NCBI GenBank assembly: GCA_032622095.1
Contig: CP136062.1
Coordinates: 137,162,351-137,226,350 of the forward strand
Length of the DNA: 64,000 nt
Direction of reading: 5' to 3'
Source of the DNA: Siphonodentalium dalli
Lineage: Eukaryota > Mollusca > Scaphopoda > Gadilida > Siphonodentaliidae
The notes beneath the pieces were generated by a model. It had not been told where the DNA came from, ran no database searches, and was given only the letters and a program-made list of their open reading frames with translations. Made by a program: the position numbers and the translations under genes. Positions 1 to 64,000 of the stretch are shown here, one piece after another; position 1 is the first letter of the stretch, and each line of letters starts with the position of its first letter.

Positions 1-498
1 AGTCACTTAAATTTCAAGTTGGAACCTTCACTGCAGGTGAAGGTCCCATCATATAGGAAATAGAGGATCTCACATGAGTTTCTATTTCATACGGAATTTA
101 TGAACCGAGTTCACTATTAAAATTTGATTTTAGCCAAGGTTTACCAGGGCTCAAATATAAGTTGATAAATATAAGGTTGATAAATTACATATGGAATAGA
201 ACGAGTTTGAGATTCCTTTTATCACATGATCAAATAAACGCGAAGCATTCATTGAAAACAACAATCTAAACTTCAGCAATCGCAAGTCATTTAAATAATG
301 GTATGCGTGACATCATCAAACACACTAATATTAAACGTGTGTCTTATAAATAATTATGAAGCTGGTTTTGTGGGTTTATTATGTGATAAAAGGTAATAAG
401 ATTTTTTTTACCTTTAAAAGGTTCCCGGTCAAGACTTCAAAAGGTGAAATATGATCTCTACCGGTGTTTGCCAGAGTTGAGATTCATGGCATATCTTT
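1..498. other. AT-rich non-coding stretch
   Basis: I see no gene, splice-bounded exon or recognisable repeat here. Only short chance reading frames are present. Confidence 0.5.
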
Positions 499-1619
499 GA
501 CTGAGGCACATCCAATATAATAATGTACCTGTATACAAGTCAATTGCATGTTCAGCTTCAGTATTAATACCGGTACATAATTAATTAAAACAATAATGCT
601 AAGAAATTTAGACATACCAGTTAAATCAAAACTTTGAAATACTGGCTGGAACTTGGAGGTAATCAGCAAAAGCACTGAGACTGTAAAGAAACATGATGAC
701 AAACATTAAATTTCACATCAAAGTTTCTTTATACGATGTGAACCCCCCATTTATATTGTATATATACCTTTTAAGATATATTCATATCAATGTAACTTAT
801 AAATGTTAACCCCCCCCCCCCACAAGGAGTATTTAGAACCTAAAATTTGTTGTACAACAGCTATATTTATGTAAATTTTAAGAGAAAATTTGAACTGTTT
901 TCTGCAAATTAATTGATATTTCAATGCAAATTGAATCAAGTTAAATCAATGTCAAAATGGGGTTGGGTAGCAAAGGCTAGCTGTTTACAAGAAGTACAAA
1001 TTATTGAGCTGGGAGTAGGTATTGGAAGGAGAGGCTCCCTCATATTTCAATGTGGGATGGAATGATCTTGGACTGAGGCACATCCAAGATAATAAAGTAT
1101 CTGCATACAAGTCAATTGCATGTACAGCTTCAGTATTAATACCGGTACATGATTAATTAGAAGAATAATGCTAAGAAATTTAGACATACCAGTTAAATCA
1201 AAACTTTGAAATACTGGCTGGAACATGGAGGTTAATCAGCAAAAGCATTGAGACTGTATAGAAAATTAAGACAAACATTAAATTTCACATCAATGAGTAG
1301 TTTCTTTATACGATGTGAACCCCCCCCCCATTTATATTGTATATATATACCTTTTTAGATATATTCATATCAATGTAACTTATAAATGTTACCCCCCCCC
1401 CCCCACAAGGAGTATTTAGAACCTAAAATTTTATGTAAATTTTAAGAGAAAATTTCAACTGTTTTCTGCAAATTAATTGATATTTCAATGCAAATTAAAT
1501 CAATGTAAAAATGGGGTTGGGTAGCAATGGCTAGCTGTTGACAAGAAGTACAAATTATTGAGATGGGAGTAGGTATTGGAAGGAGATGCTCCCTCATATT
1601 TCAATGTGGGATGGAATGT
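499..1619. repeat. Tandem duplication, two copies of about 560 bp
   Basis: Copy 1 spans 499-1070 and copy 2 spans 1071-1619. Both start with GACTGAGGCACATCCAA and run collinearly through a poly-C tract preceded by AAATGTTA, to a shared end in GGGATGGAATG. The copies differ by scattered substitutions and small indels, for example a missing stretch after AACCTAAAATTT in copy 2, so the duplication is not brand new. No coding potential is evident. Confidence 0.85.
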
Positions 1620-1906
1620 CCCAGGAACATTTTATGCTGAGGACACATGATTCTGGAGCCTAAATCAGTGATGGCTCTTGTTAGTATTGTATGACGTGTT
1701 TTAATAGGTCCCTGGCAGTGCACTGGCAGCCCTCATAATTGGCTACGGCAATCAGCAAGCTGGGCCACGATAAAGGGTTGCCGTAGCAGATTGCCGAAGC
1801 CAGACAATCTGAATTAAAAGGGCTGCACGGGGGGGGGGGGCACATAATTGGGTAGGGTGGTTAGCATGTTATACATAATTGTGTTTCCTAGCCCCCAGGA
1901 AATAAA

Positions 1907-2310
1907 TGGACAGCAATTAGCTTCCTAGGCGCTTGTCAGGATATCTTACCCCACCCATTTCCTAACAAAATCACTCCCCCACCCCCTCCCAAAAAAAAAT
2001 AGACAGAATTTTTTTTCTTGGAACTTGCCAGGTTTTCTTGCCCCACCTGTTCCTAAAATGGACAGCAATTACTTTCCTAGGCGCTTGCCAGGATATCTCG
2101 CCCCAGCCATTCCCAAACAAAATCACCCCCCCCCCCCAAATGGACAGCATTTTGTTTCTAGGCACTTGCCAGGATATCTAGTCCCCACATATTCCTTTAA
2201 AAATTTATTCAACCCTTCCCCACATGTAAAAAATTGGACAGCTTCCGATATTTTGCCCCACCCGATTCACCAGAAAAAAAATCACCCCCCAAACTCAAGA
2301 AATGTCCCAT
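1907..2310. repeat. Degenerate minisatellite, units of about 60-95 bp
   Basis: Five diverged units begin at about 1907, 2000, 2058, 2141 and 2236. They share the cores TGGACAGCAATT and GGCGCTTGCCAGGATATCT, each followed by CCCCACCC and an A/C-rich spacer of variable length. Reading frames on both strands here only translate the repeat and are not genes. Confidence 0.75.
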
Positions 2311-3400
2311 AATGGCCACATAAACAGCCATACCTCTCTATTTTTTTAAATTAGTTTGTACTCACAATCACAGATTTAGACAAATTATTCACAACTCAAG
2401 AACAGATTGTTGCAGACGGCGTGCTATATCGCATATGCACGTACTACGATGTTTACGTTTGTGACGTAGCGTGGGAGCGGGTCGGTGGATCTAATCACCC
2501 CCTCGGAATACGTAAACAAACATAAATATAGACGGAAGAAATTCATGTTAACTAAAATCTGAAATATTTTAAATAGGAATAAATATCCATAATAATTAGT
2601 TTCCGCATGTCACGGATATCTATTTATCATGGGTGACCTGATCAAGATCCGTCAATTTTTATTCAACCACTTGAACATTTGACTTTTTGAGTCTTGCCCG
2701 CGAACTTGAAAAATGGAAAATAGTTTAGTCATTATATATCAGTTGTCACGACGTCTCGAGTTTCGTTTCAAGAAATTGTGTCACATTCTAGCGAGACAAT
2801 AATTAGAGGAATAATGATGTATTCGCCGGGAATGTACATGGCGAATGTATTGGCTGTCCAATTCACTTGATCGGTGAAACAAGCGAAATGTTAGCATTGT
2901 TGTTGCTTTGTTGATTGTGGCAACCAAGTTACGGAAGTGAGCTGCTGACAAGGTTGTTACCTTTCACACCCACGGAGATCACGTTATTTTTGGTCAGAGA
3001 CTGTACGTTGCTGAATGAGTGAATGAAATAAAATCTGAAATATTTTGATATTAATTAGCTTAATGTCCGGTATAAGCTTGTTTTTTTAAAAATGTATATA
3101 TTATTATATGATGCTTTTATTATCTGGGATTTTTCTATCAGAAAGTTGATAATAAAGATGTAGGGCATTGATGTTGAGAATCACTCAGTGGGTGCATTAT
3201 GAAATGTTGTATGGTTAAGTGAGCCGTTTTCATGCCATTACCAGAGCCCAACACCATATCCCATTCGTTCTTCGATTCGATATACAATGAGTCTACGATG
3301 CAGTTTACTTTCAGCACTGCATGACACCCACATCTTACTGTTCACGACACATTCGTATAAAACTGCGACCATGATGAAACACAAAGTGTATTGCAGATCA
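2311..3400. other. No gene seen
   Basis: Unique-looking sequence with no splice-bounded frame, no protein family match that I recognise and no clear repeat. Confidence 0.4.
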
Positions 3401-3404
3401 TATC

Positions 3405-3645
3405 GACACCACAGGCAATTTTGACGGAAACAAAGCTGCGATCTTGACGAAAACAAACACTGCGAAAATATGTCGAAACAAAACGGCGAAAATGTTGAGC
3501 AAAACTCGGAAACTGTCGAAACAAAACTGCGATAATTGCGAAAACATCGAACCAAGACGGCGAAAATGTACAACGTTACGGCGTGCGATGACGAACAAAC
3601 TCCGATAATGTCGAAAAAAAACGACGTCAAGAGGTTTTGACATGC
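3405..3645. repeat. Short imperfect repeats with CGAAACAAAACTGCGA core
   Basis: At least six variants of a 15-25 bp motif (GTCGAAACAAAACTGCGA, GTCGAAACAAAACGGCGA, CATCGAACCAAGACGGCGA and similar) occur in loose tandem. Long minus-strand frames here translate the repeat. The block lies just upstream of the pseudogene at 3766 and may have expanded within its former 5' part. Confidence 0.6.
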
Positions 3646-3765
3646 TCCCTTACTCAACATTTTGCAGATTCAGACCGTTTTGGGTTTGTGGGCCCAGAAA
3701 CGCAGATAGAGACACTTGCCAATGTAAGATCCACGAGAACTTCAAGTTCGTCTGCACCAAGTTGA

Positions 3766-4731
3766 AAACTGGGAATATTACACTACGCTGACACCCGCGA
3801 AATAGTAAAGGATATCAGTTGTGATGAAACATCTTTCAAATGCGCCAACGGTGAATGTATGCAATGCTTAAAGAAACAACCGTCACTTAGCAGGCAACCA
3901 TCAAATAATAATGTTCAATGCAAACAGTGGGAAACAGGTATATCCGACTCGAGGAGACATGACCCACCAGCCATCTGGACGCACCTAAAACCAATCCTAA
4001 CGGAATTTCGGGAACAAAATCCTGAGGTTACCAATGTAATCTTTTTCAGCGACGGCCCAACGACACAGTACCGTCAGAAATTGAATTTCTTCTGCCTGGC
4101 AACCGAGCCCTACAAATATGGATTCCAGGAAGTACAGTGGAATTTTTTTGAATCGTCGCACGGCAAAGGGGCCCCTGATGGAATAGGTGGTGCTCTCAAG
4201 AGAAATGCAGACAATCTCATCAAGCACGGAAAGGATATCCCCGATGTTTCATCCTTATTTCGGGAACTACTTGGAACCGGGACAACAATAAAACTCCATT
4301 ACCTGTCCGACGCAGAACAATGAAGCTGCATCATGTTAAAAGTTGCACAAAGGGCATCATCACATGCAAAGAACTCACATGTCTGTGTCCTGGGACAAAA
4401 TGCCAGTGCTTTAACTCGAAGTGTGTGAATATGTTAGACGTTGACACAGTGGTACAAACGGAAGCTCCAGTTAGGAAACCCAAGTCTACAACGAAAACTC
4501 CAATTGAAACCAAGCTCAAGTCTAAACGGACAGTGCATGGATACTCGTAAACGGCGAGGGAAGTACGTATGTCCAGTGTGCAGGTGGTCATATGGTGACC
4601 CAGCAGATCCCAGAATATCGAGTGAGTGGGTGAAATGTTCAGCATGCCAAAATTGGTTTCATTCACGGTGTGCTGAAGAATCTAGCGTAAAGGGAGACGG
4701 TGATATGTTCGCATGCGGGAGTTGCGTCTGA
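3766..4731 (+). pseudogene. SDG/HGKG-family transposase-like protein with C-terminal PHD finger, frameshifted
   Basis: Three collinear pieces in different frames make one relic. Piece 1 (to about 4319) has the Cys pair CANGECMQC, then FSDGPTTQY, then WNFFESSHGKGAPDGIGG. These are signature blocks of a large unnamed protein family common in molluscs, cnidarians and arthropods (recalled, not searched). Piece 2 (about 4320-4540, shifted frame) carries HHVKSC and the Cys cluster LTCLCPGTKCQC. Piece 3 (about 4540-4731) is a PHD finger: CPVC, then CSACQNWFHSRC, then CGSC, giving the full C4HC3 ligand set just before the stop. The frame goes 1 to 3 to 1, so at least two indels separate the pieces. 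I infer a dead, transposon-related gene. Assignment to a DDE superfamily is a guess from the conserved acidic blocks. Confidence 0.7.
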
Positions 4732-4869
4732 TTAGAACATGCTGTGTAGTTTTGACAATACAATAGCATCATGTCAGTATGCAGAACATTAGCTACAGGT
4801 TCAAACGTGCACGGCTAAAGACGTTGTCGACAATATAAGCTTCATGTCATATTCCCCGACCAATATTAC

Positions 4870-5165
4870 TGTGCTCCTCTCCCCTTCCGTTCATCCCTGA
4901 CACAAACGACGCCACTTTTGCATATATAAACCACACCGTTGGATTCTTCATATCATGGGGATGATTATATGTAAGTTTCGTGGCAATCGGCGACAGAAAC
5001 AAAATTCTGCCCACCCCCTTCCGGGCACCCCTGACGCGAACGGCGCGACTTTTGCCATATTTAAACCACGCCATTAGATTCCTCATATTATGGGGATGAT
5101 TATATATAAGTTTGGTGGCAATCGGCGACAAAGTTTTGTTCTGCCCCTGACAACAACGGCGTCAC
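4870..5165. repeat. Direct repeat, two units plus a partial third, of about 130 bp
   Basis: Units share GGGGATGATTATAT, AGTTTGGTGGCAATCGGCGAC and an ACGGCG[C/T]CACTTT-type start. A diverged copy of the same family is at 37745-37875 (GAGATGATTATGTATACG, GGTGGTAATCGGCGACTAA). This is therefore a dispersed repeat family and not only a local duplication. Confidence 0.7.
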
Positions 5166-5371
5166 TTTAGAAAATTCTAACCCCGACCATTATCTTTCTC
5201 GTAAAAAGCTACTCCTAGTAGACCCCTTTGGTATCATCTAGATGGTCCCCTGTGAATTTCTATAGAACACAGACAGACAGACAGTCGCAAATATATATAT
5301 AGATTATAGGAAATGGTGGTACTACCATTGACCGAATCATGTACCATTAAAATTCGCTTATTCTTTTTTAG

Positions 5372-5517
5372 ATGGAAGAGACAGTTAGTGCATCCAAATA
5401 TCGCACAACAATAAGTCAGTTGAAAGTAAACGTAACCAATGAATCATGCCAATACGAGAGACGGATTTATGTGCAGTTCCAGAAGATGATAGCCATTCAA
5501 ACCACGTCAAAGGAGAG
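5372..5517 (+). CDS. MULE-derived gene, putative first exon seen
   Basis: The block opens at an ATG directly after a polypyrimidine tract and AG (CTTTTTTAG), and ends GAGAG followed by the donor GTAGGT. It is open throughout (about 48 residues: MEETVSASKYRTT...ending IQTTSKE plus two bases, phase 2). The next block starts with a base that completes an Arg codon. Because the ATG abuts an acceptor, the true start may lie further upstream. Confidence 0.55.
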
Positions 5518-5765
5518 GTAGGTGAACAACTGACAATTTGGTACAAGCATGGAATATTATAATAATTATGATAGATGTTGAAAATTTGTTTGCAAAAGAA
5601 AAGGAAATTTTCCTGATCCTAAAATTCCCAATTCTTAAAATCTGTTTTGCTTTGTGAACAAAATGTAGGATGCCCTTGATGTTTTAGATATTTTCAAGCC
5701 ATTTGGCCAATATAAACAAGCTCAACTTTCAATGCTATTAGTGGTACCCCCCACCCCTCATACAG

Positions 5766-5866
5766 GACAACGGCGGTGATTAAAAGCATGACATTAAGAG
5801 GATTGACAGACCCCAATGAGATTCACAAGCACTTGGATTTTTATGTGCCAAATGTGTTATTTCAAG
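5766..5866 (+). CDS. MULE-derived gene, second exon
   Basis: Acceptor ATACAG and donor CAAG/GTTATAG bound a block open in phase 2 to 1. The product contains LRGLTDPNEIHKHLDFYV. No stop occurs in frame and the entry phase matches the 5517 donor. About 100 residues normally found between this segment and the catalytic core are not visible. They may have been lost where the 6035-6350 minisatellite now sits. Confidence 0.55.
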
Positions 5867-6034
5867 GTTATAGTCTTTATTTAGCAATTTAATTATTCAG
5901 CATGAACAGAGGTAGTTAAACTACACAGTGAAAAATACAATGCCGGCTGAAGGAAACAAGTGCATCACGAGGGCGTAGCTAAGTAAGTCTGTTGTAAATT
6001 CATCAAAGGGCCTTAACATTGGTGGGCCCAATTG

Positions 6035-6350
6035 GAACTTCAAGTGGATTGTGGGTGGGGTGAAGAATCTGGCCAGCGCCTCTAAGGGAAGTTCTGCCCA
6101 AATTTCAAGTGGATTTTGGTTGGGGTGAAGAATCGGACTGGCACCTCGGGGAAGTTATGCCCAAATTTTAAAATTTCAAATGAATTGGGGGTGGGGTGAA
6201 AAATCTGGCCGGCGCCTCTAAGTGAAGTTCTGCCCAAATTTTAAATTTCAAGTGGATTGTGGGTGGGGTGAAGAATCTGGCCGGCGCCTCCAAGGGAAGT
6301 TCTGCCCAACGTTTGAATTTCAAGTGGATTGTGGGTGGGGTGAAGAAGCA
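6035..6350. repeat. Minisatellite, about five units of 65-70 bp
   Basis: Tandem units carry AAATTTCAAGTGGATTGTGG, GGTGGGGTGAAGAATC, GGC[C/A]GGCGCCTC and AAGTTCTGCCCAA. The array abuts the MULE catalytic exon, and the last unit runs in frame into it without a matching splice phase. This suggests the array replaced or overran the real acceptor region. Confidence 0.8.
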
Positions 6351-6616
6351 ATTACTCAACAAATTTGGAAATGAATTAGTTGAGCTAGATGCAACATACA
6401 GAGTAACAAAATATGCAGTGCCGTTGTTTTTTCTTGTTGTGTGGACAGGAGTAAATTATATGGTGGTGGGCGAGTTTGTGATCGAAGACGAGATAAAGGA
6501 AAGAATCAAGGAGGTCATAAATGTAATTAAGGATTGGAATCCTCAATGGAAACCACAAAACTTTATGACAGATTACTGCGATGAAGAGATGTGTGCTGTC
6601 AGTGAGAATTTTCCAG
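6349..6616 (+). CDS. MULE transposase catalytic-core exon
   Basis: The reading frame gives ELDATYRVTKYAVPLFFLVV, a valine-rich strand pair, then a helix and WNPQWKPQNFMTDYCDEEM, and ends at FPG with donor CCAG/GTTGG. LDATYR supplies the first catalytic Asp and FMTD the second in MULE transposases (PF10551-like, from memory). The block is free of stops and well conserved in appearance. Its 5' limit is uncertain because the minisatellite is fused to it. The donor leaves phase 1. No continuing exon (usually starting with a CDFHREQAW-like motif) is visible before the 7.3 kb repeat block. Confidence 0.75.
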
Positions 6617-7275
6617 GTTGGTATAAGTTTGTTTTAGGTATCTCTAATAATAAAACTTAATTTTGTTTGTGTATCAGGCTATGGGCGACCAAACTGCTGG
6701 ATCCTCTGAGCTGAGGCTGTCCCAATAAATCTGATTAGTCTCCAGGAGAAAACATACTCTCTATATCTCAGAGTGACTAACCGGTTATCAGAAAACCTCA
6801 GTTCTGGATGATAATTCCAAGTCGAAAAAGGATCATAACTCATGGGGGAAAAAATCCAGTTAATTTTGGGTATTGTTCTCAAAGCAAGAAGAAAGTTAAA
6901 CTTCAACAAAGATTTGTGTGGTTGGGGGAGGGGAGGAATGAGAAGGGTCGGGAAGAGGAAGTGAATAATTGGAGCAGGGGCTCCCTCAGATCAAACTCAT
7001 ATTAAAAATCTATCTGTATTTTGGGCTGACTAACACTGTTATAATGGTGTCACTTTTTTCAAATTTTGTAACATGTTTAAAAAAGTATTTTTTTGTTTGT
7101 TAAATTGAGCAAGGTTAAAATTCCAAAAATCTGAAGTTAACAAGCTAAAAAGGTCACTCACCATGTCCTGTGGAATAGTAATGTTGTTGGAATATTTGAT
7201 ATGGAAAGGCCCCGACAACAACATGTATGAACGAATGACCTGTATATTACATGTCACTTTAATAAAAGTGCTTTT
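6617..7275. other. Intronic or degraded sequence, no exon found
   Basis: I looked for the next MULE exon here on the plus strand and found none. The stretch has only short chance frames. Confidence 0.4.
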
Positions 7276-7457
7276 TATACCCCCGCAACGAAGTTATGAA
7301 TCAGCTTGTTCGTCCGTCGACACAAATTTGTCCGGAGTTTTTCTCAGTCGTTTTTTGATCAATTTCCGTAAAACTTGGCACAGACATCAACCACCATGGG
7401 AACCTGTGCACCAGCGATTATGACATGTCGGACGTTTTTGGTGCAGTTATCTCCCCT
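7276..7457 (+). repeat. Left inverted repeat bounding the 6.8 kb satellite block
   Basis: It starts TATACCCCCGCAACGAAGTT, continues AATCAGCTTGTTCGTCCGTC and CATGGGAACCTGTGCA, and ends at GCAGTTATCTCCCC. The same sequence occurs in reverse complement at 13817-14028. The outer end motif (TATACCCCC...AACGAAGTT) and the GGACGGACGGAC-type segment resemble short repeats abundant in bivalve genomes (recalled). No convincing target duplication is visible at the outer ends. Confidence 0.75.
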
Positions 7458-7652
7458 TTTTCGACTTAGAAATATTTCGCAACATGTATAATTTTGTCCC
7501 GAGCTTTTATTTCTACATTTTTAGGTCAATTTTTTAAAACTTGGCACATATTTAGTACCAAAGTGACCCCCGAAAACGTGGCAAGTCCATGCCGCTTTGT
7601 TAAAGAAAATGGTTAATAACTTTGTCAAATTTTTTTTCAGTCATCTATATAT

Positions 7653-10600
7653 ATGTTGCACATCTTCAATATATGGGTAACAATACTTTGAAGTTTCAAA
7701 TGTCTACGATCAAAACTGTAGGAGTTGATTACACCATGAAGGTACCCTCATACAGAAAATTATAAAAAATGTTGAAGTTTCTAAGTCGAAAAGGGTTAAT
7801 AACTTTATAAAAATATTCCGTCATCTATATACATGTTGCACATCTTCAATATGTGGGCAACAATATTCTGAAGTTTCGAATCTCTAGGATGAAAAATGTA
7901 GGAGGAGTTGATTACACCATGAAGGTAATCAAAAGTGTGACGGCTGGACGAACGGACGGACGGAGCCCATTTCTATAGTCCCCCGAAAATTAATTATCGG
8001 GGGACAAAAATCTGCAGATGTTTAACCCATTTCTTGACGATAGTAAATTACTATAATCTAGAGTATTTTTGTGTGACCCACATAATGTGAGTAAAGGGGG
8101 GATGCCCAATAGCAGAAGAGTCCACAGATAGAGGTACCATGTCTTACCCACCGGAAGCTGACATAAGCTAATGATAGGTAGAGCATACTGCTGTATAGGC
8201 AGTTTCTGGTATAGTCATAAAGAATAGGAATAGTTTAACCCATTTCTTGACGATATTAAATTACTATAATCTACAGTATTGATGTTGAATTACATAAACG
8301 AATTATACTATTATAGACAAATGTAAATAATAAAACTGAGCAAGGAATTTAATCTAAATATATCTTCTTCTTTTTTTAGATTAATTTTTTTTTTCAATTG
8401 GATACAACATCCAAATCTAACTCTTATCTGTATTTTGGACTGAGAAGCTGGTATACAAATTTTTTTCCGGTCGGACAGAACGTGTAACGATGTTTAAGTT
8501 ATCGCACCACGCATGAAGGGTAGACAGACAGGCGAACAACGAGTGGTCAAACTGTACATCAACACTATGTGTATCATACTATGGCATGAGAACACATAAA
8601 AATCAATTTCCAGATAAATGAAGGAGAATATTTCGAGAACAGAGAAAGCGAACACTGTTAGCATATTAAGTCATGACAAACCTTATACCACTAAAATTCA
8701 GTCTATTTTTCATTCATTAACAGATACAGGCAGAAGAATATCAAGCAGACAGAAATTTTTAAGAGATACAGAAATGATGTGCCGAAAGAACTATACAACA
8801 GACCAGCTAATGTCATCAATCACTGTATGACAAGATTGAGCTTACAAAGGACATTAACAGGTATTAAGGAGTCAAGCGAGTGCATAATTAATCTTGACAT
8901 AAAATTTCCTCGAATTGAACCTGGAATGGATTATTCTTTACTTCAGTATTTAGGTTGAAAATTTTTCAAAACCCCGACTAAGATAGCCTAGTTACCAGTA
9001 ACCGAGACATATTATTTATTTATAGTTTTAAAAATGTTGCACATCTTCAATATATGGGTAACAATAATTTGAAGTTTCAAATGTCTACGATCAAAACTGT
9101 AGGAGTTGATTACACCATGAAGGTACCCTCATACAGAAAATTATAAAAAATGTTGAAGTTTCTAAGTCGAAAAGGGTTAATAACTTTATAAAAATATTCC
9201 GTCATCTATATACATGTTGCACATCTTCAATATGTGGGCAACAATATTCTGAAGTTTCGAATCTCTAGGATGAAAAATGTAGGAGGAGTTGATTACACCA
9301 TGAAGGTAATCAAAAGTGTGACGGCTGGACGAACGGACGGACGGAGCCCATTTCTGTAGTCCCCCGAAAATTAATTATCGGGGGACAAAAATCTGCATAT
9401 GTTTAACCCATTTCTTGACGATAGTAAATTACTATAATCTACAGTATTTTTGTGTGACCCACATAATGTGAGCAAAGGGGGGATGCCCAATAGCAGAAGA
9501 GTCCACAGATAGAGGTACCATGTCTTACCCACCGGAAGCTGACATAAGCTAATGATAGGTAGAGCATACTGCTGTATAGGCAGTTTCTGGTATAGTCATA
9601 AAGAATAGGAATAGTTTAACCCATTTCTTGACGATATTAAATTACTATAATCTACAGTATTGATGTTGAATTACATAAACGAATTATACTATTATAGACA
9701 AATGTAAATAATAAAACTGAGCAAGGAATTTAATCTAAATATATCTTCTTCTTTTTTTTAGATTAATTTTTTTTTTCAATTGGATACAACATCCAAATCT
9801 AACTCTTATCTGTATTTTGGACTGAGAAGCTGGTATACAAATTTTTTTTCCGGTCGGACAGAACGTGTAACGATGTTTAAGTTATCGCACCACGCATGAA
9901 GGGTAGACAGACAGGCGAACAACGAGTGGTCAAACTGTACATCAACACTATGTGTATCATACTATGGCATGAGTACACATAAAAATCCATTTCCAGATAA
10001 ATGAAGGAGAATATTTCGAGAACAGAGAAAGCGAACACTGTTAGCATATTAAGTCATGACAAACCTTATACCACTAAAATTCAGTCTATTTTTCATTCAT
10101 TAACAGATACAGGCAGAAGAATATCAAGCAGACAGAAATTTTTAAGAGATACAGAAATGATGTGCCGAAAGAACTATACAACAGACCAGCTAATGTCATC
10201 AATCACTGTATGACAAGATTGAGCTTACAAAGGACATTAACAGGTATTAAGGAGTCAAGCGAGTGCATAATTAATCTTGACATAAAATTTCCTCGAATTG
10301 AACCTGGAATGGATTATTCTTTACTTCAGTATTTAGGTTGAAAATTTTTCAAAACCCCGACTAAGATAGCCTAGTTACCAGTAACCGAGACATTATTTAT
10401 TTATAGTTTAAAAAATGTTGCACATCTTCAATATATGGGTAACAATACTTTGAAGTTTCAAATGTCTACGATCAAAACTGTAGGAGTTGATTACACCATG
10501 AAGTTACCCTCATACAGAAAATTATAAAAAATGTTGAAGTTTCTAAGTCGAAAAGGGTTAATAACTTTATAAAAATATTCCGTCATCTATATACATGTTG

Positions 10601-13172
10601 CACATCTTCAATATGTGGGCAACAATATTCTGAAGTTTCGAATCTCTAGGATGAAAAATGTAGGAGGAGTTGATTACACCATGAAGGTAATCAAAAGTGT
10701 GACGGCTGGACGAACGGACGGACGGAGACCATTTCTATAGTCCCCCGAAAATTAATTATCGGGGGACAAAAATCTGCAGATGTTTAACCCATTTCTTGAC
10801 GATAGTAAATTACTATAATCTAGAGTATTTTTGTGTGACCCAAATAATGTGAGTAAAGGGGGGATGCCCAATAGCAGAAGAGTCCACAGATAGAGGTACC
10901 ATGTCTTACCCACCGGAAGCTGACATAAGCTAATGATAGGTAGAGCATACTGCTGTATAGGCAGTTTCTGGTATAGTCATAAAGAATAGGAATAGTTTAA
11001 CCCATTTCTTGACGATATTAAATTACTATAATCTACAGTATTGATGTTGAATTACATAAACGAATTATACTATTATAGACAAATGTAAATAATCAAACTG
11101 AGCAAGGAATTTAATCTAAATATATCTTCTTTTTTTTTAGATTAAATTTTTTTTCAATTGGATACAACATCCAATTCTAACTATTATCTGTATTTTGGAC
11201 TGAGAAGCTGGTATACAAAATTTTGTTCCGGTCGGACAGAACGTGTAACGATGTTTAAGTTATCGCACCACACATGAAGGGTAGACAGACAGGCGAACAA
11301 CGAGTGGTCAAACTGTACATCAACACTATGTGTATCATACTATGGCATGAGTACACATAAAAATCAATTTCCAGATAAATGAAGGAGAATATTTCGAGAA
11401 CAGAGAAAGCGAACACTGTTAGCATATTAAGTCATGACAAACCTTATACCACTAAAATTCAGTCTATTTTTCATTCATTAACAGATACAGGCAGAAGAAT
11501 ATCAAGCAGACAGAAATTTTTAAGAGATACAGAAATGATGTGCCGAAAGAACTATACAACAGACCAGCTAATGTCATCAATCACTGTATGACAACATTGA
11601 GCTTACAAAGGACATTAACAGGTATTAAGGAGTCAAGCGAGTGCATAATTAATCTTGACATAAAATTTCCTCGAATTGAACCTGGAATGGATTATTCTTT
11701 ACTTCAGTATTTAGGTTGAAAATTTTTCAAAACCCCGACTAAGATAGCCTAGTTACCAGTAACCGAGACATTATTTATTTATAGTTTAAAAAATGTTGCA
11801 CATCTTCAATATATGGGTAACAATACTTTGAAGTTTCAAATGTCTACGATCAAAACTGTAGGAGTTGATTACACCATGAAGGTACCCTCATACAGAAAAT
11901 TATAAAAAATGTTGAAGTTTCTAAGTCGAAAAGGGTTAATAACTTTATAAAAATATTCCGTCATCTATATACATGTTGCACATCTTCAATATGTGGGCAA
12001 CAATATTCTGAAGTTTCGAATCTCTTGGATGAAAAATGTAGGAGGAGTTGATTACACCATGAAGGTAATCAAAAGTGTGACGGCTGGGCGAACGGACGGA
12101 CGGAGCCCATTTCTATAGTCCCCCGAAAATTAATTATCGGGGGACAAAAATCTGCAGATGTTTAACCCATTTCTTGACGACAGTAAATTACTATAATCTA
12201 GAGTATTTTTGTGTGACCCACATAATGTGAGTAAAGGGGGATGCCCAATAGCAGAAGAGTCCACAGATAGAGGTACCATGTCTTACCCACCGGAAGCTGA
12301 CATAAGCTAATGATAGGTAGAGCATACTGCTGTATAGGCAGTTTCTGGTATAGTCATAAAGAATAGGAATAGTTTAACCCATTTCTTGACGATATTAAAT
12401 TACTATAATCTACAGTATTGATGTTGAATTACATAAACGAATTATACTATTATAGACAAATGTAAATAATCAAACTGAGCAAGGAATTTAATCTAAATAT
12501 ATCTTCTTTTTTTTTAGATTAATTTTTTTTTTCAATTGGATACAACATCCAATTCTAACTATTATCTGTATTTTGGACTGAGAAGCTGGTATACAAAATT
12601 TTGTTCCGGTCGGACAGAACGTGTAACGATGTTTAAGTTATCGCACCACACATGAAGGGTAGACATACAGGCGAACAACGAGTGGTCAAACTGTACATCA
12701 ACACTATGTGTATCATACTATGGCATGAGTACACATAAAAATCAATTTCCAGATAAATGAAGGAGAATATTTCGAGAACAGAGAAAGCGAACACTGTTAG
12801 CATATTAAGTCATGACAAACCTTATACCACTAAAATTCAGTCTATTTTTCATTCATTAACAGATACAGGCAGAAGAATATCAAGCAGACAGAATTTTTTA
12901 AGAGATACAGAAATGATGTGCCGAAAGAACTATACAACAGACCAGCTAATGTCATCAATCACTGTATGACAACATTGAGCTTACAAAGGACATTAACAGG
13001 TATTAAGGAGTCAAGCGAGTGCATAATTAATCTTGACATAAAATTTCCTCGAATTGAACCTGGAATGGATTATTCTTAACTTCAGTATTTAGGTTGAAAA
13101 TTTTTCAAAACCCCGACTAAGATAGCCTAGTTACCAGTAACCGAGACATATTATTTATTTATAGTTTAAAAA
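7653..13172 (+). repeat. Satellite array: four copies of a 1.38 kb unit
   Basis: Copies lie at 7653-9033, 9034-10414, 10415-11792 and 11793-13172, with only scattered differences. Each unit contains a diverged internal duplication (ATGTTGCACATCTTCAATAT twice, about 175 bp apart) and a GGACGGACGGAG stretch. It also holds the hairpin TCCCCCGA...TCGGGGGA with a 10-base AT loop, and a 70-codon frame (starts at 8618, 10001, 11379 and 12757). That frame is identical in three copies and differs at one residue in the fourth. High identity indicates recent expansion or homogenisation. The array sits inside an intron-sized gap of the MULE gene. Confidence 0.9.
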
Positions 13173-13816
13173 ATGATGACAGTTATAATGGATCTCTTAA
13201 TAGCCAATATTTAGTCAAGTTTTTCAAAAACTCGACTTATGGTTTGACGAGGGACGGTTGGCGGGCGGCTGACATAACGAATGCCTTATAACTTTGACAT
13301 TTGTGAACGGATTAAAAAAAATGTTGGTATGTGAGTTGCTTCCTATGACTATTTACTGCCTGCAGAAAATGGGTCACGTCCGAACTTTTTGACAAGAGTT
13401 ATCCATCTTTGATGACTTTTTAGCATTTTTTTCACCTCTAGCGCGATAACTCAATTAAATATCAACTGATTCAAACCATATTTGGTATATAAGTCTCTTG
13501 CAACAATATCTCGGACGAGTTCGAAAACCAGGTTTGTCCGAATGTTTTCCCAGGAGTTATGGGCCTTAGTTTGTCTATTTTTTTCACCGCTAGCGCGATA
13601 AATCAATTAAATATTAACTGATTCAATCCATATTTGGTATACAAGTCTCTTGCAACAATATCTCGGACGAGTTCGATAACCAGGTTTGTCCGAATTTTTG
13701 GGCCTTATTGCCAAGTTATTGGCAGAATTTTTTTTCGACTGCCAATAAACTCGACATAACATCTTAGATGCGTACTTCTTGTTTTTTAAAGCAACAACAT
13801 TTTCTACGTCAGAAAG
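13173..13816. repeat. Flank of satellite block with an internal 150 bp direct repeat
   Basis: Two diverged copies (about 13425-13545 and 13575-13700) share CTAGCGCGATAA, CAACTGATTCAA, CATATTTGGTATA and AACAATATCTCGGACGAGTT. No coding potential is seen. The segment joins the last 1.38 kb unit to the right inverted repeat. Confidence 0.7.
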
Positions 13817-14028
13817 GGGGGGGGGGATAACTCCACCAAAAAATGTCCGACGTCATAATCGCAGCTGCACAGGTTCCCATGGTGGTTGATGTCTGTGCCA
13901 AGTTTCACGGAAAATGATCGTAAAACGACCGAGAATAACTCCGAGCAAATTTGTGTCCACGGACGGACGGACAAGCTGATTCCAGTATACACCCCCCCAT
14001 AACTCGTTGCTGGGGGGGGGGTGGTATA
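13817..14028 (-). repeat. Right inverted repeat bounding the satellite block
   Basis: This is the reverse complement of 7276-7457. It runs from GGGGATAACTCCACCAAAAA through GTTCCCATGGTGGTTGATGT to AACTCGTTGCTGGGGG and ends GGTATA. With its partner it encloses 6.75 kb. It contains a longer poly-G run and a GGACGGACGGAC segment. Confidence 0.75.
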
Positions 14029-14091
14029 CAAATACAAACTGGAGTTATCTATCAGAAACCAAAAATGTGGACGGACTGACAGACTGAGCGC

Positions 14092-14312
14092 AACTTTGGA
14101 TTTTTTTTTAGATATGTATGTATGGTATTGGAAATGCTTATAAGTTATTGTCAGATATCTTTTGGTCCAATGGATTATGCTTATCCTGGTTGAAATGAGA
14201 CTTGCCACTATCGCTCTAATTCGTATAAATATTGACGGACAGATGACGGACAAGTAGTGATGGCTATAGCTCCACCGGAGACTTCGTCTCAGGTGAGCTA
14301 AACCATTTTGCA
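14092..14312. repeat. Dispersed repeat shared with 27295-27420, with GGTGAGCTAAA end
   Basis: GAAATGCTTATAAGTTATTG, TCAGATATCTTTTGGT and ATGGATTATGCTTATCCTG recur in reverse complement at 27295-27420. The downstream part (GGCTATAGCTCCACCGGAGA, CAGGTGAGCTAAA) resembles a repeat end frequent in bivalve genomes (recalled). It lies just upstream of the SWIM exon. Confidence 0.7.
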
Positions 14313-14329
14313 TTGATATTTTCTTGCAG

Positions 14330-14626
14330 AGAGGACATACAACAGCTGAGTGATACACATAAAGTTAAACCCCGATTCCTGAGCATAACATACGACATTC
14401 AACTTGGTGGACAAGACATGCTACCTTCTTGCCAGTCCCTGGACTGGAAAATCAACGGCCTGCCATGCAAGCACCTGTTCGCTGTGATAGCATTGAATGG
14501 TATGGACTATACATGCCTGGGAAAGTACTGGGATAGTCCTTTTTTTACAACTAGACATGGGTAACCATCCAGGAATTGAGGTACCGGTAGATGATGGCCA
14601 ACATGACACACAGACTGAGGAAAATG
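14330..14626 (+). CDS. MULE-derived gene, SWIM zinc-finger exon with +1 T frameshift
   Basis: Acceptor TTTCTTGCAG and donor AAAATG/GTAAGA bound the exon. It encodes CQSLDWKINGLPCKHLFAVI, the CxH half of a SWIM finger (PCKH) with a C-x-S variant of the usual CxC first half. Next comes YWDSPF, the usual post-SWIM motif. A run of seven T at 14540-14546 throws the frame to a stop. With six T the frame continues through LDMGNHPGIEVPVDDG to a phase-1 donor that fits the next exon. SWIM fingers bind DNA or protein and are standard in MULE transposases. The extra T could be a real mutation or a homopolymer error. Confidence 0.75.
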
Positions 14627-15245
14627 GTAAGAACTTCCAAGAAGGAAACAGATTATTATATGATTGTTTATGATCAGGGACCAGCATAGAGTTATAGTGG
14701 TGTGGTTATATGCGGTCAGCCAGGAGCAGATGATATGTGGATAATTATCAACACAGTGAACTGGTATGATTAAGATATTTGCACTGTATGGGATAACATA
14801 GCTCACGTACAGCCTTTTATTGTGACTGAATTATTAAAACTTTCATAACAGGGATGTTAGAAGCGCCAATGAGCAAGGGTGGGGTGGGGGTTGCTTCTTT
14901 AATATATGTAGCTTTAACTACAGCTACACATATAACATCGTTGTTTGTTATTCAAAAATATTTAATAAATCTGAACAAAATCCTTTGTTGAGCATGTTCA
15001 TAGAAGAGAACATCCAAACAAAATTTCATTGAGCTCCGAGCACTACTGTTTAAGTTATGACATCAACAGACATCTGACGAATATGCATGGATGGACAGGT
15101 ACAAAACAGTATACCCTTTTTGTTTTTAAAAGGGGTATAATAATTTATTTTTTTTACATATTTTTTACACCAGAGTATATATTGGATGTGGAGGTAAATA
15201 ATTTCGAAAAACACTAATAAGATGCTTCAATATTTTAACCAACAG

Positions 15246-15477
15246 CAACCCAGTTGGAGATGACCTTTTCAACGCTGCCAGACCCTCGAATGCCCAAAAA
15301 GAACATGCAATCAAAATGCCATGAAATGATTACAAACATTAAACACAGGTCTTATCAAGCAGACCATGATGCCCTGAAAATACTGTATGACTCCTTAGCT
15401 ACAGCAGCCAAACAACTTGATGACTCACTCATAAGGCTGGATGGAATGGTTATTGAACCGGAGCCAGAAAGGAATAG
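15246..15477 (+). CDS. MULE-derived gene, post-SWIM helical exon
   Basis: Acceptor CCAACAG, phase 1, then ATQLEMTFSTLPDP, a helical segment (CHEMITNIKHRSYQADHD, LYDSLATAAKQLDDSL), and donor AATAG/GTTAGT in phase 2. The layout matches the C-terminal helical region after SWIM in metazoan MULE-derived proteins, as I remember them. It is open throughout. Confidence 0.65.
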
Positions 15478-15805
15478 GTTAGTATAAGCTACTAAAGTTA
15501 ATTTTAGTTATACCACGACAGGTTTTTACTATGTGAATATCTGTATGATTACTAGGATAAACATTCGCCCTATTCGGCACTGTGCACAATTCTCTCTCAA
15601 TGAACTAGTATATACACATACATGTACTAGGAAGTGCAGGCAGTGCGACCTTACCAGACAAATTTTACATCTTTTACTGAATTCCCAGGGTTGTAATGTC
15701 TGAAAAACAAGACATGTGTGGTAAACCGGCAAGCTCACAATTTGTGGGCAGTCATAGTGAGCGAAAAATAGTTTGATTTGACACATGGGAAATTTCCATT
15801 TCCAG

Positions 15806-15923
15806 CAAAACAGACGCCAAAGAGAAAACAAATTATGCTCCAATTACAAAAGCAAAGAGGAGAAAACACCCGTATGCAAGTAGAGTTGGGGAGAAGGCTA
15901 AGATGATGCGACAACAGTACAAG
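15806..15923 (+). CDS. MULE-derived gene, basic linker exon
   Basis: Acceptor CATTTCCAG and donor TACAAG/GTGAGA bound a 118-base block. It enters in phase 2, completing a Ser codon, and ends in phase 0. The product is strongly basic (KAKRRKHPYASRVGEKAKMM) and may act as a nuclear-localisation or nucleic-acid-binding linker (inference). Confidence 0.6.
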
Positions 15924-16047
15924 GTGAGAAAATGGCATTTGGAAACTCTTTTGGCCAAACAAACGGGCATAAAAAAATTGGGAATTAACCTCTTCCAACA
16001 TACATACATGTAGATATCCCCTGCAAGTTTTATTGTGACAGACTATC

Positions 16048-17000
16048 TAGGGTCCTGCGAATATTCGAATCGATTCGAACGTCAAATTTGATTCCAATTC
16101 GAGTCGAAATGTCCAACTCAAAATTTCGAATATACACTGACGAAAAGGTAGACTGTTTACAGACAAGTAAACACGTCGATCTTAGCTGTTTCTGTGCGAT
16201 TTAGTTCCCGAAAATTGTGAATATATGCACCTTTATTATTCTTATTGTACATCGCGAATGTTCGCATGCTATTAAATATAAGTATAGTCAGAAACTAGCC
16301 ACAAAAGGATGACTGAATACGTCTGAATTCTAGCATCGAACAGAGTAGTCAAAAGCTCGGAGATTGACGATGAACCGACGTCGCGCATAAATTATAATAG
16401 GTAGGAGACTGAGCAACCGCTAGCGTTATCTGCCGACTATCAGATCCGTATCATATTCCGATTTATGTAATATCACCGAGAATGTGAACAACACGTGTTT
16501 CCAGCGTCGAAAAGTGCATGTGGGCGGTGTTTTCCTTTGAAGCTGACTTTCAGTTTTGGAGCATTCTTTGACACTTGTTTAACTTATGTAAGTTATGTCT
16601 GCGAATTGCATTTTACTCATGTATTTTTTTTGCGACTGTTGTTGCGTCTTCAAGTTTATAACAACGGGTGTTTACGAACGCCGATTTGCAATTTAACATG
16701 TACATGCATACTGTACAAATTTCGCGTGGTATCAATTCCGATAATCCATTTAGTGGTTATTTATTAATCGTAACGGCCGCATGGACATTTTGATCTGTTT
16801 TTTTCTTCTCGACTATCATCAATTGAAGATACTACTTTCGCGAACGACGGTTGATCGCCACATAAGTTATGATGGAACTTCATTAGAAGGTTTCACAAAT
16901 CGCCTAAATTATAATCGTTTACAAAACTTGCCTAATTGAGAATGCAACACAGGTATGAGTCGATTCGATTTGATCAAAATCTCCAATTCGCATAACCCTA
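16048..17000 (+). mobile_element. Non-autonomous hAT-type element, 953 bp, with 8-bp target duplication
   Basis: The flanks are a perfect 8-bp duplication AGACTATC at 16040-16047 and 17001-17008. The ends are inverted: TAGGGTCCTGCGAAT on the left and, in reverse complement, TAGGGTTATGCGAAT on the right, with AATCGATTCGAA-type subterminal motifs on both sides. There is no transposase frame, so it was mobilised in trans. An 8-bp duplication with short terminal inverted repeats is the hAT hallmark. It sits in the intron between MULE-gene exons 15806-15923 and 17211-17283. Confidence 0.9.
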
Positions 17001-17210
17001 AGACTATCCCTACAATGAATGAATGGGAATCGAATTAAATAGCAATAATTTGGGTCATCAGAGTTTATCTTCTATTTATCAACATAAAAGGCACAAAAAA
17101 CTAATTTCCACTAGCATGAGTTAAGAAATAAGGATTTGCTAAGATTACCCATGACCGCCTTTAGCAATGACTATTATATCTCAAAATTTACATTGTGCTA
17201 TTAATTTCAG

Positions 17211-17283
17211 GTGAATATTCCTGTAAATGATAATCCGAGTTCTATAGATGACCTTCGATTGGCAACAGTGGAAACCATACCAG
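17211..17283 (+). CDS. MULE-derived gene, short acidic exon
   Basis: Acceptor TTAATTTCAG and donor ATACCAG/GTTAGT. The phase runs 0 to 1. Residues VNIPVNDNPSSIDDLRLATV are followed by ETIP. Phases match both neighbours. Confidence 0.6.
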
Positions 17284-17618
17284 GTTAGTAGTAATGTTCT
17301 CTCTTCTCCTTTATTGATAGCAATTTCCGCCACTCAAATGAATGGGCTCCTCATTTCATCAGTACTGCAAACTTGGGATGTCCTTTGGAATTCCTAATCT
17401 TCAGCTAGTTCTGCGAAAAAGATAAAACATTAATACAAAACTCTGTATGTGTCTGAAGGGGGGAGGTCAGTTGAACACGTTGGAATGGGATTTCCATTCA
17501 AATCAGCAAAGCAAAAGTTACGTAATTATATGATTAATTGTGGCTCCCCTAGTTATATTTATCAAATTCAAACTAAATTTATATATCCTCCCTTTAATGA
17601 TGTCCAAGTGCCACCTAG

Positions 17619-17711
17619 AAATAGTAGAGATAGAGCAAGCTGACATTGATATAGTCCCAGAACCCACAGTGGAAGTAGAGGTTGAGCATAAATCAGTTGA
17701 TACAACTGCAG
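17619..17711 (+). CDS. MULE-derived gene, acidic exon
   Basis: Acceptor CACCTAG and donor CTGCAG/GTACGT, phase 1 to 1. The product is EIVEIEQADIDIVPEPTVEV and on to HKSVDTTA, Glu/Asp-rich and probably disordered. The acceptor has a weak pyrimidine tract. Confidence 0.55.
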
Positions 17712-18020
17712 GTACGTTTCTGTATGATAACAAAAATTAAACTGATGTATTGTGGTGACCTGTTATGTGTTAAGTGTTATCAAATACAGTCCTGCAAACA
17801 ACATAAAACATTTAAACAAAACTATGTATCTGAAGGGGATATATAAATATTTCCAGACCAGATGTTCTAAAAAGTGAACTTACATTCTAAAGACTTCCAC
17901 TGATCTCCAATTCGTTGACCAGAAAGAATCATAGCAAATAGCTCTGCAAACAAGATCAAACAATTTATTACAATAACTTTATTATACATGTATATACTTA
18001 AGCAGGCCATTTCCTTTCAG

Positions 18021-18040
18021 ACACAGCAGATGAAGATGAG
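18021..18040 (+). CDS. MULE-derived gene, putative 20-bp microexon
   Basis: Acceptor CCTTTCAG is followed by ACACAGCAGATGAAGATGAG and the possible donor GTGAAT. Phase 1 entry gives DTADEDE and leaves phase 0. If the donor is not used, the frame continues 16 codons to a TGA. The short size lowers confidence. Confidence 0.35.
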
Positions 18041-18855
18041 GTGAATGGGAAAATAAAAGTACCAGATAATAAATATCGCTTCTCATTATGAGAAAAAAAT
18101 TAATTGGCTTACAGTCCAATGTGTTATAAAACGGACTTTAATTAGGACCAGAGTTTAAAAGAAAAACATTCCTGCTTTATGATTTTCACCCGAGTAAAGT
18201 TTTGAATAATTAATCCTAGAGTTTCTTGGAAGAATAATAAAAGTGTAACTGGAGATGCAACCTGTAGGGTCCAGACCAGGTTTTAGTCATATAAAGCGTA
18301 AAATCAAAGATGGCCACTGACAGCCATGATTTTAACAGAATTTCGGATCGAGTGATAACGGAAATTGTTGATTGATGCACACACAGGACAACCATGACTG
18401 ACGCCAAACCATGGCTACAGCTCAAACTTCACTTTGTCAAGTTTAGCTAAAAACGATGCGTGTTAAGGCCAAAATAAAAAAAATATGTGTGTTTGGGGGT
18501 CTCCATACCTACCATATATTAAAGGTGCATACCCTAAACTTTTTATTGGGCCTCTAGTAAATTTATATCTCTATGCCCAGATATTGAGTTTTTGTCAAAT
18601 AAAATTATCAAATTAATATATTTTGACAGTCTATTGGATTATACACCCAAACTTTACATTGATACATGTAGAATTGTATCACCCCAAGTACTCTGAGATC
18701 AAATACAATTTCAATGTCCACAGCATTTGAGAACAAAAAATCTACCTACCTACCATAATTATCAGAGAGGGTGGAACCCCAAACACAGGTATAATTTTGT
18801 TTGGCCTAATTATTCTGGGTTTATTTTAGATACAAAAATCCAAAGCATATAAAAG

Positions 18856-18973
18856 ATGAGGAAGAGATTTGAATCCAAAATTAAAGAACTTGACAGAGTA
18901 AACACCATAAAGGCGTTCCATCCAGACATCTCAAGGGGTGCCCTCATGCTAGCACTTTGTAAACAAAATGCTG
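18856..18973 (+). CDS. MULE-derived gene, penultimate exon
   Basis: The block is open from 18856 to the donor GCTG/GTAAGG, phase 1. It encodes MRKRFESKIKELDRV, then FHPDISRGALMLALCKQNAG. The upstream acceptor (ATAAAAG) is weak and an in-frame TAA lies nine bases before it, so the 5' limit is uncertain. The 3' phase fits the PHD exon exactly. Confidence 0.5.
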
Positions 18974-19286
18974 GTAAGGTTGATCGTTCGGACAATTATT
19001 TATATGCCATTTTACACACTCCCCACTCTGTGCCAATGCACTCTTATATATGTAGGCAGCCTCACATATATAATATATGTTATTACTAATACTACAGGCC
19101 GAGGCCTCATAACTCGGCCAATGTGGAAACAACCAATTAATAAGTATTTTATTAATTAGCAATTGTTGTTTCAATGGACGAATATATTAACATGGATATA
19201 CCATTGTGTGATTTATTATATATATAGACACACCCACACGAGTCTCAAATACGAGTGAATGCATCGGCACAGAGTATATAATAATG

Positions 19287-19430
19287 CTGCACATATCAAC
19301 ATTAATACACAGCATGTGTTTAGGGACTAAAGAGTAAATGTTCTCATCAGAATATTCACTGCACATATCAACATTAATACACAGCATGTGTTTAGGGACT
19401 AAAGAGTAAATGTTCTCATCGGAATATTCA
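19287..19430. repeat. 72-bp tandem duplication, two copies
   Basis: Copies 19287-19358 and 19359-19430 are nearly identical (CTGCACATATCAACATTAAT ... TCTCATC[A/G]GAATATTCA). It lies in the intron before the PHD exon. Confidence 0.9.
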
Positions 19431-19722
19431 CAAGTGAAACAATGGTAGAATTGTGCCAAATGCCAATAGTTAATCAAATTTGTTATTTTCTACCAAAAAT
19501 GGAAAGCGGCGAATCATTAAACATGAATAACTAACTTGTTAAGCATAAAATTAATTTACGATGGTCTTAGTTTTTGATGAATGCAAATTGTTATTTATTA
19601 ACATGCATGTATCAAGGCAAAATCCAAACGCAGAACCTACCATCTTTGAGGCATTTTCAGAAAATAGTATCCTCAATAGTTTTTTGGATCAATTTCAGCT
19701 TAGCATCATCTCGGCATTTCAG

Positions 19723-19919
19723 ATCAAACCAAAGAACCTACAAAACAGAAATACTCTAAATACCCATGTGGTGTGTGTTCGGAGGAATGTATTGTGGACT
19801 GTGTTGCATGCGATGCATGCAACGGGTGGCACAATTACAAGTGTGTTCAGCTAAACGGAGACGAGATACACCTAAAAGATCAGGACTGGTTTTGCAGCTC
19901 ATGCAAGAGGGAGAGATAA
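19723..19919 (+). CDS. MULE-derived gene, terminal PHD-finger exon
   Basis: Acceptor GGCATTTCAG, phase 1, then a basic lead (QTKEPTKQKYSKYP) and a PHD finger: CGVC, CDACNGWHNYKC, WFCSSC, ending KRER and TAA. PHD fingers read histone H3 tails. The usual W-[FY]-H-x2-C box is here GWHNYKC, so the His ligand sits one position early. That may weaken zinc binding or be an alternative spacing. This finger and the one at 4550-4731 are the only zinc fingers of this class in the window. Confidence 0.7.
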
Positions 19920-20382
19920 AACTGACAATTTTCGTAATAGTGATTCTTTAATATCTACTATTAACTGATCTTAATTGTTTTCACTTCTGATAGGGATATA
20001 TCCAGGAAATGTATAATGCCTAGGATGTTTCAAATAGTCTCTAAATGAAACCAGGGAATGAATTCATTATGATACTATATACATGTATGCTGATCAACAA
20101 GTAGAATCAATGATGTTTAGGATTAGGAAATCAAAGTGTTTTTTCTCGTCCGTATAATAGTTAATTTGTGCTTCAGAATGTTGGTGCCCATAAGTTGGCC
20201 ATAACATAACCTGGATATGCCTGACTTCTTATGGTGGTGTTATCGACAGTTTTATATTATTTATATTATTAAAACTGAGAAAACAAATCATTTGTTTAAT
20301 GGGGGGAGGGGGCGCCCCATGTCTAAGGAAATTCTAATGAATCAGCCAATCCACACTGATTATCCTGAAAATATGTTAAACA
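19920..20382. other. No gene seen
   Basis: Presumed 3' flank of the MULE-derived gene. AATAAA-type signals are not obvious and no exon or repeat is recognised. Confidence 0.4.
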
Positions 20383-20480
20383 TACGGATGGCGTCGGGTA
20401 TGCTGTTAAAATATTCACCTCCAAAAACCGCCATAAACAGAAAGAATAGTAAAATATAGACAGACTTTGTTCTTATATAT
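20383..20480 (-). mobile_element. Fragment of the TTAA MITE family
   Basis: GGATGGCGTCGGGTATGCTG, AAAACCGCCATAAACAGAAA and AGACAGACTTTGTTC correspond to the conserved terminal region of the roughly 500 bp MITE (GGCGGTGGGTATCCTGTG, AAAACCGCCACAAACAGAAA). It is strongly diverged and truncated, so it is the oldest copy visible here. Confidence 0.7.
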
Positions 20481-20554
20481 ATTTTAATATTCCTTCTGTT
20501 AACGGCAATTTGAACAAATGCGAATGTCTCTGTAACGAACACCGCCCGTTAGAG

Positions 20555-20740
20555 ATGGGCGGTACTCGGTATTTACCGTGCGGTATCGGTAGGCCTACCG
20601 GGTACCAGCGTACTTTCGGGGTCAAAATAAGCATACGGGGTGGAATAAGAGTACAGGGTGGACAATTCTGCTAAATCCGGGGCGGAATAACAGTACAGGG
20701 TGGCAATTTACAACACGGAAGCAAGTCCATCTGAAATGCT
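20555..20740. repeat. Possible hAT end or dispersed repeat with GGTGGAATA motifs
   Basis: TTAGAGATGGGCGGTACTCG looks like a hAT-type terminus, followed by CGGGGTGGAATAAGAGTACA and GGGGCGGAATAACAGTACA in near tandem. Related GGAATACGG motifs recur at 43600-43700 and 57785-57905. No second end or target duplication is visible. Confidence 0.4.
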
Positions 20741-20924
20741 ATACCCGGTATAAGGTCAATAATATATATTTCTCAAATTCTACAGTTTGCTGTTATATGA
20801 GTTACCAAACAGAATTCCATTAACATGTTTGCATTATCTTTTCCTGATCTGAGTAAAGGCTCCAGCAATTCTGATAGGACTATAGTATAAACTTCTTGAC
20901 AATTCCACTTTTTAAATAAACATA

Positions 20925-21010
20925 CGGACCCAAATAAGCACCATACATGGCCTAAAAAAAGACGTTTGCTTCCGCTAACCCGACCGACCCTATTTTAAAA
21001 CCCCGACCCT
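20925..21010. repeat. Element end shared with 28480-28560
   Basis: GACCCAAATAAGCACC, GGCCTAAAAAAAGACGTTTG and TTCCGCTAAC recur in opposite orientation at 28480-28560. Adjacent CCGACCCTAAACTTTTTATTG resembles a segment near 18530. It is likely a conserved terminus of an undefined transposon. Confidence 0.55.
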
Positions 21011-21396
21011 AAACTTTTTATTGCCATCGCAAAAGAAATAAAAATTGGACCCAAAAAAAATATATAAATTGTATTTAAATTTTTTTTTATTATAATTATT
21101 TTTAATTTAGGTTCCAATTCATATCATAACAAGATGCAAAACATTTATATATTTATATATATTGACATATTAAATTTAAGTTTACAAAACAGTTGGAATC
21201 ATACTGTAAAATATGTTTGGCTTTATCTAGCTTTTATCTGTGAAAACTTAAAATAGGTTTGTTATCATTCAGCCTTCAGTATTTCAATCAAATACAGTAC
21301 AGGAACATTACCAATTTGATCAAATCAACATCTCATAATACCAAATGAAAAATTAACATAGAGATTAGTACGGTACTATAAATAGTAATTACTAAC
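21011..21396. other. AT-rich stretch, no gene seen
   Basis: Poly-A/T tracts and AT-rich sequence between a transposon end and a MITE copy. No feature is supported. Confidence 0.4.
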
Positions 21397-21828
21397 TTAA
21401 AGGCACGTGCGGCCTTAATTGTCAAAAATATTCATATTTGTTCCAAACACCGTTAACAGAAAAACAGTAAAACGCATACAGTTCCGTTCATATATACCAT
21501 GACCATCGCGTAAACAGCATGTTATCATAAAGATCTACTACCGTCGAAATGTCGATTTTCGACAGATTTCCCATTCTCGAGTTTGCCCGTTTCGCCGCGC
21601 CGCCATATTTTACCCCAGCAAGAGCCTGATTATGTTACAGAAGACAACACAATGCTACTGGCTAATCACACACAAATGACATAAACGCTCTTTATTAGTT
21701 CCATATTAGGTATTCACCAACAAAGAACGCTCTTTATGTTTACCATCATAATATAAACAAACACCAGAAAAGTAACTTTTCACTCTTTTGTTTACATAAC
21801 AATGGTCAAACATATGACCATAACATAC
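21397..21828 (+). mobile_element. TTAA MITE, 3'-truncated copy with an extra 62-bp segment
   Basis: It starts TTAAAGGCACGTGCGGCCTT and follows the family through CATAACATAC, then stops before the GGCGGTTTTTGACGGGTGG end. About 62 bp at 21543-21604 (CCGTCGAAATG...CGCCGCC) are absent from the other copies. It directly abuts the LINE at 21840. Confidence 0.85.
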
Positions 21829-21842
21829 ATAATCTTTTAGTA

Positions 21843-22403
21843 GTGGAAATATCTGTAGAACCACCGATCTGTTTAATTAATGTGTATATGCATTCAAGGG
21901 GAGATGCTGATAGTGAAGACAGATTTGGATCATATCTAGATGAAGTCACAGAAATTTCAAAGAAATATAGAGATACCCATATAATAATTTACTGTGGGGA
22001 TTGGAACGCTTCTCTTTTGGTGAGGGATAATAACAGGAGATATGTCAAGCTTGATTGTGCAGCAGATGAGATTGGAGATTGGAGTATCGTATGCATGCGG
22101 CCAACATTTTACCACACAAATGAGAGGGACTTGTCTCAAATTGACTACATCTTTATCCACAAGAAATACCAGGAATTACTAATAGATATTGCAATAGCTG
22201 AAAGAAGTGAATTGAATACATCTGATCATGTTCCAGTCACAGGGAAGATTAAATTGATTTTATCCGGTGAGAGAAAAGAAGAATGCAATAAAGTACCAGC
22301 CCGTATAAAATGGGAGAATTGCAACCAACAGCTATATGAGGACTATGTAAGATGTCATCTTAAAAGTGGGAAATCACAGTCACAGTTTGATATGGGTCTA
22401 ATG
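21843..22403 (+). pseudogene. LINE retrotransposon, APE-type endonuclease domain, 5'-truncated
   Basis: The frame encodes an endonuclease/exonuclease/phosphatase fold: CLINVYMHSRG, IYCGDWNASL (the GDxN catalytic strand), DLSQIDYIFI and NTSDHVPVTG (the SDH metal-binding box). This is the target-nicking endonuclease of non-LTR retrotransposons. The N-terminal part is missing because the copy starts next to a MITE fragment. The frame is broken at 22404 by a hAT insertion and resumes unchanged at 23335. The style of EEP and tail suggests the I/Nimb group (tentative). Confidence 0.85.
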
Positions 22404-23334
22404 CAGTGTTTCCGCTAGGGGGTAGGGGAGTGGGGCCGTTTTGTAGATATGGGAAAACACGAACACCTGCTTCTAAAATTTAGAAAAGTGCAACACTAGA
22501 AATGCATTGTCCAGCAGAACGCGAATTACGATTATAATTCTGGTATGTATACATTCTCAAAATTAAAACAAGAAATGTAACAATTTATGTGATACAACAG
22601 TCAGTCAATTAAGTTGATTAACTACATTATTGTGGTTGAACTGAGTGAAATAAAAACAAACTTTTAACTGAGACTAAATTTAGATTTATTTTTTATTTCC
22701 GATGGGTAGAATAATTAAATGTACTATGATATTTCGTACCAGTTAAAAGTCAACTATACTCTTGAGGAGGTGCCTCGCCAAGTCATCAAGGGAAGTTCAT
22801 GACCAACAGTAACATTCACTCGTCTTTTAAAAATTCATTCGATCTACGAACACTGGTTTAAAAAGCTCGGAACTATTTTGTTGTTGTATTCAATCATTTG
22901 GGGTCACACAATTGAAATTACCTCGAGAGAATTGCTGCTATCGGCGGGAAAGTGTTGGCTATGATGCTTCATTGGGCGGGAGAGGGGGGTCACACAATTG
23001 ATATTGACTCGAGATAATTGCTATATAAAGATTTGTACTTGGTAACCAACGAAGCTATGACGCTTCATTGGTAGAGTTACGTCACAAATATCGCATTCGC
23101 ATCGTACACAAAATATATCGTTTCCGGCTATATATTACGAATCGATATACTGAAGGTTTTACGGTTACACGAAATTCCAGGGTTTTCAAGGAGTTTGCAT
23201 TAAAACAAAGGGTTCAAGGGCCCTGGGAGGGGAATGCGTCAGGGGAAAATCAGAGAAAAACTTTGCTAGGGGAAAACTTGGCTAGGGGAACGGGGCCGTC
23301 AAAGGGACCCCCTGCCGGTATAGCGGAATCCCTG
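22404..23334 (+). mobile_element. Non-autonomous hAT element inserted in the LINE, 931 bp
   Basis: The ends are inverted: CAGTGTTTCCGCTAGGGGG on the left and, in reverse complement, CAGGGATTCCGCTATACC on the right. The flanks are TCTAATG at 22397-22403 and 23335-23341, readable as an 8-bp GTCTAATG duplication if the terminal G is counted as target. Removing the element and one duplicate brings the LINE endonuclease and linker into the same frame. There is no transposase frame. CAGNGNTTCC ends are typical of hAT elements. Confidence 0.88.
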
Positions 23335-24853
23335 TCTAATGATAGAAGATCTCTCCAAAATTCTCAAAACAGCTGCAAAAAAGAGTATTCCGAAGTTTAA
23401 AGAGATGGTCAAGGTTAAGAAGAAGGAACGAGTTTGGTCAGAAGAGATTGCTGCAGCGGTGAAGATGTCTAAGAAAGCATTTTGGGAATGGAAGACGCAG
23501 GGACGACCTAAATCTCCAACAAATATATTATTGATGAATAGAAAAAGGACTTCGAGATTGCTGAGGAGTGCTCAAAGACTGGAGGCTGTTAACAATAGAA
23601 AGATGATGATTGAAGAGATTATACAGGCAAAGGGGAAAAACTCGTCACTATTCTTCAAATTAGTGAATAAACAGCGACAAAATAAATCAACAATCACTAA
23701 GGAACTATTTGTCAATGGAAGGACGCTATCATCAAGTGAAGATATCAGAGAGGGATGGGCAGAGTATTTTGCGGGTTTGGCATCTCCATTGGAGGATCCT
23801 TGATTCAATGATACATATTATAAAGAAGTTGACAAGGACATATTAGCGATTGAATCTCTCTGCAGTGATCAACATATGCCATTACCGACAATCTCTGAAA
23901 TTGAAGTTGAAAAGATAATAAGCAGTTTGAAGAATGGGAAATCAAAAGATCATCTAGGACTTCAAGCAGAGCATATCAAAATGGGAGGGCTGCCGGTCAT
24001 CAAGTTTTTAACTGACTTCATCAATCAATGTTTTGAACAGAAGAAAGTCCCAGATATTTTGAAGATTGGAGTTCTTACACCGGTACATAAGAAAGATGAA
24101 AAGATTCTACCAACAAAGTACAGAGGCATCACAGTCACTCCTATTGTCCTTAAAGTGATTGAAAATATTCTGATCAAAACATCATCAGAGAAATTAAACC
24201 TGACGCAATCCAAGCTTCAAAAAGGATTTACCAAAGGGGTGTCTGCAACTAATGTGAGTGTAATCATCACAGAAGTACTGAATGAAGCAAAGGAATCAAA
24301 GAAACCATTACATCTTGTTACGCTTGATACTCAGAAAGCTTTCGATGTTGTGCCACATACACATCTGATGAGAAGATTATATCTGGATGAGGTACAGGGA
24401 GATGAGTGGCTATTGATTAACAACATATATAAGGACATGACGAGAGTAAAATGGGAGAATGAACTGCCTCATCAATTTGATATACAACAGGGAGTGAGAC
24501 AAGGAGGAGTCCTATCAGCTGTACACTACAAGAGGTTCAACAATCCAATGCTGCTGAATATTGAGCGTCATTACAACGGTGCGAGGATCGGACATATTCA
24601 GATTCCACATACAACATGTGCTGATGATGTAGCACTCTTGTCTCATGATGGGTCGGAAATGAATGCAATGCTGAAGGAGGTGGAAGATTTCTCACGCTTA
24701 AATAGATACAAGATAAATCCGATGAAGAGTGCTGCCTTATCACTAAACATAAAAGATATACCTGCATTGGAGACTTTTATGTTTGAAGAAAAACCGATTG
24801 TTGCAGAAGATAAGTTAACACATGTTGGGCTGGAAAGAAATATTGGAGGAAAG
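23335..24853 (+). pseudogene. LINE retrotransposon, linker and reverse transcriptase
   Basis: This is the same frame as the endonuclease. A basic linker (about 155 residues) ends at one in-frame TGA (23801-23803). The frame then continues into a reverse transcriptase: KYRGITVTPIVLKVIE (fingers), LVTLDTQKAFDVV (motif A Asp), QGVRQGGVLSA (motif B) and TCADDVALLS (motif C, CADD in place of the usual Y/FADD). After VEDFSRLNRYKIN and KLTHVGLERN the frame is interrupted at 24854 by a MITE dimer. Only one nonsense codon over 500 codons shows that this copy is not ancient. Confidence 0.9.
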
Positions 24854-25853
24854 TTAAAGGCACGTGCGGCCTTAAAGGCACGTGCGGCCTTAATTGTTGA
24901 AAATATTCATATTTGTTCCAAACACCGTAAACAGAAAAACATTAAAACGCATACAGTTCCGTTCATATATACCATGACCATCGCGTAAACAGCATGTTAT
25001 CATACAGACCTACTATATTTTACCTAAGCAAGAGCCTGATTGTGTTACAGAAGACATCACAATGCTACTGGCTAATCACGCACAAATGGCATAAACGCTC
25101 TTTATTAGTTCCATATCAGGTATTCACCAACAAAGAACGCTCTTTATGTTTACCATCATAATATAAACAAACACCAGAAAAGTAACTTTTTATGCTTTTG
25201 TTTACATAACAATGGTCAAACATATGACCATAACATACTGTTTATTAGATATTTCTTATTTGTATACGGACAAAGTATATCTACATTTTGATGTTCTTTC
25301 TGTTTGTGGCGGTTTTTGACGGGTGGATATATTTTCACAGGATACCCACCGCCAAGGCCAACCGTGTCTTTAATTGTTGAAAATATTCATATTTGTTCCA
25401 AACACCGTAAACAGAAAAACATTAAAACGCATACAGTTCCGTTCATATATACCATGACCATCGCGTAAACAGCATGTTATCATAAAGACCTACTATATTT
25501 TACCTAAGCAAGAGCCTGAGTGTGTTACAGAAGACATCACAATGCTACTGGCTAATCGCGCACAAATGGCACAAACGCTCTTTATTAGTTCCATATCAGG
25601 TATTCACCAACAAAGAACGCTCTTTATGTTTACCATCATAATATAAACAAACACCAGAAAAGTTACTTTTTATGCTTTTGTTTACATAACAATGGTCAAA
25701 CATATGACCATAACATACTGTTTATTAGATATTTCTTATTTGTATACGGACAAAGTATATCTACATTTTTATGTTCTTTCTGTTTGTGGCGGTTTTTGAC
25801 GGGTGGATATATTTTCACAGGATACCCACCGCCAAGGCCAACCGTGTCTTTAA
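24854..25853 (+). mobile_element. TTAA MITE dimer inserted in the LINE reverse-transcriptase frame
   Basis: A stub of one terminus (24854-24871) is followed by a full copy (24872-25372), fused through a shared TTTAATTG junction to a second copy (about 25369-25853) that lacks its first terminal bases. TTAA is present at both outer ends (24854-24857 and 25850-25853). Collapsing to a single TTAA joins the LINE frame exactly (GGKL continues with NVDELIQ). The two copies differ at few positions, which points to replication, recombination or re-insertion within a copy. Confidence 0.9.
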
Positions 25854-26897
25854 ATGTTGATGAGTTAATCCAGAGAGGACGAAGAACTGTTTATGCGCCG
25901 ATGGGTGCGGGTCTACATGGAAGAAATGGTCTGGCTCCAAATGTATCAATTAATCTATGGAATGTTTATGTGCTGCCAAGAATGTTATACGGGATTGAAT
26001 GTGTCACATACAGTATGACTGATTTGAATTTGCTAGAAATTGATCAGAGAAAGGTGCTGAAACAGTTGCAGTATTTACCACCCAGGACTCCTAATGCTGC
26101 TGTTTATGCTTTGCTTGGCTGTCTATACCGATTGAGGCTGTTATCCACAAGAAGATGTTGTCCCTATTCTCTAGTATTATCCATAACAAGGGTTCTGTGG
26201 AAATCTCCATTGCCGAAAGACAGCTTGCTATGAAGAATTTGGACTCTACTAGCTGGTTTGTGTCTGTAAGAAAGGTTTTGTGGATGTACGAGTTGCCATC
26301 AGTTTTTGAAGTAATGGAAAGCCCACTTGATAAGAAGTCCTGGAAGGAGTTGGTAGACAAGAAGGTGCATGAGCTTTGGGAAGGGAGGATCAAGGAGGAT
26401 ATGAAGTTGAAATCTTGAACCCAGATACAGTACAGATTGGTTCTCCTCATCACTTATGGTTCAGTTTACACTCCAATGTTCATGATGTTAATTTGGCAGC
26501 AATAAAAGCAAGACTCCTGACTGGTACCTATACACTCCAGAGAAATAGATCTGTTTACAGTCGGCAAAAGCAGAGTTCGGTGTGTCAACTGTGTAAAGAT
26601 GGAGAAGAAACAAGGGAGCACTTTCTTACAGCCTGTAGACATGACCGAATGATTGATGCAAGAGAGAATGCAATCAGAAAACTGCAATCTATTATCCCTG
26701 ACTCTACTCTTACTAACATACTGGCAGATTCTAATCTACTAACTCAGCTCATATTGGACTGTTCAATGTCAGTAATAGCGGAGATGATAAACCTACACAT
26801 GGATCAGTTGGTGTTAAATTCTATTGAGATGTGGAGCAGACAATATATTGGAAGACTCCATAGCATCCGCTCCTCAATCCTTACCAGATGTCAGTAG
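25854..26897 (+). pseudogene. LINE retrotransposon, C-terminal region with zinc knuckle
   Basis: This continues the reverse-transcriptase frame (RTVYAPMGAGLHGRNGL, LYGIECVTY). Two indels follow, at about 26120-26130 and 26415, moving the frame each time. The last part carries the Cys/His motif CQLCKDGEETREHFLTACRH, a common C-terminal zinc-binding knuckle of I-group and Nimb-like LINEs, and ends RSSILTRCQ with a TAG. The region is needed for RNA binding in relatives, and here it is dead. Confidence 0.82.
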
Positions 26898-27080
26898 AAG
26901 ATTCCCATTTCATTATTCCAGTTCTTTACCGATCCTAATCATTATATGAAATTCAGATTATATGAAATCAGTGTATATAGAGAATATAAATCAAAGAAAT
27001 CAAAATTACTCTGACTCAACCGAATCAGAGGTGCTGCGACAAATAAACGCAGGGATTTACGAAGACAAGACAAGACAACA
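26898..27080 (+). other. LINE 3' untranslated tail (presumed)
   Basis: AT-rich sequence after the LINE stop with no clear poly-A end. It runs into a truncated MITE copy at 27081. Confidence 0.4.
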
Positions 27081-27208
27081 CTGTTTATGCGATATTTCTT
27101 ATTTGTATACGGACAAAGTCTATCTACATTGTTTCTGTTTGTTGCGGTTTTTGACGGGTGGAGATATTTTCACAGGATACCCACCGCCAAGGCCAACCGT
27201 GTCTTTAA
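27081..27208 (+). mobile_element. TTAA MITE, 3'-end fragment
   Basis: CTGTTTATGCGATATTTCTT to CCAAGGCCAACCGTGTCTTTAA, that is, the terminal 128 bp of the family, with small deletions. It ends in TTAA. Confidence 0.9.
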
Positions 27209-27294
27209 TAGACATTGTTTCTGTACTACATGTATATTATGTATGTGTCTCACATGAATTTGATAAAATAGCCTATTATATGAATTAGAGTGAT

Positions 27295-27420
27295 AATGGT
27301 AAGTCTCATTTCAAGCAGGATAAGCATAATCCATTGAACCAAAAGATATCTGACAATAACTTATACCGGTAAGCATTTCCTATCGATACATATATAACAA
27401 AAATCCAAAGTTATGCTTGA
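27295..27420. repeat. Dispersed repeat, inverted copy of 14092-14215
   Basis: GTCTCATTTCAAGCAGGATA, CATAATCCATTGAACCAAAA and GATATCTGACAATAACTTAT match the reverse complement of 14100-14215. No coding sequence. Confidence 0.7.
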
Positions 27421-27940
27421 GAAACTTGATCAAATTGATCTCTCAGTAAAATTCAAAATACTGACTCAAAGAGCCCTAGATTAGCTCTAAATTCAATGGA
27501 TTTTCAAAATTTTACCAGGGGGAGAACTCCCACCACCAGCAGGGGGTCACCCCCTCCCAAACCTTCCTCCGCTCAGGCCTTCAGGTTATGCCTTCGGCAT
27601 ATCATTGCCCAAAAACAGGTGTCCCCAAAAAATACCTAGATCCTTCACTGAATGCGGAGAAGGTGGTGTAACTGGTGTTGTGAAGCCATCATTAAGAGAT
27701 CGGTACAAGACGGTCACTCCAATATGTGAACAGTGCAGTGGTGCTGGACTGACTCCAGTTGTCGCCAGACCATATGGGAAATATTAGGATTATCAAAGAC
27801 TATATTAGTATATAGACTAGTAAATATTAAAGCATATGTAAGATTGAATTCGAGTTTCTAGTTCCTCTGTCATCTGGGTTACCTGATTGGGGCTAAGAAC
27901 TGCATAGTTTGGGTTATTGACAAGTATTATACAGTTATTT
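27421..27940. other. No gene seen
   Basis: It contains a GGGGGAGAACTCCCACC palindrome-like stretch at about 27517-27535 and a GC-rich patch to 27600, perhaps the end of an undefined element. The short frame at 27605-27787 has no family match that I recognise. Confidence 0.35.
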
Positions 27941-28442
27941 TTAAAGGCACGTGCGGCCTTGGCGGTGGGTATCCTGTGAAAATATATCCACCCGTCAAAA
28001 ACCGCCACAAACAGAAAGAACATCAAAATGTAGATAGACTTTGTCCGTATACAAATAAGAAATATCGCATAAACAGTATGTTATGGTCATATGTTTGACC
28101 ATTGTTATGTAAACAACAGCATAAAAAGTTACTTTTCTGGTGTTTGTTTATATTATGATGGTAAACATAAAGAGCGTTCTTTGTTGGTGAATACCTGATA
28201 TGGAACTAATAAAGAGCGTTTATTCCATTTGTGTGTGATTAGCCAGTAGCATTGTGCTGTCTTCTGTAACACAATCAGGCTCTTGTTTAGGTAAAATATA
28301 GTAGGTCTTTATGATAACATGCTGTTTACGCGATGGTCATGGTATATATGAACGGAACTGTATGCGTTTTAATGTTTTTCTGTTTACGGTGTTTGGAACA
28401 AATATGAATATTTTCGACAATTAAGGCCGCACGTGCCTTTAA
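27941..28442 (-). mobile_element. TTAA MITE, full-length copy with matching ends
   Basis: Full 502-bp copy from TTAA to TTAA. Unlike the other copies, both ends carry GGCACGTGCGGCC, giving a perfect terminal inverted repeat TTAAAGGCACGTGCGGCCTT. Internally it has the palindrome ATGGTCATATGTTTGACCAT and two AAAGAGCGTT motifs. It has no frame of note. Confidence 0.92.
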
Positions 28443-29791
28443 AGATACTGAAAAAAATAGTTAACAAAAAAAACAGAGTTAAGCCTACCTACCTACCCTA
28501 ATTTTTTCAGCTCGTTAGCGGAAACAAACGTCTTTTTTAGGCCTTATTTGGACCCCAAGAGTAATACCGATTTACCGTACCGAATCAAAACTAAAAATAC
28601 CGAATTTTCGGTACTGAAATTATTCATGTGTGTCTTCGTATTAAGTAAAGTTTCTCAGTAAACAGTTTTGATTCGGTACTTTAATTAAAATTAATCTCAG
28701 AATTATACAAATCAGACCATAACAAAGAACCCGACTGGTAAAAAGCATCCACTTGATAAGAGCTCAGCTGACCGTGATCCGTTATCAGTTTGACATGCCT
28801 TGAGCGAGCAGAAGGAATAAACATTCACAGATGGCTGACCTAGTTACGGGCCTAACAGTCAATGCAGTTGTTGGAATAGATACACACTACACAGTGTATC
28901 AAAGAAGCTGTGCTGTAACTTATTGCCACATTGCAATGTCGTATATATTAGATCAAAAACACGACAAAGGTGGGATAATGCAATGGCATTAGCATGCAGA
29001 CATGGTGATCGATAACTCTCTCGGTTGGCCATTGCAATATGATAAAAGACTAAGAGATCACTGATATTAATTTTTGTACCTCGCTTTTTTAAAGCCACAA
29101 TTTGAATGTCATTCTAGATCTATTTATGATTTTATCACCAAATCTGTCATACCTTTTCATGAAAATGAAATAAAACCTCATCAGAAGATGTTCAAAATTT
29201 CTTATATGCATGAAACAGGCAATGGCGATATTCCAGTCCAGAGGGGGAGGTCAAGTGACAAATTGCAAATCTCTGCAGCAATAGTTATATATGAAGCAGT
29301 AGTCTGGTAATAAACCAGCCATAACATTTAACTCGCAGCTGCACTTGGTAAATTGTGGCTGTTTTTGCTGTAATTTGTCAGATTTTTTTTAATGGAATTG
29401 CAACACTTGACACCTTCTGGCTCTGCAGAAATTGCTCGGGTACCACCTTTGGGATGAATAGTTTCTATGTTGATGCACATTTATCTGGTAGCATGGCACC
29501 AATTTGCTACATTTTATAATTTTCTGTATTATTCACGAATGTATTTTATAGGTTTTATTTTCAAAATTATGTAGGTTTTACAGTTTGAACATTATTCCGG
29601 GGAGGTCTATGGATTCTGTGTTGGAGTAAGTTCAACTCGGCCACCATTTGATAGGTGGGCTCTCTGCTATGTTTGTAGAGGACTGCTCAGTGAAACAAAA
29701 CAGAACCCATATTCACTGCCGGTGTGGTTGCATCTCTTAATTTTCTATAATTTATGCACAACATCTCCCACACTTTCATTCATCAAAACTC
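28443..29791. other. No gene seen; one element-end match
   Basis: 28480-28560 is the inverted counterpart of the 20925-21010 element end (GTTAGCGGAAACAAACGTCT, TTTTTTAGGCCTTATTTGG). 28565-28690 holds short ACCGAATC/TACCGAAT repeats. A 78-codon plus-strand frame at 29074-29310 has no recognised family or splice context, and I do not call it a gene. Confidence 0.4.
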
Positions 29792-29794
29792 TTA

Positions 29795-32305
29795 GGTCCG
29801 AATCGGCATCTCTGGTTTAGACTAGGTTTTATTCTAGACCAGGTTTAACTCCAGTTTAAACTAGGTTTAAGTAGGGTTTAAACTTGGTTTTACAGTAGTT
29901 AAACCAGGTTTATGGGAGTAAAACTGGGTTTTAGCGTACTTAAACCAAGTTTTGTGATAAACTCAGTTTAAGTTGAAACTAGGTTTTATTAACGTGATAA
30001 AGTTATGGTAATATTACTAATTGTTTGTGGTGAATTGGCTATATAATCATCAGTATAAGCTTATGTATATATGATTTATACGTACCATACGTCTCGCCTC
30101 GAACATACACCTTTAAATATACTTTGAAAAAAATTCAATGTTAAACCACCCTACCCCAGGTTTGACTAAAACCTAGTTTTTTGGGTTTAATTATTCGGCC
30201 GTTATTTTTCGCCCAATATTCATGTTGTTTCTTCGTGAATATGGGAGTGTTTATTTTGAATTGGGGGAGGCGTTTATGCGCGGGCGTTTGTCACTCAATG
30301 TAGATACAATAGAGTCTTAGTGGAATTCGGGGAGGCGATGTCGGTACTTATGAGATAAATTCTAACAAAATATGTGCCAGTGTGATGGATGATTTCTTGC
30401 TATATATGTCTGTTTGCAATTCGCTCGTTTTGATGTCGGTTTGGCGGCTTGGAGCATGGCGGGATCGGACTGATCAGATTGACACGTTAGACACGAACAT
30501 GACTTTTGAAACTGATTCCTTATTCACAAAAAAGGTCTCTTTCGGTCAATTTGACGCATGGGTTGGTGGCCCGCCCAAATACCCATCAGAGACACCCAGC
30601 CTTCACCCGGGGGAGGGTAACGGCCACCCTGAGGGGGTGGAGTATGGACTATTTTGGAGAACTGTACGGATTTCGGCCAATTTGATAGTATGGGTGGGTG
30701 GCTCGCCCCAAATAACCCATAGAAACACCCCACCCCTCACATCCGGGGGGGGGGGTACCACCCGAGGGGGTGAACGTGGGATGTGGACCATTTTCGAAAC
30801 TTGTAAGGATTTCGGCCAATTGACGGCATGGATGGATGGCCCGCTCAAATGTCCCATAGAAACAGCCCACCCCTGAACGCTGGGGGAACCAAACAGGAGG
30901 TGAAAATGGGGTATGGACCATTTTCGAGAACGGTAAGGATTTCGGTCAATTTTACGTCAGCAGTGTGCGTAGCCCGCTCCAACTACCCCCTAGAAACACC
31001 CTCACCCGGAAGTACCACCCCGAGGGGGTGAAATGGGGTATGGACCATTTTCGAGAACGGTGGGTGGCACATCCCAAATGCGCCCCATAGAAACACCCCA
31101 CCCCCACCCCGGACCCCATTTTCACCCGCTCGGGTAGAACCACCCGCGGTAAGGGTGGGGGTGTTTCTATGACTATATTTGAGGTCGGGCCGCCCAACAA
31201 TGACGTCATATTGGCCGAAATCCCTACCGTTCTCGATAACGGTCCATACCCCATTATATGGGGTATTTGGGGCGTGCCACCTACACATGCCGTAATATTA
31301 ACCAACAGGGGCATGTTTTTGCGAATAATGAATAAAATGCTCCATACCCCATTTTCACCCCAGCAGGGTGGTACCCTCCAGGGATGAGGGTATGGTGTCT
31401 ATATGGGATATTTGGAGCGGGCCACACACCCCTGTCGTCAAATTGGCCGAAATCCTTACCGTTCTCGAACATGGTTCATATCCCATCTTCACCCGAGGGT
31501 GGCGACACACCCCACCCCGCCCGGATGTGAGGGGTAGGGTGTTTATATGCGTTATTTGAGGTACCCTTCCCCGGGGGTGAGGGTTGGGGTGTTTCTATTC
31601 GGTATTTGGGCGTACCCAATTTCCACCTCCTCTGGTGGGACCCCTCCCCCCGGTGAGGGGTGGGTAGGGGTGGTTCTATGGTGTATTTTGATCGTGCCAC
31701 CCACTCCTGCTGCCAAATTAATTAGCCTAAATCCTTACCGTCCATACCCCTGTTATCCCGGGGTGAGGGGTGATGTTTCTATCGGGTATTATAGGCGAGC
31801 CACCCTTTCATGCCGTCAAATTCGCCGAAATCCTTCCCGTTCTCAAAAATGGTCCATACCCCATTTTCACCCGTCCGGATGGTATGGTCCCCCGGGGTGA
31901 TGGTGTTTCTATGGGGTATTTGTGGCGGGGCCCCACCTATGCCCTCAAGAGATATTTTGGAGTTCCAAAAGTCACGTTCGTCCATGATATTAGATAATAT
32001 CTAACCGTTATACAACAGACCGTGCATTCGTCGTGATTTCTCAAAGCGCACGGGTTATTCCCCTGATTAGGAGAGTATATAGCGACAACAGGTCGCTTGA
32101 CCGGACAATGAATTGACAAGCTTAGCGATAATAAACAGACAGACCACGCCTCCTATTCTTGCAATTGGACAAGTGTGGCCCACAGGTAACGCAATCGACC
32201 AAATCTATGTCGTCCCAGCGGTGGAGAAAAACTTGGTTTTACTACTAAACCCAGTTTAAACTGGTAGTTTAAACTAGGTCTAAACTGGAGATGCCGATTC
32301 GGACC
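29795..32305. mobile_element. Fold-back element with TTA duplication, 2.5 kb
   Basis: The inverted ends GGTCCGAATCGGCATCTC (29795) and its complement (ending 32305) are flanked by TTA on both sides (29792-29794 and 32306-32308). Next to each end are degenerate AAACTAGGTTTAA/AAACTGGTTT repeats (29813-30000 and 32230-32290). The centre is an inverted minisatellite (30530-31950). A 3-bp TTA target is what PIF/Harbinger elements use, so I infer a non-autonomous Harbinger-like fold-back element. There is no transposase frame. Confidence 0.8.
30530..31950. repeat. Head-to-head minisatellite, units of about 110-140 bp
   Basis: Units with ATTTCGGCCAATTTGA, CCCCATAGAAACACCCC and GGGTATGGACCATTTTCGAG run in plus orientation from 30530 to about 31130. 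They then run in reverse orientation (GTGTTTCTATGGGGTATTTG, CCGAAATCCTTACCGTTCTC, GGTCCATACCCC) to about 31950. All long frames on both strands here are translations of the repeat. The array forms the loop of the fold-back element. Confidence 0.85.
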
Positions 32306-32308
32306 TTA

Positions 32309-33467
32309 GTGCCTAATTTTATGAATATGTCATTCTTAAATGATCTTAATGATTTAAAATGGTTTCACTAGCAAACCATGTTCGGTACCGGTAACTCTGA
32401 AATTTATCTTGACATTCTTAGGAAATTTCAACACATACTTTAATAAGGAAATATATCTCTTGAAGTCCATTATAAGCTATATTTATTCCTTTGGTCATTT
32501 GAAATTTAGAAATTGTTTACAGATAACATCTATTAATCCGAGGACCATTGTGGTAAGTCTGCCCATTTATGGGTCAGACTTTTAAATGTTATCCTCGGTG
32601 CGATGGGCGAGTCTTATTACATCATCAAGACCACTTCTTCTTCTTTTTTTTATATATTTTATTAAATAAATTATAACGAAATGAAACTGAAATTAATCTT
32701 TCAAATTAACGTTTGACACTGTTTAGATATGTTCTCATATGTTTAAAATCGGCTGAATACTCTCAGGTGCCTAATAATCGTGATGGCCTAATAATGGTGA
32801 TGGATGGTGATTTATGCTGAAAATAATAATAGTGATGGCAATTTCACTCTATGTCTCAATGCTAAATAATAGTGATCATTGGAAATATTCTCCAAAATTA
32901 ATAATCGTGCTGACACTATTATTAGGCACCTGAGAGAACAATCTAAACTGTAATATCTTATGGTCCATTCAAATTGTAGGACCTTTTTGTAATATGTTTT
33001 TACCTCGCACCAAATAAATCTATCTATAACCTAGTTTAAAAAAAATCAATATAAAATAATAAAAAAAATTCTAATGGAATATACTCCAAAAAGGGAGGCC
33101 AGGGTACCTCGAATCTGTTTCCAAATTTCTTTTAAAAATACGCAATATAATGGGAAGCATTCGGACTCTAAAACACATGCACAGAGCAGTTCATCGATGA
33201 TTCACTTTATAATAAAGACCCAAGGTTAAATAAGTTGGTTGATATTATAAAATTGCAGCGGATAATCAGGACAAAATTTGGATCAATAAAAATCGCTTTC
33301 AAACATAACTGATGTAACATCACTAAAATACTCACTTGGTAGATGAAATATGTCTTCTCGCCATAATTAAATAATTTTGTTTCATTGACACGCAAATTGT
33401 TGGCAGATTACGTTGGATTTTGTTGCGACCACGCTGAAACCCAGCTAAATCAAAATGGCGAAGCGCG
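32309..33467. other. No gene seen apart from a small MITE
   Basis: AT-rich sequence. It contains a 28-bp near-palindrome at about 32551-32583 (AAGTCTGCCCATTTATGGG...) and the MITE at 32760-32936. Confidence 0.4.
32760..32936. mobile_element. Small fold-back MITE, 177 bp
   Basis: The ends CTCTCAGGTGCCTAATAAT and their complement ATTATTAGGCACCTGAGAG are perfect inverted repeats. The inside carries repeats of TAATAATCGTGATGG-type motifs. The target duplication is not clear, so the superfamily is unassigned. Confidence 0.8.
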
Positions 33468-34303
33468 TAGACTGGTACCCTGTCCCAACTCCTGCTACTC
33501 GCCCGTATGGACAGGAATAGGCTAAACAGTTAGTGGAACTTTGAATTGTGTTTCCGGTTTGTGAGATATTGTTTCAAAATAGAAAAGCACATTTCAACAT
33601 CGGTACGTTTTTCTTAATTTAATAATACAAGACGCAAGTATATAACTTTGACAACTACTCAATCAAATTGAATAGAGTGTTTTTCACAGGAATCGACTAA
33701 CCCCGATCAACGGCAATAAGTTAAATAGTGCGAAATCATGTTTTTGTAGCTTGGATATTTGGAAACTCTGATGTCAACAAACACCCCCGGTAACCGGTTA
33801 CATCAATTTTGTGTCGAAGTTTGCTGCCTCATGTCGCATTTTATTAACTAAATTCGTCGGGGATATATTTACGCTCATGTTGATACCAAAATTAACACAA
33901 GGGGTCAATGTGATTTGCCTGGGTGGACCTTTTACCATAAATTGCCAAACTTGGCTATACCGTCCCATGCTCTGACAAGTTGGTCAGTCTGTACTACATA
34001 CATTTAAGGGGTTTATTTACATTACTGATACTAACAGGTATCTCCTTCACACAGATATGTCAATATAAGTTGATGACGATAGTTTTATTTGTTCCAAATA
34101 AGTTTCGTGAGGTACTAGTAATCACCCCCCCCCCCCCCCGTGCACGGTTACATCAACATTGAAGAAGTTCGCTGCCTCATGTCTGATTATTTTATTTCGA
34201 TGTTTCGGCTATATCATTGTGGTCATTTTAGTACCAAAATCATCTATATGAGGCATATATTTTGTTTGCGTGAAGTGTTTTTGTGTCAAACGGGAAAATC
34301 TTA
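33468..34303 (+). repeat. Left arm of a 4-kb inverted-repeat structure (836 bp)
   Basis: It starts at about TAGACTGGTACCCTGTCCC and ends CGGGAAAATCTTA. It matches 36611-37446 in reverse complement along its whole length with scattered differences (for example CCGGTAACCGGTTACATCAA, and GGGGTTTATTTACATTACTG against its mirror). Poly-C of about 17 sits opposite poly-G of about 13. Arms this long suggest either a transposon with long terminal inverted repeats or an inverted duplication of a promoter region. Confidence 0.9.
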
Positions 34304-34547
34304 GTTGTCTGGGGAGCAACGGAGCTTGAGGATTAATATTACTAGTGCATATTATTTGTTGTTGTCTGTATGTCAGTATGGCTATTCATGTTTGACCATA
34401 CCAGTATATAAATTTTTTATAATAATTTTGAGTCTCAGCAAAATGTGTACTATATTGCATGTAAATAATTAAAAATAGTAGTAAATGAGAAAAAAACATG
34501 TTGCTATTATAGCATAGTACTAGTAATATGTTTTATATTTTGCAGAA

Positions 34548-34676
34548 ATGGACCGTACACCAAGTTATATATCAACGAGTGTCATTACAAAGGACAGAAA
34601 TGTAAAAGAAATCGGGATGTCAGCACCCCGACCAAACAAACACCACTCCGTGAGAAAAAAAGACAAAGTTTTTTGA
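34548..34676 (+). CDS. Possible small exon inside the inverted-repeat structure
   Basis: A good acceptor (TTTATATTTTGCAG) is followed two bases later by ATG and 42 open codons (MDRTPSYISTSVITKDRN..., ending KKDKVF) before TGA. The Lys-rich tail is soluble-looking. No family is recognised. It faces the opposite way to the RecQ relic. Confidence 0.35.
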   Translation: MDRTPSYISTSVITKDRNVKEIGMSAPRPNKHHSVRKKDKVF

Positions 34677-35335
34677 AATGCATATCATATTTTAGTGGTT
34701 ATTATTTTAAATACAATTTTATAATATATATGGATTAAATGGCTAACAGCTCTGAAATCAAGCTCTGGATAAGGAACCAACCAAGTCACAATCACTCGTA
34801 AATGCTCAATTTCGCAGTTGAAACTATTGGCTGGAGTTATGTGTCAGAAGATCTGACTTCAAATAGATGTATTTAAGATATTATTATGATCACAATAGTG
34901 TCTTTTGCGCCACAGGCGCCGGGATTCGAATGCTACGGCCCACAATAATAATACACCACGAGCTGTTGCTGTGCAGGTATTAGCGCTGCAGACGTTTTGT
35001 AAATTTAAATTAATGACATCTATATCTTTTATTCATTGTGTGATGTGATGAATGAATATATCTTAAATATAAAAAGTAACAACATGATCAGTCAGCACTG
35101 GAGTTCTCTCATTTTTACGAACAAATAAAATTATCACATCAAATCTGATCATAGAATATAACAGTACACAACCTGGCAGGATTTCATTCTTGTTCATTAT
35201 TAAATGGTGTCCTCTCTTGTTATTATTTATGTAATAATCAATGATGACGTTTTGTAACCGATTCAAATTGTATTGCACTCACATGTTTAATAATATGAAT
35301 GCTTATAATTTGGTTATGGAAATACATTATATCCA
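34677..35335. other. No gene seen
   Basis: AT-rich interior of the inverted-repeat structure, without exon signals that I trust. Confidence 0.4.
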
Positions 35336-36254
35336 TGTTTAGTTCTGTTTACGTACACTTTTGGGCTGTTGGGAGTGGAACTGCACAACACAGGCCCCAT
35401 CATGAATGTCAGTTTGCATCATTCCAAGCAGTCTCTTGGACAGTTCAGCTCCATACTCACACCAATGTAGCTTAGTGTATACTATGGTGAGCGGAAAGTG
35501 TTCCCTATCCAGTAATAGTTCTAGCAGAAGTGGCTTAAAAACAACATCGTAGGAACTTTCAGCGGTTGAGCCTGTTCTTGTCTTGTCTTCACCGACACTT
35601 TCACACTAGGACTCATCGATAACGTTGATATTATTGTTGTTGGGTTGTCCATTCCAAGCACCGTAGAGATTATCCCTTGGGTTTTTTTGCTGGCTGTGGC
35701 TGTGATTGCTAAGAATTTCACATCACCATCAAGATGGCTCCTAATGTCTCTTAGACACCGGTATTCTGGTCTGAAATCTGCTCCCCACTCCAGAACACAA
35801 TGTGCTTCATCCACAACAACGAATGTTTTATTCACATAGTTTGATATATTCCCTAAAGTTGACGCATGGAATAATGTTTTCTGGGTGTCCAATATAATAC
35901 GTAATATTCTCGTTTCTGATGAAACTGTCAGATCTTTGGAAACACATGAGTTTTGATTTTAATTTCGCGCACTCTTGTTCAATTAAATTGTTCAGTGGCA
36001 CAATGAGTATTAAGATACTGGATTTGTTATCGTCCACCTTAGCGAACAGTGGCAAAAGCTCGAAAATCAGAGACTTGACACATCATGTTGGGAGCACGTC
36101 CATAACGTCAGGACTGCGGAGGGCTACCAGACACTCAGTTTGCTTTGGCTTGAGATAGTTGATTTGTTTGTACAGTTGTTTGTTTAAACCTGCAAGGGCA
36201 ACCTTAGATGATAGGCTCTTGTTTAAAATGTCGATGTTGTTGATTTTCGTTTTC
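35336..36254 (-). pseudogene. RecQ-like DNA helicase relic with stop codon in the Walker A motif
   Basis: It opens after a good acceptor (TTTCTTTCAG) with KINNIDILNKSLSSKVALAG and LKPKQTECLVALRS (the RecQ motif 0). Next comes VLPT-stop-CVKSLIFELLP where T-G-x-G-K-S is expected, so both glycines of Walker A are lost. Downstream are PLNNLIEQ (motif Ia), VVVDEAHCVLEWGADFRPEY (DEAH box, motif II) and FLAITATASKKT (motif III). The start of helicase lobe 2 follows (FPLTIVYTKLHWCEYGAELS) and it stops at 35336. At least two frameshifts (about 35880 and 35560) add to the stop. It is non-functional and lies inside the 836-bp inverted repeats. Confidence 0.85.
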
Positions 36255-36610
36255 CTGAAAGAAAAGAAAATGTCAAAACATTTGTCAAATTGTCAATAAA
36301 TGTGAATCATATTGGTCCATGTCTGGAAGGGTTGGATACATTGAATGTTACCATGTTAATGAAGTGGTCACCTCAGTTGGAAAGTATCCTATGTGTTGTA
36401 TGTTTACAGATATGACACTTTCAAACTGACATGGTGAATGTTCAAAACAAAGCCCAAAAAGTTTTTAAAAACAACCGTAAGTGAGAAAACCAATACCACA
36501 AAATATTAACACTCACACCAGGTTGTGGGATAATAGTGACCAGTAGGCTTAAATATTACTAGTCTTAGCTAGGTCAACTAGCTTAGGTTATAATAATATA
36601 ATTTTAAAAA

Positions 36611-37446
36611 AATAAGATTTTCCCGTTTGACACAAAACACCTCACGCAAACAAAATATATCTGCCTCATATAGATGATTTTGGTACTAAAAATGACCACA
36701 ATAATATAGCCGAAACATCGAAATAAAATAATCAGACATGAGGCAGCAAACTTCTTCAATGTTGATGTAATCGTGCACGGGGGGGGGGGGTGATAACTAG
36801 TACCTCGCGAAACTTATTTGGAACAAATAAAACTATCGTCATCAACTTATATTGACATATCTGTGTGAAGGAGATACCTGTTAGTATCAGTAATGTAAAT
36901 AAACCCCTTAAATGTATGTAGTACAGACTGACGAACTTGTCAGAACATGGGACGGTATAGCCAAGTTTGGCAATTTATGGTAAAAGGTCCACCCAGGCAA
37001 ATCACATTGACCCCTTGTGTTAATCTTGGTATCAACATGAGCGTAAATATATCCCCGACGAATTTAGTTTATAAAATGCGACATGAGGCAGCAAACCTCG
37101 ACACAAAATTGATGTAACCGGTTACCGGGGGTGTTTGTTGACATCAGAGTTTCCAAATATCCAAGCTACAAAAACATGATTTCGCATTATTTAACATATT
37201 TCCGTTGATCGGGGTTAGTCGATTCCTGTGAAAAACACTCTATTCAATTTGATTGAGTAGTTGTCAAAGTTATATACTTGCGTCTTGTATTATTAAATTA
37301 AGAAAAACGTACCGATGTTGAAATGTGCTTTTCTATTTTAAAACAATATCTCACAAACCGGAAACACAATTCAAAATTCCACTTTCTGTTTAGCCTATTC
37401 CTGTCCCTACGGGCGAGTAGCAGGAGTTGGGACAGGCTACCGTCTA
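36611..37446 (-). repeat. Right arm of the 4-kb inverted-repeat structure
   Basis: Reverse complement of 33468-34303, from AAGATTTTCCCGTTTGACAC to GGGACAGGCTACCGTCTA. The differences between the arms (for example GACGAACTTGTCAGAACATG here against its mirror) show that they have diverged slightly since formation or last conversion. Confidence 0.9.
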
Positions 37447-38841
37447 GAAGCGAGGAAAGAGTTATGGAGTGCACATGCGCCGTTCTCAAAATCTACTTCC
37501 GTCGTATACGGCGTGGCGTGTCCGTCAGTCTTCTCCTCAACATTGGGTCAAGGTTTCTCGTATTTCCGTGGTCTCCAATGATCATGTCCGTTTAGATAAC
37601 TAGTAATCACCGACCCACCACTTCAAATGTTCTGGTTACAAAACGTCGAAGCGGACATCGAAAGTGGAACCGGACTATCGATTGTGCAGCTTTGTTGAGA
37701 AGAGTGTGTATCAATTTGGTGCAGATCGGCGCTAATTTTGTTTATCAATTTTGGTGACCCTCTCCACTTCAGTGCACCCCTAGCTCGAATGACGACACCT
37801 TTAAGCCACACAATTAGACGTCTGATATCATGGAGATGATTATGTATACGTTTGGTGGTAATCGGCGACTAAACAAATTCTTTATCAACTTTACACGAAA
37901 AGACTCGTTCTTGGAAGTTTGAGTATTTAGAAAACTCCTATTCCTTATCTGACAAAAATAAAGAGCGTTCATCTCAATTCTGTGGGAAAGTTGGATCAAC
38001 TAGAAACTGATATGATTGTCGCAGTATATATACAAATCCTGTAGATAGGTATTTCGTGTATTTATTGACCTATCTGATTCCAAATTACACAGACACCAAG
38101 AGAATATATTTCATTCAGGAGTCCCGAACATTGTAAGTATGGAAAACAATATGTATATAATAGTTTATTATATGACTATCGCCCCCATACCACTTTATTA
38201 AAGTGGTAAGTGGTAATTCACGACCAACGGATCAGCTAAAGTTTGATACGTCACACCCTTCTCTATCTTGCATGTTGCGCATTTCCGTAAAAAGCCGGAC
38301 TATTTATTACCGTATACAATGTTAGGCCTACAATTCATTGTTCATTCTTGTTACTACTCATGTAACAGAAATTGTGCTTTTTAAATAAAAAATATGCATG
38401 TCAAATAATAAATCTGTTATCGTTGCAGTGAATTGATCTGGGCTTCGCATCACGTCTCGTTGAAGAGTTCGATGTGTATATACTAGTTTATTATATGACT
38501 ATGAATATTCTTTCCTAAATACCACTATTGTTTGACGATCTAATCCATATCGTCGGATCACACTGAGTGAGATTTCCCCGGATCAAATCAGATCACACTC
38601 CTACGGAAATTGCCGAGATGAGCCGAATTAACGACGACGAACTATTTATCCGTTAAAAATAGACTACGTAACCAGGTACGCAGTGGCTGTGTTCGTTCTC
38701 GCCCCCCTTATTACCGGTAAGAAATTTAAACTGCTGCTCATGCGTAGACCGGAAAAGGGTACGTTCCTTTTGTCCCCGTACAGTTCCGGGTAATATTTTT
38801 GTTATTAACTTTCGTCTGCTAATGTTCAGTACGCATCCTGA
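37447..38841. other. No gene; dispersed repeats upstream of Crypton copy 1
   Basis: 37745-37875 is a member of the 4870-5165 repeat family. 38155-38310 and 38488-38700 are diverged copies of one leader-like segment (TTATATGACTAT...GGACTATTTAT). The second of these is also repeated at 40900-41080 before Crypton copy 2, which suggests it is the 5' region of the element. Confidence 0.55.
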
Positions 38842-40498
38842 TCACTCGCAAATTTTGACATCGAAAGGATGTTTTTATGAGATTTTTCTGTGGAAGAACC
38901 TGAAGAGGATTCTACAAATATTATCAGTGATGACTCTGATGTAGCTCAACTGACAGATATTAACACTTCCTTATCAAATTCTAATGAGGATCATGATGCA
39001 GACAATCAGGTTGACAGTTCCAGTGCAAGTATAAATGTTGCACAAACTGATATGATTATGAGCTGTTCAAATGAAAGTGCTACATGTGCGGTACCAAATG
39101 TGGAATCTAAAGTTCAAGAAGTTGTGGGCCTACAGTTATCGGTGCCCTCGTTGCCTGGTCGAGGAGGCGATAACACTAGTTACAGTACTAACAGTAACAT
39201 CAATGCACCAATGAATAAAGCTCCAACATATGTGAATGTTTCAGAACTGGAAGTTAATGAGTTTGAGGCAAGAATGCGCAACAAGAATGCGGACTGGAAG
39301 ACACAGGGTGCAATAAAACAATTTTCCCAGTGGCTAGTAGGAAGAAATGAACTCAGAGCCATTACTGAGCTATCGCCAACTGAACTAGATAACAACATAT
39401 CAACATTTCTTCACTCTATTATGAAAGCGGACGATATCTGGAGGAGAGGGGATACAGTTATGACATATGTTCAGATTATGTATTTCGATCGTCACGCGCA
39501 ATTCTGGCATCAAAGCGGAAAGAGTTGAAGCAGAAGGGAAAGGGCAGTAAACCACATGCAGCTGATCCTATATCAACAACAGTGGAAGATATTTTAAAGG
39601 ATGAAGGATGTATAGGCCTTGATAGTCCAGTGTGACTCCAAAATAAAATGTGGTTGCAGAATACAATGTTGTTCGGGCTTCGAGGTGTAACCGAAAATCG
39701 AAAGCTGCGATGGGGAGATATAAAGCTGAAGAGGGAATTGAGTACCTTGAACTAAGTGAGCGGGATACAAAAATGCGAACGGGAAATAATATATAGTGAC
39801 ATGCGGAAATTTAAACCGAAGCAGATTGCCGTTCCCGATGACATTGAGAACTGCCCAGTAAATGCTTACAAGGAGTTTGCTACCAGAAGACCCGACGGTA
39901 TGAATGAGAATGATAGCCCCTTCTACCTTGCAATAAATCACAAACGCAAGCCAGATGCCATTATATGGTACCAGAAACAGGCTCTTGGTGTTAACACAAT
40001 TCTTAACATTATGAAAAATATGGCAGGAAAGGCGGACTTACCAGGGAAGAAAACAAACACCAGCGCACAGAAGACAACAGCTACTCGCTTATCACATGCT
40101 GGCAGTGCACCAACAACCATCCGATAACAGTTAACAGGACACCGAAATGTTCAAAGCTAAAATAACTATGCAGTTGCTTCAAATGAGATGCAACACTCCA
40201 TGAGTGACATTTTATCCAATGCATCAAGATCTGTTCCTCCTTCACACAGTCCTGTTCCTACAACTCCTAACATCCCTGCAAGCTCTTCTCTTATAGTCCA
40301 GTACATATCAACAACCAGCCTCTGGAATTACACCAGCACAACCGACATGACGAAAATTCGAAATATACCGATGGTCGCTTGTTTCCAGGAGCGTCGATTA
40401 CAAATTGTAAAATCAATGTCTGCAACTACTATGTTTCAGCAACAGCACAGAAGCGAAGAAGAATCCGTGTGTTTGAGTCGGACAGTGACACTGAGTGA
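38842..40498 (+). pseudogene. Crypton-like tyrosine recombinase (DUF3504-type), copy 1
   Basis: The N-terminal part has FDIERMFL, an acidic Ser-rich region and YVNVSELEVNEFEARMRNKN with the SAM-like core-binding domain (WKTQGAIKQFSQWLVGRNEL). A frameshift at about 39470 leads to SRAILASKRKELKQKGKG. The catalytic part has LFGLRG (first Arg kept), CPVNAYKEFATRRPDGMNEN, PFYLAINHK and TNTSAQKTTATRL. There the family's H-x-x-R (NHSxRK) is lost to T and Q. TGHRNVQS (His kept) and NNY (Tyr kept) follow, then a tail ending RRRIRVFESDSDTE. Several in-frame stops are present. It is dead. Family features are recalled from Crypton and KIAA1958-like proteins. Confidence 0.8.
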
Positions 40499-40748
40499 AC
40501 TGTTAGTTTTCTTGTTGGTATCCAAGTGAAATTGTTGAACAGTTATTAAATTTGAATGTTGAACGAACCACCTCATTTCTTACACTTATTACTACGCTCG
40601 CTGGGAATTTCCACCGACCAAATATAATTCCCATTTCCGCCCAAACTTTCAAAATTAGGTCAACATATTGAAGTGAAATAAATCGGTAATTAAATGGTTA
40701 TTATTGTAAGTTGTGCGTCATATAATAAACCTTTTATCACAGCAGTCA
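40499..40748. other. Spacer between Crypton copies, no gene
   Basis: AT-rich spacer, presumably the 3' flank of copy 1. Confidence 0.35.
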
Positions 40749-40881
40749 GTTGATCCGTGTCATCGCATCACGTCTCGTTGAGGTGGTCAGATTGCCGGAT
40801 CAAACTCGTTGCCTGCGGCGACTCGTTTGATCCGGCAATCTGACCACCTCAACTCGACGTGATACTACGACACGGATCAAC
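40749..40881. repeat. Palindrome, 57-bp arms, 19-bp loop
   Basis: The left arm 40749-40805 (GTTGATCCGTGTCATCGC...) pairs with 40825-40881 (...GACACGGATCAAC) through GAGGTGGTCAGATTGCCGGA. The loop is GC-rich. The half-sequence CGCATCACGTCTCGTTGA also occurs singly at 38448-38465 before Crypton copy 1, so the palindrome arose in copy 2's leader or was halved in copy 1. Confidence 0.88.
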
Positions 40882-41244
40882 ACACTGTTGTGATACTATG
40901 TATGTATTATATGACTATTCCCAAAATACCATTATTGTTTGACGATCTAATCCAAATCGTCGGATCACACTGAGTGACATTTCCCCGGATCAAATAAGAT
41001 CACAATCCTATACGGATATTGCCGAGATTTGCCGATTTAATGACGACGGACTATTTATAAAAATAGACCACGTAACTAGGTACGCAGTGGCTGTGTTCGT
41101 TTTCGCCCCGTTATATCCGGTAAGAAAATTAAATTGCTACGCATTTTGTCCCCGTACAGTTCCTAGTAACTTTTTCGTGTTTATAAACTTGTCTGCTAAT
41201 TTTGTGTGCGCCTTCCTGTCAGTCGTAAATTTTCGAACGCAAAA

Positions 41245-41669
41245 ATGTCAAATTGGGGAGATTTTGACATTGAAAGGATGTTTCTAGGAGAAGAGGAGTC
41301 TACAAAAATTCTCAGTGATGTAGGACTGACAGATATTGACACGTTTGTATAAAATTCTGCTGATGTTGACTGTAATGAGGATTCAGACAATCACCCCCTG
41401 TTCCAATGCAACTGCGAGTATAAATGTTGCAAATAGTGTTCCAGTTAAATTGAATTTAATTCCACCTACGGATATGAACTGTCCTAATGAAAATGCTATG
41501 CTGTCAAATGTGGAATATGAAGCTGTAGTTACCGGTGACGTCAATAACAGCCCGACCCAGAGGCAATAAAACTGGTAACGCCAGTGCACCACTGGTACAA
41601 CAGAAGAATGCTCCTACGTATGTGAATGTTTCGGAGCAGGGAGTAAATGACTTCGAGGCGAGTTTGTAA
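41245..41669 (+). pseudogene. Crypton-like element, copy 2, truncated N-terminal part
   Basis: It starts with an intact ATG (MSNWGDFDIERMFLGEEEST) that copy 1 has lost, meets a stop after TDIDTFV, changes frame, and ends in NAPTYVNVSEQGVNDFEASL-stop. It lines up with residues 1 to about 130 of copy 1. The leader (40900-41080) matches that of copy 1. The core-binding and catalytic domains are absent. Confidence 0.75.
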
Positions 41670-41849
41670 TCAAAACAATTGTGTTTTGTTTCACACCCTT
41701 GATCCTGGCATGCCTCATTTAATCGTCCAATCATAATTTTGTCATTGCAATGTTTGGCTCCACAACAATACAAATACATTCCTATTTATTTCTGAGGCAT
41801 TTTGCCTTTTCATGTGGTATATTTCAACTGACCCCGTGACATAGCCATG

Positions 41850-42180
41850 TGAAGCCGTTTTCACATTGATTAAATAATTGTACTTAGGTGCAGTTCAATT
41901 GCACTTAAATGCAATTACTTTCATCTTTACGTAATAGAGATTTGCTTAAGCGCAATAGCCATATGCAGTTTTCACCCCTTCAAGATCAAATGAGGTTCAC
42001 CATCAAGTTTGGCCGGATAGTCATCATGCAGACTATGCTATAATAATTAAGCGGGTTTTGTTTATGATGACAAATAATTGTGCTTAATCGCAATTCAATT
42101 GCATTAAAATGCAATTGAGATTACAGAGTTTTAAAATAAATTGTGCTTAAGCGCAATTAAATTTCATTTGTGTACAACTA
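41850..42180. repeat. Short palindromic motif cluster AATTGTGCTTAAGCGCAATT
   Basis: At least six variants of a near-palindromic 20-mer (for example TTTGCTTAAGCGCAATAG, TTGCACTTAAATGCAATTAC, AATTGTGCTTAATCGCAATT) occur at irregular spacing. No gene. Confidence 0.6.
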
Positions 42181-42324
42181 ATTTCGTTCCAATTATTTAT
42201 CAAATGAAAATCGCCTCCCATAGATAGCATAAGTACAGAGGTAACAGACCGCCAACTAATAGCAGGCCAGTAACAATCTATTTAGAACCCATTTGTGGAA
42301 GACCAAAATGATACTAGGCCAGTC

Positions 42325-42560
42325 CAGACCGCACCAACGTTATGCCAACCATTTTAGTTTGAGGTTGCAACGTTGTCTCTCCGTTGGACCAACGTTATGC
42401 CAACCAAGGGGTTGAATTTCCAACATTGTCCCTCCGTTGGGGCAACGTAATGCCAACCATGTGTTCTGGTTATAAACATTGGATCAAACGTTGGGCCAGC
42501 GCTCTGTATATGTCGTCCAAAATTACGTTGGACCAACCTTTCAGAGGGTGGTTGTGCCAA
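42325..42560. repeat. Minisatellite with CGTTGGACCAACGTTATGCC core
   Basis: Roughly 60-bp units share ACCAACGTTATGCCAACCA and CGTTG[G/T]CCCTCCGTTGG and end in GGTTGTGCCAAAGTTGGCCC. Frames on both strands translate the repeat only. Confidence 0.6.
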
Positions 42561-42642
42561 AGTTGGCCCAACCATGCCATGCTATCTCGCTCAGGGCCAC
42601 ATACCATTCTTTTCCTTGACCTAGGCTATGGCTACACATACA

Positions 42643-43596
42643 CAGCTACACATACTGGCCAATGATTTAGCTGCTCATCTGAATACAAACTTAACTAGAA
42701 AATCACCAAAGTCCACCGGGATGAGCAACAACTGGTATGGCTTTCTGCAACGATGGAATGAAGTTCTAAAACAGTGAAACATCAGTCGCTTGACTCTTCG
42801 AGCAAAGTCAGCATCACCTGAAGTGATAGAGAAGTATTATGATTCTCTTAAAGAAATCTTGGATAAGTGTCAATTCCACGACAATCCGCATCTCATATAC
42901 GAGACTGTAATACATCCCCAGCATAAGTCAAGTAAGCTTGTTGTGGATAAGAAATTAAAAGCACACGAAATGACTTAAAGACACGGTTGGCCTTGGCGGT
43001 GGGTATCCTGTGAAAATATCTCCACCCGTCAAAAACCGCCACGAACAGAAAGAACAACAAAATGTAGATAGACTTTGTCCATATACAAATAAGAAATATC
43101 GCATAAACAGTATGTTATGGTCATATGTTTGACCATTGTTATGTAAACAGACGCGTAAAAAGTTACTTTTCTGGTGTTTGTTTATATTATGATGGTAAAC
43201 ATAAAGAGCGTTCTTTGTTGGTGAATACCTGATATGGAACTAATAAAGAGCGTTTATGCCATTTGTGTGTGATTAGCCAGTATCATTGTGCTGTCTTCTG
43301 TAACACAATCAGGCTCTTGCTTAGGTAAAATATAGTAGGTCTTTATGATAACATGCTGTTTACGCGATGGTCATGATATATATGAACGGAACTGTGTGCG
43401 TTTTTCTGTTTACTGTGTTTGGAATATTTTCGACAATTAAGGCCGCACGTGCCTTTAACCAAGAGGTTCAACAACCACCATTATACGATGTCCAAATGTC
43501 ATTGATACCGTGTTACTACCATTCTATATATTCAAGGTGAAGCTCCTTGTGTCCGATTTAACTGAATGTGCACTTCCTGTCAGGGTGGTCGAATGA
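42643..43596 (+). pseudogene. pogo/Tigger-like DDE transposase relic split by a MITE
   Basis: Before the MITE: LAAHLNTNLT, NNWYGFLQRWNEVLKQ-stop, LTLRAKSASPEVIEKYYDSL (CENP-B-type HTH region) and FHDNPHLIYETVIHPQHKSS (the family's IYNxDExG box degraded, so the first catalytic Asp is gone). After the MITE: PRGSTTTIIRCPNVIDTVLL and PFYIFK, the next strand block of the DDE_1 core. Collapsing the MITE to one TTAA keeps the frame, with a TAA stop at the junction. It is dead at several positions. The family call comes from recalled pogo/Tigger patterns. Confidence 0.72.
42975..43458 (-). mobile_element. TTAA MITE inside the pogo-like relic
   Basis: 484-bp copy. The left end is TTAAAGACACGGTTGGCCTT, and the right end in complement is TTAAAGGCACGTGCGGCCTT. 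TTAA is present at both ends. Relative to other copies it has a 14-bp internal deletion near the right end (GTGCGTTTTTCTGTTTACTG). Confidence 0.92.
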
Positions 43597-43700
43597 GGCC
43601 CCCACCCCCTGGAATACGGAATACCACTTAACACAGCGGGTGGAATACGGTATACCAGTTAACAGCCATACGGAATACAGAGTACCAGTTAAGATCAGAT
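43597..43700. repeat. GGAATACGG repeat, three units of about 30 bp
   Basis: CCCTGGAATACGGAATACCA, GTGGAATACGGTATACCAG and CATACGGAATACAGAGTACC in tandem, next to GAATGAGGCCCCCACCCC. The same motif and the GC-rich edge recur, inverted, at 57785-57905. Confidence 0.65.
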
Positions 43701-45552
43701 AAGATAATTTATTGATGATAAAAGGATCTAAAAAGGCAACATGATAGTAAAACTTGTAATACAGAGTTGAGAGTTCAATACTGGATCATTATTGATGTGT
43801 AGTTATCCCATAGGAAATGTTAAGATAATAAGTTCAACAAACAACCTGGATGCTATTTGTTGAACTTATTGTAATGCCCAAGCTATTATGTCTTCCTAAC
43901 CAGGACTAGAATGACTTTTTCTGAAGATCCAGTAATAGTAGCCCTGACCACGAAGAAACCATAACCTGAAACCGTGATCCCTTCCCACCCGGAGCAGTAC
44001 AGAGCTTTTCTAAGAATAACCTGCACTAACCCTGGATGCGAAACGATTACGACTAAAACGGAACACATACATATATGGCGAGTGGTTATCAAACTAAATA
44101 ACCAATTTAAAATACCGAGTTTGGCCGGGTTTACTGACACCAGAAGACTTTTGGTAAAGCTGAGTCGCCCAACAGCTTATTTACCACGAAACCTTACATC
44201 AAATAGGATTTTAAAATTTATTATTTATTAAAATATAACTTTGCAAACTTAAACACATATAAGACACAATTTGTTCACACTTAAACAATTTAATAATGTG
44301 GACATGATATATATTATTTTGAGATTTGTTATAAGTAAAATATTAAAATTATTTACTTTAGATTTTTAAATAAATAAGAAAACTTTACCAAATTATTTAA
44401 TAAAATTACTTTTATGACTACCGAGAATTACTTTAATAAAAATAAATTTAGTTTTAGTTAAATAAATAGGAAACACAATCCAAAGTAATATTTAAAGTTA
44501 CCTAGAGCAAGTTAAATAAATAAGGAAAATTAATTTTTTAAATGTAAAGAGTTGATTATTTATATACAATTGCCTAGTAGATATATTTATGTACAATTTT
44601 ACAGGACAAAACAATGACAAACAAGTAGACCAGAAGATTCGACACACGAGTACACCTTTAATAAGGTCCTATATTTGAGTATCTTTAAACTTTAAAATTC
44701 AAGCTAACTTTGTATACTAAATAAGCAGACGAAATCACTTGCTGAAATTTAATAGAGTTACCACCCATATACCATGATTGAATTATTAACTTTCACATGG
44801 GAAAGTATACAAAGCATGAGCTGTGATATGAATAAATATGAAAAAGTATGAATAATGAAATGTTTGTTAATGCATGATAAGCACAAATATGAAAACTTTA
44901 TGAAATAATATGTTAATTCTACTCTAACAAACAGGACCTACAGAACTCTGCCTGTTGTAATAAGAGATTTATGAAAATATATATAGCACCGGACTATCAC
45001 AGTCCTACCTGAGACAATGACAAATAACATGTAACATGAAATAATGAATATGATAGGTGGATGAGATGATAGTTGAGAAATGAGGAATGAAAGCCAGTTA
45101 TATCAACTATAATTATGACCAATATTAGTCTTATACCACTAATACATGTGATAAATGAAGTATTTACCTTATATAAAAGTAAGGTTGAAAATTTACAAAT
45201 GTATTTTGTAAATTAAAGTTTCAATTATGAATTGGAATAAAGTTTCATGTTATATTTCCTTTTCATGCAGTCTGAATGATGAAGTCCAGGTTTAGAGTAC
45301 ACGGTACTCTAATAAAGATGGCCTTACATCAAGCTATTGCACTGGAGAGATATCCCATAATGTGAATATGGTTAAAATAATCAGATGAAACTGGGTCCAA
45401 TATGTTACTGTTGGACTGAGAAAATAAATTACGTACCAATACGGGAAAACATGAAATGTTTTACCATAAAAGTATAAAACTTTAGTAGTATATACTACCC
45501 TAAATGGAACAATAGAAGAAACCAAAACCTTGTCAAGTTGGGTGATGAGGAT
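43701..45552. other. AT-rich stretch, no gene seen
   Basis: Very AT-rich, with poly-A/T and ATTTA-type runs between 44220 and 45250. The short frames at 43886-44231 overlap on both strands and have no family match that I recognise. Confidence 0.45.
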
Positions 45553-45662
45553 TCAAGAAAAATAGTCATCAAATGCCCGGTTGTATTTTACGACTCTCCC
45601 ACTCATTGATCGGGTACCAGTCGGTATTTGGGTAGCTTCTTCATCATCATCGCTAGACTCAC
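45553..45662 (-). CDS. Terminal exon of an unrecognised minus-strand gene
   Basis: The acceptor TTTACATTACAG precedes a phase-1 entry and then ESSDDDEEATQIPTGTRSMS, GRVVKYNRAFDDYFS and TGA. An acidic Ser/Asp patch followed by a basic-aromatic tail looks like a true C-terminus. The phase fits the donor at 46117. It may be the 3' end of the transcription unit at 46788-49546 on the same strand. Confidence 0.5.
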
Positions 45663-46116
45663 CTGTAATGTAAATTATGAAAAAATGAGTAAGAGGGATA
45701 TGGCCACAACATCTTGTACATATATGTATCATGCAATCAGTTGTTTACAGTTCATGCATGACATGTATTGTATGGTCAAATAGCTTGATCTAATCTGGTA
45801 CTGATCCGAAACTGGTTTTAAGCTAATTCTTCTCAGAAAGCAGTGACACGGTTTTTACGACATATACTCACCAGTTAAACCCATATGTGCACAGGTAGGC
45901 AATGTCATGGTGGTTACTAGATAATGGTTCGCTAGGGGTGGGGGTGTCCACCCCACAACCCTGGTTGATTTATTCAATTAGAGATTTTAGCCCCCACCCC
46001 TATTTAACACACACAGTGATAATCACAATGATAATTTTAATGCAGACTGTACATTTTTGTGTCAATAATTTCCTGTCAGAACACAGGAAGTAAGACCGAT
46101 CTATCAAAATACCTAC

Positions 46117-46195
46117 CCGAAGAAACAAGGTCTGCAGGATTGTTCTGCTTGATAGTCTTGTATGCATCTTATGTCATATTGATGCTTTCACCATG
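46117..46195 (-). CDS. Upstream exon of the same minus-strand gene
   Basis: Acceptor TTAAAATTTCAG, donor TCGG/GTAGGT. The residues are HGESINMT, then an in-frame TAA, then DAYKTIKQNNPADLVSSG. It leaves phase 1, matching the exon at 45662. The stop suggests decay, or a later internal acceptor (CATAAG) is used. Confidence 0.42.
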
Positions 46196-46787
46196 CTGAA
46201 ATTTTAATTTAGTAACATTAATCTCTGTTGAACATATTTTAGGGTGAATGTCTAAATATGACTGAAATTAGATCAAATTAGTCTACCTGTTTTTTGCTTC
46301 TGTCGTATATAATACGTCAGAAAGATGCGAGTTAAGTTACTTATTACACATAATATTATTAGAATCTCCAAAATTTTACCAAAAGTATTTAACGCTTAAT
46401 AAGCTGCTAAAAATTGATTGCCAAATATGACTGGAATTAAAATTGATTGACATGGGTACGGTACCTATATATTGTCTATTTCGATAAAATAAATATTGTG
46501 GTTTCTGCTATGTATACATGGTGCCAGTATGGAGAATATAATGATTGGAAAAAACTGTTTGAATGGAGAATTTAATGTCGCTTTTGTACCTTTTTTGTAA
46601 ATGAAGGTTTTTGGCCAGGGCAATTAAAAAAGGAACACTATTAAGGGGTTTATTTTTGTTTACATCGCCCAAAGTTTCATTTTGGCGTCCAAGCAACATT
46701 CAATTCTTATATTTCCACTCCAAGTCGAATACTAATAAAGGAACTGGAAATATTTTTGAAATGTTAACAACAATATTTGCAACCCAC

Positions 46788-48230
46788 CTATCCAGACTTG
46801 TAAGCTGCTCTTTCCCAAACGTTAATAAAATTTCTTGGTATGGCAGCCGAATCTGTGTGTGTAAACATCAAACAGTCCACTCTGCTCTCGAACACATCTC
46901 CGTGAATTAAGGGGCCACTTCCATCATCATCTCTGATATGGAGAAGTTTGAAAGGCATCGGGGAAATTGACTTCACAGCTACAGCAGACGACAAAGAGTC
47001 ATCCGCCGAGGTGTTCGCATCTGTATCGATAGTTGAACTCTTGGATAGTGTCCCAGCTAGATCTTGATATCTAATCAGATTTTGAGTTGGGCATTTGTAG
47101 TTTATATATAGGTTCAACGGCAAGGTGCCTGGTTTGTCTTTAGTGAAGCAATTTCGGATGGTGTTGTGTCGTACTTTCTTCCCATGGTCAGCACGCCATT
47201 CTCGTATCATTTTCATATCTTCTGCTGTGAGTGTTCTTGATTGAGGCTTATCCAATAAGTCGACGTCCTCAAAAGACATATGACCATCTGGAACGGAGTA
47301 ATATGCCTTTCTATTAGTGAAGTAATGGAGACCACAACTAGTTAGTTTTTTCATATGCTCGACCTGAAGACAACTGAAGAGCTGACTAACTTCTAAAACA
47401 TCGGGCATAGGATTTCTGGACCGCAACAGTGCAAACATGTTTTCACACACAAGAGTGAGAATTGAGGACAGTTCCGTGGTATACTCTGGGTTGAATCGAC
47501 CACAAAACAACTTTATTTTTTCAATTCCATCTTTGATCATGTGAACACTCCTGATTGTTTTTGAAGACGGTGTGCCATCAGGTCCTTGCAGAACGGCCTT
47601 ATTTGTCCCAGTTTTTGACTTAACTTCAGAAATAATTTCATCATCAAGACAGGTAGTTACTTGATCCATGTTTGCAATGGCTTCTTCTAAACTGAAATGT
47701 GGCTTTGGTTTGTTTGGCATATGAATGCCAAACGTATGATCCAGAAGAAATAGAGCCTCGAAATATCTCAGCAGTCCAGTTGTTGAAAGGGCAACCACTT
47801 TGACCTGTGCAACTGCTGCATCGCACACTATGAGTGTTTTCTGGTAGTTGAATAGTATTGCTGAGGGCTGTTTAAATGACGTTTTTAAGCCATCCAATTC
47901 CTCTGCTTTCCCTGTGCCACAAAGTGTGGAAAGATCACATGATTCGCTGTTATATAGAAGGATGGAGCCGGTTGCACAATCAGTCACTGCAACTGCCGTC
48001 CCACAGCAATCCACTGCAAGTAGGTCCCGATTGGCATTATTGGCAATGCATTCCGATTTCTGCTCAGTATGTCTGTCATATGACACAAGTCCTCCCTTAT
48101 CACCTGTAACAACAGCAAATATCTTGTTTTCATTACTGCATAATGACGTGACGCACGACCCACTCTCCATAGGAAATCGATAAGTAACTTCTGCTTTGAT
48201 GTGGAAACCATTACAACCAATATTCAGCAT
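46788..48230 (-). CDS. 480-codon open frame of the NHL/transposase-like relic
   Basis: This is the longest open frame of the window. Its ATG is probably internal, because codons upstream (ISFHKIV) are open and resemble the expected lead-in to MLNIGCNG. It ends NVWERAAYKSG-TAG. Staying open for 480 codons while flanking parts are shifted means the damage is recent or this part is still selected. N-terminal half propeller-like, C-terminal half transposase-like. Confidence 0.6.
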   Translation of the reverse strand: MLNIGCNGFHIKAEVTYRFPMESGSCVTSLCSNENKIFAVVTGDKGGLVSYDRHTEQKSECIANNANRDLLAVDCCGTAVAVTDCATGSILLYNSESCDLSTLCGTGKAEELDGLKTSFKQPSAILFNYQKTLIVCDAAVAQVKVVALSTTGLLRYFEALFLLDHTFGIHMPNKPKPHFSLEEAIANMDQVTTCLDDEIISEVKSKTGTNKAVLQGPDGTPSSKTIRSVHMIKDGIEKIKLFCGRFNPEYTTELSSILTLVCENMFALLRSRNPMPDVLEVSQLFSCLQVEHMKKLTSCGLHYFTNRKAYYSVPDGHMSFEDVDLLDKPQSRTLTAEDMKMIREWRADHGKKVRHNTIRNCFTKDKPGTLPLNLYINYKCPTQNLIRYQDLAGTLSKSSTIDTDANTSADDSLSSAVAVKSISPMPFKLLHIRDDDGSGPLIHGDVFESRVDCLMFTHTDSAAIPRNFINVWERAAYKSG

Positions 48231-49546
48231 GACTATCTTGTGAAAGGATATCAGAAGCTATCACTCTGTTTTGGTCACATGGATCACAGTTCAAAACTCC
48301 AGGCGTGACACCATTCATAGATACCATATACTTTCGGAATTGCTGCTTGCCAACCATCATCGGTGTGGACGATATATACCCAGATTCATCGACAGCTTTC
48401 TGCAGACTTCTTTGAGGTTCTATCTTCTAAGCTCACTATTTTGAGAACGGGCTGTCCTTAGCATCGATAAGTTTATCCTAGTTCCGTCAGCGACAAGCCA
48501 CCAATTACCAAATGACCCATTAAGGCGCTTGGCCGTGTGGATAGCTTCCGGTATGGCTATTATATTTGTGTTTTCAAGAATTTCCAGGGCCTTCTTATTC
48601 CTTCTTCGCAATCAGAAGCAACGACAAGTATTTGAATTGTTACACATTTTGTTCCAGACTGAATGCATTTGGTGCAGGCTGATAGGCACTCGAGTCCCCC
48701 TGGTCATCATCGAGTTCCCCGTGGTCATCATTATTGTTGTGAACTTGGTTTTCCATGGTGCACGGTGTTTGTTTGATAATGTTATCACTGACAACACATG
48801 ATGCCAAGCATGTCATACAGGTTTCAATGTCAGTCTTGTGTTTCTTTATCATTTCTGCCATGTCCATTCCGGAACCACCTTTACTTCAATAAACCATTCC
48901 AACTGGTTGGCTAACCTTCCCATCAAGACTGGTAATTATCACTGCTTGGACTTCTGCCACCATGGTCTTTTTCATTTCCTCATAGTTAGGAGATGGCTTG
49001 GAGTGTATGAAATCACTATCTATATCGCCGGTAGTCACAAGGACAAGTCCCTGACGGTGATCGAAAACAAGACCAGGCGCAATAGCCATACCGTCGATTG
49101 CTAAGCCGAAGTGGTACATACTCTCTTTCTGTTTCCCTTATGGCCTTCACGTTCACATTATTGTGGGCAAACTTTAAACACGATGACAAGAAAGGTTTAA
49201 GAATTCCACTGCTCGTGTTATAACCCCCAGAAGACTGTTTCTCCTCTTTTCTCCAGGTAGGGGAATATTATAATCATCCCAACAAAAGTCTTTATCTTGT
49301 CTGCCATACCCTAGTGATCCAGGTCCTCGTATTATATGCATCACTCTTGCTCCACCGTGGAACTCAACCGTATTACAGAAGGGAATTATTTCTTTGTCCC
49401 AGCTGGATGGCGTGGTGATTTGTTTATTTCTATCTGCATATGCCAGACTATTTTTTAGAATTTTGTAGAATATGTGTTGCCGAGATAGTCTTTGGGATGA
49501 TAGCATACGCTGCAGCTGAACTACCACATCAAGTTCCTCAAAGTAC
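46788..49546 (-). pseudogene. Transposase-like protein with NHL-type propeller segment, frameshifted
   Basis: The relic is read right to left. 49546-49174 opens after acceptor CTATTTTCAG with YFEELDVVVQLQRM, then FHGGARVMHIIRGPGSLGYG. 49119-48886 has LAIDGMAIAPGLVFDH and VIITSLDGKVSQPVG, resembling the first catalytic strand of P-element/THAP9-like transposases. 48867-48420 is acidic, then ALEILENTNIIAIPEAIHTA and WWLVADGTRI. 48230-46788 is a 480-codon stop-free frame. Its residues 25-150 look like NHL propeller blades (QPSAILFNYQKTLIVCDAAV), with GPDGTPSSKTIRS near 216, SSILTLVCENMFALLRSRNP near 256-275 (candidate final catalytic Glu), and a C-terminal domain to 480. At least three frame changes join the parts. 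The family name is unknown to me. Confidence 0.62.
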
Positions 49547-49654
49547 CTGAAAATAGATAATGAAATAACATGAATAGGGTGAATGCCCCTTTCAAATTAC
49601 ACGATGGTGTGTTACATGCCTCCAATTTGATAATGTTCAGATTAAGTTTTGCCC

Positions 49655-51330
49655 TATGATAAGGAAAGTGTCCATGACACACTAGCTTATTAACTTGTGA
49701 TATTGACTATGAATTGAATTCGCATCTACATGGTATTAAATGGCATGACCAATGAAAAATTCCATAATAATTGATGCATCAGTGTGAGCTGTAGGGGTGC
49801 TATGGATTTATATGTCTTATATAGGATCATATAGTGTGTAGTGTTATCACTGAACTCCCAAGATGGCTGATTGTGGCCATGTTTTTCATGAGATTCACCC
49901 CAAAATGACTCGTTCTCATCTGCATGTCAATGTGTAAATGTCCAAGACAAATTTCACGATGATCGGACTAATGCTGTGTCCTCTAGCCTGTGCTAAAGGA
50001 TGAAATTTAGAAATCCAATATGGCTGCCGGCAGCCATGTGTTATGCCATTAGTCCCAAATGAGTTGTTCCCGTCTAGACGCCAACGTCATGATCCATGGG
50101 AAATTTCATGATGATCGTTGCATCGATACGGTATATAGGCCGCGCGATAGGAATCGGGACTTACAGACTCACAGACAGATGACGTGCCATGGCAATAGCT
50201 TAGCTGGACTTAGTCAAGTTAAGCTACAATGCATTACGCTGGGGTATTTAATGCAATACCCTGCAAATTTGTGAGTACACTGAATTTTGATTTTGGCTAC
50301 CCCAAATTGCCAGGATATTGCATGAAATGTAAAAACAAATCCCACAATGTGATCAATGAAGTACGTGCATATGATATATACATGGTGCATTGTGCATATG
50401 CATGAAAAATGAAATACTACAATATGGCCATAGTACCATCCATTTTCCACCACGGGGGCAAGGTCATTTTCACGGCAGTGATATATGACATTCCAATATT
50501 TTAATCAGCTGATAAATAGAGAAATGAAAGTGTCAATGACACAGTAGCTTAACTTGTGACACGGACTATGAATTGAATTTGCATCTACATGTCATCAGCC
50601 ATGAAATATTTCAGGATGATTGATGCATTAGTATGAGTTGTAGGAGGGACTATTGACTTATATAGCATTATCACTGAAATCCAAGATTGCCGAAGGCGGC
50701 CATTTTTCTTGGTGGATTCACGCCAAAATTACATCTACATTTCAATGTCGACTACCATGACAAATTTCATGATGCTCGGACCAATACTGTGATCTCTAGC
50801 CCGTGCTAAATGATACAATTTTTAAATCCATGATGGCTGCCGACGACCATGTTTTTTATGCGAATGAGCCCAAAATGACTCGTTCCCATCTATATGCCAA
50901 GGTCATGATCCATGGAAATTTAATGAAGATCGCTGCATTGGTACGGGCTCCAGGCTGTATTATGGATGTATATAGTGTTATCACTGAAATCCAAGATGAC
51001 GGACGGTGGCAATGTTAATTGAAGGATTCATGCCAAAATTACTCGTTCCCATATGTTAGTGTCAACCTCCATGACAAATTTCATGATGATTGGACCAATA
51101 ATGCGACCTCTAGCCCGTGCTAAAGATTTAATTTTGAAATCCAAGATGGCTGCCGACGGCCATGTTTTTTATGAAAATGAGCCCAAAATAACTCGTTCCC
51201 ATCTAGATGCCAAGGTCATGATCCATCAAACATTTCATGATGATCGGTGTGGGCTCTAGGCCGTGCTAAAGGACGTATGGACAGACGACGCGCCACGACA
51301 AGTTAAGTTAAGCTAAAAATGCTATTATTA
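49655..51330. repeat. Tandem duplication of about 860 bp, each with internal 'AAATCCAAGATGGCTGCC' units
   Basis: Copy A (about 49655-50215) and copy B (about 50510-51330) share AGTGTC[C/A]ATGACACA, GACTATGAATTGAATT, CAGTGTGAGCTGTAGG and the internal subrepeats. Those are CCAAGATGGCTGCCGACGGC, CCATG, AATGACTCGTTCCCATCT, CAAGGTCATGATCCATG and TTTCATGATGATCGG, at about 130-bp spacing, ending AAGTTAAGCTAAA. No coding function. Confidence 0.8.
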
Positions 51331-51681
51331 GGTCAGGCGAGTTAGGTTATATCTCAATAATTTAATCAGCCGATAAATAGAGACATGTCATTGGTTTGCA
51401 CCACGAAAGCCAGGTATGTTATGGCTCAATAGCCGGAATAAAACAGACAGAGCTCAGCAATGAGCTTTGTTGACATGACATCTAAAACTATGAATATTAT
51501 ACTGTTGTGATTGATGCATATTTTGTGCGTATCAACATTTTCAGCCTACATGTATTATGTGCATAATATCTGAGAGACAAACAAAAGATCCAGTGTTTTT
51601 TTTTCAACATGCCGAAACCATGCCGGACCAGAAAAAGCATTTTTAACTTTCCAAAAAACTAATCGACTGCGTCACTTAATT

Positions 51682-52010
51682 TCACTTGACCCATATGGGA
51701 ATCATGAACAATCTGTAAACATACTCTGCTTGTCTATATTCCTGGGCCATATGCTCCATAGTAATATCAGCCTCGGTTTCGATTACAGGATCATCATCAG
51801 ATAAGCATTCATCGGTGATCTCTGTGCATGGATGACCATCTTCCAAGTTGGTGTAACACGATTCTGTATCTGAGGTCCCCATTTTTCCTTCAATACCAGA
51901 GTCTGTGTTCGGGATATAAACTCTCACAAGCCTGTTCTTCGCTGTCAACATATTGGTCATATTGTGGTTCCATATCATCCCATTCGACCCATTCCCTGTC
52001 ATAGATAAAT
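51682..52010 (-). CDS. Possible acidic exon, frame uncertain
   Basis: After acceptor TCTATGACAG one frame reads EWVEWDDMEPQYDQYVDSEE, then QACESLYPEHRLW and a stop. The other frame continues SGIEGKMGTSDTESCY, CLSDDDPVIETEADIT and YRLFMIPIWVK-stop. Both look protein-like, so a frameshift near 51895 is likely. It may be an upstream exon of the 46788-49546 relic (same strand). No domain is recognised. Confidence 0.35.
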
Positions 52011-52041
52011 AAGGAAGTCAAGATTGGAATTATGCCATCAG

Positions 52042-52066
52042 TTTTATTTATTTATTTATTTATTTT
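52042..52066. repeat. (TTTA)n microsatellite
   Basis: Six TTTA units in TTTTATTTATTTATTTATTT and onwards. Confidence 0.95.
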
Positions 52067-53440
52067 CCAAAATATCAATGAAGATTAGATGCATGCGTGA
52101 TAATAATAATTTTATCAATGGACAGTTTCTCAAAACTGATGTGTTCAACCTTCATGTAGACAACATTTCTTCTAGCCTGAGTTCCTTGTACCTCACACGA
52201 TATACATGTACACCAGGGTAATAGCAAAATCGACACAAAAATGGGGTACATTCGTGATTAGAGGGAAATACTGATTTATCCTGAATATTCTACTATTGAT
52301 CGATTTCACTGACACTAAACATCGGTGTGCTGGGAAAAACATTCTGAAACAGTGTCTGAAATACATGGGCTTTTTTTGCCTTGCATAACATGCTAGCTGG
52401 GATTTGAAAATATACCATGTTTGGAAACACTGGCTACATTTTCCCCATCCATTGCATACTGAGATTCTAGAAATTTAAGTCGATAAATATTTTAAGGTGT
52501 CATACCAGTAGATCAATATCCGCAAAATAAGCGGAAACACTAAGAAGCTACCAACGTTTGTCATTCGTACGAGCACGAGACAATTGAGCATATGTAAGAA
52601 AAAAAGGCATGTGCTGAGTACTCTCTCAAACACCCATCAACAATGAGTCATAGTTTTCACGTCCTTCTAAAATGACAGAATAAAAATAAATGCTAAATAT
52701 ATGAAGTGAGACTGTGATTTAACTGTTCAAATATGCGCTGATTGAGAGTTATGCAGCACATGGTTCTTTCTAACATATGCTTACTAGTTGACTTTACGTA
52801 CAAGTGACGAAGTTCATTGCTTTTTCCTTTTTCATGCTTCCGCTTATTTCGTGGAAATGATTCGCCGAATAGGCTAAAGCGTACCAGTGGGTACCATATT
52901 CCTCACTGCATACGTTCATTTTTGATATATGACATGACTACTAACCACGCCGCAAAGAGAAATGTCAACATTTCAATATACTTGTGTTGACGCTATTGAC
53001 TTACTGGTATTGCACCTTAAAATTGACATTGTGCATGCAGTACATAAGAATATACGGTAATAAGAATAATTCATGCAAAATAACTTCTTTATTTAAAATA
53101 TAGCACTGTCGCTTTAACTTGTCGATATCTGGACAGAAGGCATGCGTGATCACCTGCATGTCAGTTACTAGACTATCATCACGGACTGCATCTTTAATTT
53201 CATGTTGTAAACCCCAATAAATGACCTTTTTACATTACCATATAGACTCGCATAGTCAGCGGTTGTGACACACAATGTATTTCCTGCATATAACGAATAA
53301 TATAAATTAAAAATAGATAAAAACTGAAATTAGAATCAGAAATGAGCCTAGTTGTTAGTCCGCCAGCTTGGTACGCCCACAAAATTAAAAACATGATGGA
53401 AATATGGACGGAAGCAACACTAGATACTGAATTTGTCTAG
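52067..53440. other. No gene seen
   Basis: AT-rich single-copy sequence without splice-bounded frames or repeats that I can support. Confidence 0.4.
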
Positions 53441-53449
53441 CCATCCAAA

Positions 53450-53700
53450 TTGGCACAATAAAATAATATTCCTTTCCACAGAAAATTAACAATGTCCAAT
53501 GATTATCTTCGGCAAAACATGAAATATATGAAACAAAATTAATAAAAAATAATTATATTAATATTACTATCCACATAAACTTGACAATGTCCAATGATTA
53601 TCTATGGCAAAACAAAAGATATATGAAACAAAACCAATAAAATAATATTACTATCCTAATAAACTTAACAATGTCCAATGAGTATCTATGGCAAAACATA
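53450..53700. repeat. Tandem repeat, three units of about 85-100 bp
   Basis: The core AACAATGTCCAATGATTATC, then T[A/T]GGCAAAACA, then ATATATGAAACAAAA repeats at about 53488, 53584 and 53668. It lies in the 3' flank of the minus-strand gene ending at 53761. Confidence 0.85.
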
Positions 53701-53760
53701 CATGCAAGATCTAAAAAAAGAATGAATATTTCAACGATTTGGAAATTGGAATGGAAAAAA

Positions 53761-56700
53761 TTACATTTCATCGTCCTCAACGGGAATGTCCACTGAAACA
53801 TCCTGGTTGTCACCATCTGAGCTTCCTGAAATACCCGTAGCAGTTCGGAGGTTTGGACACAAGGAGCTGTAGCTTTAGAAAATGCAGCTAGAAGACTCTG
53901 CTGGCTCATACTCTCTCGTTTTGCATATACACACTTTTTCCAGTGTTCTGAAAAAAAAAATCAAAACTGTGGATGTCAACAACAATCATTACAATTCAAT
54001 GTTTATAGTTATAAAACTACACATACATGTGCATGATAATTCATAATTACCGCTCCCATCATGCATATTATCTCTGATTGGTCAAACTATGTGCATGTGC
54101 TGCAAGAAAATGTGAACGGTGCACCGCACGGATGGACGGACGAAGAGGTAAAACTCCACTTGAGACTTGAAGTTGGCTAAAAGCAAACGTTTTAGTAGAT
54201 ATATTATGCAAGAATATATTCTGTACGTGGTGAGTAGGAATGTATCAGCATAGGTCGCTAGCAGCCCTCCCAGTGGTGTGATTAAAATATATTTACATTC
54301 TTATTTGTATTATACACAAAGCGCGCCTCTGATTCAATGGACCGCTCAATGTGATTACATCCCAATAAAACAAGTTACTATTCTGTGTTTCAAAATTTGT
54401 GAGTTAATGGCACGTGCGGCCTTAATTGTCGAAAATATTCATATTTGTTCCAAACACCGTAAACAAAAAACTATTAAAACGCATACAGTTCCGTTCATAT
54501 ATACCATGACCATCGCATAAACGGCATGTTATCATAAAGACCTACTATATTTTACCTAAGCGATAGGCTGATTGTGTTACAGAAGACAGCACAATGCTAC
54601 TGGCTAATCACACACAAATGGCATAAACGCTCTTTATTAGTTCCATATCAGGTATTCACCAACAAAGAACGCTCTTTATGTTTACCATCATAATATAAAC
54701 AAACACCAGAAAAGTAACTTTTTATGCTTTTGTTTACATAACAATGGTCAAACATATGACCATAACATACTGTTTATGCGATCTTTCTTATTTGTATACG
54801 GACAAAGTCTATCTACATTTTGATGTTCTTTCTGTTTGTGGCGGTTTTTGACGGGTGGATATATTTTCACAGGATACCCACCGCCAAGGCCAACAGTATC
54901 TTTAAAAGTCTATCAATCTCATTAATTCTGTGAATGTAAATATAACAAATTATTGTCATTCAAAATATTATTATCCGGTTGTGAAGTGAATTTTACAAAT
55001 GTCGTGTGCACCGGGTTCACACTATTTGTCAAAGTCCATTTCACAACCCAATAATAACAATGAGTTTATGAGAACGATAATAATTTGTTAAAAATATAAT
55101 TAACTTTGAATCTACTTGTTACACTCACTGCAATTCCGAATATACGATGCGATACCGGCTTTTCCAACTGCAAGCTTGTTCCACAGCGACTTTTAACCAG
55201 TACCTCCGATATCACAGTGATATTACTATTGAAAGTCTGGATATCTATAATATAAAATCAAAGAAATGTTGCATTGACCAGCTTTAAAAAAAAACAATAT
55301 AATCATGAAGGTAGTTGCCCTTTGACCTAATATAAATCTAAGGTGATGTTAACATATTGTGGATATATCCTCATATACAATTGCTCTCAATGGAATATTA
55401 GATCATATTAAATTAATAGTATATCACATATTATATCTAAAAAGTACTGATTGTCTGGTTGATAGGAAAAATAATACAGTTGCCCCCCTTGGATCAATAG
55501 ATACTGCTCGACCATTATATATGTGTTAAACACAAAAATGACATATAAACTATTGTTAATGTATTTATTATTTCATATAAAGAGGCGAGTTTGGCGCGCA
55601 TAACATGTAAAATTGTATATATTTCGAGAGAATGTAATTATAAGGAATGACTGTAGTTGTCGAAGTAGTTCGTGGGTGATGGACGTTCGGATCCGCACTA
55701 CATACCTTTGTATATTCCGCTTCACGGAATATGCGGTATGTAATGCATCTGCGAACGTCAATCACACACGAACTACATCGACAACTACAGTCATTCCTTA
55801 AATGGTTGAAATTTTGAAAAGAAGTTAAAAATAAACCGAGCATTTACTGCATTAGTCCCTCAAACTTCTCTTGTGATCCAACCCACCCAGATTCTGGACA
55901 TATTGATATTATTAACTGAAAACTCACATCAATCTTCATATATATACTTTTTGATAAACAAGTGAGGGTACTGGGTTATTTTAAAGACCAATATTGAAGA
56001 TTGGGAAACAAAAATTGTATTCTCAAACATTGCACGCAGAGTCACTGACCTTTCTTGAACGTTTCAAGACGTATCTCCTGGCTGGGCGATCTCTCCACAT
56101 CAGCATGCTCCTTCAAGTTCTTTGCAGTGTCTTGAATCTCTGCCACATATTTTGACTTTCCCCGCGTCCTCTTGAACTTCTCCTTCATGTTACCGGTGCA
56201 TGCATCATTACTGTTATTACTGCCACTGGACTCGGCGGTAGATTCCACAGATGGTGAAGTTGCACTTGATTAAGAACATGTCGAGAGTGAAATCTGGAGA
56301 TCTCGGTGATGTCTACTGTAAAACAGAAGACAGTAAACTTGTGAGAAATTTTGGCAGTTATGCAAAACAAAAAGAGAACAGCGAACGTCTATCATCTGAT
56401 AAAATACATGTACATTCGTTTCTAATCAGAAACGGGGAAATTCGGAAAAAGATATGAATGTTATTATTAATATTACGTACCGGAATTACACAACAACATT
56501 TCATATCACATTTACCGAGATACCACAAAAAAACCTAATAGACTTCTCGAATGTATTCCAAACTGAAAAATGTATTACGTGATGAACACTTGATGAACTT
56601 GGCCACTCATAACTGGCATGTTACCCCTTTTTTTGCAGAATGGACTCTCACAATCATTAACAAAAGTATACATTGGAATAGTCTATTATTCAACTCGAGG

Positions 56701-57338
56701 GGTGTTCGTGAAAATGAAGCAGACGAGAAAATTTTTAATTTCAGAATTAGTTTGATTTACTGAGGGAAATGTTCAGATTATTTGCATAAACAAAAACAAT
56801 CTGTGAGACAGTCCAATAAAATTTTAAAAAGTTTTGGGTAGACACATTTTTCTACTAAATTCTAGGGTAGGTAGCTATACACATATATATTTTATTGGCC
56901 TGAGTATTGACAGGGTTGTGTCTGACATGAAATTGTTTTTACAGAAACCATAATTGATCATGATTGGATGCAATTGTTTGTTGTTGTTTTTGTTCTGTTG
57001 TTGTTGAAGTAGTTTTTCATCTCACCATAGAACGAATGGGTCTTTGGTTCGTTTGACACAGACGGCTTAATGTTCTGCCACTCTTTCTCCGTCTCCGCCT
57101 GTAAAAATCTTCCATTTGGATACTCGGGATCTCTTGCAAGCCTCTTCAGTGCAACGTTGAACCTGTAGTTCGAGACTCCGAGTGTCTTAACCCATTCGCC
57201 AAGGGCATATTCTTTTGTCAACACCGCCCTGATTGTACTTAGATTGTCTTCTCCGTTGAGATCTAGTCCAAAACTGCGAGTTTCAGACCTTTTACTGGTG
57301 TTATTAAATTGAAGTCGCATGCAGGCTTCTCTATACAT
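53761..57338 (-). CDS. Multi-exon minus-strand gene of unknown function
   Basis: Three exons: 57338-57026, about 56270-56050 and 53947-53761. Exon 1 starts at an ATG, contains FGLDLNGEDNLSTIRAVLTK and EWVKTLGVSNYRFNVALKRL, and ends THSFY with donor TATG/GTGAGA (phase 1). Exon 2 is Ser/Asn-rich then charged (KEKFKRTRGKSKYVAEIQDT), ending with donor AAAG/GTCAGT in phase 1. Exon 3 enters in phase 1 after a strong acceptor (TTTTTTTTTCAG) with EHWKKCVYAKRESMSQQSLL. An out-of-frame acidic end (GSSDGDNQDVSVDIPVEDDE, M, TAA) follows and needs one indel near 53865. The acceptor of exon 2 is unclear. No domain is recognised. A MITE (54404-54905) and a palindrome (55641-55800) lie in intron 2. Confidence 0.45.
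54404..54905 (+). mobile_element. TTAA MITE, full-length copy
   Basis: Runs from TTAATGGCACGTGCGGCC to GGCCAACAGTATCTTTAA, 502 bp, with TTAA at both ends. It is in an intron of the minus-strand gene. Confidence 0.92.
54906..55640. other. Intronic sequence, nothing recognised
   Basis: AT-rich. A possible local inverted stretch (GTGAAGTGAATTTTACAAAT and ATTTGTCAAAGTCCATTTCAC) lies at 54977-55042. No exon seen. Confidence 0.4.
55641..55800. mobile_element. Fold-back MITE, 160-bp imperfect palindrome
   Basis: TAAGGAATGACTGTAGTTGT and its complement ACAACTACAGTCATTCCTTA form the ends, and pairing continues through GTAGTTCGTG, GACGTTCG and ATTCCGC to a centre near 55722. The arms are about 80 bp. 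A TA or TAA duplication is possible but too short to be sure. Confidence 0.85.
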
Positions 57339-57784
57339 TTTTCAAAATTTAATAAAATTAATTACATATTCAAAATTATTGCCAAGCAGACATCAGATGG
57401 GCGACAACTGTATCGGATAATACAACAAACCGATATCGCAGATCAGCATTGCGATTTATTTTAACAGTAGGTACTATATATTAATTATCACTATTTAGAT
57501 ATGTGGAAAATAGAGTGTCCGAGCAAAGAAATATAAATTAGCGGACGTAATTTCGTTGTTTTTGCTGTTTAACGTCAAGAAAAATTATCAATGGAAGCAT
57601 CCGGCATCCGATGTATGTGCCCGACGGCACCCGGCGTACGGTGGTCTGGCGAACGCCGGTCATCCGCAGTGTCCACGTCTAAAATTATCTAAAATGACGA
57701 TGATCGACGATCTGTATGTCAAACCGTGAATTTATTGTGAGAAAAATCGCTTTTATATTATTATTATGATCATTTTTTGGAAGG

Positions 57785-57905
57785 TCGGCGTACGAATACC
57801 GGTATTTTTGGAATACCGAATACCTCATAACAGAGGGGCCGGAATACGGCGTACCTCATAACAGGGCATGGAATACGGCGTACGAAAACGGAGGGTGGGG
57901 GCGTC
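57785..57905. repeat. GGAATACGGCGTACCTCATAACAG repeat
   Basis: Three to four units (GGAATACCGAATACCTCATA, GGAATACGGCGTACCTCATA, GGAATACGGCGTACGAAAAC) with a GGGTGGGGGCGTCTCGAATG edge. This mirrors 43590-43700. Confidence 0.7.
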
Positions 57906-60470
57906 TCGAATGGAAAGTTGTTTCAAGCAATTTCTAGAAAATAATGTTCTTAAATATGTGCCAGCATCAGATGAGAAGCTTCTGTTATACGATGGACATA
58001 CATCCCATGAACTCTTAGGCACCATAGAGTAGGCCAAATGTCATAATATATCTTAACTGGAGCAAATTCAATATAACATGAGATGTAAATATAATTATAA
58101 TACAAACTAAAATTCATTAACTAATGGCACATAGAATGTGCATTACCGGTATAGGTTTCTAATTTGTCAGGTTGATGTCCCACTCGAAATAGCCAGCCAA
58201 ACAGCAGCGAAAACAATACGCGAGTATACGATGGACTATTTAAAGGTTCAATACATCTACCATAAACACTTCCAACCAATTTGTTCAAGAACATATTCCA
58301 ATTGACCTGACAAGTTTCTTATTTTTGATATATGTAACCAACAAAATAATTGATTTAATGTTATTCCACACCAATTGATGTGAGGCACATTTATTCAACA
58401 GAATACCAGCCATTGAATACGTAGTATTGTGTGCCTCTGGTGGAATACAAGCCGGAACTATTCTTGTTGACGTTGTCACCATGAAAGATGACGTGAATTA
58501 CGTTAATAATCCACTTCGGGTGATTCCCTGATCATTACTGGTCATTCCTCAGACTTAAATAACAATAAATGTAGCTATAGTATCAATGAAGGTGGCAGTC
58601 CTGGATTGAACAACAGTATAGAATATATATAGAACACAACTTGCAACATAATCTCAAATCTTTTATGAAACGCATTGCTACGCTCTCACAAAATATATCC
58701 TTGCGCCATCCGCAACTCATTCGATAAATGATTTTCCATTAAGATGCATATTGTGTTCTGTTTATTACCTGTTTATTTTTTTCTTCTGATATAAATATAC
58801 ATGTATGACAATTTGTTTACATGAATTGTGCGCTTCAAAATTACTCGTGCCAAGATTTCTAATCATGCCTTCCGTCTGAACATGGTTGTTCTTTCCATTT
58901 GAATCTGGTTGACCTTCTCAACATCAGGACATGATATGTCAATGATTCATCATGTCTTTGCACATGGAAAAATCAATAGCGTATTGCACATAACCCTAGA
59001 AACCGAAACAAAGTATGATCAACAGCTACATCAGATTTCATTGAATTGACTACAATAATAATTTAACATGATCTGGGAATTCTATTTAGATTCAATAAAC
59101 AAAAATATTAATTTAAACATAGCTAATTTAATGGGTGCTAAAGTATCAATGCAAAATATCCAAGGGCAAAACTGATAACTCTATACAAGTTATTTTCTAA
59201 AATATAAACTTTCTTTCTCATTTGCAGTAAAAAAAAGCCACAGATGCAGCCAGTCGTACGACATGAAACTGTGACAAGTAGTCGCAACATTGACCAGCCA
59301 TAGCAAAGAAATTCAGCTTGATATGAACACCATTTTATACCTTGTCTGAACAACATGTATGTCAACAAATGAAATGTCCATTCTTTCCGCCAATCAACTG
59401 TCTAACCAATGCAAATTTCAATCATAAACATAGAAAACACCATACATCGCAGTACAGATTGACTATTTGGTGCCACTGAACTGTTTTTTCTGAATTATAG
59501 AGACCTGTACAGGTATGATTGAGAAGTCTGCTTCATTAACAAGACTACTTGCCTTGCGAATGCAATTTTTGTAGATCATTGTCATTATTACTAGTACAAG
59601 TATATGATTAGTCAGGATTAGTCCTGTTCATTTATTATTACATAACACAGAGGGATTGAGAAACTCTGCCAACTTGTAAGCTGATATTGTAGTGCTACAA
59701 AATAAAAATAGAGGTGGGTCTTCCCAATGAGACTAAGGAAAACCCTCATGGCAGCCAGTGGCGGAATTGATTTACACACACAAGTGACTCTGGAAATGTA
59801 AGTCGGACGCACACATAGATGGACAGACTGACATACAATTTACTGATTTGACAGAAAAGCATATTCCTACAAAGTGTCATCTACAGACGGACAAAAAAGC
59901 TGAGCGGAAAGAAAAGCGGGGGTGGGTATTAAAAAAACTTAAATGAAATGTGCCACGGGTTTCAGCATAACAGATCTGCTTTTTCGGTGATTGGATGTAA
60001 CTCATCTTTCCTCATCAATCTTTATAAATCTTCCGAGGTTGGTGACGGGCGACATGCAACTGTTGGAAGGATTACAAGTATACATTTACAATTTCAGCAA
60101 GTGAATTCATAGACAATAAAACAAAGAGTGACAAAGTAATACTGAGGAATAAAGATGGAGGTAGGGATGAATTTAAAGCAATTTGAGTTGACACCATACA
60201 ATTATTATCATTGGCATGGATTGTACTAGTGTAGTGACTAAGCGACAACATTTTGTCATATTGGAACGGAGTGGCCAAAAGTGCCATTTTTTTATATTAT
60301 GTCAAGTTTGGTGTGCTCTTTCAGAAAGTGAACTAGAAACAGATTTCTGATCAATATTAACCCTTGTTTCCAGTATAAATCGATTATGGCGGCCAAATTC
60401 AATCATTATTTCACCATGACGTTCCAACTGGTATACAATTTAAGGCACATGCATAATAAAGGCATCATTC
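57906..60470. other. No gene seen
   Basis: AT-rich sequence. The short frames lack splice context or recognisable domains. 59740-59830 (GGCGGAATTGATTTACACAC, then ATGGACAGACTGAC) resembles a dispersed repeat end but has no partner in this window. Confidence 0.4.
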
Positions 60471-60479
60471 CATCCGGCA

Positions 60480-61340
60480 TTGTCATATTTTGAAGATATT
60501 AGCAACCCAGGCTGACCAAAGTTGAAAATTATCACTTTTTGGACCAAAAGCATGAAATTTTGTCATAAAATCATTCTCGTTTCAATTATTTCGGAATAAT
60601 AAACAGACAATTTCTCAAATCTGTTTCAGTGCAGATCAAAGGTTAAGATCTTAAAAATTTCAGAAATGTATACTGCAAACAAAATATACAACATCTAGGA
60701 CAAATTCGTAACCATATTTTAGACATTTTGGATTATGTTACCCCTCACCCCAAAAATCAAGAATATTTTGTTTTTGTGATAAACATCCGATAGAACATGG
60801 ATGAGAATATATAAAGGACACTATTCTATCACATTTCTAAATACTGTAATTGCAATTACACACACAATGACCAAAGTTGAAATTTACAACTTTTTCGACT
60901 AAAATATGCAATTTGGTAAGAAAATCCTCGTCATTTCAAATATTTTGGTCCAATAAATGGTCATGTACACATAGGATATTTGCGATAGTTCAAAATGTTT
61001 GGTCTTAAATGTTTTGGACATATATACTGAAAACAATGAATACATTTTCTGCGGTTATTATGTAACAACGTTTCAGAAAATTTGGTTTATGTTACCCCTC
61101 ACCCCAAAAATCACGAAAATATGACTTGGTTGTAAAGATTCAATAAATCTTTGGTTAAATCTTATAAAGTAAGTTTGTCGATGACAATTAGTCATATATT
61201 GTTATGTAACAATCTCATTGACAGTATACAGTTTAAATTTACAATTGTATGCCTAATAACAGCTATATTTTATGGTAAAATAACCATCATTTCAAATATT
61301 TTCAACCAATATATGGGCAATTTCTCAAACATTTCCCAAG
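60480..61340. repeat. Diverged tandem repeat, about 345-bp period, 2.5 units
   Basis: Two units share TGACCAAAGTTGAAA, ATCCTCGTCATTTCAAATAT-type and TATGTTACCCCTCACCCCAA blocks (60515-60760 and 60868-61110). A partial third has AACCATCATTTCAAATATTTT and CAATATATGGGCAATTTCTC (61275-61330). The short frame at 61151-61432 overlaps the repeat and is not called a gene. Confidence 0.7.
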
Positions 61341-61795
61341 ATCGTATACCACATGCGGCCTTGAAAGTTTCGAAAATGACTGTCGAATACAACACATTTA
61401 AATGTGTATACATGTCATGTCTTGTGAAATAGAATAAAATTCTAAAAGTCTATTATACCATAAATATTTGAAGGTGTTGACTTATATAATCTACAATTGT
61501 AGCATACAAGAGGGGGTATATATAGACATGTAGTTCAGATCACAACTTTAATTTGTCTATCAATAATACACATAACATAAAGATGGTCTATCTTTGTTTA
61601 TACTCTGTTCTTAAATTCACGTTTGTTTTGTTGTACCTGTATAACTATAATGTGCACAGTCTGATCATACCAGCGGATATATATAGCAACTCATAGATTG
61701 TCGTGTTATAATCACCGGTGACCATATCGGTGACCATGTTGATACATTGAACAAATAGTTTAGGCATTCTTAATATCACAATTACAACTGCATAA
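61341..61795. other. No gene seen
   Basis: AT-rich flank downstream of the minus-strand relic ending at 61796. Confidence 0.4.
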
Positions 61796-63470
61796 TTATG
61801 TGCATGGTAAATCAGCTATTGCACATTTGCACCTGTTACAAGTTTGGGATTTGCAACAACACTTGATGAGTTCTGAACACACAGCTGCAGCTTCTGGTAA
61901 TGTAGTCCACAACGGTTTACATCCATGATCTTCAACTGTCCATTCCCAGTCATGCGGGCCATGTATTGGAATTGTTATGTCATGACAAGTGTACCACAAT
62001 CCTGCCTGGTATATGGCTCATTTCATATGCTGTATTATGGCCCCTTTTGACCGACAAGTTTTGGAGAATTCTCTTCATATGCCTCGTTATCAGCAACTTT
62101 TGACAACCTTTATTATAATTAAAGGTACGGTTGGCCTTGGCGGTGGGTATCCTGTGAAAATATTTCCACCCATCAAAAACCGCCACAAACAGATAGAACA
62201 TCAAAATTTAGACAGACTTTGTCCTTATACAAATAAGAAATATCGCATAAACAGTATGTTAGTGTCATTTGTTTGACCATTGTTATGTAAATAAAAGCAT
62301 AAAAAGTTACTTTTCTGGTGTTTGTTTATATTATGATGGTAAACATAAAGAGCGTTCTTTGTTGCTGAATTCCTGATATGGAAGTAATAAAAAGCGTTTA
62401 TATCATTTGTGTGTGATTAGCCAGTGACACTGTGTTGTCTTCTGTAACATAATCAGGCTCTTGCTTATGTAAAATATAGTAAGTCTTTATGATAGCATGC
62501 TGTTTGTTTACGCGATGGTAATGCTATATATGAACGAAACTGTATGCGTTTTAATGTTTGTCTGTTTATGGTGTTTGGAACAAATATGAATATTTTCGAC
62601 AACTAAGGCCAACCGTGCCTTTAATGGTAATGAAACGTTCGAGTTCTTTGAAAATATTTGAGGACGAATCTAGTTGAATAAAAGGTTGATTCGCCTATAG
62701 AAGAAATGTACATGTATCTGTGATAACGGGATAATATTTCCATGCTATCCAGAAACTTTTCTGCCCTTTATATGGAAGAACAAAGTGGTATCAAAATCAG
62801 ATATCGAATGAAAATTGGGTAGTGATAACAATTGTCATCGCCCAGAGCGGAAAATGTGCTGTTGTCATGGTACAATGTTGTAGTTTTGCCTGTTGTTAGA
62901 GAAACACATGTATCACCACCACTGTTAGTATCCGTAAACTTTGAAAACAGACCGATGACCATTACCAGGACATCTGTGTCAACAATCCGAACACGGATGG
63001 TCGTCAGCCCACAAGAAAGCGCATGGATAATGTGCGGCACAATTCTAATATCAGCTTCCTCCTGACAACAGTTTCTCAAGATTTACTAGGAAGAATTTGC
63101 TATTTTGAGAGTTGACGAACAATCTGTCATGTTTAACACTTTATCATCATGTTCTGACGCATTACTTGTCAGGAATACAAAAAGTTCAAGCTTATTGTCA
63201 GAATGACGGAGGAAGTCGTTCCATTTTTTTGGAATCTTAGTTTGGCCACCAACTTCTCGTCCAAGACCTATACCACGATTCTCATTAGTGCTGCCTTTTG
63301 TGCTGCTTTCAAAATACCTATCCCACACAACACACATGACATTAACACTTCTTAGTTTGTATAGTAGAAACTTCATTGGTGATTATGTAATCATTAAAAG
63401 TACATGTAGGTCCTATCGCAGGCACAATTATATGCACAAGAACGCCTCCATCAAATATCTTGCACGTACT
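61796..63470 (-). pseudogene. Relic of an uncharacterised invertebrate family with Cys-rich tail, split by a MITE
   Basis: Read right to left: CKIFDGGVLVHIIVPAIGP, TFNDY, a frameshift, then MKFLLYKLRSVNVMCVVWD, STKGSTNENRGIGLGREVG, KIPKKWNDFLRHSDNKLELF, CCQEEADIRIVPHIIHAL, RIVDTDVLVMVIGLF and GGDTCVSLTTGKTTTLYHD. After further decay (FKELERFITI) the frame meets a MITE at 62624-62119 and resumes: CRSKGAIIQHMK, YQAGLWYTCHDITIPIHG, WEWTVEDHG and CSELIKCCCKSQTCNRCKCA. Blocks such as VWDxY, EEADTRI and VRTVDTDV are hallmarks of a large unnamed family in molluscs and cnidarians (recalled). Several frameshifts and stops make it non-functional. Function unknown. Confidence 0.72.
62119..62624 (-). mobile_element. 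TTAA MITE inside the Cys-rich-tail relic
   Basis: 506 bp from TTAAAGGTACGGTTGGCCTT to AAGGCCAACCGTGCCTTTAA. Both ends carry the GGTTGGCC form, the opposite of the 27941 copy. TTAA is at both ends. Collapsing to one TTAA joins the host reading frame (RFITI then NYNKG). It is the most diverged of the full-length copies. Confidence 0.92.
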
Positions 63471-63519
63471 TCCAATATTTTATTTCTTGTAATAGTGTGT
63501 TCGAACAACATTTGGGGAG

Positions 63520-64000
63520 TTCAAAAAACCCGATATCGCTTCTCCGCTATTCCAAACGATCAAGTGCAGGAACAGGAGAACATCAAATTGAAAGGAAATG
63601 GAGTGTTGATCGGTTTAACAGAGAGTTCATCAACAATAACGAGATGGCTGGAACTCCCCGTGTTTTTCTCTCATGAGAGTCAGCTATTTTCCCCGCCTTA
63701 TCAATGGGAGGTAAATTCAAGGGGAACAATCTGATTTGCTGGGATGTATCCGGGAAGCAATTGGAGATATATCGGATCCACCTAAAAATGTTCAGTGCAA
63801 GATATTTGATGGAGGCGTTCTTGTGGATATGATTGTACCTGCGATATAGTATCTACTTTTAATGATTACGCCCAGTCACTAATGAAGTTTCTACTCAGAC
63901 TAAGAAGTGATACTGTCATATATATGTGGTGTGGGACATATGAAACGAGCTGCCTACCAGGTAGGATTGTGGTACACTTGTCATGCCAAGCTGCAGCTGT
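63520..64000 (+). pseudogene. Second relic of the same family, head-to-head, internally deleted, running off the window
   Basis: Plus-strand blocks: EQENIKLKGNGVLIGLTESS, FFSHESQLFSPP, DLLGCIREAIGDISDPPKN, VQCKIFDGGVLVDMIVPAI-stop, then another frame TFNDYAQSLMKFLLRLRSD and MWCG. There the sequence jumps to HMKRAAYQVGLWYTCHAKLQ, which belongs near the C-terminus of the family (compare 62080-61975 on the minus strand). About 1.2 kb is therefore missing in the middle. The window ends before any stop or Cys-rich tail. Confidence 0.68.

Follow-up and report, generated by a model that had tools for sequence, protein, structure and literature searches.

A decayed copy of a probable DNA transposon whose longer form pairs a DUF6589 gene with a RecQ-family helicase gene

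Helicase genes have already been described in several DNA transposons. Academ carries a RecQ helicase (PMC3627910), and AcademH, which according to the title of Kojima 2020 occurs in animals and fungi, encodes a helicase and has target duplications of 9 or 10 bp, those of AcademX being 3 or 4 bp (PMC10045372, citing Kojima 2020 for the helicase). Kolobok elements have 4-bp TTAA duplications and 5'-RR termini; within this TTAA superfamily KolobokH, reported only from fungi, encodes a RecQ helicase downstream of its transposase domain, and the rhodophyte Kolobok-1_CCri has a RecQ on the complementary strand (PMC9587614). Helitrons are without terminal inverted repeats and without target duplication, and the RecQ helicase genes and Y' elements of fungal subtelomeres are multicopy and telomere-linked (PMC4522978). 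All of these descriptions are taken from passages of the papers cited. Because Academ, AcademH and KolobokH have been described with a helicase, DNA transposons with a RecQ gene were already a known kind, and the first-pass annotation of the locus treated here, which had taken such an element for a novelty, was anticipated in print.

The locus lies in a window of 64 kb, i.e., the whole stretch of DNA that was analysed, and its features are as follows (positions are those of the window).

33460..33467: left target-site duplication, GAAGCGCG
33468-37446: the window element, 4 kb, with inverted arms and fixed outer ends
33468..34303, plus strand: left terminal inverted repeat, starting TAGACTGGTACCCTGTCCC
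33479..33515: subterminal inverted motif CCTGTCCC ... TGGACAGG, a candidate transposase-binding site from a motif search in the arms
34304..34760, plus strand: 457-bp segment adjoining the left arm, common to non-autonomous copies and containing a candidate small exon (ATG about 34548)
34997..35062, minus strand: last part of the intron that precedes the motif V exon of the RecQ gene (a match 22 residues long at 95%, by tblastn with the L029 frame)
35354..36292, minus strand: remains of the RecQ gene's first helicase exon, with a frameshift and a stop in Walker A
36613..37446, minus strand: right terminal inverted repeat, starting TAGACGGTAGCCTGTCCC as read from its outer end
37447..37454: right target-site duplication, GAAGCGAG

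We read this structure, at a probability of roughly 0.85, as a copy, decayed and internally deleted, of a class II (DNA) transposon whose terminal inverted repeats measure about 835 bp, whose duplications are 8 bp long and whose longer form pairs a DUF6589 gene with a RecQ gene. The inverted arms that the first-pass annotation had placed around the RecQ-like sequence are real and collinear, and their outer ends fall exactly where it had put them, at 33468 (TAGAC...) and 37446 (...GTCTA). In inverted orientation, the arms are identical at 97.5% of ungapped columns (96.7% by BLAST), and they are made up of collinear pairs of 663 nt at 98%, 114 nt at 93%, and then 38, 27 and 28 nt. A target duplication, looked for immediately outside these ends, was found in the form of 8-bp flanks that are alike but imperfectly so, with 7 of 8 bases equal between the left and right copies.

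The left arm was used as a DNA query against the assembly (2.2 Gb in nine contigs), yielding 294 candidates, 40 of which were scored, two of them being the window's own arms; all 40 matches span the query from position 1 to at least position 832 of 836. Stretches of ~10 kb (L009-L028) were fetched around 20 of the 38 scored places that lie outside the window, and 18 of these stretches contain a second, inverted arm with the same fixed ends, the other two (L024 and L027) showing no second arm within about 9.7 kb. Every one of the 18 two-armed copies lies between exact direct repeats of 8 bp, and the inclusion of two RecQ-bearing copies described below (L029+L033 and L030) brings the exact duplications to 20 of the 20 two-armed copies read outside the window. 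The 18 copies have in common with the window element both arms and, adjoining one of these, the 457-bp segment, which is present in every copy at 87-93% (for 411 bp only in L026). Within this shared segment, a 42-codon ATG frame begins on the plus strand at about 34548, right after TTGCAG as judged by eye. Of the RecQ-like relic and the small exon that had been proposed for opposite strands of the interior, the relic is borne out, and the exon is at most a putative coding frame.

Most of these copies are of a similar size to the window element (3.7-4.0 kb in 16 of 18), the outliers being L010 at 9.0 kb, due to a nested LINE, and L014 at 5.4 kb. The two open reading frames of L010 (691 and 468 aa) were considered as the genes of an autonomous element and rejected, as by eye they resemble LINE-type reverse transcriptase and endonuclease sequence; L010:690-9720 is a copy of the family in which a LINE-like insertion carrying both frames is nested. 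A 363-aa frame in L027 was likewise rejected as a gene of the element, as it looks by eye like flanking sequence. The 20 opened stretches have neither the RecQ stretch of the window nor a match to any RecQ or DUF6589 exon, and the 18 two-armed copies are a non-autonomous family. The bases around their duplications are non-random, with C at -3 in 10 of the 18 copies and G at +10 in 14, which amounts to a weak symmetrical preference.

This copy family also bears on what the arms are. The alternative that had been offered to a transposon with long inverted ends was that the 5' region of a gene, here a host RecQ-like gene with the arms as its promoter, had been copied in the opposite orientation; the start of the RecQ gene just inside one arm of the RecQ-carrying copies is in keeping with this. 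That alternative, along with the idea of single arms serving as ordinary promoters upstream of RecQ genes, is scarcely credible in light of the opened stretches: in 18 of 20 the arms form an inverted pair, their ends are fixed and the 8-bp duplications are exact, and RecQ sequence occurs in 0 of 20. It is the transposon proposed by the first-pass annotation, with further pairs of arms elsewhere in the genome, that emerges from these comparisons.

The regularity of the family extends inward from the termini. When no more than one change is tolerated in each half, 40 of 40 arms, representing 20 elements including that of the window, have CCTGTCCC near position 12 and the inverse of this motif, GGGACAGG, near position 41. 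A diverged relative on contig C7 (L034) has a candidate right end, TAGTCTCGTACCCTGACTC, with CCTGACTC at 12 and GAGTCAGG at 32, so that its letters differ from those of the window's family and its plan is the same. We infer this right end of the L034 element from sequence; the left end and the duplication were not found in the stretches read, which include the 6.5 kb to the left of L034. That the ends might act as folded hairpins was also considered, but the folding z-scores of the window's arms are weak (-0.2 and -1.0; the L029 left end has -1.8), though the L034 end folds well (-4.1). Because the hairpin is weak in the window's arms, the inverted subterminal motif is better read as a putative binding site.

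The RecQ sequence within the window element is a remnant. The minus strand from 36292 to 35354 is covered by tblastn matches to the exons of related copies, and the core in translation, DEAHCVLEWGADFRPEYRCLRDIR, has a Pfam match to DEAD (2.5e-6) and, among the solved structures of the PDB, matches to chains of RecQ, RECQ5, WRN and BLM, down to 4.9e-14. Its Walker A is broken by a stop, and its reading frame is also shifted. The helicase-core exon is the only one of the helicase-core and zinc-binding exons to have been kept, and tblastn found no motif V exon, zinc-binding exon or DUF6589 gene in the window element.

Elsewhere in the window, a weak DUF6589-like match lies outside the element on the minus strand (39431-39336, 32 residues, 41%, E 0.008). 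A plus-strand frame at 23876-24988 is a LINE-type relic of a reverse transcriptase (RVT_1 7.1e-25), the end of which is overlapped by two tandem copies, 98% alike, of a 480-bp unit (24890-25860). A G+C-rich, minisatellite-like region with a unit near 130 bp (30638-31934) lies in the window's one 2-kb bin of 50% G+C, and the longest ATG/GTG/TTG frame listed, of 480 aa on the minus strand (46788-48230), has no Pfam match at 0.01.

Searches with the interior of the window element (34761-36609) returned 22 candidates, including a handful of other substantial copies. On C6, two stretches fetched as neighbours (L029+L033) contain a copy in which the arms enclose 11.4 kb, and TTCTATGA is duplicated on both sides. 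One strand of this copy has RecQ exons with Walker A LPTGYGKS, DEAHC and motif V FSTIALGMGCD, and a further exon with motif VI and the zinc-binding domain (PF16124 RecQ_Zn_bind, 1e-9), while the opposite strand has a 362-aa frame that matches Pfam DUF6589 at 9.3e-21. RecQ therefore belongs to the longer form of the element, as is implied by the earlier suggestion that the transposon carries it. The search for an intact helicase between the arms succeeded in part: the exons are there in the 11.4-kb copy, but it is defective, its first RecQ exon (exon A) being frameshifted. Its DUF6589 frame, on L033, starts at residue 279 of its relative, and no complete DUF6589 gene was found among the copies of the window's family that were read. 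Another RecQ-bearing copy, L030 on C1, is shorter and is flanked by the duplication ATACACAA. On C7, a different fate is evident in L031 (G000:C7:181914000-181923999), a transposon piece turned into a satellite-like tandem array, the 2,421-bp unit of which consists of one arm and the RecQ exon; four long matches to the RecQ stretch are listed in it, and two successive units that were compared are 99% identical.

The L034 relative has longer frames for both genes. Its DUF6589 frame is 630 aa (2.9e-38), and opposed to it is a RecQ gene with a 301-aa exon (DEAD 1.9e-19), a motif V exon and a zinc-binding exon (RecQ_Zn_bind 5.7e-7). The 301-aa exon matches TIGR00614 at 3.4e-31, which falls below the whole-protein cut-off of that model because a single exon, and not a whole protein, was compared. 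As PF00270 and PF16124 occur in separate exons of both L029 and L034, the encoded protein has the helicase core and the zinc-binding domain of the RecQ family.

The association of the two genes is not confined to these copies. A protein search with the DUF6589 piece gave 52 matches in the genome (86 candidates), and the DUF6589 Pfam model gave 90 (102 of 196 candidates scored); RecQ_Zn_bind had 14 (67 candidates). Ten of these 14 lie 1.1-6.5 kb from a DUF6589 match, tail to tail every time, where the share of the genome within 20 kb of the listed DUF6589 loci is about 0.12%; the remaining four have none of the listed DUF6589 matches within 4 Mb. Since five of the ten pairs are in one cluster on C2 (G000:C2:42568753-43260387, 0.7 Mb, with a near-constant gap of 6.5 kb), which may have arisen by local duplication or local transposition, the ten loci are not ten independent events. 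Besides these five, two pairs are on C3, and C5 and C7 have one each among the pairs other than that of L034. Merging within 20 kb leaves 64 DUF6589 loci, most of which lack an adjacent RecQ_Zn_bind match.

When L034 is compared with the window's family, change is greatest at third codon positions and least at second positions in both genes. The differences at positions 1/2/3 are 103/63/184 of 349 in DUF6589, and 76/51/113 of 192 and 65/45/93 of 153 in the RecQ exons. Synonymous rates are saturated over this distance and give no ratio, so the argument for selection is made from these counts, which suggest that both proteins were kept by selection at the protein level while the families diverged. 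The pairing and the counts together bear on whether RecQ has no role in transposition, a non-autonomous element having happened to pick up part of a RecQ gene of the host. The window relic, being one exon and part of the next intron and absent from all 20 stretches opened by the arm, is what such a capture could leave behind. We nonetheless consider chance capture improbable, in that the same two genes stand tail to tail at ten loci (five in the one cluster), and although residues differ by about 36% in DUF6589 and 48% in the RecQ exon, it is the third positions that changed most.

The reading of the window structure as a deleted DNA transposon copy thus draws on fixed ends, 8-bp duplications and dispersal for the family, and, for the gene pair, on its presence, with damage to each gene, within a single element that has matching ends and a duplication, and on recurrence of the tail-to-tail pair at ten loci. 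The two genes of the longer element face each other, the DUF6589 gene starting close to one end and the RecQ-family helicase gene, which contains introns, close to the other. Based on this linkage, the DUF6589 gene is probably the transposase. Its protein would bind the inverted subterminal motif (CCTGTCCC...GGGACAGG), cut the ends and join them to the target with staggered 8-bp cuts, while the RecQ motor might open the ends or aid the repair of the donor gap. Deleted copies without one or both genes, such as that of the window, would be mobilised in trans. Other sources were of little help regarding DUF6589: sequence searches of the PDB yielded one weak hit, on a chain of a nuclear hormone receptor (0.0024), and another at E 2.2, scans for relatives in viral contigs with DUF6589 found none, and none of the papers searched, to which this statement is confined, mentions the domain.

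As regards known systems, the element resembles AcademH in being a DNA transposon with a helicase, as seen in the RecQ exons of L029 and L034, RecQ being the helicase named for Academ in the passages cited. We rate at somewhat better than even the chance that it is a member of the AcademH lineage, i.e., a routine new family in which DUF6589 is the Academ transposase and the duplication happens to be 8 bp. The RecQ of Academ (PMC3627910), the AcademH helicase in animals and fungi (PMC10045372) and the overall plan all fit with this, whereas the duplications are 8 bp long in every one of the 20 two-armed copies read outside the window, which differs from the 9 or 10 bp given for AcademH (PMC10045372). 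Membership in AcademH is compatible with the mechanism proposed above; the question is one of classification, with Academ known here by description. The nuclease of the sister Academ lineage of AcademH we take to be XPG; the XPG_I matches (7 genome-wide, 12 candidates) are at least 9.9 Mb from any listed DUF6589 match, so that the nuclease-bearing sister lineage lends membership no support. An 8-bp target-site duplication is a feature of hAT elements, and that length is found here; hAT was rejected, as there are no hAT domains, the Pfam matches of the 630-aa frame being DUF6589 and a weak, unrelated YkoP (0.02). Helitrons were rejected on the presence of inverted repeats and target duplications.

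A Kolobok-type element, whether KolobokH or a relative of the rhodophyte Kolobok, is very unlikely. RecQ within a DNA transposon is common to both, and the opposite-strand position is that of Kolobok-1_CCri (PMC9587614), but the duplications here are varied, 8 bp long and not TTAA, the termini are TAGAC, beginning TA and not RR, and the genes are on opposite strands, tail to tail, so that the TTAA, the 5'-RR termini and the downstream RecQ of KolobokH, itself reported from fungi only (PMC9587614), are all lacking. The RecQ genes and Y' elements of fungal subtelomeres are likewise multicopy; telomere linkage characterises them, and the passages on them do not include long inverted ends or target duplications.

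We hold it less likely than not that the DUF6589-RecQ elements form a superfamily of their own among eukaryotic DNA transposons, defined by 8-bp duplications, TAG termini, an inverted 8-bp motif that starts ~12 bp inside the end and an obligate pairing of transposase and helicase, tail to tail. If so, the many uncharacterised DUF6589 genes would be transposases, and RecQ would be a co-evolved part of the transposition machine. DUF6589, a protein family of unknown function, is now linked to a mobile element with known ends, a known duplication length and a recurrent RecQ partner, and the reason why certain DNA transposons encode a RecQ motor of their own becomes testable with real ends and real genes; extra RecQ-like genes in such genomes may be transposon genes, and not host repair genes. 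Relative to the published descriptions, as given in the passages cited, it is the 8-bp duplication, the tail-to-tail plan and the link to DUF6589 that set this element apart.
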